This document shows positions 1 to 64,000 of a stretch of DNA of 64,000 bases, piece after piece. Position numbers and translations under genes: made by a program. The stretch spans positions 124,001-188,000 of the forward strand of contig JACRMR010000003.1 in the NCBI GenBank assembly GCA_016214895.1, written 5' to 3'. The notes under the pieces were generated by a model. It ran no database searches. It was not told where the DNA came from and worked only from the letters and a program-made list of their open reading frames with translations. Positions within the stretch are counted from its first letter, which is position 1. Every line of letters starts with the position of its first letter. Source of the DNA: a candidate division KSB1 bacterium. Its GTDB lineage: Bacteria; Electryoneota; RPQS01.

Positions 1-413
1 AGCTCGCCAAACGCCACGAACGAAAATCCTTCTCCATCGTCGTGATCGCGGAGGGCGCTCACCCCGCGGGCGGCAAGCCGGTGGATCTCGGCGAACTGGA
101 CGCCTTCGGTCGGCCACGGCTGGGCGGGATCGGCTTTGAGCTGGCCCACGAGATCGAAACGCGCACGCAGATTGAGTCCCGCGTCACCGTGCTCAGTTAC
201 GTGCAGCGCGGCGGCTCCCCCGTGGCTTACGATCGCATCCTGGCCACTCGCTTCGGCGTCGCGGCCGTCGCGGCCGTGAAAGCCAGGCAGTACGATCACT
301 TCATTGCGCTCAAAGGCGAACACCTGGTCCCGATTCCCATTGCCGATGGTATCGGCCAGCCTAAGACCGCCGACGACGAACTGTTCAGCGTCGCGGAGCT
401 GTTCTTCGGGTAA
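1..413 (+). CDS. pfkA: 6-phosphofructokinase, C-terminal part (cut by window start)
   Basis: Partial gene, reading frame entered at base 3, TAA at 411-413. The visible 137 residues match the second half of ATP-dependent phosphofructokinase, which phosphorylates fructose 6-phosphate in glycolysis in the cytoplasm. Seen: the conserved strand VVIAEGA, an R-x-x-x-LG..-like helix region (GRPRLGGIGFELAHEI), and the diagnostic TVLSYVQRGGSPVAYDRILA segment (20 residues) that carries substrate-binding Arg residues and precedes the helix TRFGVAAV. The protein ends soon after, as expected for a 320-340 residue family. The start and catalytic Asp lie outside the window, so ATP versus pyrophosphate specificity cannot be judged. 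Downstream is a hairpin-repeat array, so it appears to be the last gene of its unit. Confidence 0.9.
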   Translation, partial: LAKRHERKSFSIVVIAEGAHPAGGKPVDLGELDAFGRPRLGGIGFELAHEIETRTQIESRVTVLSYVQRGGSPVAYDRILATRFGVAAVAAVKARQYDHFIALKGEHLVPIPIADGIGQPKTADDELFSVAELFFG

Positions 414-436
414 TTGAGACTCTTCGCCGCGCCGGG

Positions 437-766
437 CCGGCATCGGAGCATCGGCTCTCCCCCCACATCCTGTGGGGGGCCGGGGGGGTGCGCGTCTTCG
501 CTCATCGGGAACTCTCGTCCGACATCGGAGCTCGGCACTCCCCCCCACATCCTGTGGGGGGCCGGGGGGGGCGCGTCTTCGCGCATCGGGAACTCCTCGT
601 CCGGCATCGGAGCATCGGCTCTCCCCCCACATCCTGTGGGGGGCCGGGGGGGTGCGCGTCTTCGCGCATCGGGAACTCCTCGTCCGGCATCGGAGCATCG
701 GCTCTCCCCCCACATCCCGTGGGGGGCCGGGGGGGTGCGCGTCTTCGCGCATCGGGAACTCCTCGT
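437..766 (+). repeat. Four tandem H12 double-hairpin units (82-83 bp each)
   Basis: Unit starts at 437, 519, 601 and 684. Each unit reads CCGGCATCGGAG, then a hairpin with arms CCCCCCACA and TGTGGGGGG, then a run of G, then a small hairpin GCGCGTCTTCGCGC and a tail ATCGGGAACTC. The two stems are nearly invariant while linkers differ by a few bases. The same unit recurs at 10313-10466 and, inverted, near 44260, 52040 and 55340. The remaining gap bases (767-962) show a degenerate framed hairpin (TTCCGCCGCGCAGCAGG) and nothing else I recognise. Long open frames across the array arise only from the repeat and are not genes. Confidence 0.9.
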
Positions 767-962
767 CCGGCATCCCGCTCCGGTCGTCAACCAGACCAGA
801 TTCCGCCGCGCAGCAGGTGCGTCAAATCCTGCACATCCTGTGCCGTGCACCCCTGTCGGGGCGGCTCCGCGACCTGCCCACTGAACCGCACGTTTGGAAG
901 CGAGCCCTCCGCGAACCCTCCCCAGCGGGTCATCTGCCGCCATTTACCGCCGCGTGTAAACC

Positions 963-1202
963 TTGGTCGGGGCGACCGTGGATTCGTTCTTCGATATCTT
1001 CAACTCAGTGGAGCTGCCACCGCGGCGGATCTATGCCGTCGTCGTGACGACCCCGGCCTTCGGCGGTGGTGGACACGGGGGCGGGCTGACGAGTGCAACC
1101 CGCGAGTGGCTGTCGCAACAGACGGATCTTGAAGTGATCAGGACCGAACTTGACCGTCGCAAGATCAAGTTCCGGATGGTCACCAGCGCCGACGAACAGT
1201 AA
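963..1202 (+). CDS. Small hypothetical protein (79 aa), doubtful
   Basis: TTG-initiated frame preceded by an in-frame TAA at 957-959, ending with TAA at 1200-1202. I do not recognise the product. The sequence has a hydrophobic strand (RIYAVVVTTPAF), a glycine-rich turn (GGGGHGGG), then a charged helix and strand (DLEVIRTELDRRKIKFRMV), which could be the end of a small alpha/beta domain. No ribosome-binding site is visible before the start. It may be the surviving tail of a larger gene broken by the upstream hairpin array, or a chance frame in GC-rich DNA; codon composition looks gene-like only from about 1000 onward. Confidence 0.25.
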   Translation: MVGATVDSFFDIFNSVELPPRRIYAVVVTTPAFGGGGHGGGLTSATREWLSQQTDLEVIRTELDRRKIKFRMVTSADEQ

Positions 1203-1265
1203 CGCGTCGGCTTGGAGGAGCACGCGCGGAATAGTCTGTCCCCCTACAATGAGAACGGATACACA

Positions 1266-1300
1266 GCAGGGCCTGCAAGCAAATCGCTTGCAGGCCCTGC
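1266..1300. terminator. Strong 15-bp hairpin, terminator-like
   Basis: Perfect inverted repeat GCAGGGCCTGCAAGC (1266-1280), loop AAATC, and its complement (1286-1300), followed by TTCCTTCT. The T-rich tail on the + strand is weak but supports an intrinsic terminator for whatever reads out of 963-1202 or pfkA. It is not one of the framed hairpin types. The rest of 1301-1600 contains no gene I can support. Confidence 0.55.
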
Positions 1301-1399
1301 TTCCTTCTGCAGGCCGGCGGCGCGGTGATCGCCTCGCACTATTGAAGCTTGACTCTCGACGATTAAAGCCCCCCTCCGACACACCCGCCTACCACCACC

Positions 1400-1462
1400 C
1401 TACCGCAGCAGCATCAGCCGCTTCGTCTGCGAGGGTTCTTCCGGTTCCGGGCATTCCAGTAA
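1400..1462 (-). pseudogene. Possible remnant of a type IX-like sorting-domain terminus
   Basis: Reading leftward, the frame ends ..EEPSQTKRLMLLR then TAG at 1402-1400. The ending K-R-L-M-L-L-R resembles the last residues of the C-terminal sorting domains elsewhere in this window (KKLILLR, HKLLYLR, SKMVLLK). The preceding residues do not form the rest of the domain, so at most a short 3' scar of a deleted gene remains. Chance similarity over about ten residues cannot be excluded. Confidence 0.22.
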
Positions 1463-1603
1463 GCTCCGGATGCGGCAAGGGGACAGCGGATTCGACTCCA
1501 TGAAGCGCTCGGTCGAGTGAATACGTTCAAATTCACCAATGATGTAACTAATCGTTAACAATTCGACTCTTTGAGAAATAATGCGTTCACAAGTGACTAT
1601 GGC

Positions 1604-1632
1604 TTGACACAGAAGCGGTTTACCATTATATT
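1604..1632 (+). promoter_or_regulatory. Sigma-70-type promoter for the 1684 gene
   Basis: TTGACA at 1604-1609, 17-bp spacer, TATATT at 1627-1632. The surrounding 1505-1640 is AT-rich against a GC-rich background. The expected transcription start (about 1639) lies just upstream of the ATG at 1645, which would leave almost no leader; this supports translation starting instead at the GTG at 1684. Confidence 0.75.
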
Positions 1633-1683
1633 TGTGTATCAACTATGGTGCTACATGTCAAGAGTGTGAAGAAGGAGAAGGTT

Positions 1684-4600
1684 GTGAATAGTTTCTCAAA
1701 GATGTTACTAATGTTGCTGATCACGGCGGCAGCGGTGGACGTGGTGTGGGGGCAAGATGACTGCGGCAGCCGTGCCATTGTCACGGGTTTGCCCTACGTG
1801 TCAACCGGTAGTATCTCAGAAGCGGCACACAATTTCGGGGGGGAATCACCCTGTCCGCTGGGTGGTCCGGATGTGATCTACGAGTTCACCCCGCTGGTCT
1901 CCGGAGCGTATTCGGTTTCATTATGCGGGAGCCAGTTTGACACTTTCCTCTATGTGCGATCTGGCGGTCTTTGTCCCGGGAGCGTGCAAATCGCTTGCAA
2001 TGACAACGGCTGCCACGCCCCTGCCGATACACTTACTTTGCCACAATCCTACTTGGATCTGCCGCTGGCTGCGGACTCAACTTACTTCGTTATCGTGAGC
2101 AGAGCAGATACATCCACTAACGGGGACTATGTGCTCAGTATCTCGCTGCAGAACCAGGGTGACAACTGCGCGTCAGCAATCGCAATTGATTCACTTCCGT
2201 ATCGTGCGAGCTGGACCACCATCGGAGCACTTGACGACTATCACTGTGGGGGCAATACAGCACCGGATGTCATCTACAGTTTCACACCCGATCAGTCTGG
2301 CATCTACGCGGTGACCAGTTGCGGTTCTGCCGGCGCTGTCAGATTGGAGACCCGTGTGGGCGGTTCGTGTCCCGGCAACTCTCAGTTATCGTGTGCTGAC
2401 ATCGGTTGCACCCTGAACGGGGACACGATACCAACGTATTACGTTCAGCTTGACCTTACCGCAGGGTTAGATTACTATGTTATTGTGGACGGTGCAGACG
2501 GTCAATCGGAAGGCAACTTCTCCATTGGAGTGGTGCCGCTCGGTGCGGAAGATCACATCGTTTGCCCGCCCGGTGAGAGTTTCTTCGAGTCAAGTTCATT
2601 CCCAGCCGAATGGGCGAGCTACATCAGCAATGATGCAGGTGCTACGTGGAGCCAGGGGTATCACCCCGCACGTCACGCTATCATGACGTATCCAACCTAC
2701 GATCCAATCCTCGGCGGCACCGTGCTTCCCTGCACGCGCGAAGGGACTTACGGGATCCGGCTCGGTAATGACTATACCAATAATGAAGCCGATGGGCTGA
2801 GCACATACTTCACGGTCTCCGCGGCCGATCCGATCTTGCGATTCAGTTATGCCTTGGTTCTTCAGGATCCAGGCCACTCCGCATCGAGTCAACCCACCTT
2901 TTCGTACACAGTCTATACAATGGGCATGCCCTGGCCGGTGACAATTACCTCGATCGTCAAAGGAGCTGACGCGAATGATCCGTATTTCATCTTGGCAGCA
3001 TCTACACAGGGGGGTACCGTTGTCTATCATCCATGGGAGTGCGTCGCTGTTGACCTGAGTGCATATGTTGGGCAGACCGTCTTCGTGGACTTTCGCACCG
3101 CGGATTGTTCGCTGGGAGGGCATTACGGTTATGCCTACATCGACGGTTTCTGTGACTCCGGTTACCAACCGGTTTTGACCATGGCCGACACTGTTTGCGA
3201 CGATGATCCCGAGTTCTGGGCGGACGGAAGCGCGACTACCGGCGAAATCTCCCACTTCTGGTCAGTGGAGCAGTCAGATGAATTCGGTAACCGTTACCCG
3301 CTAACAGAACGGTCACAGTGGTTCGTCGGCCAGCAAGCGGGAGTCAAAGATCTCAAGTCCTTCTATCTTGGCTTAGGCGGAACCTACATCTGCAATACGT
3401 GGTACCGGGCAACGTTGGCGCTATGGGACGGGGGATGCTTTGGCTGGCGATCGACGGAGAAGCTCTTCTTCGTGGCTTGCTGCGGTCCCGGCTGCTGCTG
3501 CTACTGCGACTCGCTGAACCACACGTTCCAGGCCATCACGACGTTTGCACTCTGCAATCAGCTTGCTGGTCTGTGGACGCCTAACAGCACATGCGGCTCT
3601 CCCTGCGTCTTTCCCGAACACGTCAAAGTGAATTCGATCCAGGCGCCCGAATTCTCGTGCGTAAATGGCGTCTTCAGTCCCACCATTTTTGACTTGACCG
3701 TTCAGGTCCACAACTCAGCGCCCTACTATTGCGATGTTAGCGGCGTGCAGCTCAGCGGCGGGTCAGGACCGGGGGGAGTCGTCATTCCCCTCACTCCCCT
3801 CTCCACGAGCTTCCTGCTTGCCCCGGGAGGAACACAGGTGGTCACGTTACCCGTTCAATTGACAAGTATATTCCCTTCCGGCGGATGCGTCAACGTGACG
3901 ATTAGCATCACTTCGTCCTGCTGCGAAGCTGATTCGGACTACTGCATCAACATTCCTCCCTGTCCGTGCCCGTTCCAAGACTACGAGACGCAACACAATG
4001 TCGAGAGTTTCAACAACTCCTGCGAAACGATTGAGGCGTCGATCGGCTGCGGTACCTATTGCGGGACCATCGTTTCTGCTATCGACGTGGACTTTTATCG
4101 GATCTCGACGCTGAATCCCTTCCCTGGGCACTGCGTCGAGCTTGACGTGAATGTGTACGGCAATGATACCCCGACCGAATACCCCTACGGCAAGGGACTC
4201 AATCCCCGCGTCTCCATCTACCATTCGATGCCCGGAGGGATGTTCGGATTGACTTGCGCATCCTTGTTAGCCACGGACGATAGTCTCGGAGTCGGAAATG
4301 ACTGCCAAATTGCACCCTGTGTCAATCCGCTCCCGGAGTATTTTATCAAGGTTGAAGGCGAGGGCGGTAGTTCCGGCCCCTATGTTCTCGACATCCAGTG
4401 TCACAGCTGTGACTGCTCGCCGGCCTGCGAGGACTCCTGTGACAACTGGCTCACCGACTTGCAGAACTGGTGGCCGCTCGACGAACTCGCGGGGACTACG
4501 TCGGCGGACGTGGCCAGCAATCGTGACGGCACCTGGCAGGGAACGCCGACGCCAATTCCGGCGGTGGTCGGCCCGCGGGGCTTGCTGTTCAACGGCTCCA

Positions 4601-6054
4601 ACGACGTGCGTTCCCCAGACCATCCGTATAACAACGTGAACGACGGTTCCTTCACGCTCGATTGCTGGTTTGAGCAAAGCAATCTCTCCCCCGGCGCCGA
4701 AAGCATTGCCGGCAAGGAAGACGATCAGGGCGGATTCCAGCTTTACGTCGAAGACAGCCAGCTCTGCTGCCGGGTTAACGATGCCGTGGGGAATCCCGTT
4801 GCGGTGAAGTGCGGACCGAATATTTCTTCGGGTGTATGGTACTTTGCCGCGATGACATTTGAAAAATTCAACAGCGGGATTGGAACGGGCATTCTCCGGT
4901 TGTACGTGAATGGCGTGCAATGGGGCGGCATTGTTGTGACCACCCAGGGTTCGCTGGCCAGCGCGGGAACGTACTTTGGTATCGCATCCACGCAGGTTAC
5001 GGGCTTCGGCAAGTTCAACGGTGCCATCGACGAAGTGGAACTCTTCCGCCGGGCCCTGCGCGCTGATGAACTGCTCAAGATCTACAATAGCGGCTCCGTG
5101 GGCAAATGCAAAGAGTACTGCCACATCACCGGCCCGTTCAACTGGAACGGGAGTGTCGCGCAGTACACGCTCACACTTTGCAATTCCGGTCCGCAAGCCA
5201 ACTATTCATTCCTGTTAGGCGGCGTAACGCCAACTACGCCGGGCTGCGCCTACATGCCCCCGACCGTCCTTAGTCCGTCCGGTTGGCAAGGCTCTTATCC
5301 GCTCCCGAGCGGCGGAAACAACTGCCAAACCTTCACGATCAACGTGACACTGCCGGCGGGAATCCCGCTCTTCGAGTGCGCCTGCTTTCAGGTTGAGGTA
5401 CTGAACGAGACCACTGGAGATATCTTCTGCTGCGAGCACCAGCTCTGTAACTCGCCGTTCGAGGGTGACACCGGCGGCGATTCCAGCCTCACCGGCAGAA
5501 TCGGCGTCCCCGTCGGCAACGACAGCACCTACTCGCTGCGCATAAAGAAAGACCTCGATATGTTATGGAGCGGATACGGGCGGCTGCGCGAACAGGCGCC
5601 CGATGCATCCACGCCGCGTGTCCGCATCAGTGGTGCTTCGCCCGGTGTGGCATTCCCCTTCACGATTCCCGATCTGGCCTTGGGCGATTCGGTGGTCATC
5701 CCCTTCACCCTCGAATTCACGAGTCGCCAAGCGGTCGCCGTACACGACCTCGTGATCGAAGTTGATCGCGGCGACGGCGAGTGGGTTCCACTGCACAACT
5801 ACTGGTTGCAGAGCCTTGACGATTCGCCGCCCCCCACCGACGTCACGAATCTGGTCATCAAGAAGATACTTGAGGCCATCAAGAAGCTCTATTGGCCCCC
5901 GGTAGCGGGTGCCGCGAGTTACGCGGTGTATTCGTCGCCCGATGTCACCGTGGATCCGTTACTGTGGACGCTGGAGGGCATGACCTCTGACACGACGTTC
6001 ACCGACTCCACGGACGGCTTGCGCAAATTCTACTTCGTTCGCTCCGTGAATTAG
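1684..6054 (+). CDS. Giant secreted protein: two PPC-like domains, LamG-like domain, Fn3-like C-terminus
   Basis: About 1456 residues. GTG start chosen because AAGGAG lies at 1672-1677, six bases before it, and because it places a signal peptide (MLLMLLITAAAVDVVWGQ) at the N-terminus; an in-frame ATG at 1645 is the alternative. Residues about 27-153 and 157-285 are two beta-sandwich modules of the pre-peptidase C-terminal (PPC)-like type with paired cysteines (DVIYEFTP, FDTFLYVR, ACNDNGC). A cysteine-rich middle follows, then near residues 920-1150 a concanavalin/LamG-like fold (WWPLDELAG ... FNGAIDEVELFRRAL) and finally an Fn3-like module ending KFYFVRSVN. No catalytic motif is seen; a surface adhesion or matrix role is inference. 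The base composition is less GC-biased than in neighbouring genes. It ends 28 bp before a terminator hairpin. Confidence 0.8.
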   Translation: MNSFSKMLLMLLITAAAVDVVWGQDDCGSRAIVTGLPYVSTGSISEAAHNFGGESPCPLGGPDVIYEFTPLVSGAYSVSLCGSQFDTFLYVRSGGLCPGSVQIACNDNGCHAPADTLTLPQSYLDLPLAADSTYFVIVSRADTSTNGDYVLSISLQNQGDNCASAIAIDSLPYRASWTTIGALDDYHCGGNTAPDVIYSFTPDQSGIYAVTSCGSAGAVRLETRVGGSCPGNSQLSCADIGCTLNGDTIPTYYVQLDLTAGLDYYVIVDGADGQSEGNFSIGVVPLGAEDHIVCPPGESFFESSSFPAEWASYISNDAGATWSQGYHPARHAIMTYPTYDPILGGTVLPCTREGTYGIRLGNDYTNNEADGLSTYFTVSAADPILRFSYALVLQDPGHSASSQPTFSYTVYTMGMPWPVTITSIVKGADANDPYFILAASTQGGTVVYHPWECVAVDLSAYVGQTVFVDFRTADCSLGGHYGYAYIDGFCDSGYQPVLTMADTVCDDDPEFWADGSATTGEISHFWSVEQSDEFGNRYPLTERSQWFVGQQAGVKDLKSFYLGLGGTYICNTWYRATLALWDGGCFGWRSTEKLFFVACCGPGCCCYCDSLNHTFQAITTFALCNQLAGLWTPNSTCGSPCVFPEHVKVNSIQAPEFSCVNGVFSPTIFDLTVQVHNSAPYYCDVSGVQLSGGSGPGGVVIPLTPLSTSFLLAPGGTQVVTLPVQLTSIFPSGGCVNVTISITSSCCEADSDYCINIPPCPCPFQDYETQHNVESFNNSCETIEASIGCGTYCGTIVSAIDVDFYRISTLNPFPGHCVELDVNVYGNDTPTEYPYGKGLNPRVSIYHSMPGGMFGLTCASLLATDDSLGVGNDCQIAPCVNPLPEYFIKVEGEGGSSGPYVLDIQCHSCDCSPACEDSCDNWLTDLQNWWPLDELAGTTSADVASNRDGTWQGTPTPIPAVVGPRGLLFNGSNDVRSPDHPYNNVNDGSFTLDCWFEQSNLSPGAESIAGKEDDQGGFQLYVEDSQLCCRVNDAVGNPVAVKCGPNISSGVWYFAAMTFEKFNSGIGTGILRLYVNGVQWGGIVVTTQGSLASAGTYFGIASTQVTGFGKFNGAIDEVELFRRALRADELLKIYNSGSVGKCKEYCHITGPFNWNGSVAQYTLTLCNSGPQANYSFLLGGVTPTTPGCAYMPPTVLSPSGWQGSYPLPSGGNNCQTFTINVTLPAGIPLFECACFQVEVLNETTGDIFCCEHQLCNSPFEGDTGGDSSLTGRIGVPVGNDSTYSLRIKKDLDMLWSGYGRLREQAPDASTPRVRISGASPGVAFPFTIPDLALGDSVVIPFTLEFTSRQAVAVHDLVIEVDRGDGEWVPLHNYWLQSLDDSPPPTDVTNLVIKKILEAIKKLYWPPVAGAASYAVYSSPDVTVDPLLWTLEGMTSDTTFTDSTDGLRKFYFVRSVN

Positions 6055-6081
6055 CGGATCGAGTTTGAAATCGACCGCCAT

Positions 6082-6113
6082 CACCCCTGCCGCTCCGGCG
6101 AGCGGCAGGGGTG
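6082..6113 (+). terminator. Hairpin terminator after the giant secreted gene
   Basis: Perfect 13-bp stem CACCCCTGCCGCT (6082-6094) / AGCGGCAGGGGTG (6101-6113) with a six-base loop, followed by AATT. It starts 28 bp after the stop codon at 6054. The tail is short in T, so termination strength is uncertain. Confidence 0.55.
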
Positions 6114-6233
6114 AATTGCGCGGGTGCGGTAAGATTGCCCCAATTCCCTCAATCTTCATTGCAAGGTAGCGTGCCATTACCGCTGCCGCTTGATATGTTG
6201 GCTGAAACTATCCATGCCCGCGGAGTGTATCTC

Positions 6234-9200
6234 ATGACGCACACCATTCGCATTCTGTTTGCTCTCGCGGTGCTGTTCGCGAGTTTGCCCGCCCGCGCGA
6301 TTACGACCAGTTGGACCAACGCCACCGGTGGCTTGTGGTCGGTCTCGGGCAATTGGGGGCAGGGCACGCCCGGTCCCAACGACACCGCTGCGATTCAACT
6401 CAACGGTACTTATTCCGTGACCGTGGATATCCCCGTCACGGTTGAAGCGCTCCTCCTCGGCGGCGCCGGCGGAGTCCAAACGCTGGTCGTGAATAGCCCG
6501 TTCACCTGCGGCCAGACCGCGGTCGCCTGCTCCGTCGGAGTCAACGGGGTGCTTGATCTGTGGAGTCTCTTCACCACCGCCACCTCGGCTCCCGTCGGCC
6601 TCATGAATCACGGACTCATTCAGGTGCGGACCGGGACGGGGAGCTTAACCCTGTCAACCACGCGCCTCGACAATTATGCTTCGGGCATGCTGATTCTCGA
6701 AGGCTTTTGTGTAGTAGGTGACGTCACCACCGTGCGGAACTATGGATATCTGGGTACTCTCGATGTCGGCTGCCTGATCGACGGCGATGTCGAGAATCTC
6801 TCGCCCTCCGGCATCGTCTCGATCGACGGCTTCCTCAGTACACACGATTTCCTCAATGAGGCGACGGTTCAGGTCAGTCAGGCCTCTCAGCTCTTTCTGG
6901 ACTCGCTGGATACCGGCGCCGCCGCGACATTGAATAATGACGCAAGCGCCACGCTCGAACTCTATCCCGGGTCGTCAATCGATGGCCGCTCCACCGATTC
7001 CGGCGAACCGGCTATCGACAACTTTGGCCGCGTGTCTGTCATCGACACGTTGCTCGTGGACGACTGGGCCACCGTACTCATCCCGTTCTCCCAGTACCCG
7101 CCCGCTGGGATGTTGTCGCTGCTCTCCGGGAAACTGGAATTGACGGATACGACCTATCTCGACGATTCCACGCGTGTCTCCGCGTCCTGCACACTGAAAG
7201 TCCACGGTCTTTCCCTGCCCGGCACGGCGGAAACGACGGGCGGCGGAGTCATCCAATTCGCGGGAGATCCGGCGAACCTCGCGGGAACCGCCCCCTACGT
7301 GCGCGGTACCTGGGGCTTCACCGGCTCGCTTTATGTCACCGCGGCCGCGTCATTTCCGACCACGGTGGACTTCATTGCCGACGGCGGACCGACGATCGTC
7401 AATCTGCGCTCGCTCGTTTTGCCCGATCCGCTCTCGCGCTTCATCGCCCCCGACATTCCTGCGGCAACGGTGCGCATCGATTCCATTCGGCATTACCGTG
7501 GCCTCTTGAACGGCCTGGTCGAGCCGCAAGACTACTATCAGTGGGCCGGCGGCACTCTTACCGCCGATTCGGGCACGGACTTCCTGATTCCTTTTGGTGC
7601 GACCCTGCTGCTCGATTCCTCGATCTCCAAAACGCTCGACGGCATCGCGCTCGTCGTCGAGGGCAGCGGGACTCTGGCCGGATCGGGAGTGTTGACCTTG
7701 ACGGACTCCGCCCGCCTCGCCTCCCAGCCCACGGGTACGCTCAGCTTTGAAACCGGCTTCGAAATGACCGGCATCGGCGACTTCTACAATTCCGGCCAAT
7801 CCGCGTTCGATGCGCAGCCGGACACCATTCTCATCGACGTGTTTGTCGAGAACACCACGGTCTCCCGCACACCCGGCACGATTGACGTGCTCTCGGGCAA
7901 AGTCGTGTGGAGTGGCAGCGGATCCAACAAGGGCACGATCACGATCTACGAAGACGCGACTTTAATCATCTACGGCAGCTTTGTGAACGAAGTCAGCGGC
8001 ACGATTCAAGGCACGGGCACCCTCGACATCACCGAAGCGCTATTCACGAACCGCGGCACGATCAGCCCCGGTCTCTCGCCCGGCGCGCTGACCATGCTTG
8101 GGGATGCCGTGCTGGACTCCGCAGCCGTGCTCCGCGTGGAACTCGCCGGTCCGATTCCCGGTACGCAGCACGATCAGCTCCTCTGCAACGGCGCGCTGCA
8201 GCTTGGCGGCACGCTGAATCTGCAATTCCTGAACGGCTATATTCCTCCGCCCGGTGCGCTGTTCCCGCTGCTCACCTACTCCGGCATCACCGATAGCTTC
8301 GCGGCGATCACCGGGACCAGTATCGGCAACGGGCAGTTCCTGGAGTTTGACTTCGGCCCGACCGGGATGACCGGACTCCTCTGCGAGGGCGTCTCCAATT
8401 TGACCGTACCTGCTCTCCTTTCGGACACGATTTGGCAGGCGTCCGCTCCCATTGACACGCTGGAGTTTGACATTTTGAATAGCGGTCAATGTCCGCTCAC
8501 CTTCAGCATCACGGTCGGAGCCCTCAATCCGCCGTCGCCCAACTGGCTTTCCGTTGTGCCGTCGAGTGCAGGAACGCAATTCAGCCCGTTACGGAGTGCA
8601 AAGACGGCGAAGGAGCTGCTTCGCATCAACACCGCAGGTGGACCGACCGGCACCTACACGGGTTCGATCACGATTCATTGCAACGACCCGGACGACTCCG
8701 CGCACGTGGTCCCGCTGACGCTCCAGGTAATCCACGGGCCGGATGTCTGGGACATTGGCGGAGGTAGCAATGATTTCGCGAACTTCACTCAGGCGGTAAG
8801 CTATCTGGATTCCACCACCATCAGCTATCCGCAGCTCTTCAATGTCTATCCGGGTACGTTCGTCGAAACGGTCACGCTGATTCCCGTCGCGGGAGCTTCG
8901 GCGACAAATACGGTCACGTTTCGGCGGAAGCTCATGGATGAAGAAAGTCCCCGCCTGCAATCTCCGGTGGCCGCGGTACTGCGGTTCAAGGGTGCGGATC
9001 ACATCATCTGGGACGGAATCGACATCACCCATCTCGGAACCGGAGCAGGCTCCGCGATTGTGGACACCGCCGGAGCGGATTCCAACGTCGTGCGCAACTG
9101 CACGCTGACCAATGCTCAGACGTCGGCCCAGACACAGGGAATCTTTGTGCGCAGCGCCAGCGGTCCGACCACGACCAACGACTACAATCTCTACGAGAAC

Positions 9201-10298
9201 GTGACCATCGAGGGCTTCACGACCGCCGTGCTCCTCGGATCGGCAACCGGAGTCGTCACGTCGCAATCCGGAAATGTCGTGAGCAACTGCGTCATTCAGT
9301 ATTGCGGCTCGGGCGTCGTCGCCGGATGTCAGAACAAGGCCCGCCTTAAGAGGCTCAAGATTTCACTATCACATCCCTACGTGTCCACGGTCAAGGGAAT
9401 TGAGATCGGGCAGCTGAACAACGGCGATACCGTTCGTGTCCAGTCCAACGAAATCCACGATCTGACCGGCAGTCTGGCCTACGGCATCAATCTCGTCACC
9501 TTCAATACCAACAGCATGGTCTGGGTGTACAACAACACGCTCCATAGTTGGAATGCGGGTCTCTGTCAGGCCATTGTCGTGAACGAGGGTTCCCGCGCGG
9601 GAGTTCACTTTAACAGCATCTATCTGAACGAGAGTCCCGCGGCGACGTTCTACTACGGCATCGGCGGCGGCGGCACCTCCAACTGCACGATCTCGAATAA
9701 CATCATCTTCAGCGACGCCACCGGCGACACCTCCATCGCCATCGCCATGGGCTCGTTAGTGAGCTTCACCAGTGACCACAACTGCTTCTATGGCAGCGGA
9801 TCGCGCTATCTTGTTGGCCGTGTCTTCACGACATCATATCCGACATTCGCCTCGTGGCAGGCCAGCGGTCGCGACTCGAACTCGCTCTTCGATCTGCCCG
9901 GCTTCGCCGGTTCATCGGACCTGCACATCGACGGTTACTACACGACCTGCGATGCGCAGGGCGTCCCGGTCACCGGCATCAGCACCGACATGGATGAACA
10001 AGCGCGTAACGCGCTCACGCCGGACATCGGTGCGGACGAATTCACGACCTTGCCCGGACCGGTCACCGGCCTCGTGATCGCGCGCGCGCCCTTGAGTCAG
10101 AATGTGCGGCTGGACTGGTCTCCGGTGGCGGGTGCGCTCAGCTATCGCGTCTATCGTCACACCGATCCGGCTGCGCTCGCACCGGTTGCCACCCAGTACA
10201 GCGGCAGCGCGTCAACCACCACCTATCTTGATCCCGGCGTCCTGGCCACACCGAATCTGAAATTCTTCTACCTCATCCGCGCATCGACTCTCCCGTAG
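6234..10298 (+). CDS. Secreted beta-helix protein with BACON-like and Fn3-like modules
   Basis: 1354 residues from ATG 6234, which has GGAG at 6222-6225 and opens a clear signal peptide (MTHTIRILFALAVLFASLPARA); the GTG at 6111 falls inside the upstream terminator hairpin and is rejected. Residues 20-730 are repetitive G/T/S-rich strands (SWTNATGGLWSVSGNWG type) like autotransporter passenger repeats. Near 760-860 is a beta-sandwich of BACON/ASPM-like type (NWLSVVPSSAG ... TGTYTGSITIHCNDP). Residues about 870-1250 form a right-handed parallel beta-helix (NVVRNCTLTNA, GNVVSNCVIQYCGSGV, CTISNNIIF) closed by DIGADEF, a common end of such helices. The last 90 residues are Fn3-like, ending LKFFYLIRASTLP. 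No catalytic residues identified; polysaccharide binding is a guess. Confidence 0.8.
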   Translation: MTHTIRILFALAVLFASLPARAITTSWTNATGGLWSVSGNWGQGTPGPNDTAAIQLNGTYSVTVDIPVTVEALLLGGAGGVQTLVVNSPFTCGQTAVACSVGVNGVLDLWSLFTTATSAPVGLMNHGLIQVRTGTGSLTLSTTRLDNYASGMLILEGFCVVGDVTTVRNYGYLGTLDVGCLIDGDVENLSPSGIVSIDGFLSTHDFLNEATVQVSQASQLFLDSLDTGAAATLNNDASATLELYPGSSIDGRSTDSGEPAIDNFGRVSVIDTLLVDDWATVLIPFSQYPPAGMLSLLSGKLELTDTTYLDDSTRVSASCTLKVHGLSLPGTAETTGGGVIQFAGDPANLAGTAPYVRGTWGFTGSLYVTAAASFPTTVDFIADGGPTIVNLRSLVLPDPLSRFIAPDIPAATVRIDSIRHYRGLLNGLVEPQDYYQWAGGTLTADSGTDFLIPFGATLLLDSSISKTLDGIALVVEGSGTLAGSGVLTLTDSARLASQPTGTLSFETGFEMTGIGDFYNSGQSAFDAQPDTILIDVFVENTTVSRTPGTIDVLSGKVVWSGSGSNKGTITIYEDATLIIYGSFVNEVSGTIQGTGTLDITEALFTNRGTISPGLSPGALTMLGDAVLDSAAVLRVELAGPIPGTQHDQLLCNGALQLGGTLNLQFLNGYIPPPGALFPLLTYSGITDSFAAITGTSIGNGQFLEFDFGPTGMTGLLCEGVSNLTVPALLSDTIWQASAPIDTLEFDILNSGQCPLTFSITVGALNPPSPNWLSVVPSSAGTQFSPLRSAKTAKELLRINTAGGPTGTYTGSITIHCNDPDDSAHVVPLTLQVIHGPDVWDIGGGSNDFANFTQAVSYLDSTTISYPQLFNVYPGTFVETVTLIPVAGASATNTVTFRRKLMDEESPRLQSPVAAVLRFKGADHIIWDGIDITHLGTGAGSAIVDTAGADSNVVRNCTLTNAQTSAQTQGIFVRSASGPTTTNDYNLYENVTIEGFTTAVLLGSATGVVTSQSGNVVSNCVIQYCGSGVVAGCQNKARLKRLKISLSHPYVSTVKGIEIGQLNNGDTVRVQSNEIHDLTGSLAYGINLVTFNTNSMVWVYNNTLHSWNAGLCQAIVVNEGSRAGVHFNSIYLNESPAATFYYGIGGGGTSNCTISNNIIFSDATGDTSIAIAMGSLVSFTSDHNCFYGSGSRYLVGRVFTTSYPTFASWQASGRDSNSLFDLPGFAGSSDLHIDGYYTTCDAQGVPVTGISTDMDEQARNALTPDIGADEFTTLPGPVTGLVIARAPLSQNVRLDWSPVAGALSYRVYRHTDPAALAPVATQYSGSASTTTYLDPGVLATPNLKFFYLIRASTLP

Positions 10299-10312
10299 TG
10301 CCGCCCGCCCGT

Positions 10313-10690
10313 CCGGCATCGGAGCGTTGGTTCTCCCCCCACATCCTGTGGGGGGCCGGGGGGGTGCGCGTCTTCGCGCATCGGGAACTCTCGTCCGGAA
10401 TCGGAGCGTCGGCACTCCCCCCACATCCTGTGGGGGGCCGGGGGGGTGCGCGTCTTCGCGCATCTTTTGCTCGCCGAACACGGATTTCTTCCCTGCCGGA
10501 ATGATTCGCGGCGGCACTCGTCTCCAAGTGCCCCGCTCTTCCGCCGAGCGCGGATTCCTTCCTCGATCAGCTCGCCGAGCACGGATTCCCTTCCCTGCTG
10601 GAATCTCGCTCAACCAATCTTCCGCCTCGGGTCCTTCCCCAGTTTCTGGGGAAGTTAGATGGGGTCGGATCTCCTCCCGGCGCACCCCAC
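10313..10690 (+). repeat. Intergenic hairpin cluster: two H12 units, degenerate H1, one H4, one H10
   Basis: Two 82-bp H12 units start at 10313 and 10395. They are followed by partly decayed H1 hairpins (CCGAGCACGGATTCC near 10570, with unpaired arms), an H4 copy (GCACTCGTCTCCAAGTGC near 10516) and an H10 hairpin (CCTTCCCCAGTTTCTGGGG then AAGTTAGATGGGGTC near 10632-10668). Frames point rightward. The gap between the genes ending at 10298 and starting at 10815 contains no gene. Confidence 0.85.
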
Positions 10691-10757
10691 GACCCGCACC
10701 GTAGAACCCACCTCCACAGTCTCCCCCCGGAACCTCCACCTAAAAATCGGAGTATTA

Positions 10758-10786
10758 TTGTCGTATTTCACACGAATGCGAATAAG
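10758..10786 (+). promoter_or_regulatory. Weak sigma-70-like promoter for the NmrA gene
   Basis: TTGTCG at 10758-10763, 17-bp spacer, AATAAG at 10781-10786, inside the only AT-rich stretch (10741-10800) of this gap. Each hexamer matches four of six consensus bases, so this is a candidate only. Confidence 0.35.
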
Positions 10787-10814
10787 TTAAGTTCAACCGA
10801 TTGAAAGGGTTACA

Positions 10815-11768
10815 ATGCCTGAACGGAAGTTGATTGCGGTGACAGGTGCGACCGGCGCCCAGGGCGGCGGGCTGGTTCGGGCCATTCTGGCGGACAAGTC
10901 TGGCCAATGGACCGTGCGTGCGATCACGCGAAAGCTCGATTCTGACAAAGCCAAGGCCCTCGCGGCGGCCGGCGTCGAAGTCGTGGCCGCGGATTTGGAC
11001 GATGTTGATAGCCTGACAAAAGCCTTTGCCGGTGCGCACGGAGTCTTCTGCGTGACGAATTACTGGGAGCATTTCTCGGTAGAAAAGGAGATGCAGCAGG
11101 CGAAGAATCTTGCGGCGGCAGCGAAACTTGCTGGCGTCCAGCACGCGATCTGGTCCACACTCGAAGATACTCGCGCCCTCGTTCCGTTGAGCGACACGCG
11201 CATGCCCACACTGCACGAGAAGTACAAAGTCCCGCATTTTGATGGCAAAGGCGAGAGCAACCGGTTCTTCAGCGACGCGGGCGTACCGACGACCTGGTTG
11301 AACACGTCCTTCTACTGGGAGAATTTCATCCACTTCGGCATGGGACCGATGCGCGGACCGGATGGGGTGCTCGGCATCACGATGCCCATGGGTGACACGA
11401 AGCTGCCCGGCATTGCCGCGGAAGACATCGGCAAGTGCGCGTTTGGCATTTTCAAGAAGGGCCATGAGTTCATCGGCAAGACGGTCGGCATCGCGGGCGA
11501 GCATCTGACCGGAAACGAAATGGCCTCAGCCCTCACAAGAGCGATCGGCCAGCCGATTCGCTACCATGATGTCCCTGCGGATGTCTATCGCGGATTTGGC
11601 TTTCCCGGTGCGGACGATGTCGGCAACATGTTTCAGTACAAGCGCGACTTCAACGCGGATTTCGTCGGCGGTCGCAACCTCGGTCTCGCTCGGTCGTTGA
11701 ATCCGGAGTTGCAGTCCTTTGAGACCTGGCTGAAGTCGAACGCGGCAAACATTCCGCTTCCGCAGTAG
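10815..11768 (+). CDS. NmrA/HSCARG-family NAD(P)-binding protein
   Basis: 317 residues, full family length. The N-terminus has the Rossmann signature TGATGAQGGGLVRA (residues 10-23, GxxGxxG), and the segment YKVPHFDGKGESNRFF with TTWLNTSFYWENF matches atypical short-chain dehydrogenases of the NmrA/HSCARG group. Such proteins bind NAD(P)H without the Tyr-Lys catalytic pair and act as redox sensors or NADPH-dependent quinone reductase-like proteins in the cytoplasm; which applies here is not decidable. Start supported by GAAAGGG 5-11 bases upstream. The gene stands alone, with a shared terminator facing the opposing gene downstream. Confidence 0.85.
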   Translation: MPERKLIAVTGATGAQGGGLVRAILADKSGQWTVRAITRKLDSDKAKALAAAGVEVVAADLDDVDSLTKAFAGAHGVFCVTNYWEHFSVEKEMQQAKNLAAAAKLAGVQHAIWSTLEDTRALVPLSDTRMPTLHEKYKVPHFDGKGESNRFFSDAGVPTTWLNTSFYWENFIHFGMGPMRGPDGVLGITMPMGDTKLPGIAAEDIGKCAFGIFKKGHEFIGKTVGIAGEHLTGNEMASALTRAIGQPIRYHDVPADVYRGFGFPGADDVGNMFQYKRDFNADFVGGRNLGLARSLNPELQSFETWLKSNAANIPLPQ

Positions 11769-11774
11769 GCTCTG

Positions 11775-11815
11775 CTCGCCGAGCGGGGACTGTGTCCCTG
11801 CCGGAATCTCGCTCA
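11775..11815 (+). repeat. Degenerate H7 framed hairpin
   Basis: GCCGAGCGGGGACTGTGTCC then CTGCCGGAATC at 11779-11808: the 5' frame GCCGAG and 3' frame CCGGAATC are intact but one stem base pair is lost compared with the perfect H7 copy at 35377. It lies directly after the NmrA stop codon. Confidence 0.7.
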
Positions 11816-11869
11816 GCCGGTGTTCTTCGCCGCGCGGCGCGTTCCCGCGCCTCAGCCAACAACACAAAC

Positions 11870-11903
11870 GCGCGCCGTCACTTCCCGGGAGGTGACGGCG
11901 CGC
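11870..11903. terminator. Bidirectional terminator between convergent genes
   Basis: Perfect 12-bp stem GCGCGCCGTCAC (11870-11881) / GTGACGGCGCGC (11892-11903), ten-base loop, followed by TTATT on the + strand and preceded by AACACAAA, giving T-rich ends in both directions. It sits between the 3' ends of the NmrA gene and the protease gene. Confidence 0.65.
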
Positions 11904-11962
11904 TTATTAACGTGCACACAGCGACGCGGCGCGGATAGACGAGCATCCTGCTCGTCCGATCA

Positions 11963-14900
11963 TCAGTTCCTCGTCGGCGCTTCCTTGACCGGCACCGGCG
12001 GCGCGACCGGTGTGAACAGCGGGTCATCGGCGGCAACTCGGGTCGGCCCCTGCACCGCAGTGGCCTTCGCCAGCGCGCTGAGGTCACGCGGCGCAACGGC
12101 GTTTGCGGCGGAATAATTTTCCACGATCACCCCGAAGAAGTAGCTCATGCCGAGATTGAAACACTCTGGGCAGGCGTACGAACTCCCCGTAACGTCCGCG
12201 TACAGATGCTCTGGAGCGAACAGATCATCAGGTGTCGGCGACGCGTAGATGTGATAGACATCGGCCGCGCGCGCCGGGGCGTCCCAGTTGAACAGGACTT
12301 CGCCGGCGCCCGCATTGATCTGCACCACGACATCGACAATGGGGTCCGGCGCGACCACACACGGGGTTCCCGTCACGTTGAGCGCGTAGTTGCCATAGTA
12401 ACTGAAGAAGCCGTGCACCAGAATTTGATAGTTCGTATTGGCCTCGGCCTGGAAACTGGCCGTGCTTTGAGTGGTGAACAAACCGCCGCAGAAATTGTCA
12501 TCATCGCAGGTGATGAGCGGGGCAATGTCGGGGCAGACGCCGCCGAAGATTCCGATTTCAGTGTCGAAATCGGAACCACAGAGCGAGACCGTCACCATCT
12601 GGCACGTCGGCAGGCTGAACTGATAGACGATTTCCGGCGATAGCGCGGGACTCGAACAATTGGTGTAGTTGGGATTCAGGCACGAGGTACTTCCGTAATC
12701 GGTAAACGGCAGCGCCGGAATCTGAATCCCTGTGCAAACATCGCCGAGATGCGGCAACGCATTCGGATGAGTTTCCAGGTTAAACCAGAACGGACCTTCG
12801 GACACATCGTAGAAGCCACCGACGATAATGTAATACGTGCGATTGGCATCGGCTCCCCATGTTGCATTACTCTGCGAACCGCAGGCATCGTCATTGATGG
12901 CCACGATCGTCGAGCCGGGGCACGGACCGCCGGTGCGGATCTCCACCGCGGTATCGAAGCCATTCATGCCGCAGGTGCTGAAGGAAAGGTTCTGACACGT
13001 CGGGGAGGTATATTGAAAGAATACTTCCTTCGACGACGCGCCATAGTACGTCGCGAAGTCATCGCGCGCGGGCCGCGTGTCCCCCGTGCTGTAGGTTGGT
13101 ACGTCCGGTAGCACGAACGGCGAGGAGCAGTCGTCATTCGCAGCTTCGAGTTGAAACGACGTCGTGCCCTCCGCGCCATTGAAGCCGTCGATGTGGAACC
13201 AGTACGTTGCGCCGGTCTGCGGGAAGAAGCTCACGCTGCTGCCCAAGCCGCAGGCATCGTCATTGCAGCCCGCGCTGGACCCGCCGCTGGTGCAATTGCC
13301 GCCGCGAATAACTTCCAGCACCGTGTCGAAGTTGGTATTGCAGGTCTTGGCGCGCATCTGCTGACCGTAGTTCGCAACCCAGTTGTACACGACGTCACTG
13401 CCACCGTTCGGCCAGCACGAGGAGACATGGTCGTCCTGTGCGCAATAGTTGTCGGTGAACGTGAAATAGGGCAAGGCGCCGACCGTCGTCCCGGGACACA
13501 ATCCCGTCGGCTGCACGGCGACCGGCGCGCCGGTAACCGAGAAGCTGTAGTTACCGGACGACGATGCGTAGCCACTCACCCAGACCGAGTAAAGATGTCC
13601 CGACAATGCCGTGAAGCTGAACTGACTTCGCGTTCCGCAAAAATCGTCATTACCGCCTTCGGCGGCGCCCGACCCGTCGCAGTCCGGTGTCGTGCGGTAA
13701 ACGTAGATCTTGGTGTCGAAGTCGGCGCCGTCGCAGGTGCTCACCGTGATCGCATAGTCGCACGGGAATTGCAGCGTGTACACCACATCGGGTGAACTCG
13801 AAGACTGGCCATTGGCCGCGGCCCATTTCGTGCTGCCGCTATGGGCGTACGGAACGGCCCTAATCAAGGGCACGCCAGGCATGCCGCAACTGTCGTTCGG
13901 CGGTCCCACCGGTTGGAACGCGTCCACCCACGTTGCTCCGGTATTCGCGGGATCGAGCCAGTCGCGCAGTCGGCCCAGCGCCGTGCCGTCGCCTTCCCAG
14001 CTTGTGGCAATTTTACCGTAGCTGCTGATGTCCGCGGTCTCGACCACGCAATCGGACGCACCTCCGTGAAGCTGTCCCACCACGCGATGGTTCTCGTCAA
14101 ACAGCGGCGAGCCTGATGATCCGCCTTCCGTGATTCCGCCTTCCCATTCCACCGTCCAGTGAGTATTCGGTCCGACACCGTTCCAGTCGTCGCTGACGGC
14201 CGGCTCGATGTCATAGGAGCCTTTCTTCACATCGCCGGCGGGATGGTGAACTCCGGTGGACGACAGGGGCGCGATGTCGTTGCGATCCCATCCTTCAAAG
14301 CGGGGTATGAACGGCCCCTCGGGACGCGGCCTGGACAGCCGCAGCAGCAGGAAATCGGACGGCGCATCGCGGGCTACTGTGGTCGCGTTGGAAATGGTCA
14401 GGGAGGTCGGCCCATCCGTCGTGGGATTGCACTCCGGGCTTTCGTATTCGAAGTAGAACAACCAATTCGAGATGTCCGCTCGCCAGCAGTGGTCAGCGGT
14501 GAGAAAGTTCGCGGCCCCATCTTGCGCCGTACTATTGAGCATGACTCCTGAACACCAACGACCGAACGCCGGAGCGAAGATCATCGCCACGGAATGCTTT
14601 TCGTCCTGCCAGGCCGGGAGGCAGCGAATATTGAATTCGCACGCCATCGCATCACCGTAATTGTCGAGCGGATTCGCCTCGCGCGCCGTCTGGTTGAACA
14701 TGTTGCGGTAGCCGTGCAGCACATTCTGAATCGCCAGCTCTCCTTGATCCGCATCGACCGGGACAAGATACTCGAGCGTTACCGCTTCGCCGGTCGTAAA
14801 CGGCGTGACATTCGTGCCGTCCCAATTGTCGATGTAGGTGTAGGGGCCGAGCACCTGCGAGCGGTCATCGTTGTAGAGATAGAGTTCGCAGGGCTTGTGC

Positions 14901-15301
14901 AAGGTCCACCTGTCGTAGTGGAGACATAGGTCGGTGGCGCCGGGCGAAAGGATGCGCAGTCGCCACAGTCGATCGCCTGAGGGCAGCGTTTCCCAGCTTC
15001 CCGAATTGTTCAGATTCAAGTTTGCGGCCAGTGGAACGGCGCTGCGAAACGGAACGTCTTCACCGCTGAGTTGAGCGGCGGCGAGTTCCGCTTCATCTTC
15101 CGCGATGAAAACCGCATTATCCACGCGGGCCATGGTAGCGGCGGTGACTTGGGACTGGCGACCGAGGCTGATGCTCGGCAGGCGGACTCCGGCGCTGGTT
15201 TGGCAAAGTGCGGACGAACATAGCGCGAAGGTCGCGCAGACACCGGCCACCCCCGCGATGAACACTCGTGAGACACATACGGATAAATAATTCCTCTTCA
15301 T
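11963..15301 (-). CDS. Secreted trypsin-like serine protease with four PPC-like domains
   Basis: 1112 residues. Start ATG supported by AGAAGG six bases upstream and a signal peptide ending near SSALCQ (residue 34). Residues about 200-440 form a chymotrypsin-fold protease similar to lysyl-endopeptidase-type enzymes: His271 in LTADHCW, Asp316 in SDFLLLRL, Ser396 in TEGGSSGSPLFD complete the triad, and several cysteines (CEFNIRC, RWCSG) could form disulfides. Residues about 470-1000 hold four PPC-like beta-sandwich modules with the pattern DVVY/EIVYQF ... FDT ... CNDDAC, related to those in the 1684 gene. An Fn3-like segment (FNWDAPARAADVYHIYA) and a short proline-rich tail follow. Export across the outer membrane and protein degradation outside the cell are expected; there is no type IX-like terminal domain. 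Confidence 0.88.
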   Translation of the reverse strand: MKRNYLSVCVSRVFIAGVAGVCATFALCSSALCQTSAGVRLPSISLGRQSQVTAATMARVDNAVFIAEDEAELAAAQLSGEDVPFRSAVPLAANLNLNNSGSWETLPSGDRLWRLRILSPGATDLCLHYDRWTLHKPCELYLYNDDRSQVLGPYTYIDNWDGTNVTPFTTGEAVTLEYLVPVDADQGELAIQNVLHGYRNMFNQTAREANPLDNYGDAMACEFNIRCLPAWQDEKHSVAMIFAPAFGRWCSGVMLNSTAQDGAANFLTADHCWRADISNWLFYFEYESPECNPTTDGPTSLTISNATTVARDAPSDFLLLRLSRPRPEGPFIPRFEGWDRNDIAPLSSTGVHHPAGDVKKGSYDIEPAVSDDWNGVGPNTHWTVEWEGGITEGGSSGSPLFDENHRVVGQLHGGASDCVVETADISSYGKIATSWEGDGTALGRLRDWLDPANTGATWVDAFQPVGPPNDSCGMPGVPLIRAVPYAHSGSTKWAAANGQSSSSPDVVYTLQFPCDYAITVSTCDGADFDTKIYVYRTTPDCDGSGAAEGGNDDFCGTRSQFSFTALSGHLYSVWVSGYASSSGNYSFSVTGAPVAVQPTGLCPGTTVGALPYFTFTDNYCAQDDHVSSCWPNGGSDVVYNWVANYGQQMRAKTCNTNFDTVLEVIRGGNCTSGGSSAGCNDDACGLGSSVSFFPQTGATYWFHIDGFNGAEGTTSFQLEAANDDCSSPFVLPDVPTYSTGDTRPARDDFATYYGASSKEVFFQYTSPTCQNLSFSTCGMNGFDTAVEIRTGGPCPGSTIVAINDDACGSQSNATWGADANRTYYIIVGGFYDVSEGPFWFNLETHPNALPHLGDVCTGIQIPALPFTDYGSTSCLNPNYTNCSSPALSPEIVYQFSLPTCQMVTVSLCGSDFDTEIGIFGGVCPDIAPLITCDDDNFCGGLFTTQSTASFQAEANTNYQILVHGFFSYYGNYALNVTGTPCVVAPDPIVDVVVQINAGAGEVLFNWDAPARAADVYHIYASPTPDDLFAPEHLYADVTGSSYACPECFNLGMSYFFGVIVENYSAANAVAPRDLSALAKATAVQGPTRVAADDPLFTPVAPPVPVKEAPTRN

Positions 15302-15720
15302 GACGTACCTTCTGTTGGGGATTTGAATAACCGGGAATCCAACTCTAAGAGCTTTCGCGGTTAATATGATAAGATACGGAGAATTTACAGATAAGCCTAA
15401 CGAAGCACGTAATTCACAACAAGATACACTTATGTAACACTTAGTTTATTTCTGCTGAATTCTACTCGCTCATCCATCGAGTCGTCGCAAAATTTGCACT
15501 CTCACTGCGGCAAACACGATAGCTCTGCCCAATAGACGCCTCCGTCAAATTGCAGGTCCGCCCGCTATTTCGTATCTTTTCCTTATAGGTCGAGGACGGC
15601 TTCGCCTGCCCGCGACCGCCGGATGGGGTGCCCCACGCGGCCCGAATCGGACTCCGGCCAGGGGGGCGGCTTCCAAGTTTCAAGTTTGAAGTTTCAGGTT
15701 TTCTTTTTTGAGGATACCCC
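15302..15720. other. Intergenic region upstream of two divergent genes
   Basis: 15340-15480 is AT-rich and probably carries the promoter of the leftward protease, but no hexamer pair is convincing. 15590-15660 holds a decayed framed hairpin ending in CCCGAATCGG. 15674-15712 is a pyrimidine/AT-rich tract, CAAGTTTCAAGTTTGAAG then TTTCAGGTTTTC, directly before the aceE ribosome site; similar tracts precede several other + strand genes in the left half. Confidence 0.5.
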
Positions 15721-18453
15721 ATGTTTGAAACGATTCCCGGTCTGGATCTCGGGACCAACGGCAACGGCAAGCAAGACAACGGTCCGTTCGATGAGATCGA
15801 GACCCGCGAGTGGCTGGAGTCGCTCGATTATGTGCTCGAGACCTCCGGCCGCGAGCGCGCCGCGCTGATCATGCGCCAGTTGCGCTATCACGCGCAGCGG
15901 CAGGGCGTCGCGGTTCCGCTCTCGCTGAACACTTCCTATCAAAATAGTATTCCGCTTAAAGAGCAACCCGCGTTTCCCGGCGACCGCGCCCTCGAGCGTC
16001 GCATCAAATCGCTCGTGCGCTGGAACGCTATCGCCATGGTCGTGCGCGCCAATCGCGCGGATGCCAGCATCGGCGGTCACCTCTCGACTTACGCCTCAGC
16101 CGCCACGCTCTACGAAGTCGGCTTCAATCATTTCTTCCGCGGCAAAGATCATCCGAGCGGCGGCGATCTGGTCTATTTTCAGGGTCACGCCTCGCCCGGC
16201 ATTTACTCCCGCGCGTTTCTCGAAGGCCGCTTAAGCGAGCAGCAGCTCGCCAACTTCCGGCATGAACTGGCGCCCGGCGGCGGTCTCGCCTCCTATCCGC
16301 ATCCCTGGCTGATGCCCGACTTCTGGGAGTTCCCCACGGTCTCGATGGGCCTCGGTCCGATCAACGCGATCTATCAGGCGCGCTTTGAACGCTACCTCGA
16401 AGATCGGGGCCTGAAGCCCGTTACCGACTCCAACGTGTGGGCCTTTCTCGGCGACGGCGAAACCGATGAACCCGAAGCCCTCGGCGCGATCTCCCTCGCC
16501 GGCCGCGAGAAGCTGGACAACCTGATCTTCGTCGTGAACTGCAACTTGCAGCGGCTCGACGGACCGGTGCGCGGCAACGGCAAGATCATTCAGGAACTCG
16601 AGCGGGTGTTCCGCGGCGCGGGCTGGAATGTCATCAAAGTCATCTGGGGCGATGACTGGGATCCGCTGCTCGAGCGGGACACCGAAGGACTGCTCGTCCG
16701 GCGCATGGCCGAAGTCGTGGACGGCGACTACCAGAAATACTCCGTGGAGCCGGGCAGCTACGTGCGCGAGCATTTCTTCGGCGTGGACCCCCGGCTTCTG
16801 AAAATGGTCGAACACCTGAGCGACGATCAGCTTCAGCGCATGCGGCGCGGCGGCCACGATCCGGAAAAAGTTCACGCCGGGTTCGCCGCGGCGGTGCAGC
16901 ACAACGGCCAGCCGACCTGCGTGCTGGTCAAGACGATCAAAGGCTACGGTCTTGGCGAGAGTGGCGAAGCGAAAAACATTACACACCAGCAGAAGAAGCT
17001 CGACACAGATTCCCTGATCGAATTCTGCGAGCGCTTCGAGCTCCCGATTCCCAAAGCCAAGGTCGGCGAGCTGCCGTTCTACCGCCCTGATGAGAAGAGC
17101 AAAGAGATTCAGTATCTGAAGGAGCGTCGCGCGGCCCTCGGCGGCGCGCTGCCGCGGCGCGTCGTGCGCGCCAAACCCGTTCCCGCTCCGCCCGCGGCCC
17201 TGATCGAGGAATATGTCGCCGGAACGAAGGATCGTGAGGTCTCCACCACGATGGTCTTCGTCAGTCTGTTGACGAGGCTATTGAAGGAGCAGGATTACGG
17301 CAAGCTGATCGTGCCCATCGTGCCTGACGAAGCGCGCACCTTCGGCATGGAATCGCTGTTCCGGCAGATCGGCATCTATTCCCACGTCGGCCAGCTCTAC
17401 GATCCCGTCGATCGCGACCAGCTGCTCTATTACAAGGAAGCCCGCGACGGCCAGCTGCTCGAAGAGGGCATCACCGAAGCCGGTTCGATGTCTTCCTTCA
17501 TCGCGGCGGGCACGGGTTACGCGAATTTCGGCGTGCCCACCATTCCGTTCTACATCTTCTACTCCATGTTCGGCTTGCAGCGCACGCTGGACCTCGCCTG
17601 GGCCGCGGGTGATATCCGCTGTCGCGGGTTCATGATCGGTGCCACCTCGGGCCGCACCACTCTGAACGGCGAAGGCCTGCAGCATGAAGACGGCAACAGC
17701 CATCTGCTCGCCTACACGATTCCGAATCTGATCGCGTATGACCCCGCCTATGCTTACGAGCTCGCGGTGATCATCCGCGACGGTTTGCGCCGCATGTACG
17801 AGCAGAGCGAGGACATCTTCTACTACGTGACCGTGATGAACGAAAACTACGTGCATCCGCCGATGCCCGCCGGCGCCGAAGCCGGGATCTTGCGCGGGAT
17901 GTACAAGTTGCGCGGTCCGCTCCAGGGCGACAAGCCGAAACCGCAGGTACATCTGCTCGGCAGCGGCACGATTCTGAACGAAGTCGTCGCGGCGCAAAAA
18001 CTGCTCGCCGAGCAATACAATATCGTCGCCGACGTCTGGAGCGTCACGAGTTACAAAGAACTCTACAAGGACGCCACCACCTGCGATCGCCAGAACATGT
18101 TACGGCCCGCCGCGAAGTCCCCGCGGGTCCCCTATGTCACCCAGTGCTTCTCGCCTTCGGAGAGCAAAGCCACCCGCAGTGTGTTTGTGGCGGCGACGGA
18201 CTATGTGAAAGCGTTGCCCGACAGCATTGGCCGTTGGCTGCCCGGTCCGCTGCACAGTCTCGGCACCGACGGTTTCGGCCGCAGCGAGAGCCGCGCGGCC
18301 CTGCGCAGCTTCTTCGAGGTCGATCGCAACTGGATCGCGTACGCCGCGCTGTTCAGGCTGATGCAACAAAAAGAGATCGACGTCGGCCTGCTGATGAAAG
18401 CGCAAAAAGCGCTGAACATCGACCCGGGCAAGGCCGAAGCGGTGTACGTATAG
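15721..18453 (+). CDS. aceE: Pyruvate dehydrogenase E1 component, homodimeric
   Basis: 910 residues, the usual length of the homodimeric E1 family (about 880-930). It decarboxylates pyruvate with thiamine diphosphate and passes the acetyl group to the lipoyl arm of E2. Seen: the ThDP motif GDGETDEPEALGAISLAGR starting at Gly244 and ending VVNCNLQ near 271-277; the N-terminal IGGHLSTYASAATLYEVGFN (20 residues) and YFQGHASPGIYSRAFLEGR segments; VKTIKGYGLG; and the transketolase-like half with FGMESLFRQIG and GTGYANFGVPTIPFYIFYSM. ATG preceded by TTTGAGGATA. A terminator follows within 5 bp of the stop, so it is not cotranscribed with E2, which lies 7.9 kb downstream; no E3 (lpd) is in the window. 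Confidence 0.97.
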   Translation: MFETIPGLDLGTNGNGKQDNGPFDEIETREWLESLDYVLETSGRERAALIMRQLRYHAQRQGVAVPLSLNTSYQNSIPLKEQPAFPGDRALERRIKSLVRWNAIAMVVRANRADASIGGHLSTYASAATLYEVGFNHFFRGKDHPSGGDLVYFQGHASPGIYSRAFLEGRLSEQQLANFRHELAPGGGLASYPHPWLMPDFWEFPTVSMGLGPINAIYQARFERYLEDRGLKPVTDSNVWAFLGDGETDEPEALGAISLAGREKLDNLIFVVNCNLQRLDGPVRGNGKIIQELERVFRGAGWNVIKVIWGDDWDPLLERDTEGLLVRRMAEVVDGDYQKYSVEPGSYVREHFFGVDPRLLKMVEHLSDDQLQRMRRGGHDPEKVHAGFAAAVQHNGQPTCVLVKTIKGYGLGESGEAKNITHQQKKLDTDSLIEFCERFELPIPKAKVGELPFYRPDEKSKEIQYLKERRAALGGALPRRVVRAKPVPAPPAALIEEYVAGTKDREVSTTMVFVSLLTRLLKEQDYGKLIVPIVPDEARTFGMESLFRQIGIYSHVGQLYDPVDRDQLLYYKEARDGQLLEEGITEAGSMSSFIAAGTGYANFGVPTIPFYIFYSMFGLQRTLDLAWAAGDIRCRGFMIGATSGRTTLNGEGLQHEDGNSHLLAYTIPNLIAYDPAYAYELAVIIRDGLRRMYEQSEDIFYYVTVMNENYVHPPMPAGAEAGILRGMYKLRGPLQGDKPKPQVHLLGSGTILNEVVAAQKLLAEQYNIVADVWSVTSYKELYKDATTCDRQNMLRPAAKSPRVPYVTQCFSPSESKATRSVFVAATDYVKALPDSIGRWLPGPLHSLGTDGFGRSESRAALRSFFEVDRNWIAYAALFRLMQQKEIDVGLLMKAQKALNIDPGKAEAVYV

Positions 18454-18457
18454 TCTG

Positions 18458-18481
18458 AGGGCGCACATCCATGTGCGCCCT
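18458..18481 (+). terminator. Intrinsic terminator of aceE
   Basis: Stem AGGGCGCACA (18458-18467), loop TCCA, complement TGTGCGCCCT (18472-18481), followed by TTGTGTT. It begins five bases after the aceE stop codon. Confidence 0.8.
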
Positions 18482-18519
18482 TTGTGTTCCCTTGCGGCGG
18501 CCTGTCTGTTGAGGCATGA

Positions 18520-18968
18520 CGTGCCCCGCTCGGAACTTCTTCGCCGCGCGGGGTGCCCTCACCCCGCCGCAATCGGTCTTCGGAATTTCAATTTCCAATT
18601 TTGGATTTCCGCCGTGCCGGGCTGTCGGGGCCGATTGCATCGCCCGCTTCGCGCCCCCGCGGGTACTTCTTGCCGCGGCATGTCTCTTGAGCATTGACAT
18701 GCCCGCAATCGGTCTTCGGAACTTCAATTTTCAATTTCCAATTTTGGATTTCCGCCGTGCCGGGCTGTCGGGGCCGATTGCATCGCCCGTTAGAACCCTT
18801 GACCATCGCCGCATCCGGCTGATCGCTTTCGCACTCCATCCCCCCTTTCAAGGGGGGATCATAGGGGGGTGTCGGGTCTTTCGGAACTCGGTTCTGGATT
18901 TTTGATTCTCGGACACGAGCACGGGCGCCCCTTTCGAGACGCCCGAGTCCTGCAACCAGAAATTCAGA
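18520..18968 (+). repeat. Intergenic hairpin cluster with H5, H6 and H11 plus AT-rich tracts
   Basis: Holds an H5-like half (GACGTGCCCCGCTCGG), an H6 framed hairpin at about 18548-18585 (GCGGGGTGCCCTCACCCCGC followed by CGCAATCGG), two copies of an AT-rich tract (ACTTCAATTTTCAATTTCC), and an H11 hairpin near 18838-18870 (CCCCCCTTTCAAGGGGGG then ATCATAGGGGGG). The core 18610-18751 is duplicated at 21680-21822. No gene is present here. Confidence 0.85.
18610..18751 (+). repeat. Long direct repeat, copy A (about 142 bp)
   Basis: Runs from GCCGTGCCGGGCTGTCGGGG through CCGATTGCATCGCCCGCTTC, a GCATGTC..GACATGC hairpin, and the AT-rich tract to TTTTGGATTT. Copy B at 21680-21822 differs at only a handful of positions. 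A partial third copy starts again at 18752. The two full copies lie in the same orientation on either side of the two leftward secreted-protein genes. Confidence 0.85.
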
Positions 18969-20429
18969 TCACCATTTCGGTGGCGGCGCTTCGGAGGCCA
19001 TCGGCAATCGAAACGTCGAGAACGCCGTCGTGTTCACGGTCACATAGTAGAACTGTTTCGGTGAAGCGGCCACGGCACCCACATCCGTATAGGAGAGCGA
19101 GTCCGAGCTCCCGATATTGGAGTAGGTTCCCGCGACCTCGCCGCTGCGATAGACGTTGAACGGCGTGTGATCGGGATTGGCGATCCACGACAACACGATG
19201 TTGTTGCCCTGCGGCTTGATCACAAGCACGGGTCCGACCACGAACGTATCGAGTAGCGTGATCGACCAGTTGCCGAGTTCATCGCGGAAGCGGATGCCGA
19301 ACAGGTGCACACCCGTGGGCACGCCCGTGATATAGAACGCCGCGTCTTCGTTCAGTTCATCCCACGCGCTGTCCTGTGGCAAGAGCACTTGCATGCCGTT
19401 GCCGATGCCGGGATCGACATTAACAAACCACTCGGCGGCGGTGAGTCGGGCGTTGCCGCGCGGTCCGACGCCGGTCCAGACGAAAAACGGTCGGGCTTCG
19501 GTGGGGCCCCACACGCCGGTGTCATCGCGGTAGCGCAGATAAAAGCGATGCGTGCCCGCCGCCGCGTAATGCGCGACGGAATCGAGGAAGTTCACATTCC
19601 AGCCGTCGGCGATGTCGAGCGTCGTCGCGGCGGTGGAATCGACCCAGTACTGCAGGTGCGTGACGATTCGCGGCTCGTAGTCGCTGCCGGGATCATCATG
19701 CAGGAAGAAGTAGCGCGCTTCGGGATTGCTCCAGAGGCCGCGGTCATCGAGGTAGCGCACGGTGAACTTGTGCGAACGGTTCACGGTTAGCGCCGCCGCG
19801 GGGATGAGCGCGGTCCAACTCTCGAACGTCGCATCGGCGAGATCGATCAGCACCGGCGCGTCGTTATCGAAGAAATATTCGAGGTGCGTGATCCGGCGGA
19901 TGCCGTAGCCGCCGTCGTCCGCGTCGCGATGAATAAAGAAGTACCGCGCCTCCGGATTGCTGAGCTCTCCCGTATTCGAGACATAGCGCACGGTGAACTT
20001 ATGTGACGTGTTCAGGGCGAGACCCGTCGTCGGCAACAGCGCCGACCATGTGGCATGATGCTCGTCGGGGATGTCAATCGTGACCGGCGCCTGATTGTCG
20101 AACCAGTATTGCAGGTCATTGACATTCGCCTGATGTTCCAGCGCCGGCTCCGGCTCGAACAGGAAGAACCGCTGCATCAGCGGCGCGCTCCACGGCCCTT
20201 CTTCGGAGCGGTAGCGCAGGAACACGCGATGCGACAGATTCTCGCCGAGGCTGCCCGTGGGCACGAACAGCGCGGAAATCGTGACCGTGTCGGCGGTCGT
20301 GACGGCGATGGGCGTACCGTTGCCCGCTCCCGGATCCGTATTGACGAAGTACTCCGCTTGAGTAATCGTCAGCGCGCACGCAAGCGGCGCCAGCACGGCC
20401 AGCATCGCCAGGATCAGCATGGTTTTCAT
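18969..20429 (-). CDS. Secreted protein with five roughly 80-residue repeats
   Basis: 486 residues from ATG at 20429, chosen because it opens the signal peptide MKTMLILAMLAVLAPLACA; a start at 20450 overlapping the upstream stop (TAATG) would add seven residues and is possible by translational coupling. GGAG lies 11 bases before the chosen start. Five repeats follow, each with a strand (HLEYFFDNDAPV, DLQYWFDNQAPV, AEYFVNTDPGAGNGT), a strand HKFTVRYLDDRGLWSNPEAR and an ending RYFFLH. The C-terminal 75 residues look Fn3-like (NIVLSWIANPDHTPFNVYR ... FYYVTV). No enzyme motif seen, function unknown. It follows the beta-helix gene in one operon; both are bounded by the long direct repeats. Confidence 0.75.
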   Translation of the reverse strand: MKTMLILAMLAVLAPLACALTITQAEYFVNTDPGAGNGTPIAVTTADTVTISALFVPTGSLGENLSHRVFLRYRSEEGPWSAPLMQRFFLFEPEPALEHQANVNDLQYWFDNQAPVTIDIPDEHHATWSALLPTTGLALNTSHKFTVRYVSNTGELSNPEARYFFIHRDADDGGYGIRRITHLEYFFDNDAPVLIDLADATFESWTALIPAAALTVNRSHKFTVRYLDDRGLWSNPEARYFFLHDDPGSDYEPRIVTHLQYWVDSTAATTLDIADGWNVNFLDSVAHYAAAGTHRFYLRYRDDTGVWGPTEARPFFVWTGVGPRGNARLTAAEWFVNVDPGIGNGMQVLLPQDSAWDELNEDAAFYITGVPTGVHLFGIRFRDELGNWSITLLDTFVVGPVLVIKPQGNNIVLSWIANPDHTPFNVYRSGEVAGTYSNIGSSDSLSYTDVGAVAASPKQFYYVTVNTTAFSTFRLPMASEAPPPKW

Positions 20430-20449
20430 GGGCGGATGAGCTCCGCTCA

Positions 20450-21532
20450 TTAGTAGCGCGGCCCGATCCGGCCCGTCGAACTCACGCCCACGGAATCGCC
20501 GACTTCCACCAGCGGATCGATCGTCAGCGTCAGCGCGAACGGATACGCCGCAATGCCGTGAACCACGAACGGTTTCGGCCCCCCGTAGATGCCGAGATCG
20601 GAGCGCGAGCCGTCCAGATCGAGGACCGACGGGTATCCGGTATTCGTACAGGCCAAGCCTCCCGCCAGCGCGTTCAGGTGCAGGTCGGTCCCCGGATAGC
20701 TGTAATTCGCCCCGGTGGAGTAGGTGACGAACGGATTGTCACCGCCCAGCGCGATGTTGTTCGTGAAGAAGGCGTTGAACGCGGGCGCGCTGTTGTCCGT
20801 GGCCGTGTACTCGAAGATACTTCCGGCGGGCAGCGTGCCCCAGGTCGGGCTGTTTTGCCAGTCGAAGCAGATATTGTTCAGTCCGATCACCTGCGCCGTG
20901 CCGACCAGATTGAAGGCATACTGCACGTTGACCCACACGTTGTTGTAGAGCTCAACGGTAGCGCCATGCGCGCCGCTGATCGTATAGCCGGTGTATCCCG
21001 GCAGATAGGTGAACACGGTATTCCGCACGACCAACGGTCCCGCGTTGGCGGTGGCAAATCCCAGCAGGGTAATGCTGCTGTTGCCGAACAGTACGCAGTC
21101 TTCCACGTTCAGGTGGCCCGCATCATAGTAGATACAGCCCGTGCTACTCGAAATGTGGCAGCGCCGGATCGTGATCGAGTCCACCGGTGCGACGGCATAC
21201 AGCGCGTAGTAGCTGGCGTCAACCTTGAAGCCTTCGAACACGCTGCCCGTCGACGTGCCGTAAAACCAGAGGGCATAACTGCCGGTAATCGTCGTATAAT
21301 CCCAACCAGCGCCGATCCAGTGCAGCCTCTTGTAGCTGCCGAAGGAAGCGCTGTAACTGCCCGGTCCGACGACAATCGTATCGCCATTCACGGCGGCATT
21401 GTACGCATCACCCATCGTGGTAAACTGGGCGGCGCCGACAACGGGAGAGACGGTACGGACGGTGGCCTGGGCCAGGTTGCCAGCCGCCAGGGCGGCAAGG
21501 AAAAGTGCGGCGAGTATTGCGCTCAATTTCAT
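20450..21532 (-). CDS. Secreted right-handed beta-helix protein
   Basis: 360 residues. ATG preceded by AGGAGA five bases upstream; signal peptide MKLSAILAALFLAALAAGNLAQA. The opening VRTVSPVVGAAQFTTMGDAY and NGDTIVVGPGSYSASF are typical of the pectate-lyase-like superfamily, followed by short strands stacked in pairs (SITIRRCHISSS, HLNVEDCVLFGNSS, PLVVRNTVFTYL, TVELYNNVWVNV, IGLNNICFDW) and SRSDLGIYGGP near the end. The C-terminus is short, with only a fragment of the usual terminal module, ending GRIGPRY. Catalytic Asp/Lys clusters of true lyases are not evident, so a binding or structural role is as likely as a hydrolase. First gene of a two-gene leftward operon. Confidence 0.78.
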   Translation of the reverse strand: MKLSAILAALFLAALAAGNLAQATVRTVSPVVGAAQFTTMGDAYNAAVNGDTIVVGPGSYSASFGSYKRLHWIGAGWDYTTITGSYALWFYGTSTGSVFEGFKVDASYYALYAVAPVDSITIRRCHISSSTGCIYYDAGHLNVEDCVLFGNSSITLLGFATANAGPLVVRNTVFTYLPGYTGYTISGAHGATVELYNNVWVNVQYAFNLVGTAQVIGLNNICFDWQNSPTWGTLPAGSIFEYTATDNSAPAFNAFFTNNIALGGDNPFVTYSTGANYSYPGTDLHLNALAGGLACTNTGYPSVLDLDGSRSDLGIYGGPKPFVVHGIAAYPFALTLTIDPLVEVGDSVGVSSTGRIGPRY

Positions 21533-22076
21533 CGGATCTCCTCTCGATTCCGGGTCACATCAGGTCAGGGTCAGAACAGTTTTGTTCCACATTACAGGAA
21601 ACCGCAAATATAAGCAGAAGATTCCCCAAACGCAAGTCACATATCTGCCTCTTCACCAAATTTGCGTCTTTGCGCGTCTTCCGCCGTGGCGGGCTATCGG
21701 GGCCGATTGCATCGCCCGCTTCGCGCCCCCGCGGGTACTTCTTGCCGCGGCATGTCTCTTGAGCATTGACATGCCCGGAATCGGTTCTCGGAACTTCAAT
21801 TTTCAATTTCCAATTTTGGATTTTCCTGCGGCAGCCCGTCTCTTTCGCTGTTGACGTGCCCCGCTCGGAACTTTTTCGCCGAGCGGGGTGCCCTCACCCC
21901 GCCGGAATCAGAGCGAGTCGCATTGAATTTGTGAGCCCCTTCTCAGATTCCGGGCACCCGGGGACGCCCGCCTCGGCGAATTCACCTTTGGGCAACGAGC
22001 GCCGCACAGCCGTGCGCGACCTGCCTGTTCGCTTTTTCGCATCTTCGTTTTCTTCTTCAACCTCGGAGGACCAACC
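21533..22076. repeat. Intergenic region with long direct repeat copy B and H6-type hairpins
   Basis: 21545-21660 is relatively AT-rich and should hold the promoter of the leftward operon. 21680-21822 is copy B of the 142-bp direct repeat found at 18610-18751. Then an H5 remnant, an H6 framed hairpin near 21876-21908 (CGCCGAGCGGGGTGCCCTCA arm, CCCCGCCGGAATC end) and GC-rich sequence without recognisable elements until the GGAGG before 22077. No gene is seen. Confidence 0.8.
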
Positions 22077-25000
22077 ATGAATCGCTGGGTCATGATTCTG
22101 CTAACGGTGGCCTCAACACTTGCTTACGGCACACCGCTGCAATGGGACGAGCCGGGAATTACCGTTCGCACCGGCACATTTTTGCGATCGGAAGGCAGCG
22201 TCTCCCGCGCGGATGGCACGACGCTGCTGATTTGGACGGACGCCCGTCGCGGCGATCGCGACGTTTGGGTACAAATGCTCTCGCCGCAAGGCCAACCGCT
22301 CTGGACGCCCGGCGGGGTGTGCCTGTCTGGTGCTTCGGGCGTGACCGATGACCGCCCCGTCGCGGCGGATGTCGGCGACGGCTGGGTGCTGAGCTGGGGC
22401 GGGAGCACGGACACGCACTGGGGCGGCATTTGGTCGCAGAAGATCAGCGATGCGGGGGCGCTGGTGTGGGGCGCCGAACCCGTGCACATTTTCGACAATA
22501 CGAGCCCGGCGAATATCCGGCTCGCCAAAGCTCAGGCTGGCGGCGCATTTCTGGTTTGGACAGACAATTGGAGTTCTGGACAAATCCTCGCGCAGCACGT
22601 GAACAGTATAGGTACATTGTGGCCGGAACCCCTTGCGATTTCTCCGGCCGGGAGCTATGCGGAACTCGGGTCGTTGGTTTCCGACCTCAGTGGCAATGTC
22701 CTGATCGGTTGGAACACCGTCTCCGGAAACCCTAATCCCGGTGATCCGCGCGTCACCAAGCTCACCGCCGACGGCCAATTTCCGTGGGGTGAATCCGGCG
22801 TCGCGCTCGAACAAAGTCCCGGATATGAATTTGGAGTGCAGCTGACTCCCGACGCGTTCGGCGGAGCGTATGCGATCTGGAGCGGTGATCGCGGCCTTGC
22901 CGAGCCGCACATTCTTGCCCAGCGTCTGAACTCCAACGGGGAAGCACAGTGGGCGGTCGGTGGCGTACCGGTCTGTGCTGCCGAGCAGCTCTCCTCCCGC
23001 TATGTCCCCCGCGCCACCGCGCTAAGCATCATGATGGACTCCTTCGATGGCCTGCTCGTCGCCTGGACCGACACCCGCGCTACGCAATATGCCAGCGAGC
23101 TCTGGGCGCAAAAACTCTCCGGCGACGGCGTTCCGCAATGGGCGACCGACGGCCTCCGCGTCTGCGGCGATGGCGAAGCCGGTGAGTGGGCGCATGATCG
23201 CTGGGATCCGGCGCTGAGTAGCGACGGGCTGGGCGGCGCGGTTCTGTGTTGGACGGACGTACGCGAGAACTGGGATTGGGCAAACACTCAGCTCTATGCG
23301 GCGCGCCTCGACGGTGCCGGTGAATTTGTCTGGGGCGACGGTTGCGGAATACCGCTGGCCACATTGCCGGGTCAACAACAGGAATCGTCGCTCGTGCTGC
23401 AAGGCGACCGGCTGCTCGCCGCATGGGAAGACGTTCAAGCTCCGCTCGAGTCGGTTCGCATTCAGCGCCTCAGTGTGTCCGACGGCGAGCGCGAATTCGC
23501 GGAAGCGGGTCTGGTGATGACCGGCGGCAATGTTGGTGAACCCATGAATGTTTCCGCGGCGACTCTTGGCGGACATCACGTCGCCCTCTTCTGGAGCGAC
23601 ACTCGCGGACAGAGTTTCCAGCCGCAGCCCTATTACGCGGTGGTGGACTCCAGCGGGGAGCAGCTCGGACCCGTGGACGGTGCGCGCATCGCGCCCGGCC
23701 TCGAACTCGCTTACGGCACCTATCACGCCCCGTCAGCCTGTCTGGATGGCGACGGCGGAGCGTTCGCGCTGTGGTCGGCTATTTCCGAATCCGGCGACGC
23801 GCGATATTATCTGAGCCATATCGACCAGAATGGCAATCTGCTCTCGGACCCTGCGGGGACTCCCGTCTGGCACGAACCGGGCTTTTATGACCAAATCTTG
23901 GGTGCCTGTATCTCCGATGGCGCTGGCGGCTGCTTCGTCGCCTGGTCGGGATTTGATCAGGATTTCGCCCTCGATGTTTACGTCATGCGCATGAGTTCTA
24001 CGTGCTATCCGGTGTGGGCCGCTCCCGTGCGTCTGTGGCGTGGCGTTACCCCCGATGACTACCTTGGCGGCCTCGTCTCGACTCCCGATGGTTGCATCGC
24101 CTACTGGACCTCCGGTGCGACCGCGGAGCACAACATTTCCGCCGCGAAGCTGCTGCGCGACGGCACCGTGGCGTGGGACCGCGATGTCTGCGACGCGGTC
24201 AACCAGCAGAACGAGCCGCTGGCGGTGACCGACTACGCAGGCGGCGCCTATTTCGTGTGGCAGGACCATCGCATCGTTGGCCAGTCAGATATCTTTCTCC
24301 AGCATCTGGCCAATGACGGCACCGACTATCTGGCGGACAACGGAATTCATGTGCCCGGGGTTTCCGTCGGCACGTCGATTCACCCCGCGCTGGCCGTGAC
24401 CACGGCGGGCCACCTCTACGTAGCCTGGGAAGACTTCCGCGGCGGCGAGCAGACTCGTGCCTATGCGCAAAAGCTTACCTCCGCCGCTGAACCGCTATGG
24501 GAATCCGCGGGGCGCGCCCTCGGTCCGGTGACAGCGGATTTGTCCGGGGGAACCCTCCGCATCTCCGCCGATGATGCTCATGGCCTGCTCGCCGTTTGGT
24601 CCGCCTTCACGGGCGAGTCCGTGGACCTCCTCGGCGAATACTTCGACGCCGCGGGCAATCCCAAGTCGAACTTCTGGCAGAATCACGACGCGGTGATTGC
24701 CGGCGGGCCATTCTATCAACACGGTCCCGTCCTCGTTCCCGACGGCACACACGGCTTCGTCGTCGCCTACCTGCACGAGTATATTGCCGACGACGACAAT
24801 ACCCGTTGCCTTCGCGTCCAGCGCATCCTCGATGGCGATGTCTGGTCCGCCGGGGATCATCGAAATTTCGCCAACGAATTCTCGCTTGAGCAGAACTATC
24901 CGAATCCGTTTAATCCGTCCACGGAGATTTCCTTCACCATTCCGCAGTCCGGCTACGTGACACTCGAAATCTTCGATCTGCTCGGTCGCTCCGTCACGAC

Positions 25001-25136
25001 GTTGGTCAACGAATCCCTGACCGCGGGCCACCACACCCGTCTGTTTGATGCCGCGTCGTTACCTACCGGCGTCTATTTGTATCGCCTCCAATCCGCCGGC
25101 CTGAGCAGTGTCAAAAAGCTGATCCTGCTCCGGTAG
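22077..25136 (+). CDS. Secreted propeller-like repeat protein with type IX-like sorting domain
   Basis: 1019 residues; ATG with GGAGG eight bases upstream; signal peptide MNRWVMILLTVASTLAYG. Residues 20-900 consist of repeats of about 45-55 residues with the pattern (G)LLIWTDARRGDRDVWVQ..DPxGxPLW....G, e.g. LLVAWTDTRATQYASELWAQ (20 residues) and AVLCWTDVRENWDWANTQLY (20), probably beta-propeller blades. The last 85 residues are a classical C-terminal sorting domain: FSLEQNYPNPFNPSTEISF, then LEIFDLLGRSVTTLVN, GVYLYRLQSAG and the end KKLILLR. In characterised FCB relatives this domain directs secretion through the type IX system and surface attachment. None of that machinery is in this window. 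Confidence 0.85.
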   Translation: MNRWVMILLTVASTLAYGTPLQWDEPGITVRTGTFLRSEGSVSRADGTTLLIWTDARRGDRDVWVQMLSPQGQPLWTPGGVCLSGASGVTDDRPVAADVGDGWVLSWGGSTDTHWGGIWSQKISDAGALVWGAEPVHIFDNTSPANIRLAKAQAGGAFLVWTDNWSSGQILAQHVNSIGTLWPEPLAISPAGSYAELGSLVSDLSGNVLIGWNTVSGNPNPGDPRVTKLTADGQFPWGESGVALEQSPGYEFGVQLTPDAFGGAYAIWSGDRGLAEPHILAQRLNSNGEAQWAVGGVPVCAAEQLSSRYVPRATALSIMMDSFDGLLVAWTDTRATQYASELWAQKLSGDGVPQWATDGLRVCGDGEAGEWAHDRWDPALSSDGLGGAVLCWTDVRENWDWANTQLYAARLDGAGEFVWGDGCGIPLATLPGQQQESSLVLQGDRLLAAWEDVQAPLESVRIQRLSVSDGEREFAEAGLVMTGGNVGEPMNVSAATLGGHHVALFWSDTRGQSFQPQPYYAVVDSSGEQLGPVDGARIAPGLELAYGTYHAPSACLDGDGGAFALWSAISESGDARYYLSHIDQNGNLLSDPAGTPVWHEPGFYDQILGACISDGAGGCFVAWSGFDQDFALDVYVMRMSSTCYPVWAAPVRLWRGVTPDDYLGGLVSTPDGCIAYWTSGATAEHNISAAKLLRDGTVAWDRDVCDAVNQQNEPLAVTDYAGGAYFVWQDHRIVGQSDIFLQHLANDGTDYLADNGIHVPGVSVGTSIHPALAVTTAGHLYVAWEDFRGGEQTRAYAQKLTSAAEPLWESAGRALGPVTADLSGGTLRISADDAHGLLAVWSAFTGESVDLLGEYFDAAGNPKSNFWQNHDAVIAGGPFYQHGPVLVPDGTHGFVVAYLHEYIADDDNTRCLRVQRILDGDVWSAGDHRNFANEFSLEQNYPNPFNPSTEISFTIPQSGYVTLEIFDLLGRSVTTLVNESLTAGHHTRLFDAASLPTGVYLYRLQSAGLSSVKKLILLR

Positions 25137-25149
25137 CCGCACAGCGTCT

Positions 25150-25515
25150 CGGTGAGCCCCCCCCCGAATTCCGATTTGGGGGGGCAGGGGGGGGGTCTCG
25201 GAGTCCCCGCCGAGCCGTGCGTCCTCGCGCGGCCGGAATCGGAGTGTCTTGCCGAGCAGGGATTCCTTCCCTGCCGGAATCGGCCTCGGGTCCTTCCCCG
25301 GTCCCCGGGGAAGTTAGATGGGGTCTATTCTTCTTCGCGCATCTTCCGCCGAGCCGTGCGTCCTCGCGCGGCCGGAATCGGAGTGTCTTGCCGAGCAGGG
25401 ATTCCCTCCCTGCCGGAATCGGAATGTCTTGCCGAGCAGGGATTCCTTCCCTGCCGGAATCTCGCTCGACTCTCCCCCCCACAACCCGTGGGGGGGCAGG
25501 GGGGGTCTCGGAGTT
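25150..25515 (+). repeat. Intergenic hairpin cluster: H15, H9, H1, H10, H9, H1, H1, H16-like
   Basis: Order: H15 (C-run, AATTCCGATTT, G-run) at 25157-25197; H9 at about 25207-25240; H1 at 25256-25274 framed by GCCGAG and CGGAATCGG; H10 at 25288-25325; H9 at about 25350-25380; H1 at about 25390-25420 and 25430-25461; then a CCCCCCCCACAACCCGTG hairpin with G-run at 25475-25510. All frames read rightward. No gene lies here. Confidence 0.9.
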
Positions 25516-25542
25516 CCGCGTTCCACTTCTCAAATTTCTTCC

Positions 25543-25932
25543 ATGCTCCCCGACCACATCCTCACTATCCTCGCCGTCCGCGATCTGTCGCGCGCGGTAA
25601 ATTTCTATCGTTCCGCCTTCGACTGGAAGACCGTCGTTGACGTTCCTGTGTATGTGGAGTTCGAGCTTCCCCGCGGCCAACGCCTCGGTCTGTATCAACG
25701 TGAAGCCTTCGCTCGCAACACGGGTCAGTTGCCGGCCTCGGTCGAGCCGGGCCAGTTGACCGGCACGGAAATCTACCTCTATTGTACGGATCCAACTGCC
25801 ACACTCGCGCGTGTAACCACCTTCGGGGGGCGTCTGCTATCGCCGCTAAGCTTGCGCGATTGGGGCGACGAAGCGGCGTACACCGCCGACCCCGACGGTA
25901 ACATCATCGTCCTCGCCCGGCGAGCCACCTGA
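25543..25932 (+). CDS. VOC-family (glyoxalase/bleomycin-resistance-like) protein
   Basis: 129 residues, the normal size of a single-subunit vicinal-oxygen-chelate protein. ATG 25543 chosen because the upstream frame is translated hairpin repeat. Seen: the opening strand LTILAVRDLSRAVNFYRSAF, the paired half IYLYCTDPTATLARV and the closing AAYTADPDGNIIVLA. Two beta-alpha-beta-beta-beta halves are present. The metal ligands are unclear: the N-terminal ILAV strand has no His at the usual position and the final strand lacks the Glu of FxDPDGxxxEL (it has NIIVL), so metal-dependent catalysis is doubtful. Substrate unknown. Hairpin clusters on both sides separate it from its neighbours. Confidence 0.8.
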   Translation: MLPDHILTILAVRDLSRAVNFYRSAFDWKTVVDVPVYVEFELPRGQRLGLYQREAFARNTGQLPASVEPGQLTGTEIYLYCTDPTATLARVTTFGGRLLSPLSLRDWGDEAAYTADPDGNIIVLARRAT

Positions 25933-25949
25933 CCGCGAGGCTCGCCGGA

Positions 25950-26300
25950 ATCTCGCCTCGCCGAGCCGTGCGTCCTCGCGCGGCCGGAATCGGAGAGACA
26001 CCCCGAGCAGGGATTCCTTCCCTGCCGGAATCCGCTTCGGGTCCTTCCCCGGTCTCCGGGGAAGTTAGATGGGGTCTTCTCTTTCGCGGCCTGTGTCTTT
26101 CTTCGCCGCGGCATATGTCTTCATATGCCCGGAATCGGGATCTTCTTCGCCGAGCCGTGCGTCCTCGCGCGGCCGGAATCCGTTTCGGGTCCTTCCCCGG
26201 TCTCCGGGGAAGTTAGATGGGGTCTTCTCTTTCGCGGCACGTGTCTTCTTCGCGGCGGCACGTCTCTGGAGTCATTGACGTGCCCCGCTCGGCTTCTGCT
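25950..26300 (+). repeat. Intergenic hairpin cluster: H9, H1, H10, H3-like, H9, H10, H5
   Basis: H9 at about 25960-25990; H1 at about 26000-26032; H10 at about 26037-26076; an H3 variant GCATATGTCTTCATATGC framed by CGCCGCG and CCGGAATCGG at about 26105-26137; H9 at 26146-26180; H10 at 26186-26224; an H5 type (GCACGTC ... GACGTGC with CCCGCTCGG) at 26240-26290. Followed by TTTCACGTTTCACGTTTTCG, the AT-rich tract before aceF. No gene is present. Confidence 0.88.
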
Positions 26301-26327
26301 TTCACGTTTCACGTTTTCGGAGTTCCA

Positions 26328-27545
26328 ATGACCATTGAGGTTCAACTTCCCGAACTCGGGGAGAACATCGAGCGCGGCGACATTGTAAAATGGCTGGTCG
26401 CCGTCGGCGATCTCGTGCAGGCCGACCAGCCCATTGTCGAAATCGAAACCGGCAAGGCCGTCGTCGAAGTCCCATCCACGCAAGCGGGCCGTGTGACTCG
26501 CTTGCATTTTGAAGAAGGCGACGCGGCCAATGTCGGTGACGTCATGATTTCGCTCGATAGTGATCTCGCGGCCACCGTCGCGCCTGCACCCGCTGTGAAG
26601 TCTGCGCCCAAATCCATGCCCAAGCCCGCGCCATCACCCGCGCCGGTCCTCGGTCCTCAGCACGGCGATACGAGTCTGCTCCCCGCGACTCCGGTCGTGA
26701 AGCGCATGGCGCGCGAAGCCGGGATCGATCTGGTCGCGATTCACGGCAGCGGCCCCGGCGGTCGCATCACGCCTGCCGATCTGCTCACGCACGGTGCCGC
26801 GCCGGCACCATCGCCGGCCGGAATCAAACTGCCCGACTTCAATCTGTGGGGCGCTACCGAGCGCAAGCCGTTGACCGCCGTGCGTCGCGCCGTCGCCGAC
26901 CATCTTTCGCGCTCGTGGGCGAACACTCCGCAAGTCACGCAGTTCGACAAAGCCGACATCACGCAGCTTGAGGCTCTGCGCAAGCAAACGGCTCCGCAGG
27001 CCGCAGCGCGCGGCGGCAAGCTCACGCTGACCGCGCTCGCGTTGAAAGTTTGCGCCGTCGCGCTGACGAAGTTTCCGCACTTCAACGCCAGCCTCGATCT
27101 CGCCGGTAATGCCGTGATCTTGAAACAGTATGTGAACATCGGCGTCGCTGTCGATACCGACCGCGGTCTGCTCGTTCCCGTCGTGCGCGACTGCCATCGC
27201 AAAGGCATTCTCGATCTCTCGGTCGATCTCGCGCAACTCTCCGCGCGCGCTCGCCAGGCCCAATTGAGCGTCGAGGAGATGCAAGGCGGCTGCTTTTCGA
27301 TTTCCAATCTCGGCGGCATCGGCGGCGTCGGCTTTTCGCCCATCGTCAACGGTCCCGAAGTCGCGATTCTCGGTCTGTCCCGCGCCGTCCTCGAGCCCGT
27401 CTGGAACGGCGAGCAATTCGCGCCGCGCCTGTTGCTCCCGCTCGCGCTGTCCTACGATCATCGCTGGATCGACGGCGCCGCCGCCGCGCACTTCCTCCGC
27501 TTCATCTGCGAAGCTTTCGAGCAACCGCTGCTACTATCGCTATAG
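26328..27545 (+). CDS. aceF: Dihydrolipoamide acetyltransferase (pyruvate dehydrogenase E2)
   Basis: 405 residues with one lipoyl domain. ATG 26328 chosen (GGAG five bases upstream); the 37-residue upstream extension is translated hairpin DNA. Order: lipoyl domain 1-80 with Lys43 in VEIETGKAVVEVPS; a Pro/Ala-rich swinging linker 83-115; peripheral subunit-binding domain about 117-153 (TPVVKRMAREAGIDL ... GRITPADLL); catalytic domain from about 190, with SISNLGGIGGVGFSPIVN and the active-site HRWIDG (His378, Asp382). It transfers the acetyl group from E1 to CoA in the cytoplasm. Partner of the aceE product; a separate lpd must lie elsewhere. Length is typical of single-lipoyl E2. Confidence 0.95.
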   Translation: MTIEVQLPELGENIERGDIVKWLVAVGDLVQADQPIVEIETGKAVVEVPSTQAGRVTRLHFEEGDAANVGDVMISLDSDLAATVAPAPAVKSAPKSMPKPAPSPAPVLGPQHGDTSLLPATPVVKRMAREAGIDLVAIHGSGPGGRITPADLLTHGAAPAPSPAGIKLPDFNLWGATERKPLTAVRRAVADHLSRSWANTPQVTQFDKADITQLEALRKQTAPQAAARGGKLTLTALALKVCAVALTKFPHFNASLDLAGNAVILKQYVNIGVAVDTDRGLLVPVVRDCHRKGILDLSVDLAQLSARARQAQLSVEEMQGGCFSISNLGGIGGVGFSPIVNGPEVAILGLSRAVLEPVWNGEQFAPRLLLPLALSYDHRWIDGAAAAHFLRFICEAFEQPLLLSL

Positions 27546-27564
27546 CCCGCTCATTGCCGGAATA

Positions 27565-27790
27565 AGCCGTCTTCGCCGCGGCATGTGTCTTCACATGCCC
27601 GGCATCGGGATCTTGTTCGCCGCGCGGGGTGCCCTCACCCCGCCGGAATCTCGCTTCGCCGAGCCGTGCGTCCTCGCGCGGCCGGGATCGGAGCGTCCCC
27701 CCGTCTTCGCCGCGGCATGTGTCTCCACATGCCCGGCATCGGGATCTTCTTCCCCGCGCGGGTTGTCTTCAACCCGCCAGCATCGTTTCG
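27565..27790 (+). repeat. Intergenic hairpin cluster: H3, H6, H9, H3, H8
   Basis: H3 near 27574-27607 (GCATGTGTCTTCACATGC, frames CGCCGCG and CCGGCATCGG), H6 near 27616-27650, H9 near 27655-27690, H3 variant GCATGTGTCTCCACATGC near 27714-27745, H8 near 27754-27784 (GCGGGTTGTCTTCAACCCGC). The stems differ completely while the frames stay alike, so this cluster displays the modular design well. Confidence 0.9.
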
Positions 27791-27820
27791 GGCGCACCGC
27801 TTTCGCCAATCCCGCACCTC

Positions 27821-29764
27821 ATGCTCAAGTACATCCTCCTGCTGCTCACGGTCACGACGTGCGCCAGCGCCGACGATCTCGACAGCGCGCTGCACGTCGT
27901 CGGCCTCACTCGCGCCGACTTCCGCGTCGATCCCGGCATCATGCTCACGCGTCCCGGTCAGCGCGGCAAGCTGCCCATCTTCGATCAGTGGTTCTCCGAT
28001 CCGCTCCGCATGCCGACCTATGAGCGTCATCTGCGTGACGCGTTGCTCAAGAGCGACGGCCGGCTCGATCCGCAATTCGCCGTCGCCGCCTCGCTGATTG
28101 CCTCGGGGACGCGCCGCGACCTGATTGGTCCCACCGCCGCCGATCGCTATCGGCAACTTGCCTCGATTCCGGACGCGCTGTCTTCCGCGCTTCACGCCAT
28201 CGATTCCACCGCGCGCGTTCCGCTCCTCGATGCGATCCCCGGCGAGCTGCAAACCTTCGTCGCCGCGAATCTGTTTGCCCTCGCCGACGCGATTCACTGG
28301 CGCGATATGGCGCTGCGCGACGTCGATGCGCAAGCCGCGCTCACACTACTCACCACCCCACTCGAATTTTCCGACCGCCATCCCGCCGCGCGCGAAGACA
28401 CGCTCTTTCCGCGAAGTTTCGCCCGCTACTATGCCGGCATGGAGCAGTTGGAAAAGCTCGACCTCGCGCTGCTCTGCGCCGCCGCGGATGATCTGTGCTC
28501 GATGGTCGATGCCACCGTCGCCGCGCTCGATTCAGTGTCCCTCCCCGCCAATTTGTCATTCATCTGCCGCACGCGGCACGGCGACACCATCCTCCGTGGC
28601 CGGAACGCGCCACCGGGCATCGCCGCCGACGAGCAACCGCTGTTCGCGCTCGGATTTCCCGGCAACAGCAACCATCACTTCGCCCTCCACTCCGGAATCA
28701 GCGTCGTAATCGATGTCTCCGGTAATGACCATTACACCGGCAGCGCCGGTGCCGGTCTGCTCGGCATCAGTATTCTCGCGGATCTGAGCGGCAATGACAC
28801 CTACACCTCCGGCGATTTCTACGCGCAGGGCTGCGGTCTCGGCGGTGTCGGTATTCTACTCGACCGCGCCGGCGACGACCATTACCATGCTCTCGGCGGC
28901 GCGCAGGGCTTCGCCAATTGCGGCGTCGGACTACTCTCCGATCTCCGCGGCAATGATACCTATCACAGCTTCAATTGCGCGCAAGGCTGCGGTCTCTTTC
29001 GCGGTGGCGGCCTGCTGACGGATTTCTCGGGAAACGACCGTTACATCGCCGACGATGATACCATTCTCTTCCCCAGTCCGCAATCCAAAGCACACAACGC
29101 GAGCATGTGTCAGGGCGCCGGCTACGGTGCGCGCCGCGACTATATCGACGCGCATTCCAGCGCGGGCGGCGTCGGCTTTCTGCTCGATGCCGCGGGCGAT
29201 GACGAATACGTCGGCGGCGTCTTCTGTCAGGCCGTGGGCTATTGGTACGCCATCGGCATTCTCGACGATCGCGCCGGCCACGATCGCTATCGCGGCGTGT
29301 GGTACACCCAATCCGCCACCGCGCACATGGGTGCCAGCCTGCTCGCGGATGGCGGCGGTGACGACGACTACACCGCGCTCATGACCATGAGCGGCGGCGC
29401 CGCGCACGATTTCTCCGTCAGCATCTTCATTGAGGAATCCGGCGCCGACGCCTATCATTACAAGGCCAACGCGCTCGGCAATTCGCTGAACAGCAGCGCG
29501 GCGCTCGCCGTCGATTTCTCCGGCGACGACATCATTGAAGTCGAATCCGGCGCCGGTCGCGCGCACAACGAATCCACGAGCGGCATCCGCTCCGCGGCCG
29601 GAACCTTCGGTGTGTTTGTCGATCTCGACGGCGCCGACCGCTACTCACAATCCTCCGGTACCGACAACGCCCATTGGGAATTTCGCGAACCGGTCTCCAC
29701 GCCGCGCCCGGTTATGCGCGCCTGTGGTTGGGATCGGCAATCCGGTCATCTCATCTGGAACTAA
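27821..29764 (+). CDS. Secreted GD-repeat protein of unknown function
   Basis: 647 residues from ATG 27821 (signal peptide MLKYILLLLTVTTCASA); no clear Shine-Dalgarno. Residues 20-270 are an alpha-helical region without recognised motif (HAIDSTARVPLLDAIPGEL). Residues about 280-630 are a repeat array with a period near 35-45: each repeat has a hydrophobic strand and then (G/N)-(D/N)-D-x-Y, as in DVSGNDHYTG, DLSGNDTYTS, DRAGDDHYHA, DAAGDDEYVG, DRAGHDRYRG, DGGGDDDYTA, DLDGADRYSQ, separated by glycine-rich stretches (GAQGFANCGVGLL). The acidic turns suggest Ca-binding beta-roll or solenoid structure, by analogy with RTX repeats though the motif differs. It is 14 bases upstream of an M28 peptidase, so the two are probably cotranscribed. 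Confidence 0.72.
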   Translation: MLKYILLLLTVTTCASADDLDSALHVVGLTRADFRVDPGIMLTRPGQRGKLPIFDQWFSDPLRMPTYERHLRDALLKSDGRLDPQFAVAASLIASGTRRDLIGPTAADRYRQLASIPDALSSALHAIDSTARVPLLDAIPGELQTFVAANLFALADAIHWRDMALRDVDAQAALTLLTTPLEFSDRHPAAREDTLFPRSFARYYAGMEQLEKLDLALLCAAADDLCSMVDATVAALDSVSLPANLSFICRTRHGDTILRGRNAPPGIAADEQPLFALGFPGNSNHHFALHSGISVVIDVSGNDHYTGSAGAGLLGISILADLSGNDTYTSGDFYAQGCGLGGVGILLDRAGDDHYHALGGAQGFANCGVGLLSDLRGNDTYHSFNCAQGCGLFRGGGLLTDFSGNDRYIADDDTILFPSPQSKAHNASMCQGAGYGARRDYIDAHSSAGGVGFLLDAAGDDEYVGGVFCQAVGYWYAIGILDDRAGHDRYRGVWYTQSATAHMGASLLADGGGDDDYTALMTMSGGAAHDFSVSIFIEESGADAYHYKANALGNSLNSSAALAVDFSGDDIIEVESGAGRAHNESTSGIRSAAGTFGVFVDLDGADRYSQSSGTDNAHWEFREPVSTPRPVMRACGWDRQSGHLIWN

Positions 29765-29778
29765 AGCGGAGCGCAACG

Positions 29779-31320
29779 ATGATTCGCCGAATGCTGCTGT
29801 GCCTGTTGCTCGCGCCCGCGGCGCATGCGCTGACTCCCTATGCGCCGCTGCCCGACATTCAGGCCCGCGTCGATCAGCTCAGCGCGGATACCCTGCTCGC
29901 CACCGTGTCCCGCCTCGACGGTTTCTATTCGCGACACACCTACAGCGACACGACGAGCGAGATCTACGGCATTGGCGCGGCGCTGCGTTGGGTCGAAGCC
30001 ACGGCGCGCGGCTACGATGCGCTCGGCCGCTTCACGTTTGAGAAATTCGCCTGGACTCAGCCGGGCCGTCCGACTCGTCACATTCTAATCGCGCGCGTTT
30101 CCGGAACCGCCGTTCCGCGCGGCAGATATCTCATCGGCGGTCACCTCGATTCCCGTACCGTCACTATCAACGACACCGGTCGCGCGCCCGGCGCCGACGA
30201 TAACGCGAGTTCCTGCGCCGCGCTCTTGGAGTTGTTGCGCATCCTGCCCGACACCATACAGCACGATCTCGAAGTCATCTGGTTCACCGGCGAGGAGCAG
30301 GGCCTGTGGGGCAGCGCGGCGTATGCGGACCACCTCGCGGCGAGCGGCGCGCGTGTTGACGGGGTCGTCGCCATGGACATGATCTCGCACATCACCTTGC
30401 CCGGCGGGCAGGTCGATTCGACCTCGTGTCGCCTGTATGCGCAGGGGCTGACCTCGCAGGGCGGTTCGTCGAGTGTCTCGCGCGTCTGGCAGCGCAGCTT
30501 TCATTGGAGCGCCGACGACTACGTGCCGGAGTTCAACTTTGCGGTCAACGCAGCCACCGATCGCCCCGGTCGCGGCAGCGATCACATCAGCTTCTCCGAA
30601 GCGGGCTATCCGGCCCTGCGTGTGATCGAGCGCAACGAGGACTTGGCGTTTCAGCACAATGCGAACGACCTGACGCAGTATGTCTCGCCGGGATATGCGC
30701 GGAAGGTTTCCGCGCTCACGCTGGCCGGGTTGCTGAATGCCCTGCTCGCTCCCCTGCGCCCGCCGCCGCCGCGTGTCGAAGTCCCCGTGGACATGCTCGG
30801 GATCTTTGTCGCGGATACGGTCGCGCTGCCCGACGGCGGCGACTTCTTCCTCGCCATTCGCGGCTACTATTCCGCGACCTGGGATACCGTCATCAACCTC
30901 GGCGGCGATCGCTTCTATCCGTTTGACTGGGGGACGCCCGGTGAATTGTACGGCTTCGCCCTTGCGCGCTCCGATGCTCAGGGTCATGTCTCCCCCTTCT
31001 CGGGCGAAGTCGTGAGCGAAGATGTGGAGGCCGCCAACCGCCGCGCACGACCGGTGCTGCCGGCGAATTCGATCATCGCCTCGCCCAATCCGTTCAATGA
31101 TGAACTGCGGTTGGAGATTCAGCTCACCCAGTCCGGCCCCGTCGAGTTACGCATTTTCGATCTCCTCGGCCGCGAGGTTGCGCTGCTCGCCGGCGGCTAT
31201 CGCGCGTCCGGCGCATTCACCGTATTCTGGGAACCGCATGATGCCGCCACCGGAATATACGTCGTGAACTTGCGCACCCCATCTCAATCGCTCTCGCACA
31301 AGCTCCTCTATCTGCGCTGA
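29779..31320 (+). CDS. Secreted M28-family zinc aminopeptidase with type IX-like sorting domain
   Basis: 513 residues. ATG 29779 has GGAG seven bases upstream and a signal peptide (MIRRMLLCLLLAPAAHA). The M28 core has all expected zinc and catalytic residues: His122 in GGHLDSRT, bridging Asp140 in GADDNASS, catalytic Glu172 and ligand Glu173 in FTGEEQGLWGS, Asp200 in AMDMIS and His269 in GSDHISFSEAGYPAL. It should release N-terminal residues from peptides outside the cell. After about residue 330 comes an Fn3-like segment and the last 80 residues form a sorting domain (IIASPNPFNDELRLEI, LRIFDLLGREVALL, GIYVVNLRTP, end HKLLYLR). Cotranscribed with the preceding GD-repeat gene. Confidence 0.9.
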   Translation: MIRRMLLCLLLAPAAHALTPYAPLPDIQARVDQLSADTLLATVSRLDGFYSRHTYSDTTSEIYGIGAALRWVEATARGYDALGRFTFEKFAWTQPGRPTRHILIARVSGTAVPRGRYLIGGHLDSRTVTINDTGRAPGADDNASSCAALLELLRILPDTIQHDLEVIWFTGEEQGLWGSAAYADHLAASGARVDGVVAMDMISHITLPGGQVDSTSCRLYAQGLTSQGGSSSVSRVWQRSFHWSADDYVPEFNFAVNAATDRPGRGSDHISFSEAGYPALRVIERNEDLAFQHNANDLTQYVSPGYARKVSALTLAGLLNALLAPLRPPPPRVEVPVDMLGIFVADTVALPDGGDFFLAIRGYYSATWDTVINLGGDRFYPFDWGTPGELYGFALARSDAQGHVSPFSGEVVSEDVEAANRRARPVLPANSIIASPNPFNDELRLEIQLTQSGPVELRIFDLLGREVALLAGGYRASGAFTVFWEPHDAATGIYVVNLRTPSQSLSHKLLYLR

Positions 31321-31330
31321 TCTTTCACCC

Positions 31331-31700
31331 CGAATCGGGTCCTTCCCCCATTCCATGGGGGAAGTTAGATGGGGGTCGGATTCCCATGCCGCGCCGGGAT
31401 TCCCCCCACTTCCGCCGCGCAGGGATTCCTTCCCTGCCGGAATTTCGCTCAGCCACGAGTTCGGAGTTCACCGTCAATCCTGTCCGCACCCCGTCCCCCC
31501 TTCCAAGGGGGGACCATAGGGGGGTTCTTTCTTCGCCGCGGCAGGTATCTTCCGCCGCGCCGGGATTCCTTCCCTGCCGGAATTTCGCTCAGCCACGAGT
31601 TCGGAGTTCACCGTCAATCCTGTCCGCACCCCGTCCCCCCTTCCAAGGGGGGACTACAGGGGGGTTCTTTCTTCGCCGCGGCAGGTGTCTCCACCTACCC
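31331..31700 (+). repeat. Intergenic cluster with a tandem 140-bp composite cassette
   Basis: Starts with an H10 variant near 31331-31379. The composite 31411-31550 is repeated at 31551-31690 with a 140-bp period and again at 32998-33137. One cassette consists of H1, a linker CAGCCACGAGTTCGGAGTTC, H11 (CCCCCCTTCCAAGGGGGG) and H2. Two cassettes lie before and one after the metallophosphoesterase gene. No gene is within this gap; 31710-31740 is an AT-rich TTTCAAGTTTCACGTTTC tract before the next start. Confidence 0.9.
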
Positions 31701-31753
31701 GGAATCGGCTTTCAAGTTTCACGTTTCAAGTTTAGACTTCCAACTCCGCCTCT

Positions 31754-32974
31754 GTGATCACCTTCATCGCCGTCGCGCTTTCGATTTCCGGTCTGATTCA
31801 CTGGTTTCTGTACGCACGTTTTGTTGCCGCGTTTGGCATTACCGCGCCGCAACTGCTGTGGCTGTTGCGCGGCGTTGCGACGCTGCTTGCGGTCTCCTAC
31901 CTCATCGCGCGCAATCTCGAATACTCCGGCGCGCCGTGGCAATTGGTCACGACCGCGCACTGGATTTCCTGCGTGTGGCTGGGCTTCATGCTGCAGTTCT
32001 TCTGGATGGGACTGACCGGCATGCTGGTCAAAGCCGGGCTGGTCATGACCGGCGAGTGGGCGCGCATGGGCCCCCTCAATCAGGCCGCGCTGGGTCGCAA
32101 TGTCGGCCTGCTGGCGATTGCGGCGGCGACGCTGCTCTGTGGTTATGCGCTCTGGCGCGCGGCGGCCCCGGCGGAGCTTGTGCGCTTCAAGGTTCCGGTG
32201 AAAAGCATCACCGACGAACTGCGCAAGCTGAAGATCGTGCTCGTCAGCGACCTGCACGCGGGAATTCTGGTCAACGAGCGACAGCTCAACCGCATGGTTG
32301 AGCAGGTGAACTCGCTGAAGCCCGACGTGATTCTGATTCCCGGCGACATCATCGATGCTCCGGCCCGGCTGCTCGGAAATCTACCGCCGTATTTTGCGCG
32401 ACTGACGGCCCCGCTCGGCGTGTTCGGGACCACGGGCAACCACGAATACTACATCGGGCTCGGCGGCGCGCTCGACTTGCTGGCGCGCAGCAACGTCACC
32501 GTGCTCATGAATTCGCAGGTCGAATTGCCGAACGGCTTGCTGATCGCCGGAATTGAAGATCGCACCGCGGGCCAGATGGGGCTGCCGCGTCCTCCGGTGG
32601 AACAGGTGCTCGGACCGCGCGCCAAAGCACTGCCGACCATTTTGCTCGATCATACACCCGGCACCGCCGAAGTCAATCGCGCGACACAAGCGGGCGCGGA
32701 TCTCGTCGTCAGCGGTCACACGCACGGCGGCCAGATGTGGCCGTTCAACTATCTCGTCAAGCGTGCGTTTCCCTATCTTCACGGCCTGTACCCCACGCCC
32801 GGCGGCAACGTGATCACGACCTGCGGGATCGGCTACTGGGGTCCGCCGATGCGTCTCGGCGCTTCGCCGGAGATCGTCATCATCAGCTTGACCGGCATGG
32901 ACGAGAGCTATGAGAACCCGCCCAATCCCGGCGTCGTCAAACCTTCTCGCGAAAGCGAAGTTGACGAGCGCTAA
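31754..32974 (+). CDS. Membrane-anchored metallophosphoesterase (YaeI/LpxG-like)
   Basis: 406 residues, GTG start. Residues 1-135 contain four likely membrane helices (about 3-20, 33-51, 68-92, 113-133). The C-terminal domain is a calcineurin-type phosphoesterase with all blocks: SDLHAG (Asp166, His168), PGDIID (Asp198), GTTGNHEYY (Asn229, His230) and SGHTHGGQ (His322, His324). Proteins with this layout include YaeI/YkuE-like enzymes and the UDP-2,3-diacylglucosamine hydrolases of the LpxG type; a lipid or cell-wall substrate at the cytoplasmic membrane is likely but not shown. No ribosome site is visible at the GTG, so a nearby alternative start is possible. The gene is flanked on both sides by the same 140-bp repeat cassette. 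Confidence 0.86.
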   Translation: MITFIAVALSISGLIHWFLYARFVAAFGITAPQLLWLLRGVATLLAVSYLIARNLEYSGAPWQLVTTAHWISCVWLGFMLQFFWMGLTGMLVKAGLVMTGEWARMGPLNQAALGRNVGLLAIAAATLLCGYALWRAAAPAELVRFKVPVKSITDELRKLKIVLVSDLHAGILVNERQLNRMVEQVNSLKPDVILIPGDIIDAPARLLGNLPPYFARLTAPLGVFGTTGNHEYYIGLGGALDLLARSNVTVLMNSQVELPNGLLIAGIEDRTAGQMGLPRPPVEQVLGPRAKALPTILLDHTPGTAEVNRATQAGADLVVSGHTHGGQMWPFNYLVKRAFPYLHGLYPTPGGNVITTCGIGYWGPPMRLGASPEIVIISLTGMDESYENPPNPGVVKPSRESEVDER

Positions 32975-32975
32975 G

Positions 32976-33310
32976 CCTTCGCCGCGGCAGGTGTCTTCCG
33001 CCGAGCAGGGATTCCCTCCCTGCCGGAATTTCGCTCAGCCACGAGTTCGGAGTTCACCGTCAATCCTGTCCGCACCCCGTCCCCCCTTCCAAGGGGGGAC
33101 TATAGGGGGGTTCTTTCTTCGCTGCGGCAGGTGTCTCCACCTGCCCAGAATCGGATCGGGTTCTTCCCCCATTTCATGGGGGAAGTTAGATGGGGGTCCT
33201 TGCCGCGCCGGGATTCCATTCTTTCTTCGCCGCGGCAGGTGTCTCCACCTGCCCGGCATCGGAATCCGGCCCCGCCGCGGCACATGCTTGAGCCGTTGAC
33301 GTGCTCCGCT
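32976..33310 (+). repeat. Intergenic hairpin cluster: composite cassette, H10, H1 remnant, H2, H5-like
   Basis: Contains copy 3 of the 140-bp cassette (32998-33137), an H10 variant with CCCCCATTTCATGGGGG near 33158-33200, a half-lost H1 (GCCGCGCCGGGATTCC), H2 near 33226-33260 and an H5-like pair (GGCACATGCTTGAGCC ... GACGTGCTCCGCTCG). 33320-33345 is the TTTCACGTGTCACGTTTTAA tract. No gene is seen. Confidence 0.87.
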
Positions 33311-33375
33311 CGACTTCGGCTTTCACGTGTCACGTTTTAACCCCGCTTAGCCGTATTCCTCACCATCGTCGTTCC

Positions 33376-34119
33376 ATGTCTCGTTGCCTGCTCCTCGAAC
33401 TGCTGATCGCCGCACTTTTGCTTGGCTCCTGCGACAGGTCGAGCGACGAGCAGCCGGATCCGATTCCGGCCGGCCACGCCCGCGTGATGGGTGTGGTAAC
33501 CGACGAAGCGGACGGTCAGCCGCTGATCGACGTCGCTTTCCATGTTGTGTACCGGATCGACTCCGGAGCTCCGGCGCGGGAGTCCCGTAACCCGCCGACG
33601 CTCGATGAAGACCCGCAACTCTCGCAGAACTTCCCGAATCCGTACGCGGACACGACCCGCGTGGCCTTCGATCTTGCGGTTCCCATGGACGTCCACCTCT
33701 GGGTCACGGCGCACGACGCGGATTCGGTGGTCTGGGATCTGGGCGAATTCACCCTCGTCGCGGGGCACCATGCGATTCCCGTTGCCAACAGCGCGTTGGC
33801 GAACCTCATCTACGATTTTCACCTGCGCGCCGGACCGGTTACGAGCCGCATTGTCATGCTCAAGAACACGCCCAACGACGGCCGTTTGCGCGCGGCTCGA
33901 CCGCTCGCTGTCTCGGCGTCCGACGGCAGCTTCGCGCTGAATGTCGCCGTCGGACAAACCATCGCGCTCGTCGATGACCAATCCCATTCGCTGGGAAACA
34001 CCACATTGCGGATTATCGAGCTCGTCGCGATCAAGGCCGGGTATCGTTCGGAGTCCATCACGCAGAATCTCGATCCCGGTGTCCGGCGTGAGGTTTCAAT
34101 TCAAATGCAAAGGGAGTAA
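33376..34119 (+). CDS. Lipoprotein: carboxypeptidase-regulatory-like domain split by a sorting-domain-like module
   Basis: 247 residues. ATG 33376 opens a lipoprotein signal with lipobox L-G-S-C (Cys19). Residues about 38-58 (ARVMGVVTDEADGQPLIDVA) are the first strands of a CarboxypepD_reg beta-sandwich, and the matching last strands appear only at about 185-247 (SASDGSFALNVAVGQTIAL ... VAIKAGYRSESI ... REVSIQM). Between them (about 75-180) is a segment resembling a C-terminal sorting domain: LSQNFPNPYADTTRVAFDL and a strand pattern ending IYDFHLRAGPVTSRIVMLK. This suggests insertion of one fold into a loop of another. The next gene has the same architecture 5 bp downstream. Function unknown; location is probably the outer membrane. 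Confidence 0.78.
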   Translation: MSRCLLLELLIAALLLGSCDRSSDEQPDPIPAGHARVMGVVTDEADGQPLIDVAFHVVYRIDSGAPARESRNPPTLDEDPQLSQNFPNPYADTTRVAFDLAVPMDVHLWVTAHDADSVVWDLGEFTLVAGHHAIPVANSALANLIYDFHLRAGPVTSRIVMLKNTPNDGRLRAARPLAVSASDGSFALNVAVGQTIALVDDQSHSLGNTTLRIIELVAIKAGYRSESITQNLDPGVRREVSIQMQRE

Positions 34120-34124
34120 GTGGA

Positions 34125-35315
34125 ATGCGCAAGTTGTACAAGCAGCTCGGGTGGTATGTCACGATCGTGCCGCTGGTCCTAACGGTACTGCAGCTGGTGA
34201 GCTGTCGGGAGAAGGACGAAGAAGGGGACACCGGCGGACCGGCGGCGATTCCCCCGGCCCTCGCGCGGATTCACGGCGTGATCTCCGATTCCAGCGGCGT
34301 ACCGCTTTCGGACGCGACGCTGCGCGTGTATTATCCGCTGACGCAGGGCGGCGCCCTGTCGGAGCCGCTGTTTCCGTCCGCGGCGATTTTCTATACGGAA
34401 CAAGTGCTGACCACGCAGTGTGACAATTCGATTCCGCTCTCCGACGGAATACTCGTCAAAATCTTTTGGGACGCTAACGGCAACGGCGCCGATGCCGCCG
34501 ACCTTCAGCCGCCGATCTGTCCGAACGCGCCGTCGTGCGAAGGCGACGGCCCCGGCTATGTGAACATCAACGAGCTTCCCATCAACGGCGAGCGCCTCGC
34601 AGGTTTGGATCCCGGCACATTTTACGCGGAAGACGTCTTCAACACGACGATGGACGAATTCGTGCCCAATCTCTTCTATGGCCGCATCTATTGCGCCGAC
34701 GGCGACGTGCTGTGGACCAGTCGGGTGATCGACCTGCCCGGCGGTCCCAGCGAGCAGCGCATGGTATTCGATGAGTGCAATCACGACTGCAACGGCGCGC
34801 CGGAGATTCCGCAATGGTCGCTGGGTCAGGCCTATCCCAATCCGGCGACGACCAGCGCCACGATTCTTTACAGCCTGCGTGAAGCCGCCAGCACGCTGCT
34901 CACGTTCGGGCTGTCGGGCAGCGGTCGCGCGGATACACTGGTGGACGGGACGCAGGCGGCGGGTTCGCGGACGCTTGACGTATCGTTCTCCGGCCGTGCC
35001 AACGGACTCTATCGCTACGCTCTCCGCGCGGGCGACTACTCGAACAGCGGCACGGTAATCTACAACATCGCCGACCGCAACGCGATGCATGCGCAGCCCG
35101 CGCTGGCGACGTCGGACAATAACGGCGCATATACCTTCGACTGTGCGGCGGGCGAGCTCCTCTCCCTGCGCGACACGCAGAACGGGCCGACCGGTGTGGC
35201 AACCTTGACGCAGGTTCGGGTCACGGCCACGCGCACCGGTTTTCAGGATACCGACACGACGATCGCGATTGCCAGTTCGCAGGACATCGAGCTGAATCTG
35301 CGTCTCCGTCCATAG
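34125..35315 (+). CDS. Lipoprotein paralogue with the same split domain architecture
   Basis: 396 residues; GGGAG lies upstream of ATG 34125. The N-terminal signal ends in lipobox L-V-S-C near residue 27. Residues about 47-65 (ARIHGVISDSSGVPLSDATL) begin a CarboxypepD_reg sandwich that resumes at about 325 (TSDNNGAYTFDCAAGELLSL ... VTATRTGFQDTDTTIAI ... DIELNLRL). The insert holds a cysteine-containing region (QPPICPNAPSC, CNHDC) and then a sorting-domain-like module: WSLGQAYPNPATTSATILYS, followed by NGLYRYALRAGDYSNSGTVI. It follows 33376-34119 by 5 bp in one operon and ends at a strong terminator. The pair could be surface lipoproteins acting together; no biochemical role can be named. Confidence 0.78.
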   Translation: MRKLYKQLGWYVTIVPLVLTVLQLVSCREKDEEGDTGGPAAIPPALARIHGVISDSSGVPLSDATLRVYYPLTQGGALSEPLFPSAAIFYTEQVLTTQCDNSIPLSDGILVKIFWDANGNGADAADLQPPICPNAPSCEGDGPGYVNINELPINGERLAGLDPGTFYAEDVFNTTMDEFVPNLFYGRIYCADGDVLWTSRVIDLPGGPSEQRMVFDECNHDCNGAPEIPQWSLGQAYPNPATTSATILYSLREAASTLLTFGLSGSGRADTLVDGTQAAGSRTLDVSFSGRANGLYRYALRAGDYSNSGTVIYNIADRNAMHAQPALATSDNNGAYTFDCAAGELLSLRDTQNGPTGVATLTQVRVTATRTGFQDTDTTIAIASSQDIELNLRLRP

Positions 35316-35340
35316 TAGTTGGCGAAACAAAAAAGACAAC

Positions 35341-35364
35341 GGGGTCAGCCGCTCGGCTGACCCC
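35341..35364. terminator. Bidirectional intrinsic terminator
   Basis: Stem GGGGTCAGCC (35341-35350), loop GCTC, complement GGCTGACCCC (35355-35364), followed by ATTTTCATTT and preceded by CAAAAAAG. It therefore serves the lipoprotein operon and also the opposing transporter gene. Confidence 0.85.
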
Positions 35365-35373
35365 ATTTTCATT

Positions 35374-35410
35374 TCCGCCGAGCGGGGACTGTGTCCCCGC
35401 CGGAATCCCA
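35374..35410 (+). repeat. Perfect H7 framed hairpin
   Basis: GCGGGGACTGTGTCCCCGC with 5' frame CCGCCGA and 3' frame CGGAATCC, located just downstream of the terminator. A one-base-damaged copy is at 11779-11808. Confidence 0.85.
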
Positions 35411-35419
35411 CGCACCGGC

Positions 35420-36736
35420 TCACTTCGCCGCGGCCTCCATCCGTTCGGCTTCGTCGATGGTTCCGTGAATCCGCTTAAGCAGCAGCATCAACACGCCGAA
35501 CGCGATGAGCGACGCGACGACCAGCAGCAGGAAGAACGTGCTGTGGGCCATCTTATCCCAGCCGACGCCGACCTGTCCGGACAGCCAGCCGCCAATCGCG
35601 GTCGAGGCAAACCACGCGCCCATCAGCATCCCCTGCTTATGCGGCGGCGCGAGTCTGGAGACCAGCGAGAGTCCCATCGGTGACAGGCACAATTCGGCGA
35701 ACGTAATCATGGCATAGGTGCTGACGAGCCAGCCCACATTTACGCGTCCGGTATCGCCGCCGACGAACCCTGCCGTGGTCATGATCAGATAGGCCGCGGC
35801 GGTGAGCAGCATGCCGATCGCAATTTTTGACGCGGTGGCGGGTTCCCGCTTGCGATCGCGCAGGAACGTCCAGAACCGCACCAGGAGCGGTGTGAACAGC
35901 AGAATGAAGAACGGATTAATGGACTGGAAGATCTCCGGCGAAATACTGGTATCGGTATTATCGCGCGCCCAGAACGTGAGTGTGTAGCCGTTCTGATCGA
36001 AGGCGATCCAGAACACGATCACCACGGCGAAGATCAGCATCAGGGCGGTGACGCGCTCGCGCTCCTGCTTCGGCGTGAGCTGAATACCGTGCTTGCGGAC
36101 CTGCGTCGCTTTGGTGCCCGGGGTGATGTCGCCGGCGATGATATGCCGCTTGAAGCCGATGAAGATCGCGAGCGAGATGATCATCCCGATCCCCGCCGCG
36201 CCAAACGCATAGTGCCAGCCGAAGTTATTGCGCAAATAGGCTGCCACCAGCGGCGAGGCCAGCGCGCCGAGGTTGATGCCCATGTAGAAAATGTTGTAGG
36301 CATCGTCGCGCTTCTCCGGCATGTCATGATAGAGGTTGCCGAGGATCGTGGAGATATTCGGCTTGAACATGCCGTTGCCGATGATCAGGCAGATCAGTCC
36401 GGCGAAGAAGGTGGGCAAGGGCGAGAACGCCAGCAGCAGATGGCCGAGTCCCATCACGACGCCGCCGATCAGAATCGCTTTGCGGAAGCCGGTGAAGCGG
36501 TCCGCGATCCAGCCGCCGATCAGCGGCGTGAAATAGACCAGCCCGATATAGCCGCCGTAGATTTGGCCGACGATGTCATTGGAGAAGCCGAGGCTCTCGT
36601 CCATATAAAGCGTCAGGATCGAGAGCATGCAGTAGAAGCTGAACCGCTCCCACATTTCGGTAAAGAACAGCACCGGCAATCCCGCCGGATGCTTACGATG
36701 GACAGGGTGTGTGGTCATGGGCGAAGGGGAGTTCAT
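35420..36736 (-). CDS. POT/PTR2-family proton-coupled peptide transporter
   Basis: 438 residues; twelve membrane helices are expected and at least eleven hydrophobic stretches can be read. The family signature FFTEMWERFSFYCMLSIL (residues about 24-41, the E-x-x-E-R-F proton-coupling motif) and the second PTR2 signature region FKPNISTILGNLY ... RDDAYNIFYMGINLGAL are intact. Such symporters import di- and tripeptides with protons across the inner membrane, which fits a cell that exports many proteases. Start at 36736 or at the internal ATG 36718; neither has a clear ribosome site. Upstream, only 8 bp away, begins the 11-copy H4 array, so promoter activity must lie within or beyond the array. 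Confidence 0.92.
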   Translation of the reverse strand: MNSPSPMTTHPVHRKHPAGLPVLFFTEMWERFSFYCMLSILTLYMDESLGFSNDIVGQIYGGYIGLVYFTPLIGGWIADRFTGFRKAILIGGVVMGLGHLLLAFSPLPTFFAGLICLIIGNGMFKPNISTILGNLYHDMPEKRDDAYNIFYMGINLGALASPLVAAYLRNNFGWHYAFGAAGIGMIISLAIFIGFKRHIIAGDITPGTKATQVRKHGIQLTPKQERERVTALMLIFAVVIVFWIAFDQNGYTLTFWARDNTDTSISPEIFQSINPFFILLFTPLLVRFWTFLRDRKREPATASKIAIGMLLTAAAYLIMTTAGFVGGDTGRVNVGWLVSTYAMITFAELCLSPMGLSLVSRLAPPHKQGMLMGAWFASTAIGGWLSGQVGVGWDKMAHSTFFLLLVVASLIAFGVLMLLLKRIHGTIDEAERMEAAAK

Positions 36737-36744
36737 TATTTATC

Positions 36745-37250
36745 TTGGCGGCGCTTGTCTCCAAGTGCCCTCTCGGGTGAGAGTTCTCCTCTTGGCGGCA
36801 CTTGTCTCCAAGTGCCCCATCGGGCGAGAGTTCTCTTCTTGGCGGCACTTGTCTCCAAGTGCCCCATCGGGCGAGAGTTCTCTTCTTGGCGGCACTTGTC
36901 TCCAAGTGCCCCATCGGGCGAGAGTTCTCCTCTTGGCGGCACTTGTCTTCAAGTGCCCCATCGGGCGAGAGTTCTCTTCTTGGCGGCACTTGTCTTCAAG
37001 TGCCCCATCGGGCGGGAGTTCGTGGCTTGGCGGCACTTGTCTCCAAGTGCCCCATCGGGCGAGAGTTCTCCTCTTGGCGGCACTTGTCTCCAAGTGCCCC
37101 ATCGGCCGAGAGTTCTCCTCTTGGCGGCACTTGTCTCCAAGTGCCCCATCGGGCGAGAGTTCTCTTCTTGGCGGCACTTGTCTTCAAGTGCCCCATCGGG
37201 AGAGAGTTCTCTTCTTGGCGGCACTTGTCTCCAAGTGCCCCATCGGGAGA
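36745..37250 (+). repeat. Tandem array of 11 H4 repeats, exact 47-bp period
   Basis: Copies start at 36745, 36792, 36839, 36886, 36933, 36980, 37027, 37074, 37121, 37168 and 37215, every one 47 bp after the last. Each has TTGGCGGCACTTGTCTCC then AAGTGCCCCATCGGGCGAG and AGTTCTC. The stem is GCACTTG / CAAGTGC with loop TCTC or TCTT. The first copy has GCGCTTG. There are no unique spacers. Confidence 0.95.
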
Positions 37251-37262
37251 AACAAACAGCAA

Positions 37263-37766
37263 TCACGGCATCAACGGCGGCAACTTCTCTTTGGCAACCG
37301 TAACGAGTCCCGGCTGATTCAACAGGTAATCCCGCGCACTTGACCAAGGGTAGGCCTCAGCGGTTTCCGCGAAAACTTTCTTGACCGGGTTGTGGTGCAT
37401 GTAGTTCAACTTCAAGTGCATCGCATCCGGTCCGGGGATGTAGTTGTCATCGAATCTCCTCCGCCAGAGATCACGCTCAGGATACTCGGCTGGTCGAAAC
37501 GGAAACGAGGTCTTGCGCTTGAATCGACGCATGAATTCTGAGACAATCGCCCCATCGACTTCTTGCAACATGAGTGCGTGCAGATGATCCGGCATCAGCA
37601 CATAACCAAGGCATATCACTCCCGTGTCCCTGCGATGCTGTTCAAATATCTCGAGCATTTCCGTGCAAATGGACGGAACCACGAACCACTGCCCCCGAAC
37701 GCTCGTAACCGTCGTGACGAAATGCACACTTCCCGCAAACGCTAACCGCTTGTGCCTACGAAGCAT
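37263..37766 (-). CDS. REP-associated tyrosine transposase (RAYT, Y1/IS200-like HUH nuclease)
   Basis: 167 residues, typical for the family. The HUH motif is His61-Leu-His63 in VLMPDHLHALM; the candidate nucleophile is Tyr122 in KLNYMHHNPVKKVF, followed by the family hallmark YPWSSARDYL. The N-terminus (HFVTTVTSVRGQWF) and RFKRKTSFPF also fit. Enzymes of this group cut and rejoin single-stranded DNA at hairpin (REP) sequences through a 5'-phosphotyrosine link. The stop codon is 13 bp from the left array and the start is 16 bp from a partial repeat on the right, so the gene and repeats form one unit. Only a weak GGAA precedes the start. All catalytic residues are present, so activity is plausible. 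Confidence 0.9.
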   Translation of the reverse strand: MLRRHKRLAFAGSVHFVTTVTSVRGQWFVVPSICTEMLEIFEQHRRDTGVICLGYVLMPDHLHALMLQEVDGAIVSEFMRRFKRKTSFPFRPAEYPERDLWRRRFDDNYIPGPDAMHLKLNYMHHNPVKKVFAETAEAYPWSSARDYLLNQPGLVTVAKEKLPPLMP

Positions 37767-37781
37767 GTTTCACATCATTCC

Positions 37782-38165
37782 TTGGCGGCACAGAAGTCTT
37801 TGGCGGCACTTGTCTTCAAGTGCCCCATCGGACGATTCCTCTTGGCGGCACTTGTCTCCAAGTGCCCCTTCGGCCGAGAGTTCGTGGCTTGGCGGCACTT
37901 GTCTTCAAGTGCCCCTTCGGCCGAGAGTTCTCCTCTTGGCGGCACTTGTCTTCAAGTGCCCCATCGGGCGAGAGTTCTCCTCTTGGCGGCACTTGTCTCC
38001 AAGTGCCCCTTCGGCCGAGAGTTCTTGGCTCGGCGGCACTTGTCTTCAAGTGCCCCATCGGACGATTCCTCTTGGCGGCACTTGTCTTCAAGTGCCCCAT
38101 CGGGCGAGAGTTCTCTTCTTGGCGGCACTTGTCTTCAAGTGCCCCATCGGAAAAAACTCTTGGCG
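37782..38165 (+). repeat. Tandem array of 8 H4 repeats plus partial copies
   Basis: Full copies start at 37800, 37842, 37889, 37936, 37983, 38030, 38072 and 38119. Spacing is 47 bp except twice 42 bp, where the linker reads CGGACGATTCCTC instead of CGGGCGAGAGTTCTCC. Truncated copies lie at 37782 (TTGGCGGCACAGAAGTC) and at 38159. Same orientation as the left array. Confidence 0.95.
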
Positions 38166-38196
38166 TAGTCCAAACGTGTTCGGTCCGGCACCCTGT

Positions 38197-38232
38197 CTCC
38201 CGAAGGGGCACTTGAAGACAAGTGCCGCCAAG
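38197..38232 (-). repeat. Single inverted H4 copy
   Basis: Reads CCCGAAGGGGCACTTGAAGA then CAAGTGCCGCCAAGG, the reverse complement of the array unit. It is the first element in the window with the leftward polarity that all elements beyond 41.4 kb share. Confidence 0.9.
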
Positions 38233-38290
38233 GGCTGTGTCCGGGCCATCCCCATGCATGTCAACACCTTGCACAATATTAAAAAAGTAC

Positions 38291-38319
38291 TTGACTTTAG
38301 TCAAAAAACGTTGTATATT
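38291..38319 (+). promoter_or_regulatory. Sigma-70-type promoter with overlapping palindrome
   Basis: TTGACT at 38291-38296, 17-bp spacer, TATATT at 38314-38319, within a 90-bp AT-rich patch (38270-38360). The -35 box is part of the inverted repeat TTGACTTTAGTCAA (38291-38304), which could be an operator for a dimeric repressor. Confidence 0.75.
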
Positions 38320-38360
38320 ACACCCATAGAATTGAACACAAAAACAGTATTTCTCCCCCC

Positions 38361-38840
38361 ATGTCCACTTCCCTTCTCCCCATCCTTCACCCGACCGCCT
38401 CTCGCCTTCACCACCAAACCGGCCCCAAGTCCGTAGCAGGCAAGCAGCGGTCCCGCTTGAACGCCGTCAAGCACAGCCTCTCCGCCACCGACGAGGTATT
38501 CCTGAACGGCCTCAAGCCATCTGAGCGGACCGCCTTTTCCCAAATCCGTCGCGGCCTGTGCAAATTCTACGAGCCGGAGACTGCCTACGAACGCTTGATT
38601 GTGGACCGCATGGCTGTGCATCACCTCCGCATGCTCCGCCTCTACAAACTCGAGTCCGACTCCTTCGAGATTCTTCCTCTGCACAAAGGCCCCGATCAAT
38701 CCATTCTCCCTCACCTCGACCGCCTCTCCCGTTACGATGTCCGCATCGAACGGCAGCTTCGTATCCTCCACAACCGCCTGCTTTCGCTCTACAATCAACG
38801 CCTCTCCAACACGCTTAAGTCCTTTCCCACCCGCGAGTAA
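38361..38840 (+). CDS. Uncharacterised protein with N-terminal GPKS-x2-GK-x2-SRLNAVKHSLSA motif
   Basis: 159 residues. The basic N-terminal stretch TGPKSVAGKQRSRLNAVKHS (20 residues) resembles an N-terminal motif that I recall from a widespread family of uncharacterised, mostly helical proteins in environmental bacteria. The rest is helical and charged (ETAYERLIVDRMAVHHLRML, then RYDVRIERQLRILHNRLLSL). Nucleic-acid binding is an inference from the basic N-terminus. The gene has its own good promoter 42 bp upstream and lies between H4 repeats on both sides. It may be a passenger of the neighbouring RAYT/repeat unit. No Shine-Dalgarno is visible (a C-run precedes the ATG). Confidence 0.65.
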   Translation: MSTSLLPILHPTASRLHHQTGPKSVAGKQRSRLNAVKHSLSATDEVFLNGLKPSERTAFSQIRRGLCKFYEPETAYERLIVDRMAVHHLRMLRLYKLESDSFEILPLHKGPDQSILPHLDRLSRYDVRIERQLRILHNRLLSLYNQRLSNTLKSFPTRE

Positions 38841-38884
38841 CCCTCATTTCGTTTTGTCAAAAAAGAGCTATCGAGTCGGACCCC

Positions 38885-38966
38885 TTGGCGGCACTTGTCT
38901 CCAAGTGCCCCCTCGGGCGAGAGTCCGTGGCTTGGCGGCACTTGTCTCCAAGTGCCCCTTCAGCCT
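38885..38966 (+). repeat. Two more H4 repeats, 47 bp apart
   Basis: Copies at 38885 and 38932 (TTGGCGGCACTTGTCTCC), rightward orientation, the second ending two bases before the stop codon of the leftward gene. They are the last rightward elements in the window. Confidence 0.92.
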
Positions 38967-38967
38967 G

Positions 38968-41406
38968 TTACCGCACGGCCGTGACTTGGAAGTAGAATTG
39001 GTCGTACGGGATCGAGGTCATGGGAATCGTGACCGTTGTGTCCGTGGTGCCGGTGAGGTAATGCTCGGGGGTGATGATGTCGTCGGGTGTGCCGGACAGA
39101 TAGATCTTGTACGAACCGGCATCAGCGGAGGGTCGCCACGCGAGCACGACCTGATCGAATTGCACGTCGATCATCAGGTCACGCGGCGGTTCGGGTACGG
39201 TGGGCGCGCCGATGATCGTGATGTCATCGATTGCCGCCTCGACGAGCGACGCGGGCGCGGCATCCTCGGCAACGAAGCGCAGGACCATGTTGTTGGTGGA
39301 GACGACAAAGTCCGCGAGCTGAATCGTGGTCTGCTTCCAGCCGACCGTGCTGCTCGCGGTGTTGACGAGGTTCACCCATTTGAGACCGCCATCATTGGAG
39401 ATTTGCACGCGGAAGAAATCGCCGCGACTCGGTCCCTTGTCATTGGAGTACCAATAGGAGAAATTCAATTCCGGTTCCGCGAGTTCGATCAAACTGAAGC
39501 GCGGCGAGCGCAGCGAGGTGCTGCCGCCGTCCACGTCGGCGCTGCCGGGTTCGGCGGACTCCGCATTGGCATTCGCCGTGACGAAGCAGAGCTTGCCGCT
39601 GTTGGCATAGGACGGCTGGACGTACGCGCCGTTGGCCTTGGAGCCGACGGGCAGCGCGCGCGTCCACTCGCCGCCGGTGGCATTGTCTTCGGGATCGCCC
39701 AGCAGCCAACCCTGATCCTCTTCCACATCATCATAGAAGCCGCGGGTCATATTGACGATCAGGTCGATACCGCCGCGGGCCGGAACGGTCACGGGCTCGG
39801 GATATTCGTAGTTCAGGAAGCCGAACCGCCCGACGCGAATCGTGTACGGTTGATCGGCGATGATATGATCGAAGCGGAACGCGCCGCCGCTGTTCGTGGT
39901 CGCATAGACGTCGCCGAACGACCCGCTGAGTCGCACGCGGGCGCCCTCGACGGGTTCGCCGCCATAGCGGACGGCGCCCTGCAGGAATCCGGTGTTGGAA
40001 TTCTGGGTTGCCAAATCGAGCGCGCCGGGGATGTTGAGCATGCCGTTGCCGAACGAGTTGTCGGGTCCGGGCGTGCCGGCATCGGTGGCGCCGAGCAGCA
40101 GCGCGCGCTTCATATCGAATACGGAGAGCCCGGGGTTGGCTTCGCGGAGCAGCGCGGCGGCTGCGGCGACATGCGCGGCGGCGATGATCGAACCGCTGGT
40201 GCGCGCGTAACCCGCCGGAACATCGCGGCTGGCGGTGCGCACATCGCGACCGGGCGCGACGAGCTCGGGTTTGATGACGCGACCATCGCAACCGGACGGA
40301 CCGTGCGCGCTGGCGGGATCATGTTCGGGCCGCATGCCGCGCGCGTCCACGCTGCCGACGGCGAGGAATCCTTCGAGCGCGGCCGGGCCGTTCATCGTCG
40401 CGAGTTGATTGTCGCTGTTGTTCGCGGCGAAGACGAGCAGCGGGCCGAGCGCTTCGACATTGGCGAAGGCGGTCGCGGCCAGCGCCGGCAGTCCGCCGAG
40501 GCACGGGGCGTCGAGCTGCCAGGCATTGAGAATGGCATCGGGCACGTCGCTCATCGTCTGGCTGTTGCCGTCCGGATCGACGGCCCACTCGTACGATTTG
40601 AGCAGCGTGGAGAAGCGCGATTTTCCGCAGACGAACAGATCGGCGCCGATCCAGTGCGCGGCGGGAGCGACGCCGAGCGTGTCGTGCAGCGCGGGATCGA
40701 CGCCGCACATGACACTGAGGGCGCGCACGGAGAGGTCACCGCAATACTGATCGGTGCGCAAGCCGAGCGGATCGAACAGCGCGGTATTTGGCGGGGCGAA
40801 CTTGGTCTGCCGGTTGCCGTCGAGCGCGGCATTCGGTTTGGCAAATGCTTCGCCCATGATGCAGAGCAGTCGGCCGTGGCCGGTCCAGCCGCGACTCCAA
40901 CTCTCGGTTGCGCCGACGGCGCGCAAGTTCAGTTCGACGTTGTTGGAGAGTGGTGTCGCGTCCTGCGACGCGACGCGCGGGATGAGCGTGATATCTTCAT
41001 CGAGTCCGACTTCCGCGACTTCGGCCATGTTGGCAATCAGCTCGGCTCCGGTCCTGGTCAGTTCGGCGGCGAACATGTTGCCGATCCAGAACGTTCGGAT
41101 GTTGCGGGCCATGGCCGTGGTTTCGAGGATCTCGAGGGACTTGCGTACCGGCGGCTGCGCGGTGGCGGCGCGGTTTTTCAGTTGATCGAGCAAGCGTTCG
41201 TGCACCTGATTCAGCGGCACACCGGCGCGAGCCATGACGCCGATTTCCGTGCCGGCATTGATGCGGTCAATCAGACAAATGATGACGGGGGCGCGCTCGG
41301 ACTCGCCGTGCGCGGCGTACCACGCGATGAGTCCGGCGGACAGTCCACCGGCGAACAGGAGAGAGTTAAGCACAAGAATAGCGATCAGGAAGAGTAGGGG
41401 ACGCAT
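38968..41406 (-). CDS. Subtilase-fold pseudoprotease (bacillopeptidase F-like, catalytic triad lost)
   Basis: 812 residues from ATG 41406, which opens the N-terminal hydrophobic segment LLFLIAILVLNSLLFAGGL; ATG 41430 is an alternative. The region after residue 160 follows the layout of bacillopeptidase F-type S8 proteases: NLRAVGATESWSRGWTGHGR, then LLCIMGEAF where I-D-T-G is expected; DQYCGDLSVRALSVMCG in place of the H-G-T-H segment; VAPAAHWIGAD; LLVFAANNSDN, keeping the oxyanion Asn; and ARTSGSIIAAAHVAAAAALL (20) where G-T-S-M-A-x-P is expected. Asp, His and Ser all appear replaced. Then a carboxypeptidase-regulatory-like domain, a jelly-roll region and an Fn3-like end (YDQFYFQVTAVR). A binding or inhibitor role outside the cell is inferred. 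An intact subtilase lies at 49946-51814. Confidence 0.8.
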   Translation of the reverse strand: MRPLLFLIAILVLNSLLFAGGLSAGLIAWYAAHGESERAPVIICLIDRINAGTEIGVMARAGVPLNQVHERLLDQLKNRAATAQPPVRKSLEILETTAMARNIRTFWIGNMFAAELTRTGAELIANMAEVAEVGLDEDITLIPRVASQDATPLSNNVELNLRAVGATESWSRGWTGHGRLLCIMGEAFAKPNAALDGNRQTKFAPPNTALFDPLGLRTDQYCGDLSVRALSVMCGVDPALHDTLGVAPAAHWIGADLFVCGKSRFSTLLKSYEWAVDPDGNSQTMSDVPDAILNAWQLDAPCLGGLPALAATAFANVEALGPLLVFAANNSDNQLATMNGPAALEGFLAVGSVDARGMRPEHDPASAHGPSGCDGRVIKPELVAPGRDVRTASRDVPAGYARTSGSIIAAAHVAAAAALLREANPGLSVFDMKRALLLGATDAGTPGPDNSFGNGMLNIPGALDLATQNSNTGFLQGAVRYGGEPVEGARVRLSGSFGDVYATTNSGGAFRFDHIIADQPYTIRVGRFGFLNYEYPEPVTVPARGGIDLIVNMTRGFYDDVEEDQGWLLGDPEDNATGGEWTRALPVGSKANGAYVQPSYANSGKLCFVTANANAESAEPGSADVDGGSTSLRSPRFSLIELAEPELNFSYWYSNDKGPSRGDFFRVQISNDGGLKWVNLVNTASSTVGWKQTTIQLADFVVSTNNMVLRFVAEDAAPASLVEAAIDDITIIGAPTVPEPPRDLMIDVQFDQVVLAWRPSADAGSYKIYLSGTPDDIITPEHYLTGTTDTTVTIPMTSIPYDQFYFQVTAVR

Positions 41407-41489
41407 GCGAGATCCAGTCGTTATGTTCATCCGGGGCGGTGGAAAGACGAAGCGGTGAAGATACGGTTTGCGGCGAGACCTTGAGACAC

Positions 41490-41832
41490 CGCTCGGCGAA
41501 GAAAGAGTGGGGCACGTCAAGTCTCAAGAGACGTGCCGCCGCAGGGAGTGCCGACGCTCCGATTCCGGCCGGGCGGGGACGCCCGGCTCGGCGGCGATTC
41601 TGCGGGGACGGCTGGCTCGGCGAAGAAAGAGCGGGGCACGTCAAGTCTCAAGAGACGTGCCGCCGCAGGGAGTGCCGACGCTCCGATTCCGGCCGGGCGA
41701 GGACGCCCGGCTCGGCGGGGGACGGCTGGCTCGGCGAAGAAAGAGCGGGGCACGTCAAGTCTCAAGAGACGTGCCGCCGCAGGGAGTGCCGACTCTCCGA
41801 TTCCGGCCGGGCGGGGACGCCCGGCTCGGCGG
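41490..41832 (-). repeat. Three tandem composite repeats (H5 plus H9-like), leftward orientation
   Basis: The GGGGCACGTCAAGTC motif starts at 41509, 41633 and 41747. Each unit holds H5 inverted (GCACGTC ... GACGTGC with loop AAGTCTCAAGA), a linker CGCCGCAGGGAGTGCCGAC and an H9 variant with arms GCCGGGCG / CGCCCGGC framed by CCGATTCC and CTCGGCG. These are the first leftward clusters after the polarity change. No gene in 41407-41836. Confidence 0.9.
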
Positions 41833-41836
41833 CGAG

Positions 41837-42679
41837 CTAATCGAGGCGTTCTTTTTCGCGGAGGATGGCGCTGGCTCGTTCGAGTCGTTTTTGTTCGGAG
41901 CGGGTGAGTCCGTCGAAGCCGACGCGGCTGACTTTTTCGAGCAGGTCATCGACTTCGCGGCGGATTTCATCGAGCCGGTGTTCTTCCTGCCAGCGTTTGC
42001 GGATGGTATCGTGCTCGCGTTCATGTCGGCTTTTGAAGACGGACGGCATGAACTTGGCGCGTTTGAGATAGAGGTAACCGATAACCATCCCGCCGAGATG
42101 CGCGAGATGCGCGACGCCGCTGCCGGTGTTGAAGCTGGAGAAGAATTCGACGGCGCCGAAGATCAGGGCGAACCACTTGGCTTTGAGCGGGATCACGAAC
42201 CAGACATAGATGATGTTGTCGGGGAAGATGATCGCATAGGCGGCGAGCAACCCGTAGATGGCGCCGGAGGCGCCGACAGTGGGGATCGGAGAGCCGATGT
42301 TGAACAGGGCGTAGCACAAGCCGCCGCCGAGTCCGGTGAGCAGGTAGTATTTGGCGAATTCGCGGGAGCCCCATTCGCGTTCGAGCATGGAGCCGAACAT
42401 CCAGAGCGCGAGCATGTTGAAGAAGATATGTCCGATGCCGCCGTGCAGGAACATGTAGGTGAAGACCTGCCAGATCTTCCCGGCGAAGAACAGGCGGGGG
42501 ACCAGGCCGAAGTTCAGCGCCAGCGTGTCCTGAATTTGCAGGATTTCCTGCAGGGCGAAGACGGCGACATTGGTGATGATGAGGACGCGCACGACTTCGG
42601 TCCAGCCCATGCCGGGCATGAACCGCAGGACGGACGAATCGCGGAGAGATTGGCGGATGTTGTCGCGGAGTTTTGTCAT
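41837..42679 (-). CDS. Rhomboid-family intramembrane serine protease
   Basis: 280 residues from ATG 42679; longer upstream frames overlap the preceding gene and are rejected. Catalytic Ser138 lies in VGASGAIYG (GxSG) and His194 in AHLAHLGGMVIGYL; the first-helix motif FLHGGIGHIFFNM (His79, His84, Asn88) is intact. Six membrane helices fit. Rhomboids cleave transmembrane helices of client proteins within the membrane. The 70-residue charged C-terminal tail (RHEREHDTIRKRWQEEHRLD ...) is cytoplasmic and coiled-coil-like. The gene starts 8 bp after the stop of the PEGA-domain gene, so both are in one operon. Some FCB relatives use rhomboid-like enzymes on surface proteins, but the client here is unknown. 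Confidence 0.93.
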   Translation of the reverse strand: MTKLRDNIRQSLRDSSVLRFMPGMGWTEVVRVLIITNVAVFALQEILQIQDTLALNFGLVPRLFFAGKIWQVFTYMFLHGGIGHIFFNMLALWMFGSMLEREWGSREFAKYYLLTGLGGGLCYALFNIGSPIPTVGASGAIYGLLAAYAIIFPDNIIYVWFVIPLKAKWFALIFGAVEFFSSFNTGSGVAHLAHLGGMVIGYLYLKRAKFMPSVFKSRHEREHDTIRKRWQEEHRLDEIRREVDDLLEKVSRVGFDGLTRSEQKRLERASAILREKERLD

Positions 42680-42687
42680 CGGGCGAT

Positions 42688-44166
42688 TCAGAGAACTTCG
42701 ATCTTCCACAGGTAATGATAGACGGTGTTTCCGGGGGCGGAGCGGATGACGATGCGATTCGTACCGCGGGTCAGGGTGGCTTGCAGCGACCATTCTTCGA
42801 AGCGGTCCTGCGCGGCGGCATCGGTATTGAGTCGCGGGGCGTACGCGGGGAGGAAGCTGCGGCCGTTGACGGTGACGATCAATTCGCTTTTGCCGCCGAG
42901 CGAGAGGGGATAGCGGCGCGGGGAGCGGTACAGGTACAGGCGGAGCTTGAGGTCCGTTTCGAGCGGTTGATCGGCGGGCAATTCGAAGCTGAACTCGAGA
43001 TAGTCTTCGCCGGGCGGGTTGCGGTTGGGATCGCCCATGGCGAGCTCCCATCCTTGCTTCGTGGTCCCGGGGATATCGCGGATGCGCGGGCCTTCGGCGG
43101 TGGTGGGCTGGAAGCCGCCGGCTTCGGTGTACACACCGACGCTGACCTGCGCGTCGCCGCTGACGGCGGGCGCTCCGGCCTCGGCGGCGGCAGAGACCCT
43201 GAACTCCCGGACATAAACGCCCTTGACCTCGGGTCGCGGTTTGCTGGGAGTAATCGAGAGTCGGACGGGTTCGGGCGTATGATAGCCTTCGACCTCGCCG
43301 AAGCTGATGTTGTACACTCCGAACTCGTGCGTCACCACAGCGTTGCCGGTTCCGACACTGACGGAGTCCAGGAAGATTTCGCCGGCGACCGGCTCGGTCG
43401 AGATGCTGATTTCCTTTTGGGCGATCGGTTCGAGCGTAAAGAAGACGAACTGGCGCGAATTGGAACGACTGATGCGAACGCTATGTTCGCGGGGATCGCA
43501 ATGGTGGCCGGGGAGCTGCAGACTGATCACGTACATGCCGAAGGGCAGATCGAGGTTGGCGGGCGTCACCGATTCGGTCAGGGCTTCATTGACGAGAATG
43601 CGAGCACCGGGTACCGAACTTGAAATCTCAATCGTTCCGGTTTGCGTTTCGACGGGCGGGGAGAGCGGCTCGCGCGCGGCGGCCGGGGGTTCGCTCTCCG
43701 TGACCGGCGGTTTCGGAGGTTCGATCTGCGGCGGGGCTTCCAGGCTGGCCTGTTCCTCGGCCCGTTCTTTCAGCAGTCGTGCCAGTAGTGTGTCCGGTCT
43801 GGTCTCCGGAGCCGTGGACAGCTCCGGCGGTGGCGTGCTGCGGGGGACGGGCTTGCCCTCGGCCAGCGGCTGTAAGCGAAAGGCAACGGTATCGACCTTC
43901 CCGGCGCGGACCTTGACGACTTGAACGAACGGAACGGACAGATGCTGATCTAACTTGACGGTAATCGAGTGTTCTCCCGCAGCCAGATTAGCCAGCAGAC
44001 CTTCGGTGAGGATCGACGTTGGTCGCAAGTCGAGCAGGATCTCAGCGCCGGGCGGATCGGACCGCACGAGCACGGATCCGGTTCCCCCGGACCAGAATTG
44101 TTCGAATGCGAGGTAGCCGATCATGGCGGCTACCCAAACGGCGAGGATGGCGATCAGGATGCGCAT
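42688..44166 (-). CDS. Membrane-anchored protein with three PEGA-like domains
   Basis: 492 residues. N-terminal membrane helix (MRILIAILAVWVAAMIGYLA) acts as an uncleaved anchor. PEGA-type beta domains at about 30-100 (VRSDPPGAEILLDLRPTSIL, ... GEHSITVKL), 183-245 (ISSSVPGARILVNEALT ... YVISLQLPGHHCDP) and 250-310 (ISTEPVAGEIFLDSVSVGTG). Between the first two is a Pro/Glu-rich linker (residues about 105-180). The last 160 residues look like a beta-sandwich (EDYLEFSFELPADQPLETDL ... NRIVIRSAPGNTVYHYLWKI), possibly carbohydrate binding. PEGA domains are commonly found in envelope proteins of unclear role. First gene of the operon with the rhomboid protease, for which it could be a client or partner (inference). 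Confidence 0.8.
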   Translation of the reverse strand: MRILIAILAVWVAAMIGYLAFEQFWSGGTGSVLVRSDPPGAEILLDLRPTSILTEGLLANLAAGEHSITVKLDQHLSVPFVQVVKVRAGKVDTVAFRLQPLAEGKPVPRSTPPPELSTAPETRPDTLLARLLKERAEEQASLEAPPQIEPPKPPVTESEPPAAAREPLSPPVETQTGTIEISSSVPGARILVNEALTESVTPANLDLPFGMYVISLQLPGHHCDPREHSVRISRSNSRQFVFFTLEPIAQKEISISTEPVAGEIFLDSVSVGTGNAVVTHEFGVYNISFGEVEGYHTPEPVRLSITPSKPRPEVKGVYVREFRVSAAAEAGAPAVSGDAQVSVGVYTEAGGFQPTTAEGPRIRDIPGTTKQGWELAMGDPNRNPPGEDYLEFSFELPADQPLETDLKLRLYLYRSPRRYPLSLGGKSELIVTVNGRSFLPAYAPRLNTDAAAQDRFEEWSLQATLTRGTNRIVIRSAPGNTVYHYLWKIEVL

Positions 44167-44224
44167 AGCTATTCAACTAAGATAATCATCTTGAACAAAA
44201 TCGCAACTTTAGGGCCAAGGGGCT

Positions 44225-44460
44225 GGGCAGAAAGGGGGAAGTCGCGAGGATGTGAAGAAGCGCGCCGACGCGCACCCCCCCAGCCCCCCACAAGATGTGG
44301 GGGGAGAGCCGATGCTCCGATTCCGGCCGCGCGGGGACGCAGGGCTGGGCGGGGGAAGACCGACCCCATCTAACTTCCCCAGAAACTGGGGAAGGACCCG
44401 ACGTGGACTCTGCGGGGTCAGGAGACCTCGCTTGGGGTGACTCTCTGATTCCGGCGGGGT
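44225..44460 (-). repeat. Intergenic hairpin cluster, leftward: H12, H9, H10, H7-like
   Basis: H12 inverted near 44262-44300 (GCGCCGACGCGCACCCCCCC, then CCCCCCACAAGATGTGGGGG); H9 inverted near 44308-44345; H10 inverted at 44355-44402 (GACCCCATCTAACTTCCCC arm, CTGGGGAAGGACCCGA end); a decayed H7-like pair (GCGGGGTCAGGAGACCTCGC) near 44411-44432. 44167-44220 is AT-rich and likely carries the promoter of the leftward operon, though no clear hexamers are seen. Confidence 0.85.
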
Positions 44461-44489
44461 TTGACTCCGAGGCGAACTCTTCGTATTAT
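44461..44489 (+). promoter_or_regulatory. Sigma-70-type promoter of bshC
   Basis: TTGACT at 44461-44466, 17-bp spacer, TATTAT at 44484-44489. The TTG of the -35 box is in frame with bshC and would be picked as a start codon by an automatic caller; the promoter makes that start impossible. Confidence 0.75.
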
Positions 44490-44517
44490 TAATAGTTTAA
44501 TTCAGGTGGCAAAATTG

Positions 44518-46182
44518 GTGGAGTGCGGCCACGCGAGGAATATTATAAGTAGCGAATTTACAATAACATCTATTGAGTACGCCGGACTTCCGGCATATTC
44601 AAGGATTTGGCAGGAGACGGTTTCAGGCGAGCGGCTTAGCCTCGCTGCATTTGCACGCCCGGCAAATAGCTGGGAAATGTGCGCCGAGGCGGCGCGGGAG
44701 CAGCTTGCAGCAGAGCGGGACTGGAACGGTCTGGCGGATCTGCTCGTTGCCGGGTCGCAATCCTACGGTGTTTCCGCGGCGGCGACAGCGCGGGCCGAGC
44801 TGCTGCGACAGGGGAAAGCGGTTGCCGTGGTGACGGGGCAACAGGTGGGTTATCTCGGTGGACCGCTCTACACATTTTTGAAAGCCTATCACGCGACGCG
44901 GCTGGCCGTCGAGCATGAGCATCGCACGGGGATTCCGACGCTGGCGATTTTCTGGCTGGAGGGCGAGGACCACGATCTTGAGGAGGTGCGCGATGCGCAC
45001 TACCTGACGAAGGGCGGCGAGGTCGCGGCACTGCGCTTCGTTCCGGAGCGCGAGCTTCCGCATTCGGCGGTGGGACGATATGCGGTTCGCGCGGCGGCGC
45101 AGGTTGAGGAATTGGCCGCGGGACTGGATGCGCCGGACGAGGCGGCGATCGCGTTGCTGCATCGTTGTTACGATGATGCGACGTTGGCGGACGGGCTGGG
45201 GCGGTTGCTGGCGGCGACGCTGGGGCCGCGCGGGCTGCTGCTGGTGGAGGGCAGCGATGCGCGCTTGAAGGCGTTGGCGCGACCGCTGTGGAATCGCGTG
45301 CTGGCTCGCGGCCCGGAGCTGTCCGGACTCCTGCAGGCGCGTTCGGAGCAACTCGCGGCGGCGGGGTATCCGGCGCCGATTCATCCCTCGCCGGAGAACT
45401 GGCTGTTTTACGTGCTGGACGAATTGCAGCGACGCACTCCGCTCAGCTATGCGGGCCAGCTGCATGGTGTGGACGGCGGGACGCGCGAATTGACGTTGGA
45501 CGGGCTTCGTGAGCGGGTTGAAGCGGCGCCGGAGCGGATCAGTCCGAAGGCGGCGTTGCGGCCGTTGTATCAGGATTTTGTGTTGCCGACCGTAGCGTAT
45601 GTCGCGGGTCCGGGGGAGCTAAGTTATCACATGCAGCTGGCGCCGTTTTACCGAGAACTCGGCGTGGCGGCGCCGTCGCTGATCCCCCGGTTTTCGGCGA
45701 CGATTCAGGACGCGAAGACGGCGCGGGTGTGCGCGAAACTCGAGCTCGGTTTGGCGGAACTATTGCGCGAACCCGAGCATGTTTTGCAGAAGCAGGTATT
45801 GCGCGGGGCGGATGACGGCCGGACGGTGGAGGTGTTTGCGCAGGCGAAAGCGGAGATCGAAGCGGCGCTGGAGCGGGTGAAGGGATATGTGGGTGAGATC
45901 GATCCGACGTTGGCGGGGGCCGCGGCGGGCGGCGTGGGGAAGATCCTGCATCCTTTGGAGCAATTGCGCGAGAAGACGGACAAGGCGTTGAAGCAGCGGC
46001 ATGCGACGAGTTTGACGCGGTTGGAGAAGGCGTTGAACGTGTTGCGGGGCGGCGGGACGAGCGCGGAGCGGAAGCTGGCGACGGGCTACTATCTGGCGCG
46101 CTTCGGCGGGGCGCGGCTGTTGCGGGCGCTGGACGAGCTGCCGCTGGAGCCGGCGCGACATCATTTGATCACGATGGAATAG
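44518..46182 (+). CDS. bshC: Bacillithiol synthase BshC (cysteine-adding enzyme)
   Basis: About 554 residues from GTG 44518 (AGGTGG at 44504-44509); GTG 44506 or TTG 44515 are alternatives. BshC joins L-cysteine to glucosaminyl-malate in the last step of bacillithiol synthesis in the cytoplasm. Family motifs seen: VVTGQQVGYLGGPLYTFLKA (20 residues, Gln-Gln near 108-109), AIFWLEGEDHDLEEV (Glu150-Asp153), WNRVL..., PSLIPRFSATI and a C-terminal coiled-coil region (LEQLREKTDKALKQRHATSL). The length matches the family (about 530-550). It is first in a rightward stretch that also holds bshB1 (49115) and bshA (52094), and is followed 12 bp later by the BNR-repeat gene, so both may share a transcript. 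Confidence 0.93.
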   Translation: MECGHARNIISSEFTITSIEYAGLPAYSRIWQETVSGERLSLAAFARPANSWEMCAEAAREQLAAERDWNGLADLLVAGSQSYGVSAAATARAELLRQGKAVAVVTGQQVGYLGGPLYTFLKAYHATRLAVEHEHRTGIPTLAIFWLEGEDHDLEEVRDAHYLTKGGEVAALRFVPERELPHSAVGRYAVRAAAQVEELAAGLDAPDEAAIALLHRCYDDATLADGLGRLLAATLGPRGLLLVEGSDARLKALARPLWNRVLARGPELSGLLQARSEQLAAAGYPAPIHPSPENWLFYVLDELQRRTPLSYAGQLHGVDGGTRELTLDGLRERVEAAPERISPKAALRPLYQDFVLPTVAYVAGPGELSYHMQLAPFYRELGVAAPSLIPRFSATIQDAKTARVCAKLELGLAELLREPEHVLQKQVLRGADDGRTVEVFAQAKAEIEAALERVKGYVGEIDPTLAGAAAGGVGKILHPLEQLREKTDKALKQRHATSLTRLEKALNVLRGGGTSAERKLATGYYLARFGGARLLRALDELPLEPARHHLITME

Positions 46183-46194
46183 GAGAACGCGACG

Positions 46195-48729
46195 ATGAAA
46201 CAGACGATGACGTTGCTGTGTCTGGCGGGCGCGCTGGTGGGGTTGATTCTGATATTTGTTCCCGAGACCCCCCTTGGCCCCCCCATAAATGGGGGGGAAG
46301 TGAGACGGGAACCCACCCCTCCTGGCCACCCCGTGAACGGAGGGGAATCCGAGGCGGAGGAGGAGCAGCGGCGCATGCTGGCGCCTTCCGATTGGTTTTT
46401 GCAGCAGCGGACGTGGCCGCGGGGCGAGCTGAATCGCCCCGCGATAGAACAGGCGCGCGCGCAGGCGCTCGGCTTGCAGCGGCGCGGGGTGCGGACGCTG
46501 GACGATAGTTGGACGTTTGCCGGACCGACGAACGTGGGAGGGCGGGTGACGGCGCTGGCGGTGCATCCGTCGGCACCGGACACGGTGTACGCGGGCGCGG
46601 CGATTGGCGGAGTTCTGAAATCGACGAACGGGGGATTGAATTGGACGACGGTATTTGAAGAGGATTTTGCGTTGTCGATCGGGGCGCTGGCGGTGGATCC
46701 GCAGCACGCGACGTGGGTATGGGTGGGGACGGGCGAGGCGAACGCGAGCGGCGACAGCTACGGCGGGAACGGGGTCTATTTAAGTCAGGACGGCGGCCGG
46801 ACGTGGCAGCACAAGGGCTTAGAGGCGACGCGGCATATCGGGAAGCTCGCGGTGGATCCGGCAAATTCGAATCGGGTATTCGTGGCGGCGGCGGGCGAGA
46901 ATGTGGGGACGAATCCGGAGCGCGGGGTGTATCGCACGACGGATGGCGGGACGAGTTGGGAGCGGGTGTTGTACTTAACGGATTCGACGGCGTGCATTGA
47001 CGTGGCGGTGAATCCGGTTCATGCGGACACGGTTTATGCGGTGATGTGGGAGCGGGTGCGGCGGCCGTGGAACCGGCAGGCGGGGGGGCTAACGAGCGGG
47101 ATCTGGCGCAGCACGAACGGGGGGGATACGTGGTCGGAGTTGATCACCGGGCTGCCGCATACGACGACGGTGGGTCGCGGGGGGATCGCGGTGTCGCCGG
47201 TAAATCCGCAGCGGTTGTATGCGGTGTACGCGAACGATCCGGGGAGCATTCTCGGGACGTATCGCAGCGATAATGCGGGCAACAGTTGGACGACGGTGGC
47301 GAATCCGAGCGGGAGTTTTTACAGCACCTTCGGCTGGTATTTCGGTCAGGTTTGGGCGCATCCGACGAATCAGAATACGGTCTTTGTGCAGGGGGTGCAG
47401 ATGTTCCGCAGCACGAACAGCGGTTCCAGCTGGACGACGCGCTTCGGCGATGCGCATGTGGATCATCACGCGTTGTGGATCAATCCGGCGAACGCGAACA
47501 CGATGATCGACGGTCACGACGGCGGGATCAATGTTTCGACGAATGGCGGCACGTCTTCGACGATGTCGGTGGATTTGCCGATCACGCAATTTTATGCGAT
47601 CACGTCCGATCCGCAGTTGCCGCAGCGGTTGTACGGCGGGACGCAGGACAACAGCACGCCGCGCACGTTGACGGGGGCGGTGAATGACTGGGATGTGTTG
47701 TACGGCGGCGACGGATTTTATTGTCTGGTCGATCCGCGGGACAGCGACGTGATCTATGCGGAGTCGCAATACGGCGGACTCAGCAAGTCGCTGGATGGGG
47801 GATTGAGCTGGGACTACCTCGGCTCGGATTTCGATTTGGACCGGATTAATTGGAACATGCCGGTGGTGATGTCGGCGCAGGATCCGGACGTGCTGTATGT
47901 GGGGACGTATCGCGTGTGGAAGTCGGTGAACGGGGGGCTGACCTGGACGGCGATTTCGGGTGATTTGACGGGCGGTCCGGGGCCGGGTGGCCTCGTGTTC
48001 GGCACGGTGACGACGATCTCGGCGAGTCCGGCGGATGCCCAGGTCGTCTATGCGGGGACGGACGATGCGCGGGTGTGGGTGACGACGAACGGCGGCGGAG
48101 CGTGGACGAACATCAGCGCGGGGCTGCCGCAGCTGTGGTGTACGCGAGTGGCCGCGCATCCGGATTCGGGGGGGGTGGTGTATGTGACGTTTTCGGGATA
48201 CAAATACGAGGATTACCTGCCGCACGTTCTGCGCAGCGGCGATTACGGCGGGACGTGGGCGGATGTGGGAGCGGGCTTGCCGGAGGGGCCGGTGAACGAT
48301 GTAATTGTCGATCCGGACTTTCCGAATTATGTTTATGTGGCGACGGATTTCGGGATCTATTACACGCCGAACTGGGGCGCGGAGTGGTTGCCGGTGGGAA
48401 CGGGCCTGCCGACGAGCAGCGTCTATGATTTGGAGCTGACGACGGGGACTCCGCGCTATCTCGTGGCGGGTACGCACGGGCGCTCGATGTGGCGGCATCC
48501 GGTGCCGTCCTCCGCGCCGGCGGCGCCGACGGAATTGGTCATGTCAGACGACGGCATGTTGCGCTGGCAATCGGTGGCGGGTGCGACGAGCTACAGCGTG
48601 TATGGCGCGCCGCATGTGGATTCGACGGGCAGTCTGCTGGTGGCGGGCGTGCTCGATACGGTATGGACGGACTTGCTGTTCGGGGGTCGTCCCGCGACGT
48701 ACTTATATTTTGTGCGGGCGGCGAGGTGA
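46195..48729 (+). CDS. Secreted BNR/sortilin-type propeller protein with Fn3-like end
   Basis: 844 residues; AGGAG lies before ATG 46195. Signal or anchor segment MTLLCLAGALVGLILIFVP. Residues 22-52 are encoded by two hairpin repeats (see 46271-46350). From about 105 to 760 the protein is a series of propeller repeats with the Asp-box/BNR pattern S-x-N/D-x-G-x-T/S-W: STNGGLNWT, SQDGGRTWQ, TTDGGTSWE, STNGGDTWS, SDNAGNSWT, STNSGSSWT, SLDGGLSWD, SVNGGLTWT, TTNGGGAWT, SGDYGGTWA. Families with this fold include sialidase-like, xyloglucanase and VPS10/sortilin proteins; no sialidase Arg triad is obvious, so I name only the fold. The last 80 residues are Fn3-like, ending TYLYFVRAAR. Cotranscription with bshC is likely. 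Confidence 0.85.
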   Translation: MKQTMTLLCLAGALVGLILIFVPETPLGPPINGGEVRREPTPPGHPVNGGESEAEEEQRRMLAPSDWFLQQRTWPRGELNRPAIEQARAQALGLQRRGVRTLDDSWTFAGPTNVGGRVTALAVHPSAPDTVYAGAAIGGVLKSTNGGLNWTTVFEEDFALSIGALAVDPQHATWVWVGTGEANASGDSYGGNGVYLSQDGGRTWQHKGLEATRHIGKLAVDPANSNRVFVAAAGENVGTNPERGVYRTTDGGTSWERVLYLTDSTACIDVAVNPVHADTVYAVMWERVRRPWNRQAGGLTSGIWRSTNGGDTWSELITGLPHTTTVGRGGIAVSPVNPQRLYAVYANDPGSILGTYRSDNAGNSWTTVANPSGSFYSTFGWYFGQVWAHPTNQNTVFVQGVQMFRSTNSGSSWTTRFGDAHVDHHALWINPANANTMIDGHDGGINVSTNGGTSSTMSVDLPITQFYAITSDPQLPQRLYGGTQDNSTPRTLTGAVNDWDVLYGGDGFYCLVDPRDSDVIYAESQYGGLSKSLDGGLSWDYLGSDFDLDRINWNMPVVMSAQDPDVLYVGTYRVWKSVNGGLTWTAISGDLTGGPGPGGLVFGTVTTISASPADAQVVYAGTDDARVWVTTNGGGAWTNISAGLPQLWCTRVAAHPDSGGVVYVTFSGYKYEDYLPHVLRSGDYGGTWADVGAGLPEGPVNDVIVDPDFPNYVYVATDFGIYYTPNWGAEWLPVGTGLPTSSVYDLELTTGTPRYLVAGTHGRSMWRHPVPSSAPAAPTELVMSDDGMLRWQSVAGATSYSVYGAPHVDSTGSLLVAGVLDTVWTDLLFGGRPATYLYFVRAAR
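46271..46350 (+). repeat. Two hairpin repeats inside a coding sequence
   Basis: First hairpin: C7 (46278-46284), loop ATAAAT, G7 (46291-46297). Second: CCCCTCC (46316-46322) / GGAGGGG (46339-46345) containing CCCCGTGAACGGAGGGG, the H17 type found between genes at 48765-48790 and 53253-53290. Both are read in the same frame as P-P-I-N-G-G-E and H-P-V-N-G-G-E, just after the signal segment of the 46195 gene. Confidence 0.85.
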
Positions 48730-48757
48730 GGGAGTAGAGCGGGAAGCGGGAATACAG

Positions 48758-49085
48758 CCCCCCCTAATCCCCCCGTGAACGGAGGGGGATCCGATTTCCG
48801 ATTCCGAGCGGGGCACGTGCAGACTCAAGACACGTGCCGCCGCGAAGAAGGGCGGACTCTCCGATTCCGGCCGCGCGAGGACGCACGGCTCGGCGGGGAA
48901 GAGCGGGGCACGTCAAGTCTCAAGAGACGTGCCGCCGCGAAGTAGGGCGGACTCTCCGATTCCGGCCGCGCGAGGACGCACGGCTCGGGGGGGGGAAGAG
49001 CGGGGCACGTCAAGTCTCAAGAGACGTGCCGCCGCGACGAAGGGCAGACTCTCCGATTCCGGCCGCGCGGGGACGCACGGCTCGG
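48758..49085 (-). repeat. Intergenic cluster: H17 and three H5-H9 composites, leftward
   Basis: H17 at 48760-48792 (CCCCCCGTGAACGGAGGGGG); then three tandem composites of H5 (GCACGTC ... GACGTGC, first copy GCACGTGCAGACTCAAGACA) and H9 inverted, framed by CCGATTCC and GCTCGGCG, near 48806-48897, 48900-48990 and 48999-49085. The linkers differ slightly (GAAGAAGGGCGG, GAAGTAGGGCGG, GACGAAGGGCAG). No gene is present here. Confidence 0.9.
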
Positions 49086-49114
49086 CGAAGCAGAATGTAG
49101 TGATGAGGTAGAGC

Positions 49115-49840
49115 ATGTTTGAAGCGGTCGAGACGAAGGTGGATGTGCTGGCGATTGGGGCGCATCCGGATGATATTGAGTTGTGCTGCGCGGGGACGCT
49201 GTTGCGGCTAAAGTCACTGGGCTATTCGATTGGTCTGGTGGATATGACGCGGGGTGAGCGCGGGACACGCGGGACGCCGGAGCTTCGCGCGGCGGAGGCG
49301 AACGCGGCGCTTGGCAGTCTGGGGTTTGCGTTTCGCGAGAATCTGGATTTGGGGGACATGCACATCCGGGACACGGATGAGCGCCGGCGGCACGTGGTGG
49401 AGTGCATTCGGCGGCACCAGCCAAGGCTGATATTTACGCAGTATTTTCACGACCGTCATCCCGATCACGAGGGGACGGCGCAGGTGGTGAAGAACGCGGT
49501 GTTTCTGGCGGGGGCGGCGAACTTTGACGCGGCGGGGGAGCCGCATGTGGCGAAGCGGCTGTTGTACTGGCCGGCCTCGTGGGTTCACGATGTAAACGTG
49601 TTCGTGGATGTGAGCGAATTTTACGCGGGGAAGATCGCGGCGGCGCAATGCTACAGGTCGCAGTTCTACGATCCGGGTTCGAGCGATCCGGAGACGCAGT
49701 TGTCGCGGCAGAGTTTTTGGGCGGACATGGAGACGCGGCACCGCAACTTTGGGTTGCAAATCGGCGTCCAATACGCGGAGGCATTTTTCATGCGCGAGAA
49801 GATCCGGGTCGATGATCCCGTGGCGACGCTGGCGCGGTGA
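49115..49840 (+). CDS. bshB1: Bacillithiol biosynthesis deacetylase BshB1 (PIG-L/LmbE family)
   Basis: 241 residues. Zinc-dependent deacetylase that converts GlcNAc-malate to GlcN-malate, second step of bacillithiol synthesis. Seen: VLAIGAHPDDIELCCAGTLL (20 residues; His17 and Asp20 as metal ligands, Asp19 as candidate general base), TRGERGTRGTPELRAAEANA (20; the T-R-G-E-x-G-T-R-G motif), FRENLDLGDM, and FHDRHPDHEGT with His118 as third ligand. The closing HVAKRLLYWPASWV and KIAAAQCYRSQF fit the BshB1 subgroup better than mycothiol MshB. GAGG seven bases before the ATG. It lies between hairpin clusters, apart from bshA and bshC but on the same strand. Confidence 0.93.
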   Translation: MFEAVETKVDVLAIGAHPDDIELCCAGTLLRLKSLGYSIGLVDMTRGERGTRGTPELRAAEANAALGSLGFAFRENLDLGDMHIRDTDERRRHVVECIRRHQPRLIFTQYFHDRHPDHEGTAQVVKNAVFLAGAANFDAAGEPHVAKRLLYWPASWVHDVNVFVDVSEFYAGKIAAAQCYRSQFYDPGSSDPETQLSRQSFWADMETRHRNFGLQIGVQYAEAFFMREKIRVDDPVATLAR

Positions 49841-49861
49841 CGGACGGCGCGCACGCTCAGA

Positions 49862-49891
49862 AGGGGCACATGAAGACAAGTGCCGCCCAAT
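49862..49891 (-). repeat. Single H4-like hairpin with one stem mismatch
   Basis: GGGGCACATGAAGACAAGTG then CCGCC: arms GCACATG and CAAGTGC pair at six of seven positions, as if an H3 arm met an H4 arm. Leftward orientation. Confidence 0.75.
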
Positions 49892-49945
49892 GGTTCGGTT
49901 TGCAGTTTCCTAATTTTCGATACCTCTCATACTGGAGAATTGGTC

Positions 49946-51814
49946 ATGAAGAGTCTGACATGCTTGCTGGCACTGCTGGCGGTGTTTGCGCTGGCCTTTG
50001 GCGATGCGCCGAAGGTGAAGATTGAGAAATTGGACGATCTGCCGCGGCATCTGTACAAGATTGACGTGAAGGCGGCGGAGCTGCTGGATAACGATGCGGC
50101 GCTGTTGAAGTTGGCCAAGGAGGTCGAGGCCAATCTCAAGGCGGACCTGGACAAGTTTGACATTCAGGATAAGACGACGCTGAAGGGGATGTGGGCGGAT
50201 CTGGGTTCGATCGCGCTGATCGAAGGTCGTTATGACGATTACCTCAAGGGTCTCGAGCTGCGTAAGTCGCTGGAGGACAAGGAGGCGAGTCGCTACACGA
50301 CGGGGCTATTCATGCGGGCTTTTATCGCGGCGAAGCAGTCCGGCGACACAGATTTCGCGGGAGCGCTGAAGCGCGAGCTGGAAAAGCTGGTGAAGGACCT
50401 GCCCTACGAGGTATGTGAAGCGAATCTCAAGTCGGCGAAGGGTTCCGCGGAAATCGTGTCGAAGGATTTGTTAGTCGGGCAGATCAATTCGGCGATCCAG
50501 CCGACGCTGGATGGCTCGAAGGGCGAGATGAGTCAGGATATTGCGACGGGGCTGTTAAGTCAGGCGGTGTCGGCGCGGAATCTGATTCCGTACAAGCAGG
50601 TGATTGTGGAGGTCTATAGTGCGTGGATCGACGCGCATGCGACGGCCTTGAAGCCGGACATTTGGGAAGCGCGCGACGTGACTTTGACGCCGCAGGAGGG
50701 CAAGGATCCGGTGGTGGTGGGGGTTTGGGATTCCGGTGTAGATGTTGAGATATTTCTGCCGAAGCAGCAGGTGTGGACGAACAGCAGGGAAGTCGCGGAT
50801 AACAACAAGGACGACGACGGCAACGGTTACATCGACGACGTGCACGGGATTGCGTATTCGCTGCACTCGGAGAAGGAGATTCCGTTGTTGTACAACGTGG
50901 GCGACGTGTCGCAGGATCGTCCGCGCTTGCAGCGGCTGATCAAGGGTTTTTCGGATTTGCAGTCGAGTGTGGACAGTGAGGAGTCGCAGGAGCTGAAGGT
51001 GATGATGAGCAAGCTGCCGGCGGATTCGGTGAAGCCGTTCATTGAGGGCATCGCGAAGTACGGGAATTACTCGCACGGGACGCACGTGGCGGGGATCGCG
51101 GCGAAGGGCAATCCGTTTGTGCGGTTGCTGACGTCGCGGATCACGTTTGACTATCACATGATTCCGGAGACGCCGACGAAGGAGCTGGCGCGGGCGGAGG
51201 CGAAGGCGAATGCCGAGGCGATCGCGTATTTCAAGCAGAACGGCGTGCGCGTGGTGAACATGAGCTGGGGCGGGTCGCTGCGTTCGGTGGAAGAGGCGCT
51301 GGAGCAGAATAACGCGGGCGGGTCGGTGGACGAGCGCAAGCAGTTGGCACGGGAGATATTTGAGATCAGCAAGGACGGGCTGTTTGAAGCGATGAAAGGC
51401 GCGCCGGAGATTTTGTTCGTGGTGTCGGCGGGCAATTCGAACAGTGACAACGAATTCGAGGAGTTCATGCCGAGTTCGTTCGTGCTGCCGAACATGTTGA
51501 CGGTGGGCGCGGTGGATCAGGCCGGCGACGAGACGAGCTTTACGAGTTTCGGCAAGACGGAAGTCTATGCCAACGGGTTTGAAGTGTTGAGCTATGTTCC
51601 CGGCGGCGATCAGATCAAGTACAACGGGACGTCGATGTCGTCGCCCAACGTGACGAATCTCGCGGCGAAGTTGCTGGCCAGGAATGCGAAGCTGAATCCG
51701 ACGCAATTGCGGGAGCTGATTATCAACGGCAGCGAAGAGCGCAAGTCGGGCGATCGAATATTCCGATTGATCAATCCGCGGCGTTCGATGGAATTGCTGG
51801 CGGCGGGGAAGTAG
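49946..51814 (+). CDS. Secreted subtilisin-like serine protease (S8), intact triad
   Basis: 622 residues from ATG 49946 (GGAG eight bases upstream; signal peptide MKSLTCLLALLAVFALAFGD). Residues 20-240 are a helical, lysine-rich pro-region unlike the usual short I9 propeptide. Catalytic residues: Asp262 in VGVWDSGVD, His377 in SHGTHVAGIA, Ser563 in GTSMSSPNV, with oxyanion Asn497 in VVSAGNSNS. The insertion between Asp and His (about 270-375) contains an acidic Ca-binding-like run DNNKDDDGNGYIDDVHG. There is no C-terminal sorting or Fn3 module, so it may be periplasmic or released by another route. Base use is less G-rich than in flanking genes. The ATG is 105 bp after bshB1. Confidence 0.93.
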   Translation: MKSLTCLLALLAVFALAFGDAPKVKIEKLDDLPRHLYKIDVKAAELLDNDAALLKLAKEVEANLKADLDKFDIQDKTTLKGMWADLGSIALIEGRYDDYLKGLELRKSLEDKEASRYTTGLFMRAFIAAKQSGDTDFAGALKRELEKLVKDLPYEVCEANLKSAKGSAEIVSKDLLVGQINSAIQPTLDGSKGEMSQDIATGLLSQAVSARNLIPYKQVIVEVYSAWIDAHATALKPDIWEARDVTLTPQEGKDPVVVGVWDSGVDVEIFLPKQQVWTNSREVADNNKDDDGNGYIDDVHGIAYSLHSEKEIPLLYNVGDVSQDRPRLQRLIKGFSDLQSSVDSEESQELKVMMSKLPADSVKPFIEGIAKYGNYSHGTHVAGIAAKGNPFVRLLTSRITFDYHMIPETPTKELARAEAKANAEAIAYFKQNGVRVVNMSWGGSLRSVEEALEQNNAGGSVDERKQLAREIFEISKDGLFEAMKGAPEILFVVSAGNSNSDNEFEEFMPSSFVLPNMLTVGAVDQAGDETSFTSFGKTEVYANGFEVLSYVPGGDQIKYNGTSMSSPNVTNLAAKLLARNAKLNPTQLRELIINGSEERKSGDRIFRLINPRRSMELLAAGK

Positions 51815-51839
51815 GGCGGGAGGCGGCCTCCCTTGCAGA

Positions 51840-52082
51840 ATGCGAGGGGGGGAGTGCTGACGCTCCGATTCCGGCCGCGCGGGGACGCACGGCTCGGCGG
51901 GGGGAGAGCGGGGCACGTCAAGTCTCAAGAGACGTGCCGCCGCAGGGAAGATTCCGGGCATGTGAAGACACATGCCGCGGCGGTGGAGCTCGGCGGAGGG
52001 AAGAGCGGGGCACGTGGCTCGGCGGGGAAGAGGCGCGAAGACGCGCACCCCCCTTGATCCCCCCACAGGATGTGGGGGGAGG
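51840..52082 (-). repeat. Intergenic cluster: H9, H5, H3, H12, leftward
   Basis: H9 inverted near 51862-51898, H5 inverted near 51909-51942, H3 inverted near 51950-51982 (GCATGTGAAGACACATGC), decayed H5/H9 pieces, and H12 inverted at about 52028-52080. The final G-run plus the next bases, GGGGGGAGGT, also form the ribosome-binding site of bshA. Confidence 0.87.
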
Positions 52083-52093
52083 TAAAACGAACT

Positions 52094-53212
52094 ATGAACA
52101 TCGGCATTGTTTGCTATCCGACGCATGGCGGTTCGGGAGTGGTGGCCTCGGAGTTGGGGTTGGCGCTGGCGGATCGCGGGCATAACGTGCATTTCTTTTC
52201 GACGGCGCGGCCATTCCGCTTGCCCGGATTTAAGCCGAACGTATTCTTTCACGAAGTGCCGGTGGTGCATTACTCGCTGTTTGAGCACACGCCGTACACG
52301 TTGACGATTTCCTCGACGTTGTACGAGGCGGCGGAGTTGCACGGGTTGGATGTGATCCACGCGCACTATGCGATTCCGCATGCGGCGGCGGCGCTGATGG
52401 CGAAGCAGATGGGCGGCGGTCGGCCGCCGATCGTGACGACGCTGCACGGGACGGATATTACGCTGGTGGGTTCGCATCCGGCCTATTTGCCGACGGTGCG
52501 GTGGGCGATCAATGAATCGGATGCGGTGACGGCGGTGTCGCAGCATCTGGCGGCGGAGACGCATCAGCGGTTGGGCGTGACGCGCGAGATTGACGTGGTG
52601 TATAATTTTGTGGATGGCGCGATCTACCGTCGTCAGCCGTGTTCGGTGGAGCGCAAGCTGTTTTCGCTGGCGGGCGAACCGCTGATTATGCATATCTCGA
52701 ATTTTCGTCCGGTGAAGCGGATCGGAGATTTGATCGAGGCGTTTATCAAGGTGCGGAAGCAGGCGAAGTGCCGGATGCTGCTGGTGGGGGACGGGCCGGA
52801 GCGCACGCGGGCGGAGCAGGACGCGCGGCGGGCGGGGGTGCTGGGCGACGTGGTTTTTCTGGGCAACCAGGTAGCGGTGAATGAGTTGCTGGGGATTGCG
52901 GACATCTATTTTCTGCCGTCGGAGAATGAGTCGTTCGGGCTGTCGGCGCTGGAGGCGATGGCCAGTGAAGCGCCGGTGGTGGCGACGAAGATCGGTGGTT
53001 TGCCTGAAGTTGTGAAGGAAGGGGAGACGGGGTTTCTGTGTGATTTGGGTGACACGGACACGATGGCGGCGCGAATCTTGCAGTTAGTCGAAGACGGGGA
53101 ATTACGCCGGACGATGGGGCAGGCGGCCCGCCGGCGCGCCTTGACCGAATTCCCGCAGGACAAGATCGTGCCGCAGTACGAGGCGGTTTACTCGCGGATC
53201 GCGAAGGGGTGA
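52094..53212 (+). CDS. bshA: N-acetylglucosaminyl L-malate synthase BshA
   Basis: 372 residues, GT4 glycosyltransferase that joins GlcNAc (from UDP-GlcNAc) to L-malate, first step of bacillithiol synthesis. ATG 52094 chosen because the protein opening MNIGIVCYPTHGGSGVVASE (20) is the family N-terminus. Other motifs: PFRLPGFKPNVFFHEVPVV, LDVIHAHYAIPHAAAA (His89 and His91), TLHGTDITLVGSHPAYLPTV (20), VYNFVDGAIY, ISNFRPVKRI, and the GT4 E-x7-E motif in SENESFGLSALEAMA. GGAGG at 52078-52082 lies 11 bases upstream, supplied by the end of an H12 hairpin. With bshB1 and bshC it completes the pathway within 9 kb. Confidence 0.95.
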   Translation: MNIGIVCYPTHGGSGVVASELGLALADRGHNVHFFSTARPFRLPGFKPNVFFHEVPVVHYSLFEHTPYTLTISSTLYEAAELHGLDVIHAHYAIPHAAAALMAKQMGGGRPPIVTTLHGTDITLVGSHPAYLPTVRWAINESDAVTAVSQHLAAETHQRLGVTREIDVVYNFVDGAIYRRQPCSVERKLFSLAGEPLIMHISNFRPVKRIGDLIEAFIKVRKQAKCRMLLVGDGPERTRAEQDARRAGVLGDVVFLGNQVAVNELLGIADIYFLPSENESFGLSALEAMASEAPVVATKIGGLPEVVKEGETGFLCDLGDTDTMAARILQLVEDGELRRTMGQAARRRALTEFPQDKIVPQYEAVYSRIAKG

Positions 53213-53248
53213 AGCAGCGCATCGCCGCGCGCTCGGACACGATCGGCG

Positions 53249-53300
53249 AGCCCCCCCCCTATCCCCCCCGTGAACGGCGGGGAGCCCGAGTCCGCTTCCG
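53249..53300 (-). repeat. H17-type hairpin
   Basis: CCCCCCCGTGAACGGCGGGG preceded by a C-run (CCCCCCCCTAT). Related copies at 48760-48792 and inside the 46195 coding sequence. Confidence 0.8.
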
Positions 53301-53387
53301 GTGGGGTTGCGCAGACGGGCGACGCAGTCTGCCCGTACAACGCAAACCAACGGTAATCGTCGTCATTTCAATTCACCAGGGAGCCGC

Positions 53388-53948
53388 ATGTCCCGTTTCT
53401 TCGTCATCGAAGTTCGCGATCATCTCACCCGGTTCTACAATCTTCCCGCTGAGCTTCCGGCGCGGAACGAGGAGGAGATTGCGTACATCCGTGAGCATGG
53501 CTATGATCTGACGCGCGGCCGGGCGGCGATGCAGTGGGTGGTGGAGCATCGGCCGGATTATGAACATGCGGGGGCGTACCGGCGGTTTCTGATCAAGTGG
53601 CCGTTGATATTGGAAGCGCGGGAGACGATTCTCGATCACGATTATCCGGCCGCGTTGATTCGGTTGGACGCCCTGGTGACGATTGATCCTGATGATCCGA
53701 GCGGGCACTATCATTTGGGCGTCGTCTTCCGGTATGTGAATCGCTTTCGCGAGAGTGAGACGAGTCTGCGGCGCTGTCTCGATTTGTATCCTGACTTGGC
53801 GATCGCGCATCGAGCATTGGGCTTTACGCTGGCCTATCTCGAACGGAAAATGGAGGCGATTTGCGAGCTGGAGATCGCGCGGGCGGGTCTGCCCGATGAT
53901 GCGGACGTCCTGCGCGCGCTGAACGAGATCAAGGAAGCGGCGGACTAA
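53388..53948 (+). CDS. Small TPR-repeat protein
   Basis: 186 residues from ATG 53388 (AGGGAG upstream). The N-terminal 80 residues (FFVIEVRDHLTRFYNLPAEL, DYEHAGAYRRFLIKWPLILE) are not recognised. From about 95 to 180 there are two to three TPR-like helical pairs: AALIRLDALVTIDPDDPSGH, YHLGVVFRYVNRFRESETSL, RRCLDLYPDLAIAHRALGFT and ALGFTLAYLERKMEAICELE. No signal peptide, so cytoplasmic. TPR domains bind partner proteins; the partner is unknown. It is separated from bshA by 175 bp containing one hairpin. Confidence 0.75.
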   Translation: MSRFFVIEVRDHLTRFYNLPAELPARNEEEIAYIREHGYDLTRGRAAMQWVVEHRPDYEHAGAYRRFLIKWPLILEARETILDHDYPAALIRLDALVTIDPDDPSGHYHLGVVFRYVNRFRESETSLRRCLDLYPDLAIAHRALGFTLAYLERKMEAICELEIARAGLPDDADVLRALNEIKEAAD

Positions 53949-53984
53949 AGAAACTGCGGGCAGTTGAGAGTGCGGAGGGTGGAG

Positions 53985-54215
53985 ACCTCCCCCTGACCCC
54001 CCCGGTGACTACGGCGGGGGACCCGAGGCCGATTTCGGGCACATGGAGACATGTGCCGCGGCGCAGAAGCGACCTCCCCCCGCGTGGACGGTGGGGGACC
54101 CGAGGCCGATTCCGGGGTCGGGAGGGCTTGCGCGGGGTGACTCTCCGATTCCGGCCGTGCGAGGACGCGCGGCTCGGCGGGGACTCCGAGACCCCCCCCC
54201 TTGATTCCCCCTCAG
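53985..54215 (-). repeat. Intergenic cluster: G/C-run hairpins, H3, H9, leftward
   Basis: C-run/G-run hairpins near 53988-54018 and 54071-54100 (CCCCCCGCGTGGACGGTGGG), an H3 variant GCACATGGAGACATGTGC near 54038-54062, a decayed H7/H13 piece, H9 inverted near 54143-54180, and a further C-run hairpin near 54190-54225. No gene in 53949-54268. Confidence 0.82.
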
Positions 54216-54268
54216 ATGCGGGGCAGAGCAGAATTTGATTTCCCACCACCACCATACTGGAGCAACGA

Positions 54269-54691
54269 ATGAAGCGCAAGGCAAGCGCGCATTGGCAGGG
54301 CGGCCTCAAGGCCGGCATGGGTACGGTATCGTCGGAGAGCGGCGCGCTGCAGCATACGCCGTACGCATTTCACAATCGATTTGAGAATGAGCCGGGGACG
54401 AATCCGGAAGAGCTGATCGCGGCGGCGCACGCGGGGTGTTTTGCGATGGCGCTGGCCGGCGCGCTGGAAAAAGCCGGGATGACGGCGGAAGCGTTGGATG
54501 TGACGGCGACCGTGACACTCGAATTCGTGGATGGTGCGCCGACGGTCACGGCGTCGCATCTCGATCTGGTGGCGAAGATTCCGGGCGCGGATGCGGCGCA
54601 GTTCAAGGCGGCAGCGGATGGCGCGAAAGCGGGCTGTCCGATTTCGCGACTGTTGAAGGCGGCGATTACCTTGGACGCGAAACTGAAATAG
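54269..54691 (+). CDS. osmC: OsmC-family organic hydroperoxide reductase
   Basis: 140 residues, standard length. Reduces organic and fatty-acid hydroperoxides using two cysteines: Cys57 in ELIAAAHAGCFAMALAGAL and Cys123 in GAKAGCPISRLL, both present. The opening KASAHWQGGLKAGMGTVSSE (20) and PYAFHNRFENEPGTNPEEL are typical of the OsmC subgroup rather than Ohr. GGAG lies eight bases before ATG. It acts in the cytoplasm. Its nearness to the bacillithiol genes suggests a common role in thiol redox defence (inference). The GNAT gene starts 24 bp downstream. Confidence 0.93.
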   Translation: MKRKASAHWQGGLKAGMGTVSSESGALQHTPYAFHNRFENEPGTNPEELIAAAHAGCFAMALAGALEKAGMTAEALDVTATVTLEFVDGAPTVTASHLDLVAKIPGADAAQFKAAADGAKAGCPISRLLKAAITLDAKLK

Positions 54692-54715
54692 GCGAATCTT
54701 CCTTCCCCGGCTGCC

Positions 54716-55234
54716 GTGACTCCCCCCGAAACCGCGAGACTGAAGCTGCGCGAGCTGACGCTCGACGACGTCGATAATCTGCACAGCATTGTCGGCAGTC
54801 CGTTAGCGATGCGCTGGTATCCGAAGGTCTATTCCCGGGCGGAGGCGCAGGAGTGGATCGAGCGGCAGTTCAGGCGTTACGTGGTGGGCGGCTGCGGACT
54901 GTGGGCCTGTGAATTGAAGGCCACGGGCGAGTTCGTCGGTACGTGCGGTCCGTGCTGGCAGCCGGTGGACGAGGTGTATGAACTCGAAGTCGGCTATCTG
55001 TTGGTGCCGATACACTGGGGTCAGGGCTACGCCACGGAGGCGGCACGGGCGTGCCTGGCGTGGAGCTTCGAGCACTATCCGGTGCCGCGTGTGATCTCGC
55101 TGATTCGTCCGGAGAATACGCCATCGTGGAAAGTCGCGCAGCGAAACGGGCTGACGGTGTGGAAGGAGACGATGTGGCACGACCTGTTGCATCAGGTGTG
55201 GCGGGTGGACAGAAACTCGGAAATAGGGAATTAG
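54716..55234 (+). CDS. GNAT-family acetyltransferase (RimJ/RimL type), copy 1
   Basis: 172 residues, GTG start without clear ribosome site, 24 bp after osmC. Acetyl-CoA-binding segment is the WGQGYATEAARACLAW part (residues about 101-116, motif Q/R-x-x-G-x-A); other family features are ARLKLRELTLDDVDNLHSIV (20) and ISLIRPENTPSWKVAQRNGL (20). RimJ/RimL-type enzymes acetylate protein N-termini or small molecules; the acceptor cannot be read from sequence. It is a paralogue of the gene at 55543 (shared G-x-WACEL-x-x-TG-x-F-x-G core), so a local duplication separated by hairpin repeats is likely. Confidence 0.85.
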   Translation: MTPPETARLKLRELTLDDVDNLHSIVGSPLAMRWYPKVYSRAEAQEWIERQFRRYVVGGCGLWACELKATGEFVGTCGPCWQPVDEVYELEVGYLLVPIHWGQGYATEAARACLAWSFEHYPVPRVISLIRPENTPSWKVAQRNGLTVWKETMWHDLLHQVWRVDRNSEIGN

Positions 55235-55249
55235 GAATCAGGATCCCGA

Positions 55250-55480
55250 GTCCGATTCCGGGCATGTGCAGACACATGCCGCGGCGGGAAGATTGCGGGC
55301 AGGTAAAGACACCTGGCTGACGGGGAATGGCAGATGCGCGAAGACGCGCACCCCCCCGGCCCCCCACAAGTTGTGGGGGGAGAGCCGATCTCCCGAGACC
55401 CCCCCTGCCCCCCCAAATCGGAATTTGGGGGGGGCGGACAACCGATTCCCGCCGCGCGAGGACGCACGGTTCGGCGGGTC
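55250..55480 (-). repeat. Intergenic cluster: H3, H2 remnant, H12, H15, H9, leftward
   Basis: H3 inverted near 55252-55285 (GCATGTGCAGACACATGC), a decayed H2 near 55295-55320, H12 inverted at 55336-55385 (CCCCCCACAAGTTGTGGGGG), H15 inverted at 55396-55438 (CCCCCCAAATCGGAATTTGG), H9 inverted near 55441-55478. The H15 copy is the exact inverse in layout of the one at 25157-25197. No gene here. Confidence 0.88.
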
Positions 55481-55542
55481 TCTTACTTAACTTATCAGCA
55501 TCGATGACGTGGCAATAGTGAACCGGAAAATGGAGATAGATT

Positions 55543-56061
55543 ATGAAGGAAGTGAAAGTCATTATCGAGACCCATCGGCTGCGCTTGCGCGAGCTGGTCC
55601 CGGGCGATCTCGACAATATCATGAGGATGTTCGGCGACGCGGCGACGATGCGGTTCTTGCCGGGCGTGCAGACGCGCGAAGAAGGCGCGGCGTGGATTGC
55701 CGCTCAGCGCGAGCGCTATGTGACGGACCGTTGCGGTTATTGGGCCTGCGAACTGAGCGGGACAGGGCAGTTCATCGGCTATGCCGGGCTGAACAAGCAG
55801 GAGGTTAACGGCCGCGCGGAACTGCGGATCAGCCACATGTTCCTGCCGGCGTTCGAGCACGGCGGCTATGCGGGTGAGGCGCTGCGGGGCTGTCTCAATT
55901 ATGGATTTGAGAAGTTCAAGATTATGCAGATTGTCGCGCTGATCCCCTCGGACAATGAGCTCTCGGTCCGCGTGGCGCAGCGCGTCGGCATGACGCTGGG
56001 CAAGACAACCGTGTACAAGGAATCGGTGCACGGGATTTGGGGTGTGCAGAGACGGGGGTAG
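55543..56061 (+). CDS. GNAT-family acetyltransferase (RimJ/RimL type), copy 2
   Basis: 172 residues, same length as its paralogue at 54716. ATG 55543 with GGAG about nine bases upstream. Features: ETHRLRLRELVPGDLDNIMR (20), RCGYWACELSGTGQFIGYAG (20), the acetyl-CoA loop region EHGGYAGEALRGCLNYGF and VALIPSDNELSVRVAQRVGM (20). The canonical first Gln/Arg of the loop is replaced by E-H-G-G, which may alter CoA binding. Acceptor unknown. The gap upstream (55485-55530) is slightly AT-rich but no promoter is certain. Confidence 0.85.
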   Translation: MKEVKVIIETHRLRLRELVPGDLDNIMRMFGDAATMRFLPGVQTREEGAAWIAAQRERYVTDRCGYWACELSGTGQFIGYAGLNKQEVNGRAELRISHMFLPAFEHGGYAGEALRGCLNYGFEKFKIMQIVALIPSDNELSVRVAQRVGMTLGKTTVYKESVHGIWGVQRRG

Positions 56062-56160
56062 AGGAGAACCCGCATCCGATTTCGCGCCGGGTTGCGCGGA
56101 CCTGACCCGGCGCGGCGGGTAATTCCGATGTCGCGCATGGGAGTGCGCGTCAGGGAAGAT

Positions 56161-56262
56161 TGGACTGGCCCACCGAGGTGGGCGCTACGGAAGCTTGGAT
56201 TGGCCCACCGAGGTGGGCGTTACGGAAGATTGGACTGGCCCACCGAGGTGGGCGCTACGGGC
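56161..56262 (+). repeat. Three H14 hairpins in tandem before a start codon
   Basis: GCCCACCGAGGTGGGC begins near 56168, 56202 and 56238, in units of about 35 bp (GGCCCACCGAGGTGGGCGCT then ACGGAAG). The palindromes leave little orientation information. The three units continue in frame into the phosphohexomutase, so automatic callers may extend that protein by 42 residues. Confidence 0.85.
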
Positions 56263-56285
56263 GATTATACATTTTGATTTTGACC

Positions 56286-57674
56286 ATGATCAATCCCAAC
56301 ATTTTTCGAGAGTATGATATTCGCGGCGTGGTCGCGGATGATTTGCCGACCGCGGTGGTCGTGCAACTGGGCAAGGGAATCGGCACATACATGCGCGGTA
56401 AGGGTGCGAAGCGGATAACGCTGGGGCGCGACGGCCGGCTCTCGAGCGAGCGGATCCAGCATGATCTGCAGGACGGATTGCTGGCGACGGGTTTGGAAAT
56501 CACGGATGTGGGAATGTGCCCGACGCCGGTACTCTATTTCTCGATCCAGCATCTCGGCGTGGACGGCGGGATCATGATCACCGGTTCGCACAATCCGCCG
56601 GAGTTCAACGGGATCAAAATGACGCTGGGCAAGACGTCGATCTTCGGGCCGATGATTCAGGAGATTCGCGAGCGGATCGACGCGCAAGCGTTTGCGGTGA
56701 GTGCGTCCCGCGCTCCGGTGCAGACGTACGAAGTGCTCGATCCGTATGTGACGTGGCTGTCGCGGAATCTGAAGCTGGATCGCGCGGTGCGCGTGGGGAT
56801 GGATTCGGGCAACGGCGTCGGCGGTCTGGTGGCGCCGCAGATTTTTCGCGCGATTGGCGCGACGGTGTATGACATTTTCACGGAGGTCGATGGGCGGTTT
56901 CCGAATCATCATCCCGATCCGACGGTGGAGCGGAATCTGACCGCATTGAAGCAGTTGGTGGCTGAGAAGGGCCTCGAAGTCGGCGTAGGCTTTGACGGCG
57001 ACGCGGACCGGCTCGGTGTGATCGATCAGCACGGCACGCCGATCTGGGGCGATCAGTTGATGGTGCTGTTCGCGCGGTCGATCCTGCGGCATCATCCGGG
57101 CGCGGCGATCATTGCGGATGTGAAATCCAGCGACAATTTTTTTGCCGACGTGCAGCGGCATGGCGGTCGTCCGATCATGTGGAAGACGGGGCACGCGCTG
57201 ATCAAGAGCAAGTTGTGGGAGGAAAGCGCGGTGCTGGCGGGCGAGATGAGCGGGCATTTCTTTTTCAATGACCGCTATTTCGGGTTTGATGACGGGATCT
57301 ATTCCGCGTGCCGGTTGGCGGAAATTGTGAGCCAGCTCGACAAGCCGTTGCACGAGGAGCTGGCCGATCTGCCGCGGACCTACAGCACGCCGGAAATTCG
57401 CGTGGATTGTCCCGACGATGTGAAATTCGGGTTGGTGGAAAAGGTGAAGTCCACGTTCAAGCGGAAGGGCCACGAGACGTTCGATCTGGACGGCGTGCGC
57501 GTGCGGTTCAGCGATGGTTGGGGTCTGGTGCGCGCCTCGAATACGCAGCCGACGTTGGTGCTGCGGTTTGAGGCGAACTCGGAAGCCGGCTTGCAGCAAA
57601 TTGATCACGACATCCGCGACGTGCTCGCGAACGAGGGCGGGTTCACGTTTGACGAGAAGTCGGGCGGGCACTGA
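56286..57674 (+). CDS. Phosphomannomutase/phosphoglucomutase
   Basis: 462 residues from ATG 56286 (MINPNIFREYDIRG is the usual N-terminus). Interconverts the 1- and 6-phosphates of mannose or glucose for nucleotide-sugar synthesis. Seen: phosphoserine loop ITGSHNPPEFNG (Ser101), Mg loop VGFDGDADRLG (Asp237, Asp239, Asp241), sugar-binding loop GEMSGHFFF and phosphate-binding RASNTQPTLVLRFE. The layout resembles AlgC-type dual-specificity enzymes. No ribosome site is obvious; the leader is a T-rich stretch after the H14 repeats. The next gene is an LPS heptose epimerase 89 bp downstream, which supports a role in envelope polysaccharide synthesis. I do not assign algC or manB because substrate preference is not readable. 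Confidence 0.95.
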   Translation: MINPNIFREYDIRGVVADDLPTAVVVQLGKGIGTYMRGKGAKRITLGRDGRLSSERIQHDLQDGLLATGLEITDVGMCPTPVLYFSIQHLGVDGGIMITGSHNPPEFNGIKMTLGKTSIFGPMIQEIRERIDAQAFAVSASRAPVQTYEVLDPYVTWLSRNLKLDRAVRVGMDSGNGVGGLVAPQIFRAIGATVYDIFTEVDGRFPNHHPDPTVERNLTALKQLVAEKGLEVGVGFDGDADRLGVIDQHGTPIWGDQLMVLFARSILRHHPGAAIIADVKSSDNFFADVQRHGGRPIMWKTGHALIKSKLWEESAVLAGEMSGHFFFNDRYFGFDDGIYSACRLAEIVSQLDKPLHEELADLPRTYSTPEIRVDCPDDVKFGLVEKVKSTFKRKGHETFDLDGVRVRFSDGWGLVRASNTQPTLVLRFEANSEAGLQQIDHDIRDVLANEGGFTFDEKSGGH

Positions 57675-57688
57675 AGCAGGGCTGAAAT

Positions 57689-57730
57689 CCGATTCCGGCC
57701 GGGTTGCGAAAACTTAACCCGGCTCGGCGG
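57689..57730 (-). repeat. H13 framed hairpin
   Basis: Arms GCCGGGTT (57698-57705) and AACCCGGC (57716-57723), loop GCGAAAACTT, frames CCGATTCC and TCGGCGG. Leftward orientation. A related copy is near 61384-61418. Confidence 0.85.
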
Positions 57731-57763
57731 TGATAACGTTTTCGTGTAATAGCTGTTCAGACC

Positions 57764-58750
57764 ATGATCCTAATTACCGGTTCGGCCGGTTTTATTGGCA
57801 GTGCGATAGCGGCGTTTCTGAATCGACAGGGGCGCGCCGACCTCGTGTTGTGCGACACGCTGGGGACGGGGGAGAAGTGGCAGAATCTTGTCGGACTGAA
57901 GTTCGCGGAGATCATTGCGCCGTCGGAGTTGTTCGCGGCGCTGGCGACGCGGCGGGACATTGAGACGGTGATTCACATGGGCGCGTGTTCGGCGACGACC
58001 GAGACGGATGCGGATTACTTGCTCGCGAATAACACGCAGTTTTCGTCGCGGCTGTGCCGCTGGTCATTGGAAAACGGTGCGCGATTTATTTATGCGAGTT
58101 CGGCGGCGACATACGGCGACGGCGCGTTGGGTTTTTCCGATGATCCGGAGCTGACGTTCAAGCTGAAGCCGCTCAATGCGTACGGTTTTTCGAAGTGGCT
58201 GTTCGATTGCGAGGTGGTGAAGAACCGCTGGCACGAGCAGGTTTGCGGACTGCGCTTTTTCAATGTATTCGGTCCGAACGAGTATCACAAGGAGTCGATG
58301 GCGAGCGTGGTCTATCGCGCGTTTCCGCTGGCTGCGCGGGAAGGTCGTGTGCGGTTGTTCGAGTCGTACCGGGAGGGGATTCCGCACGGCGAGCAGCGGC
58401 GGGATTTTGTGTACATCGATGATTCGCTGGCGGTGATTGACTATCTGCTCAAGCGACCATCGGTGCACGGGATCTTCAATGTGGGCTCGGGGATCGCGCA
58501 CAGCTTCAACGAGCTGGCGCGGGGGGTGTTCGCGGGGTTGGGGATCGCAGGCCGAATTGAGTATTTTCCGATGCCGGAGGAGCTTCGGGACCGCTACCAG
58601 TACTATACGGTAGCGGACCTGTCGCGGCTGACGGCGGCGGGGTTTGCGCGGCTGCCGGACCGTTTTGAAGAGCACGTTGCCCGCTATGTCCGGGAGTACT
58701 TGCGGCCGGGGCTGAAGCAGTGGCAGGACGGGAAGCGGGAGGGGGGATGA
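57764..58750 (+). CDS. hldD: ADP-L-glycero-D-manno-heptose 6-epimerase
   Basis: 328 residues, family length. Last step of ADP-heptose synthesis for the LPS inner core; extended short-chain dehydrogenase with bound NADP. Seen: N-terminal MILITGSAGFIGSAIAAFLN (20; GxxGxxG), the diagnostic HMGACSATTETDADYLL, catalytic Tyr140 and Lys144 in NAYGFSKWLFD with Ser112/Ser113 in YASSAATYG, and FFNVFGPNEYHKESMASVVY (20). These identify it as HldD rather than GalE. Indicates a Gram-negative cell with heptose-containing LPS. No clear ribosome site; the start is fixed by the Rossmann strand. Confidence 0.95.
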   Translation: MILITGSAGFIGSAIAAFLNRQGRADLVLCDTLGTGEKWQNLVGLKFAEIIAPSELFAALATRRDIETVIHMGACSATTETDADYLLANNTQFSSRLCRWSLENGARFIYASSAATYGDGALGFSDDPELTFKLKPLNAYGFSKWLFDCEVVKNRWHEQVCGLRFFNVFGPNEYHKESMASVVYRAFPLAAREGRVRLFESYREGIPHGEQRRDFVYIDDSLAVIDYLLKRPSVHGIFNVGSGIAHSFNELARGVFAGLGIAGRIEYFPMPEELRDRYQYYTVADLSRLTAAGFARLPDRFEEHVARYVREYLRPGLKQWQDGKREGG

Positions 58751-59028
58751 GGGCTGACTGCCCGAGCCGCTGTGTGGCTTCCCGGCTGTGGTTCGGGGAG
58801 AGGCTCTGCTATGCTTAATGTGCACATCTTGCGGGGGAAGGGCAATGGAGACGGTGTTCTTCGGGAGAATCTAATTGTGAGGCCGGTCCCGGGTGGCCGG
58901 CGGCGGCGAGATGAGTACATGTAAATTAATATAAACAATGTAGTTAGTGTTTTCGTATATTCATGTCGGTGAATTTGGTGGTATTCCGGTTGTGGGATTG
59001 GTTTTTGCCGCGTTTTGGGGGCGGAGAC
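58751..59028. other. Intergenic region without hairpin repeats
   Basis: 369 bp in all to the next start codon. 58751-58900 is GC-rich without recognisable elements; 58915-58970 is AT-rich (GTAAATTAATATAAACAATG) and could hold another promoter. No framed hairpin is present, which is unusual for gaps of this size in the window. No gene is seen. Confidence 0.5.
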
Positions 59029-59057
59029 TTGCCCTATTTCCGACGGGAGACTATATT
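59029..59057 (+). promoter_or_regulatory. Sigma-70-type promoter of the Omp28-like gene
   Basis: TTGCCC at 59029-59034, 17-bp spacer, TATATT at 59052-59057, leaving a leader of about 55 nt with AAGGA before the ATG at 59120. Confidence 0.65.
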
Positions 59058-59119
59058 TTAGCACTTGAATTGGAGTTAGATTTCAACGGAATAGTGGTCT
59101 CTCAACGAAAGGAAACCCC

Positions 59120-61159
59120 ATGAAGTTGGCGCATCGATTTTTCCTTCTGACCGCGCTGGCCACGATGCTGCTGTTTGCGACGGCGGGGGCGGTGCAGCGG
59201 ACGGTAGTATTCGAGGATTTCACGAACTGGAGCTGTGGGCCGTGTGCGCAGGTCAATCCGGGATTCCGCACGGTGCTGAATTCGATGACGACGGATACGG
59301 TAATTGCGATAGCTTACCATGTTTGGTGGCCGGGTGCGAATGACGCGTTCTATCTTTGGAATACGGCGGAGATTTCGTCGCGGGTGAATTACTATGGCGT
59401 TAACGCTGTTCCGGCTATTTTCGTGGATGGGGTTACCAGTCCCAATCCGTCGAGCCAGACCGCGATTCGCTCGGCGATTCGTCAGCGGTACGCGATAGCG
59501 TCGCCGGCGACGATCGAACTCGGGGCGTTCGTGGCGGGGGAGACCTCGATTGGTTTCAGCGGCACGGTCACGGCGGAATCGGGCATGAATAATTCGACGA
59601 CCCGCTTGTTCGTCGTGTTGATCACGGAGCATGTTACGTACAGCAGCCCTCCGGGTACCAACGGCGAGACGTTCTTTCCGCATATTTTCCGTGACTTCTG
59701 GCCAAGTGCCAGCGGTCAATTGTTCACGCTGGAGGCCGGGGAGACGCTGGACTTTGAGGGAACGCTGAATCGCAACGCGTCCTGGGATCCGGATAGTCTG
59801 CGCGTGATGGCATTTATTCAGACGACGAGCAACCGTGAGTTCCTGCAATCGGCGGAGGTGCATGTCGATCAGTATTACGGCGCGCGGATGGAGACGGCGG
59901 ATGCGCATCAGAGCATTGAGCCGACGAACGCGGAGCAGTCGTACGAATTGACGCTGCAAAGCATCGGATTGAACGAGGATACGTACACGGCGACGTTGAG
60001 CGGGGAGTTGCCGGCCGGGTGGACGCGCACGGTGGAAGCCGTCGGCGTGACTCCGAACTCGAATGAGATTGACATCACACTGGACGGTCAGGCCTCGACG
60101 ACGCTGACGATCCGCGTGAATCCGAACGGCTATCCGGGCAGTGCGGATCTTGAGCTGGCGGTTTCATCGGCGAATATGCCGTCATTGAACCTGCATGACA
60201 GCTTCCGGCACATGGCGGGGCTGGAGATTCTGATCGTGGATGACGACGGCGGCGAAACCTATGAGACTTTTTACGAGGAGGGTCTCACCGCCGCGCTTGC
60301 CGCGCAGCAGCGTACGCTTCCGTGGGGCGTCTGGAACGTCAACCGCGACGCGCTCGATGCGGCGCTGGATGGCGTGGAACTCGTGATTTGGGGCACGGGC
60401 GCGACTCCGAACAATACGTCGCTGTCGGAAGCCGATATCCTGTTGTTGTCGGACTATCTGGATAACGGTGGCAACCTGTTCCTGTTTTCGCAGGGTGCGG
60501 GTTTCGACCTTCGTCAGACCACGTTCTACAGCAGCTATCTGCATGCGACGTACACGGGCAACCATGCCTGGCGTGAGATCGAGGGTCTGTCGGGCGATCC
60601 GATCGGGGACAACCTGCATTTCTATCTTGGCACGGATCAGGGCGGCGACGGCATTCCGCAATCACGTCAGCACAGTGTGAGCCCGTTGGACGGCATGGCG
60701 GCAAGCTCTCTGCTCTATTCCGGTCATACCAACACCGCGGCGCTGCGCGTGGAAACCGGGACATTCAAGGTGTTTTACGCCGGGTTTGGCTTTGAGGGGA
60801 TCGGCGATGCGGACAGCCGCACGGGCGTGATGGCCCGCGGTCTGGACTGGATCTTCCCGCAGGATGCGGAGAACCCGGGCGATCCGTTCATGCCGCAGGA
60901 GTTCGCACTGGGGCAGAACTTCCCGAATCCGTTCAACCCGACGACGGTGATTCCGTTTGCGCTGCCGGTGCGGACGGATGTGCGGCTGTCGGTATTTGAC
61001 ATTCTTGGCCGGGAAGTGGCCGTGCTGGTAAACGGCATGACCGACGCCGGTGTGCATGCGGTGGAGTTCAACGGCGTTGATTTGTCGAGCGGTGTCTATT
61101 TCTACCGGCTCGAAACATCGGAATTCCGCGCGACGCACAAGCTGGTGTTGATGAAGTAA
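59120..61159 (+). CDS. Omp28-like thioredoxin-fold surface protein with type IX-like sorting domain
   Basis: 679 residues; AAGGA upstream of ATG; signal peptide MKLAHRFFLLTALATMLLFA and on. Residues 27-240 are an Omp28/thioredoxin-like domain: FEDFTNWSCGPCAQVNP carries a CxxC (Cys39, Cys42) and VNAVPAIFVDG the cis-Pro loop, so disulfide chemistry in the envelope is possible. Residues 260-360 form a beta-sandwich (NEIDITLDGQASTTLTIRVN, 20). Residues about 375-580 contain ILIVDDDGGETYETFYEEGL (20) and DILLLSDYLDNGGNLFLFSQ (20), typical of a flavodoxin/GATase-like domain in FCB secreted peptidase-like proteins. The end is a full sorting domain: LGQNFPNPFNPTTVIPF, LSVFDILGREVAVLVNG, GVYFYRLETSEF, end HKLVLMK. 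Confidence 0.87.
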   Translation: MKLAHRFFLLTALATMLLFATAGAVQRTVVFEDFTNWSCGPCAQVNPGFRTVLNSMTTDTVIAIAYHVWWPGANDAFYLWNTAEISSRVNYYGVNAVPAIFVDGVTSPNPSSQTAIRSAIRQRYAIASPATIELGAFVAGETSIGFSGTVTAESGMNNSTTRLFVVLITEHVTYSSPPGTNGETFFPHIFRDFWPSASGQLFTLEAGETLDFEGTLNRNASWDPDSLRVMAFIQTTSNREFLQSAEVHVDQYYGARMETADAHQSIEPTNAEQSYELTLQSIGLNEDTYTATLSGELPAGWTRTVEAVGVTPNSNEIDITLDGQASTTLTIRVNPNGYPGSADLELAVSSANMPSLNLHDSFRHMAGLEILIVDDDGGETYETFYEEGLTAALAAQQRTLPWGVWNVNRDALDAALDGVELVIWGTGATPNNTSLSEADILLLSDYLDNGGNLFLFSQGAGFDLRQTTFYSSYLHATYTGNHAWREIEGLSGDPIGDNLHFYLGTDQGGDGIPQSRQHSVSPLDGMAASSLLYSGHTNTAALRVETGTFKVFYAGFGFEGIGDADSRTGVMARGLDWIFPQDAENPGDPFMPQEFALGQNFPNPFNPTTVIPFALPVRTDVRLSVFDILGREVAVLVNGMTDAGVHAVEFNGVDLSSGVYFYRLETSEFRATHKLVLMK

Positions 61160-61192
61160 ACGAACGCGATGTCGCGTTGGGCTGATACGGCA

Positions 61193-61222
61193 AACAGGGG
61201 CACGGCTTGCCGTGCCCCTGTT
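61193..61222 (+). terminator. Intrinsic terminator after the Omp28-like gene
   Basis: AACAGGGGCACGGC (61193-61206) pairs with GCCGTGCCCCTGTT (61209-61222), a 14-bp stem with an effective CTTG tetraloop, followed by GTTGTGG. It starts 33 bp after the stop. Confidence 0.7.
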
Positions 61223-61284
61223 GTTGTGGTGGCGGCTGTGGAGGAGGATATTTGCCGGCTGCCGACGCACGGGCTCGGCGGCGG

Positions 61285-61495
61285 GCACCGACCCCATCTA
61301 ACTTCCCCAGAAGCTGGGGAAGGACCAGAGGCGGATTCCGGCGGGGTCTGGAGACCCCGCTCGGGGAAGGATGCAGATTCCGTCCGGGTGGCGGGAGCGT
61401 TTGACCCGGCTCGGTGGAAGAGCGGGGCACTTGGAGACAAGTGCCGCCGCGAGTGATTCCGGCAGGGAAGGAATCCCTGCTCGGCGATCAACTTC
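61285..61495 (-). repeat. Intergenic cluster: H10, H7-like, H13-like, H4, H1, leftward
   Basis: H10 inverted at 61288-61328; an H7-like hairpin GCGGGGTCTGGAGACCCCGC near 61343-61362; an H13-like pair (CCGGGTGGCGGGAGCGTTTG ... ACCCGG) near 61382-61412; H4 inverted near 61423-61452 (GGGGCACTTGGAGACAAGTG); H1 inverted at 61460-61485 (GCAGGGAAGGAATCCCTGC). 61500-61640 has no recognised element. No gene lies in this gap. Confidence 0.88.
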
Positions 61496-61656
61496 TGCAA
61501 GGCAAGGTGGCTTTAGAGCCTTGATCGGCAACACAGACAACGGGCTGAAGCTCCGTTGCCCGCCTGCTGCCATTTGGGGACAGCTTCTTGATTCGCACAC
61601 GGAGCGGGGAGAGTTGCGAGCACCTATATTTTCAACCTGGAGGGGAGGTTCGGAAC

Positions 61657-63396
61657 ATGGTGAAGCAGAGTGGCCGAATTGAACCGGGTTATCGCATGCG
61701 TCAACTGATCGCCGGATTTCTGATCACAGTTGGACTCCTCGGCATGATCGCCGTGGATAGTTATGCGTGCTGGACCGTGGCGTTGCAGGAGTGCTTTGAG
61801 CGGCCGGTGACGCAATGGCCGTGGGTGAATCCGGTGGGCGGCACCGCGCGCTGGCGGAATTGCGCATTGATGGGCGGCCAGATGGTGTGCTGGCCATCGT
61901 TGCCGCCGACGCAGCCGTTGCGCTGGGGGATTCAGTCGCAGATGTACGATCAGCGGATTTGCGGGAATGACCAGCAGGCGGCGTGGATCATCGGTCAGCC
62001 GACCTCGGAGGATCCGCGCTACGATCCGTATCCACCGAATATTGACACGTACATGATCTACGGACCGGTGAATTTGTCGAGCGTGGTGGCGGCGCATGTG
62101 CTCTTTTTCTATTACAATCGCTCGGAGCCTTCGCACGACTCCCTTTACTGGGGCGCGGCCACGGACTTCAATTTGACGCCGGCGAACATGCAGGTTGCGG
62201 AGAGCAATTGGGGCCGGATGGTTGGCTTGGATTTTCAGGAGACGACGATGGATCTGTCGAATTTGCGGAACTATTCGACGGGCGATTCGGTGTCGATGAT
62301 CGGTGAATCCACGGTGTATGTATTCTGGCGGTTCAAGGCGGACGGGAACGCGAATCCGGCGCCGCCGCAGGGGGACATCGGCGCGTTTGTCGATCAGGTG
62401 ATTTTCGCGTATGATGACGGCGGGATCGACCTGCGCTCCGGGGCGTTGCGTTTGATGCGCACGGACTCCAGCGACTTTCCGGTGGAACCGCAATTGGGGG
62501 ATAGTGTCTGGGCGAGCTTCGACTGGCAGACCTGCGACGGCGGTGTGGAAGAGTACCCGGACTTTCAGGTGATCGGCACGGTGAACGAGCTGGTGGTGCT
62601 CGATACGGTGCTATCGCAGGTGCAGCCGGACACACGGATCACGCTGTACACCGATTTCTGGGTGAATAGCGCGCCGGGCGATTACCACGTGCGGATCAAG
62701 CTCGATACGTTAGGTCAGGTCGGCGAGACCAACGAGAACAATAACGCGGCAAACGCGTCGTACTATGTACCGCCGCCGAATCCGGCGCCGGTGTTTACCT
62801 GGGTGGATCCGGCGACGGACACGCTGTTCGCGGATTCGATTGCGCTGTTGCGCTGGACTTGTTTTGATCCCGACGAGACGGCGTTGATCTCGATTTACTA
62901 CGATCAGGATCAGATCGGCTGCATCGGCGTGACGATCCCCGGCGGCTCGAATCGGCCGGAGCTGGATGGTCCGGATTCGCTGGCCTGGGACGTTCACGCG
63001 CTGCCGCAGTACCGCACGATGTACGTTTACGCGGTCGTGACGGATGCGCAGAATCAGGCGTGCATTTACGGTCCGTTTCCGGTGACGATCGACCACGTCC
63101 GCGCGGCGAATGAGCCGCGCGGCGGCTTGCCGACCGCGCTGACGCTGGGGCGGAACTATCCCAATCCGTTCAATCCGGTCACGACGATTGAGTACAGCAT
63201 TCCGGTGTCCGGCCCGGTGACGCTGCGGGTGTTTGATATCGCCGGACGCACGGTGGCGACGCTGGTGAATGAGCCGCTGGCGCCGGGAAACTACCGTGTG
63301 GAGTTCAACGGTCGCGGGCAGGCCTCCGGGATCTATCTCTATTCGCTGTCCACTCCCGGCGCGACGTTGACGTCCAAGATGGTCTTGCTGAAGTAG
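61657..63396 (+). CDS. Secreted protein with CARDB-like and type IX-like sorting domains, paralogue 1
   Basis: 579 residues from ATG 61657, preceded by AGGGGAGG at 61641-61648; the signal segment is MRQLIAGFLITVGLLGMIAV. Residues about 38-260 form an unrecognised Cys/Trp-rich domain (ACWTVALQECFERPVTQWPW (20), DQRICGNDQQAAWIIGQPTS (20)) with a jelly-roll look (VVAAHVLFFYYNRSEPSHDS, 20). Residues about 285-380 are CARDB-like (SVWASFDWQTCDGG ... VGETNENNNAA). The last 85 residues are a sorting domain: LGRNYPNPFNPVTTIEYSIP (20), LRVFDIAGRTVATLVN, GIYLYSL, end SKMVLLK. Cysteines suggest disulfides. Function unknown. The next gene is a tandem copy. Confidence 0.82.
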   Translation: MVKQSGRIEPGYRMRQLIAGFLITVGLLGMIAVDSYACWTVALQECFERPVTQWPWVNPVGGTARWRNCALMGGQMVCWPSLPPTQPLRWGIQSQMYDQRICGNDQQAAWIIGQPTSEDPRYDPYPPNIDTYMIYGPVNLSSVVAAHVLFFYYNRSEPSHDSLYWGAATDFNLTPANMQVAESNWGRMVGLDFQETTMDLSNLRNYSTGDSVSMIGESTVYVFWRFKADGNANPAPPQGDIGAFVDQVIFAYDDGGIDLRSGALRLMRTDSSDFPVEPQLGDSVWASFDWQTCDGGVEEYPDFQVIGTVNELVVLDTVLSQVQPDTRITLYTDFWVNSAPGDYHVRIKLDTLGQVGETNENNNAANASYYVPPPNPAPVFTWVDPATDTLFADSIALLRWTCFDPDETALISIYYDQDQIGCIGVTIPGGSNRPELDGPDSLAWDVHALPQYRTMYVYAVVTDAQNQACIYGPFPVTIDHVRAANEPRGGLPTALTLGRNYPNPFNPVTTIEYSIPVSGPVTLRVFDIAGRTVATLVNEPLAPGNYRVEFNGRGQASGIYLYSLSTPGATLTSKMVLLK

Positions 63397-63481
63397 GGGC
63401 CGGTTCGGTGCACGATAGCACGTTTACACCCATTGCACAACTTGACAGGCACATTTTTTTACCGCGGGGGGAATTCGGAAG

Positions 63482-64000
63482 ATGGCAACTCAGAATCACG
63501 GTAGTCGGAGACATTCCGGTGCCGGGCGATTGCTCGCCGGGGCCGTGCTGATTTTCAGTTTGGTCGCGCTGGTGACGGACGAAGCGCGGGCGTGTTGGAC
63601 CTCGCTGTTGACGGAGTGTTTTTCGCGTCCGGCGACGCAATGGCCGTGGGCCGGACCGGCGGGTTCGGGCGCGCAGTGGCGGCATTCGCCGAATGATCCG
63701 ATGCTGCACTGGGGGATTCAGGCGCAGTATTACGATCAGCGGATCTGCGCGACGGACCAGCAAGCGGCGTGGATCATCGGGGATCCGACGACGGAGGATC
63801 CGCGTTACGACGGCTATGCGCCGAATTTGGACACGTATATGACTTACGGTCCGATCAATTTGTCGAACGTGGTCGCGGCGAATGTCTTGTTCTTTCTGTA
63901 TTGCCGGTCGGAGCCGTCTCACGATTCGGTCTATTGGGGTGCGGCGACGGCGTCCGGCCTGACCGCCGCCAATATGCAGGTGTCCGGCAGCTTCTATGGC
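63482..64000 (+). CDS. Tandem paralogue 2 of the preceding secreted protein (cut by window end)
   Basis: 173 residues visible from ATG 63482. Signal peptide RLLAGAVLIFSLVALVTDEA then RACWTSLLTECFSRPATQWP. The alignment with paralogue 1 is clear: DQRICATDQQAAWIIGDPTT, EDPRYDGYAPNLDTYMTYGP, INLSNVVAANVLFF and RSEPSHDSVYWGAATA occur in the same order, roughly two thirds identical by eye. A stretch of about 15 residues after TQWPW is shorter than in paralogue 1. GGAAG lies immediately before the ATG. The intergenic gap (63397-63481) holds TTGACA at 63443 but no fitting -10 box, so the two may share a transcript. Confidence 0.85.
   Translation, partial: MATQNHGSRRHSGAGRLLAGAVLIFSLVALVTDEARACWTSLLTECFSRPATQWPWAGPAGSGAQWRHSPNDPMLHWGIQAQYYDQRICATDQQAAWIIGDPTTEDPRYDGYAPNLDTYMTYGPINLSNVVAANVLFFLYCRSEPSHDSVYWGAATASGLTAANMQVSGSFYG

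Follow-up and report, generated by a model that had tools for sequence, protein, structure and literature searches.

The reading of REP hairpins by their RAYT transposases is known mainly for REPs with GTAG-type feet. Contacts with the GTAG foot in E. coli TnpA_REP are made by Q95, E100, H101 and R104 (PMC6006769), and class 3 TnpA_Y1 proteins have been described with a CnGA foot (Quentin 2018, PMC6006769). Co-evolution of RAYTs with their REPs is also already known (PMC8266576). REPs can occur in long arrays: P. fluorescens SBW25 carries tandem arrays of 12 REPs and evenly spaced arrays of a single type, and REPIN clusters adjoin all three of its RAYT genes (Bertels and Rainey 2011, PMC3116915). 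Furthermore, large REP clusters consist mostly of units reiterated in tandem together with flanking DNA (Di Nocera et al. 2013, PMC3733652).

The locus described here is a new branch of this known enzyme-repeat partnership, not a new kind of element. It lies within a window (the whole stretch of DNA analysed, 64,000 nt) that is part of contig C3 of a 3.21 Mb genome (26 contigs, 98% complete). The closest MAGs with a name bear the label KSB1 or Calditrichaeota, which agrees with the FCB-type host proposed in a first-pass annotation of the window. A literature search for REP or HUH studies of KSB1-type lineages gave no relevant paper among those covered.

The transposase encoded at the locus (Table 1) matches Pfam Y1_Tnp (3.2e-7) and passes the NCBIfam model REP_Tyr_transpos (NF047646; 88.9 bits, cut-off 80), whilst scoring far below the cut-off of the transpos_IS200 model (22.3 bits, cut-off 55). 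With a profile made from 24 homologues, E. coli TnpA_REP (4er8) was the top PDB match (5.5e-10), and Foldseek with the AlphaFold2 model of the protein (pLDDT 91.8) again ranked 4er8 first (1.7e-8), with the ISDra2 and IS608 transposases behind it. Given the NF047646 score and the best PDB match to 4er8 by both profile and fold, the protein is a RAYT (TnpA_REP), and its Y-x3-NP and DHLH motifs place it in class 2 of the TnpA_Y1 proteins rather than class 3. No extra domain is present. Among the 24 aligned homologues H61, H63, Y122 and P127 are invariant, and N126 is present in at least 90%. The first-pass annotation had recognised a Y1 transposase with His61, His63 and Tyr122 and taken it for a RAYT accompanied by its REPs; both statements hold on this evidence.

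The gene is bracketed by two arrays of the same orientation. Tandem Repeats Finder (TRF) assigned the left array a period of 47, 10.7 copies and a score of 884, and the right array a period of 47 and 7.7 copies, lengths that rest on one assembly and are to that extent uncertain. Read unit by unit, the left array contains 10 intact copies and a degenerate last one at an exact 47-bp step. The unit on the transposase strand is 5'-CCGATGGGGCACTTG(G/A)AGACAAGTGCCGCC followed by the spacer AAGARGAGAACTCTCGC. All intact copies have the stem GGCACTTG/CAAGTGCC, and CCGA is present in 18/18 intact units of the two main arrays. Mean pairwise identity of the left-array units is 92%, with many pairs near 100%. 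Each unit is a single hairpin in direct orientation, not the inverted pair that forms the unit of a REPIN or BIME. The 11 copies at an exact 47-bp period, the 8 copies at 47 or 42 bp and the stem GCACTTG/CAAGTGC had all been read correctly at the outset; that inventory had missed the inverted copy at 38205 and the copies at 38911 and 38958. A coding origin of the repeat was ruled out, as the period of 47 is not divisible by 3 and the long ORFs that run through the array are artefacts of the reading frame.

A gene for a 159-aa protein (38361-38840, +) with the N-terminal motif TGPKSVAGKQRSRLNAVKHSL lies between the REP blocks, and no significant Pfam or NCBIfam family was found for it. Homologues occur in 9 genomes of the family, mostly in 1-2 copies. 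It was considered as another gene of the same system bracketed by REPs and was not counted as such, since its homologues elsewhere lack consistent flanking hairpins.

Table 1. The RAYT gene, its hairpin arrays and related repeats (positions in the window).
Feature	Position	Strand	Evidence or remark
Left array, downstream of RAYT: 11 direct 47-bp units	36743..37247	-	TRF, unit list, identity
RAYT / TnpA_REP, 167 aa	37263..37766	-	HUH (H61, H63), Y122, Y-x3-NP motif; Pfam, NCBIfam and PDB matches
Remnant of a REP, truncated to its 3' half (GTGCCGCCAAGG), close upstream of RAYT start	37780..37791	-	Sequence reading
Right array, upstream of RAYT: 8 direct copies, 47 or 42 bp steps	37800..38150	-	TRF, unit list
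Lone inverted REP copy	38205..38229	+	Unit list, genome pattern search
Two further direct REP copies, at 38911 and 38958, 47-bp step	38887..38958	-	Beyond 159-aa gene
Dispersed imperfect intergenic copy GGGGCACATGAAGACAAGTGCCGCC	49863..49887	+	Pattern search
Dispersed intergenic copy of window REP class, beside GCAGGGA-class copy	61424..61448	+	Pattern search
Hairpin stems by RAYT: C3 (window) GGCACTTG; C12 GGCAGGTG; C7 GCAGGGA; C8 GGCATGTC			

The first-pass annotation had made its reading depend on copies of the unit elsewhere in the genome, and these are plentiful. The 20-bp hairpin GGCACTTGTCTYCAAGTGCC has 63 exact occurrences genome-wide (3.2 Mb) and its reversed control none, so its recurrence is not due to chance. 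The REP core is common to distant sites with unrelated flanks, and REP dispersal has thus taken place in many contexts. The window hairpin also forms arrays of 6-7 copies remote from any RAYT (C2:165095-165390 and C20:346430-346620), and inverted mixed hairpin pairs occur elsewhere in the genome (e.g., C12:142113-142566). The hairpin class of the C7 gene has 62 copies genome-wide when up to 3 mismatches are allowed.

Other repeats were observed alongside these. At L071 and L072 (G000 C20 and C12), GGCACTTG hairpins alternate with oppositely oriented GGCACATG hairpins at periods of 173 and 136 bp; these composite repeats are a BIME-like form of the window REP class. A further hairpin class, GGGGCACGTC...GACGTGCCGCC, forms tandem arrays in the window at 41509-41778, 48810-49033 and 51910-51941 (periods 114 and 97 bp); it has many copies genome-wide but lacks a RAYT of its own here, and the hairpin it comes closest to is that of the C8 RAYT. 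An 83-bp unit with a CCCCCCACA..TGTGGGGGG hairpin is repeated in arrays at 437-774 and 10310-10464 and constitutes another repeat family. The heptamer AAACTTG is present in about 61 copies at L070:4455-4884 (G000 C20), and short heptamer repeats were seen at several further loci of this genome and related ones.

A search for other RAYT genes, which had been proposed together with the search for the unit, found three more. The genome therefore holds four Y1 genes, each flanked by a different hairpin, and the other three are 49-51% identical to the window RAYT, with no near-identical copies. These genes belong to a lineage of about 28 (about 45-57% identity) that is found in 10/13 genomes from the same family and order and no further: its weakest member reaches 174 bits, and the Y1 genes that come next in the phylum reach at most 113 bits. 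A 4-mer scan requiring perfect stems of at least 7 bp found such a stem within 150 bp of 23/28 lineage genes (control positions, mean 7) and missed 5/28 genes with long loops or bulges; most of these remaining genes have bulged or long-loop hairpins when read by eye (examples are L080, L087, L095, L097 and L099). One hairpin class per RAYT is the rule followed by about 28 relatives in one order. The hairpins of most relatives are inverted across the two sides of the gene, whereas those of the window locus are direct. Three more distant Y1 genes (L112, L113 and L114) were found in the same family of genomes, and the hairpins of L113 and L114 adjoin CTAG; the family thus contains RAYT lineages that differ in their feet.

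Within the lineage, the stem follows the RAYT protein tree, across genera, rather than the host genome. The 24 aligned RAYTs have 14 stem classes, and placing these classes, which were set by hand, on the protein tree, several forks of which are weak, required 14 changes for the 24 RAYTs, against a mean of 18.9 and a minimum of 16 in shuffles (0/500 as low). The host genome label on the same tree required 18 changes, and 415/500 shuffles were as low, which is the behaviour of a random label. The nearest homologue of the window RAYT (L080, 57% identity) also has the nearest hairpin (GGCACGTG vs GGCACTTG).

The foot of these hairpins is distinctive. CCGA or CCGC adjoins the stem at 19/28 RAYTs (controls, mean 1.4 and maximum 5) and GTAG at 1/28; the GT[AG]G foot of a canonical REP is thus not the foot used here, and canonical GTAG REPs were searched for and not found. 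In 24/39 copies outside the window, CCGA lies no more than 2 nt from the stem, where 0.02 per copy would be expected, and the copies that have no CCGA so close belong mainly to the C2 and C20 arrays. When the single strand was folded, CCGA remained unpaired at the base of a stem that has one bulged G (energy z = -5.2). A free foot and one bulged G recur in the folds of the C3, C8 and C12 classes, and the foot is partly paired in that of the C7 class. In the alignment to 4er8, the GTAG-contacting residues Q95, E100, H101 and R104 correspond to R/x, D107, V/N108 and P111, and the contact residues are replaced in this lineage. As far as the literature search reached, no class 2 protein whose hairpin has a CCGA foot has apparently been described.

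The arrangement of the arrays points to how they arose. The spacer GAACTCTCG...CCGA is found at the window locus only, save one match with 3 mismatches, and other arrays have spacers of their own (units of 45 bp at C2:165095 and of 42-43 bp at C20:346430 and C17:167168). As the REP core is common to many sites and the spacer is particular to each array, REPs were dispersed first and then duplicated locally with neighbouring DNA, and each array has a local origin. The recent growth suggested at the outset is supported in this local sense, the spacer being essentially unique to the locus. Some variants of the unit (AAGCCACG(A/G)ACTC, for example) are found on either side of the gene as well as at 38958, and this suggests that blocks have exchanged units.

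Taken together, the locus is probably a REPtron of a distinct RAYT lineage, formed by dispersal of CCGA hairpins in trans followed by local tandem duplication. The transposase would bind its cognate REP hairpin in single-stranded form, with the foot 5'-CCGA, which may guide cutting, and, like E. coli TnpA_REP, would use Tyr122 and the HUH pair to cut and rejoin DNA at the hairpin. Single REPs would thereby be dispersed round the genome in trans, a step that we infer from homology and from the copies with unrelated flanks. A REP landing beside the gene would then be duplicated head to tail with 17 bp of neighbouring DNA, most likely through unequal recombination or hairpin-promoted replication slippage, and the array would keep growing while units were exchanged between the two sides of the gene.

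Alternatively, the RAYT itself could build the arrays by cutting and rejoining neighbouring REPs in single-stranded DNA (e.g., on the lagging strand), so that units are duplicated in place and arrays mark its activity in cis. Tandem arrays do lie within 300 bp of 9/28 RAYTs, against a mean of 0.5 and a maximum of 3 for control positions at the same loci, an excess that is overstated because the controls include coding DNA rather than being restricted to intergenic DNA; arrays near RAYTs also involve different hairpin sequences in different genera. However, the same hairpin forms the C2 and C20 arrays remote from any RAYT, and slippage or recombination works without a transposase, so this explanation is unlikely. 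A broader version, whereby the lineage switched its foot from GTAG to CCGA and, besides dispersing hairpins in trans, amplifies them mainly in cis, cutting and rejoining repeatedly so that head-to-tail arrays build up round its own gene, is slightly less likely still. Two further explanations leave the REPtron aside. The repeats could be non-mobile terminators, mRNA-stabilising sites or gyrase-binding sites beside which the transposase lies by coincidence, and the hairpins are indeed intergenic, with the left array immediately before the start of a PTR2 transporter gene (36736, -). Such a coincidence is very improbable, given that each of four RAYTs is flanked by its own hairpin, that the stem tracks the RAYT tree across genera, that the CCGA/CCGC foot recurs at most RAYTs of the lineage, and that the genomes G001, G004 and G006, which are without the lineage, gave 0 matches to the hairpin superfamily pattern; as read, the hairpins are also followed by no T runs. 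An ordinary IS200-like insertion sequence, with gene and flanking hairpins moving as one unit, is just as improbable. The HUH/Y1 fold would suit this, as would the single inverted hairpin on each side of most relatives, which resembles subterminal IS ends. However, identity among the four genes is only about one half, their hairpins differ from gene to gene, the IS200 model stays below its cut-off where REP_Tyr_transpos passes, and the tyrosine motif is Y-x3-NP, not Y-x3-Q. The IS200/IS605 assignment was rejected on the absence of near-identical whole-unit copies and the IS200 score.

Reading the locus as a REPtron bears on what is new about it. The initial view that long tandem arrays beside the gene represent a different amplification mode falls, because tandem, evenly spaced REP arrays and RAYT-adjacent REPIN clusters have been published for Pseudomonas (PMC3116915), and tandem reiteration with flanking DNA is on record for large REP clusters (PMC3733652). 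The first-pass annotation had overlooked the unusual features, namely the CCGA foot and the presence of four RAYTs with a different hairpin at each. What is new is a RAYT lineage in an FCB-type order, with a CCGA/CCGC foot and frequent tandem arrays at the RAYT gene (9/28), and there remain the direct-orientation arrays on both sides of the window gene. The many natural enzyme-hairpin pairs, with a changed foot and changed contact residues, offer a ready set in which to test how a domesticated transposase co-evolves with the DNA it targets. With arrays recurring at the RAYT gene, a role of RAYTs in tandem growth becomes testable, which has been a question since the first descriptions of REP arrays.

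Compared with the GTAG-type REPtrons of E. coli and Pseudomonas, the locus has the same HUH core, Y-x3-NP motif and single chain of about 165 aa, hairpins flanking the gene on either side, dispersed intergenic hairpins, one class per RAYT and (in the window class) a bulged stem. It differs in its CCGA/CCGC foot in place of GT[AG]G and, judging by the alignment to 4er8, in the replaced contact residues. Within the scheme of Quentin 2018, the nearest group is class 2, subclass 2.2, by the DHLH and YxHxNP motifs. The class 3 TnpA_Y1 proteins (Quentin 2018, PMC6006769) are alike in their CnGA tetranucleotide foot, many copies per genome and REPtron-like layout, but have a Y....Q-type motif and NHVH where Y-x3-NP and DHLH are found here. 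TIRtrons and their TIRYTs (Di Nocera 2013, PMC3733652; mostly subclass 2.1) likewise comprise a Y1 transposase between inverted repeats that are sometimes self-complementary, with several per genome and a repeat for each, but most TIRYTs possess an HTH domain at the C terminus together with a GGGGWSAS motif, in contrast to the single domain and CCGA-foot hairpin of the present locus. The arrays of SBW25 share the even spacing, up to 12 units, the clusters beside RAYT genes and the flanking DNA within units. The RAYT clusters of SBW25 are, however, REPINs, that is, inverted pairs, whereas the window gene is accompanied by single hairpins in one orientation on both sides, 19 copies plus 3.
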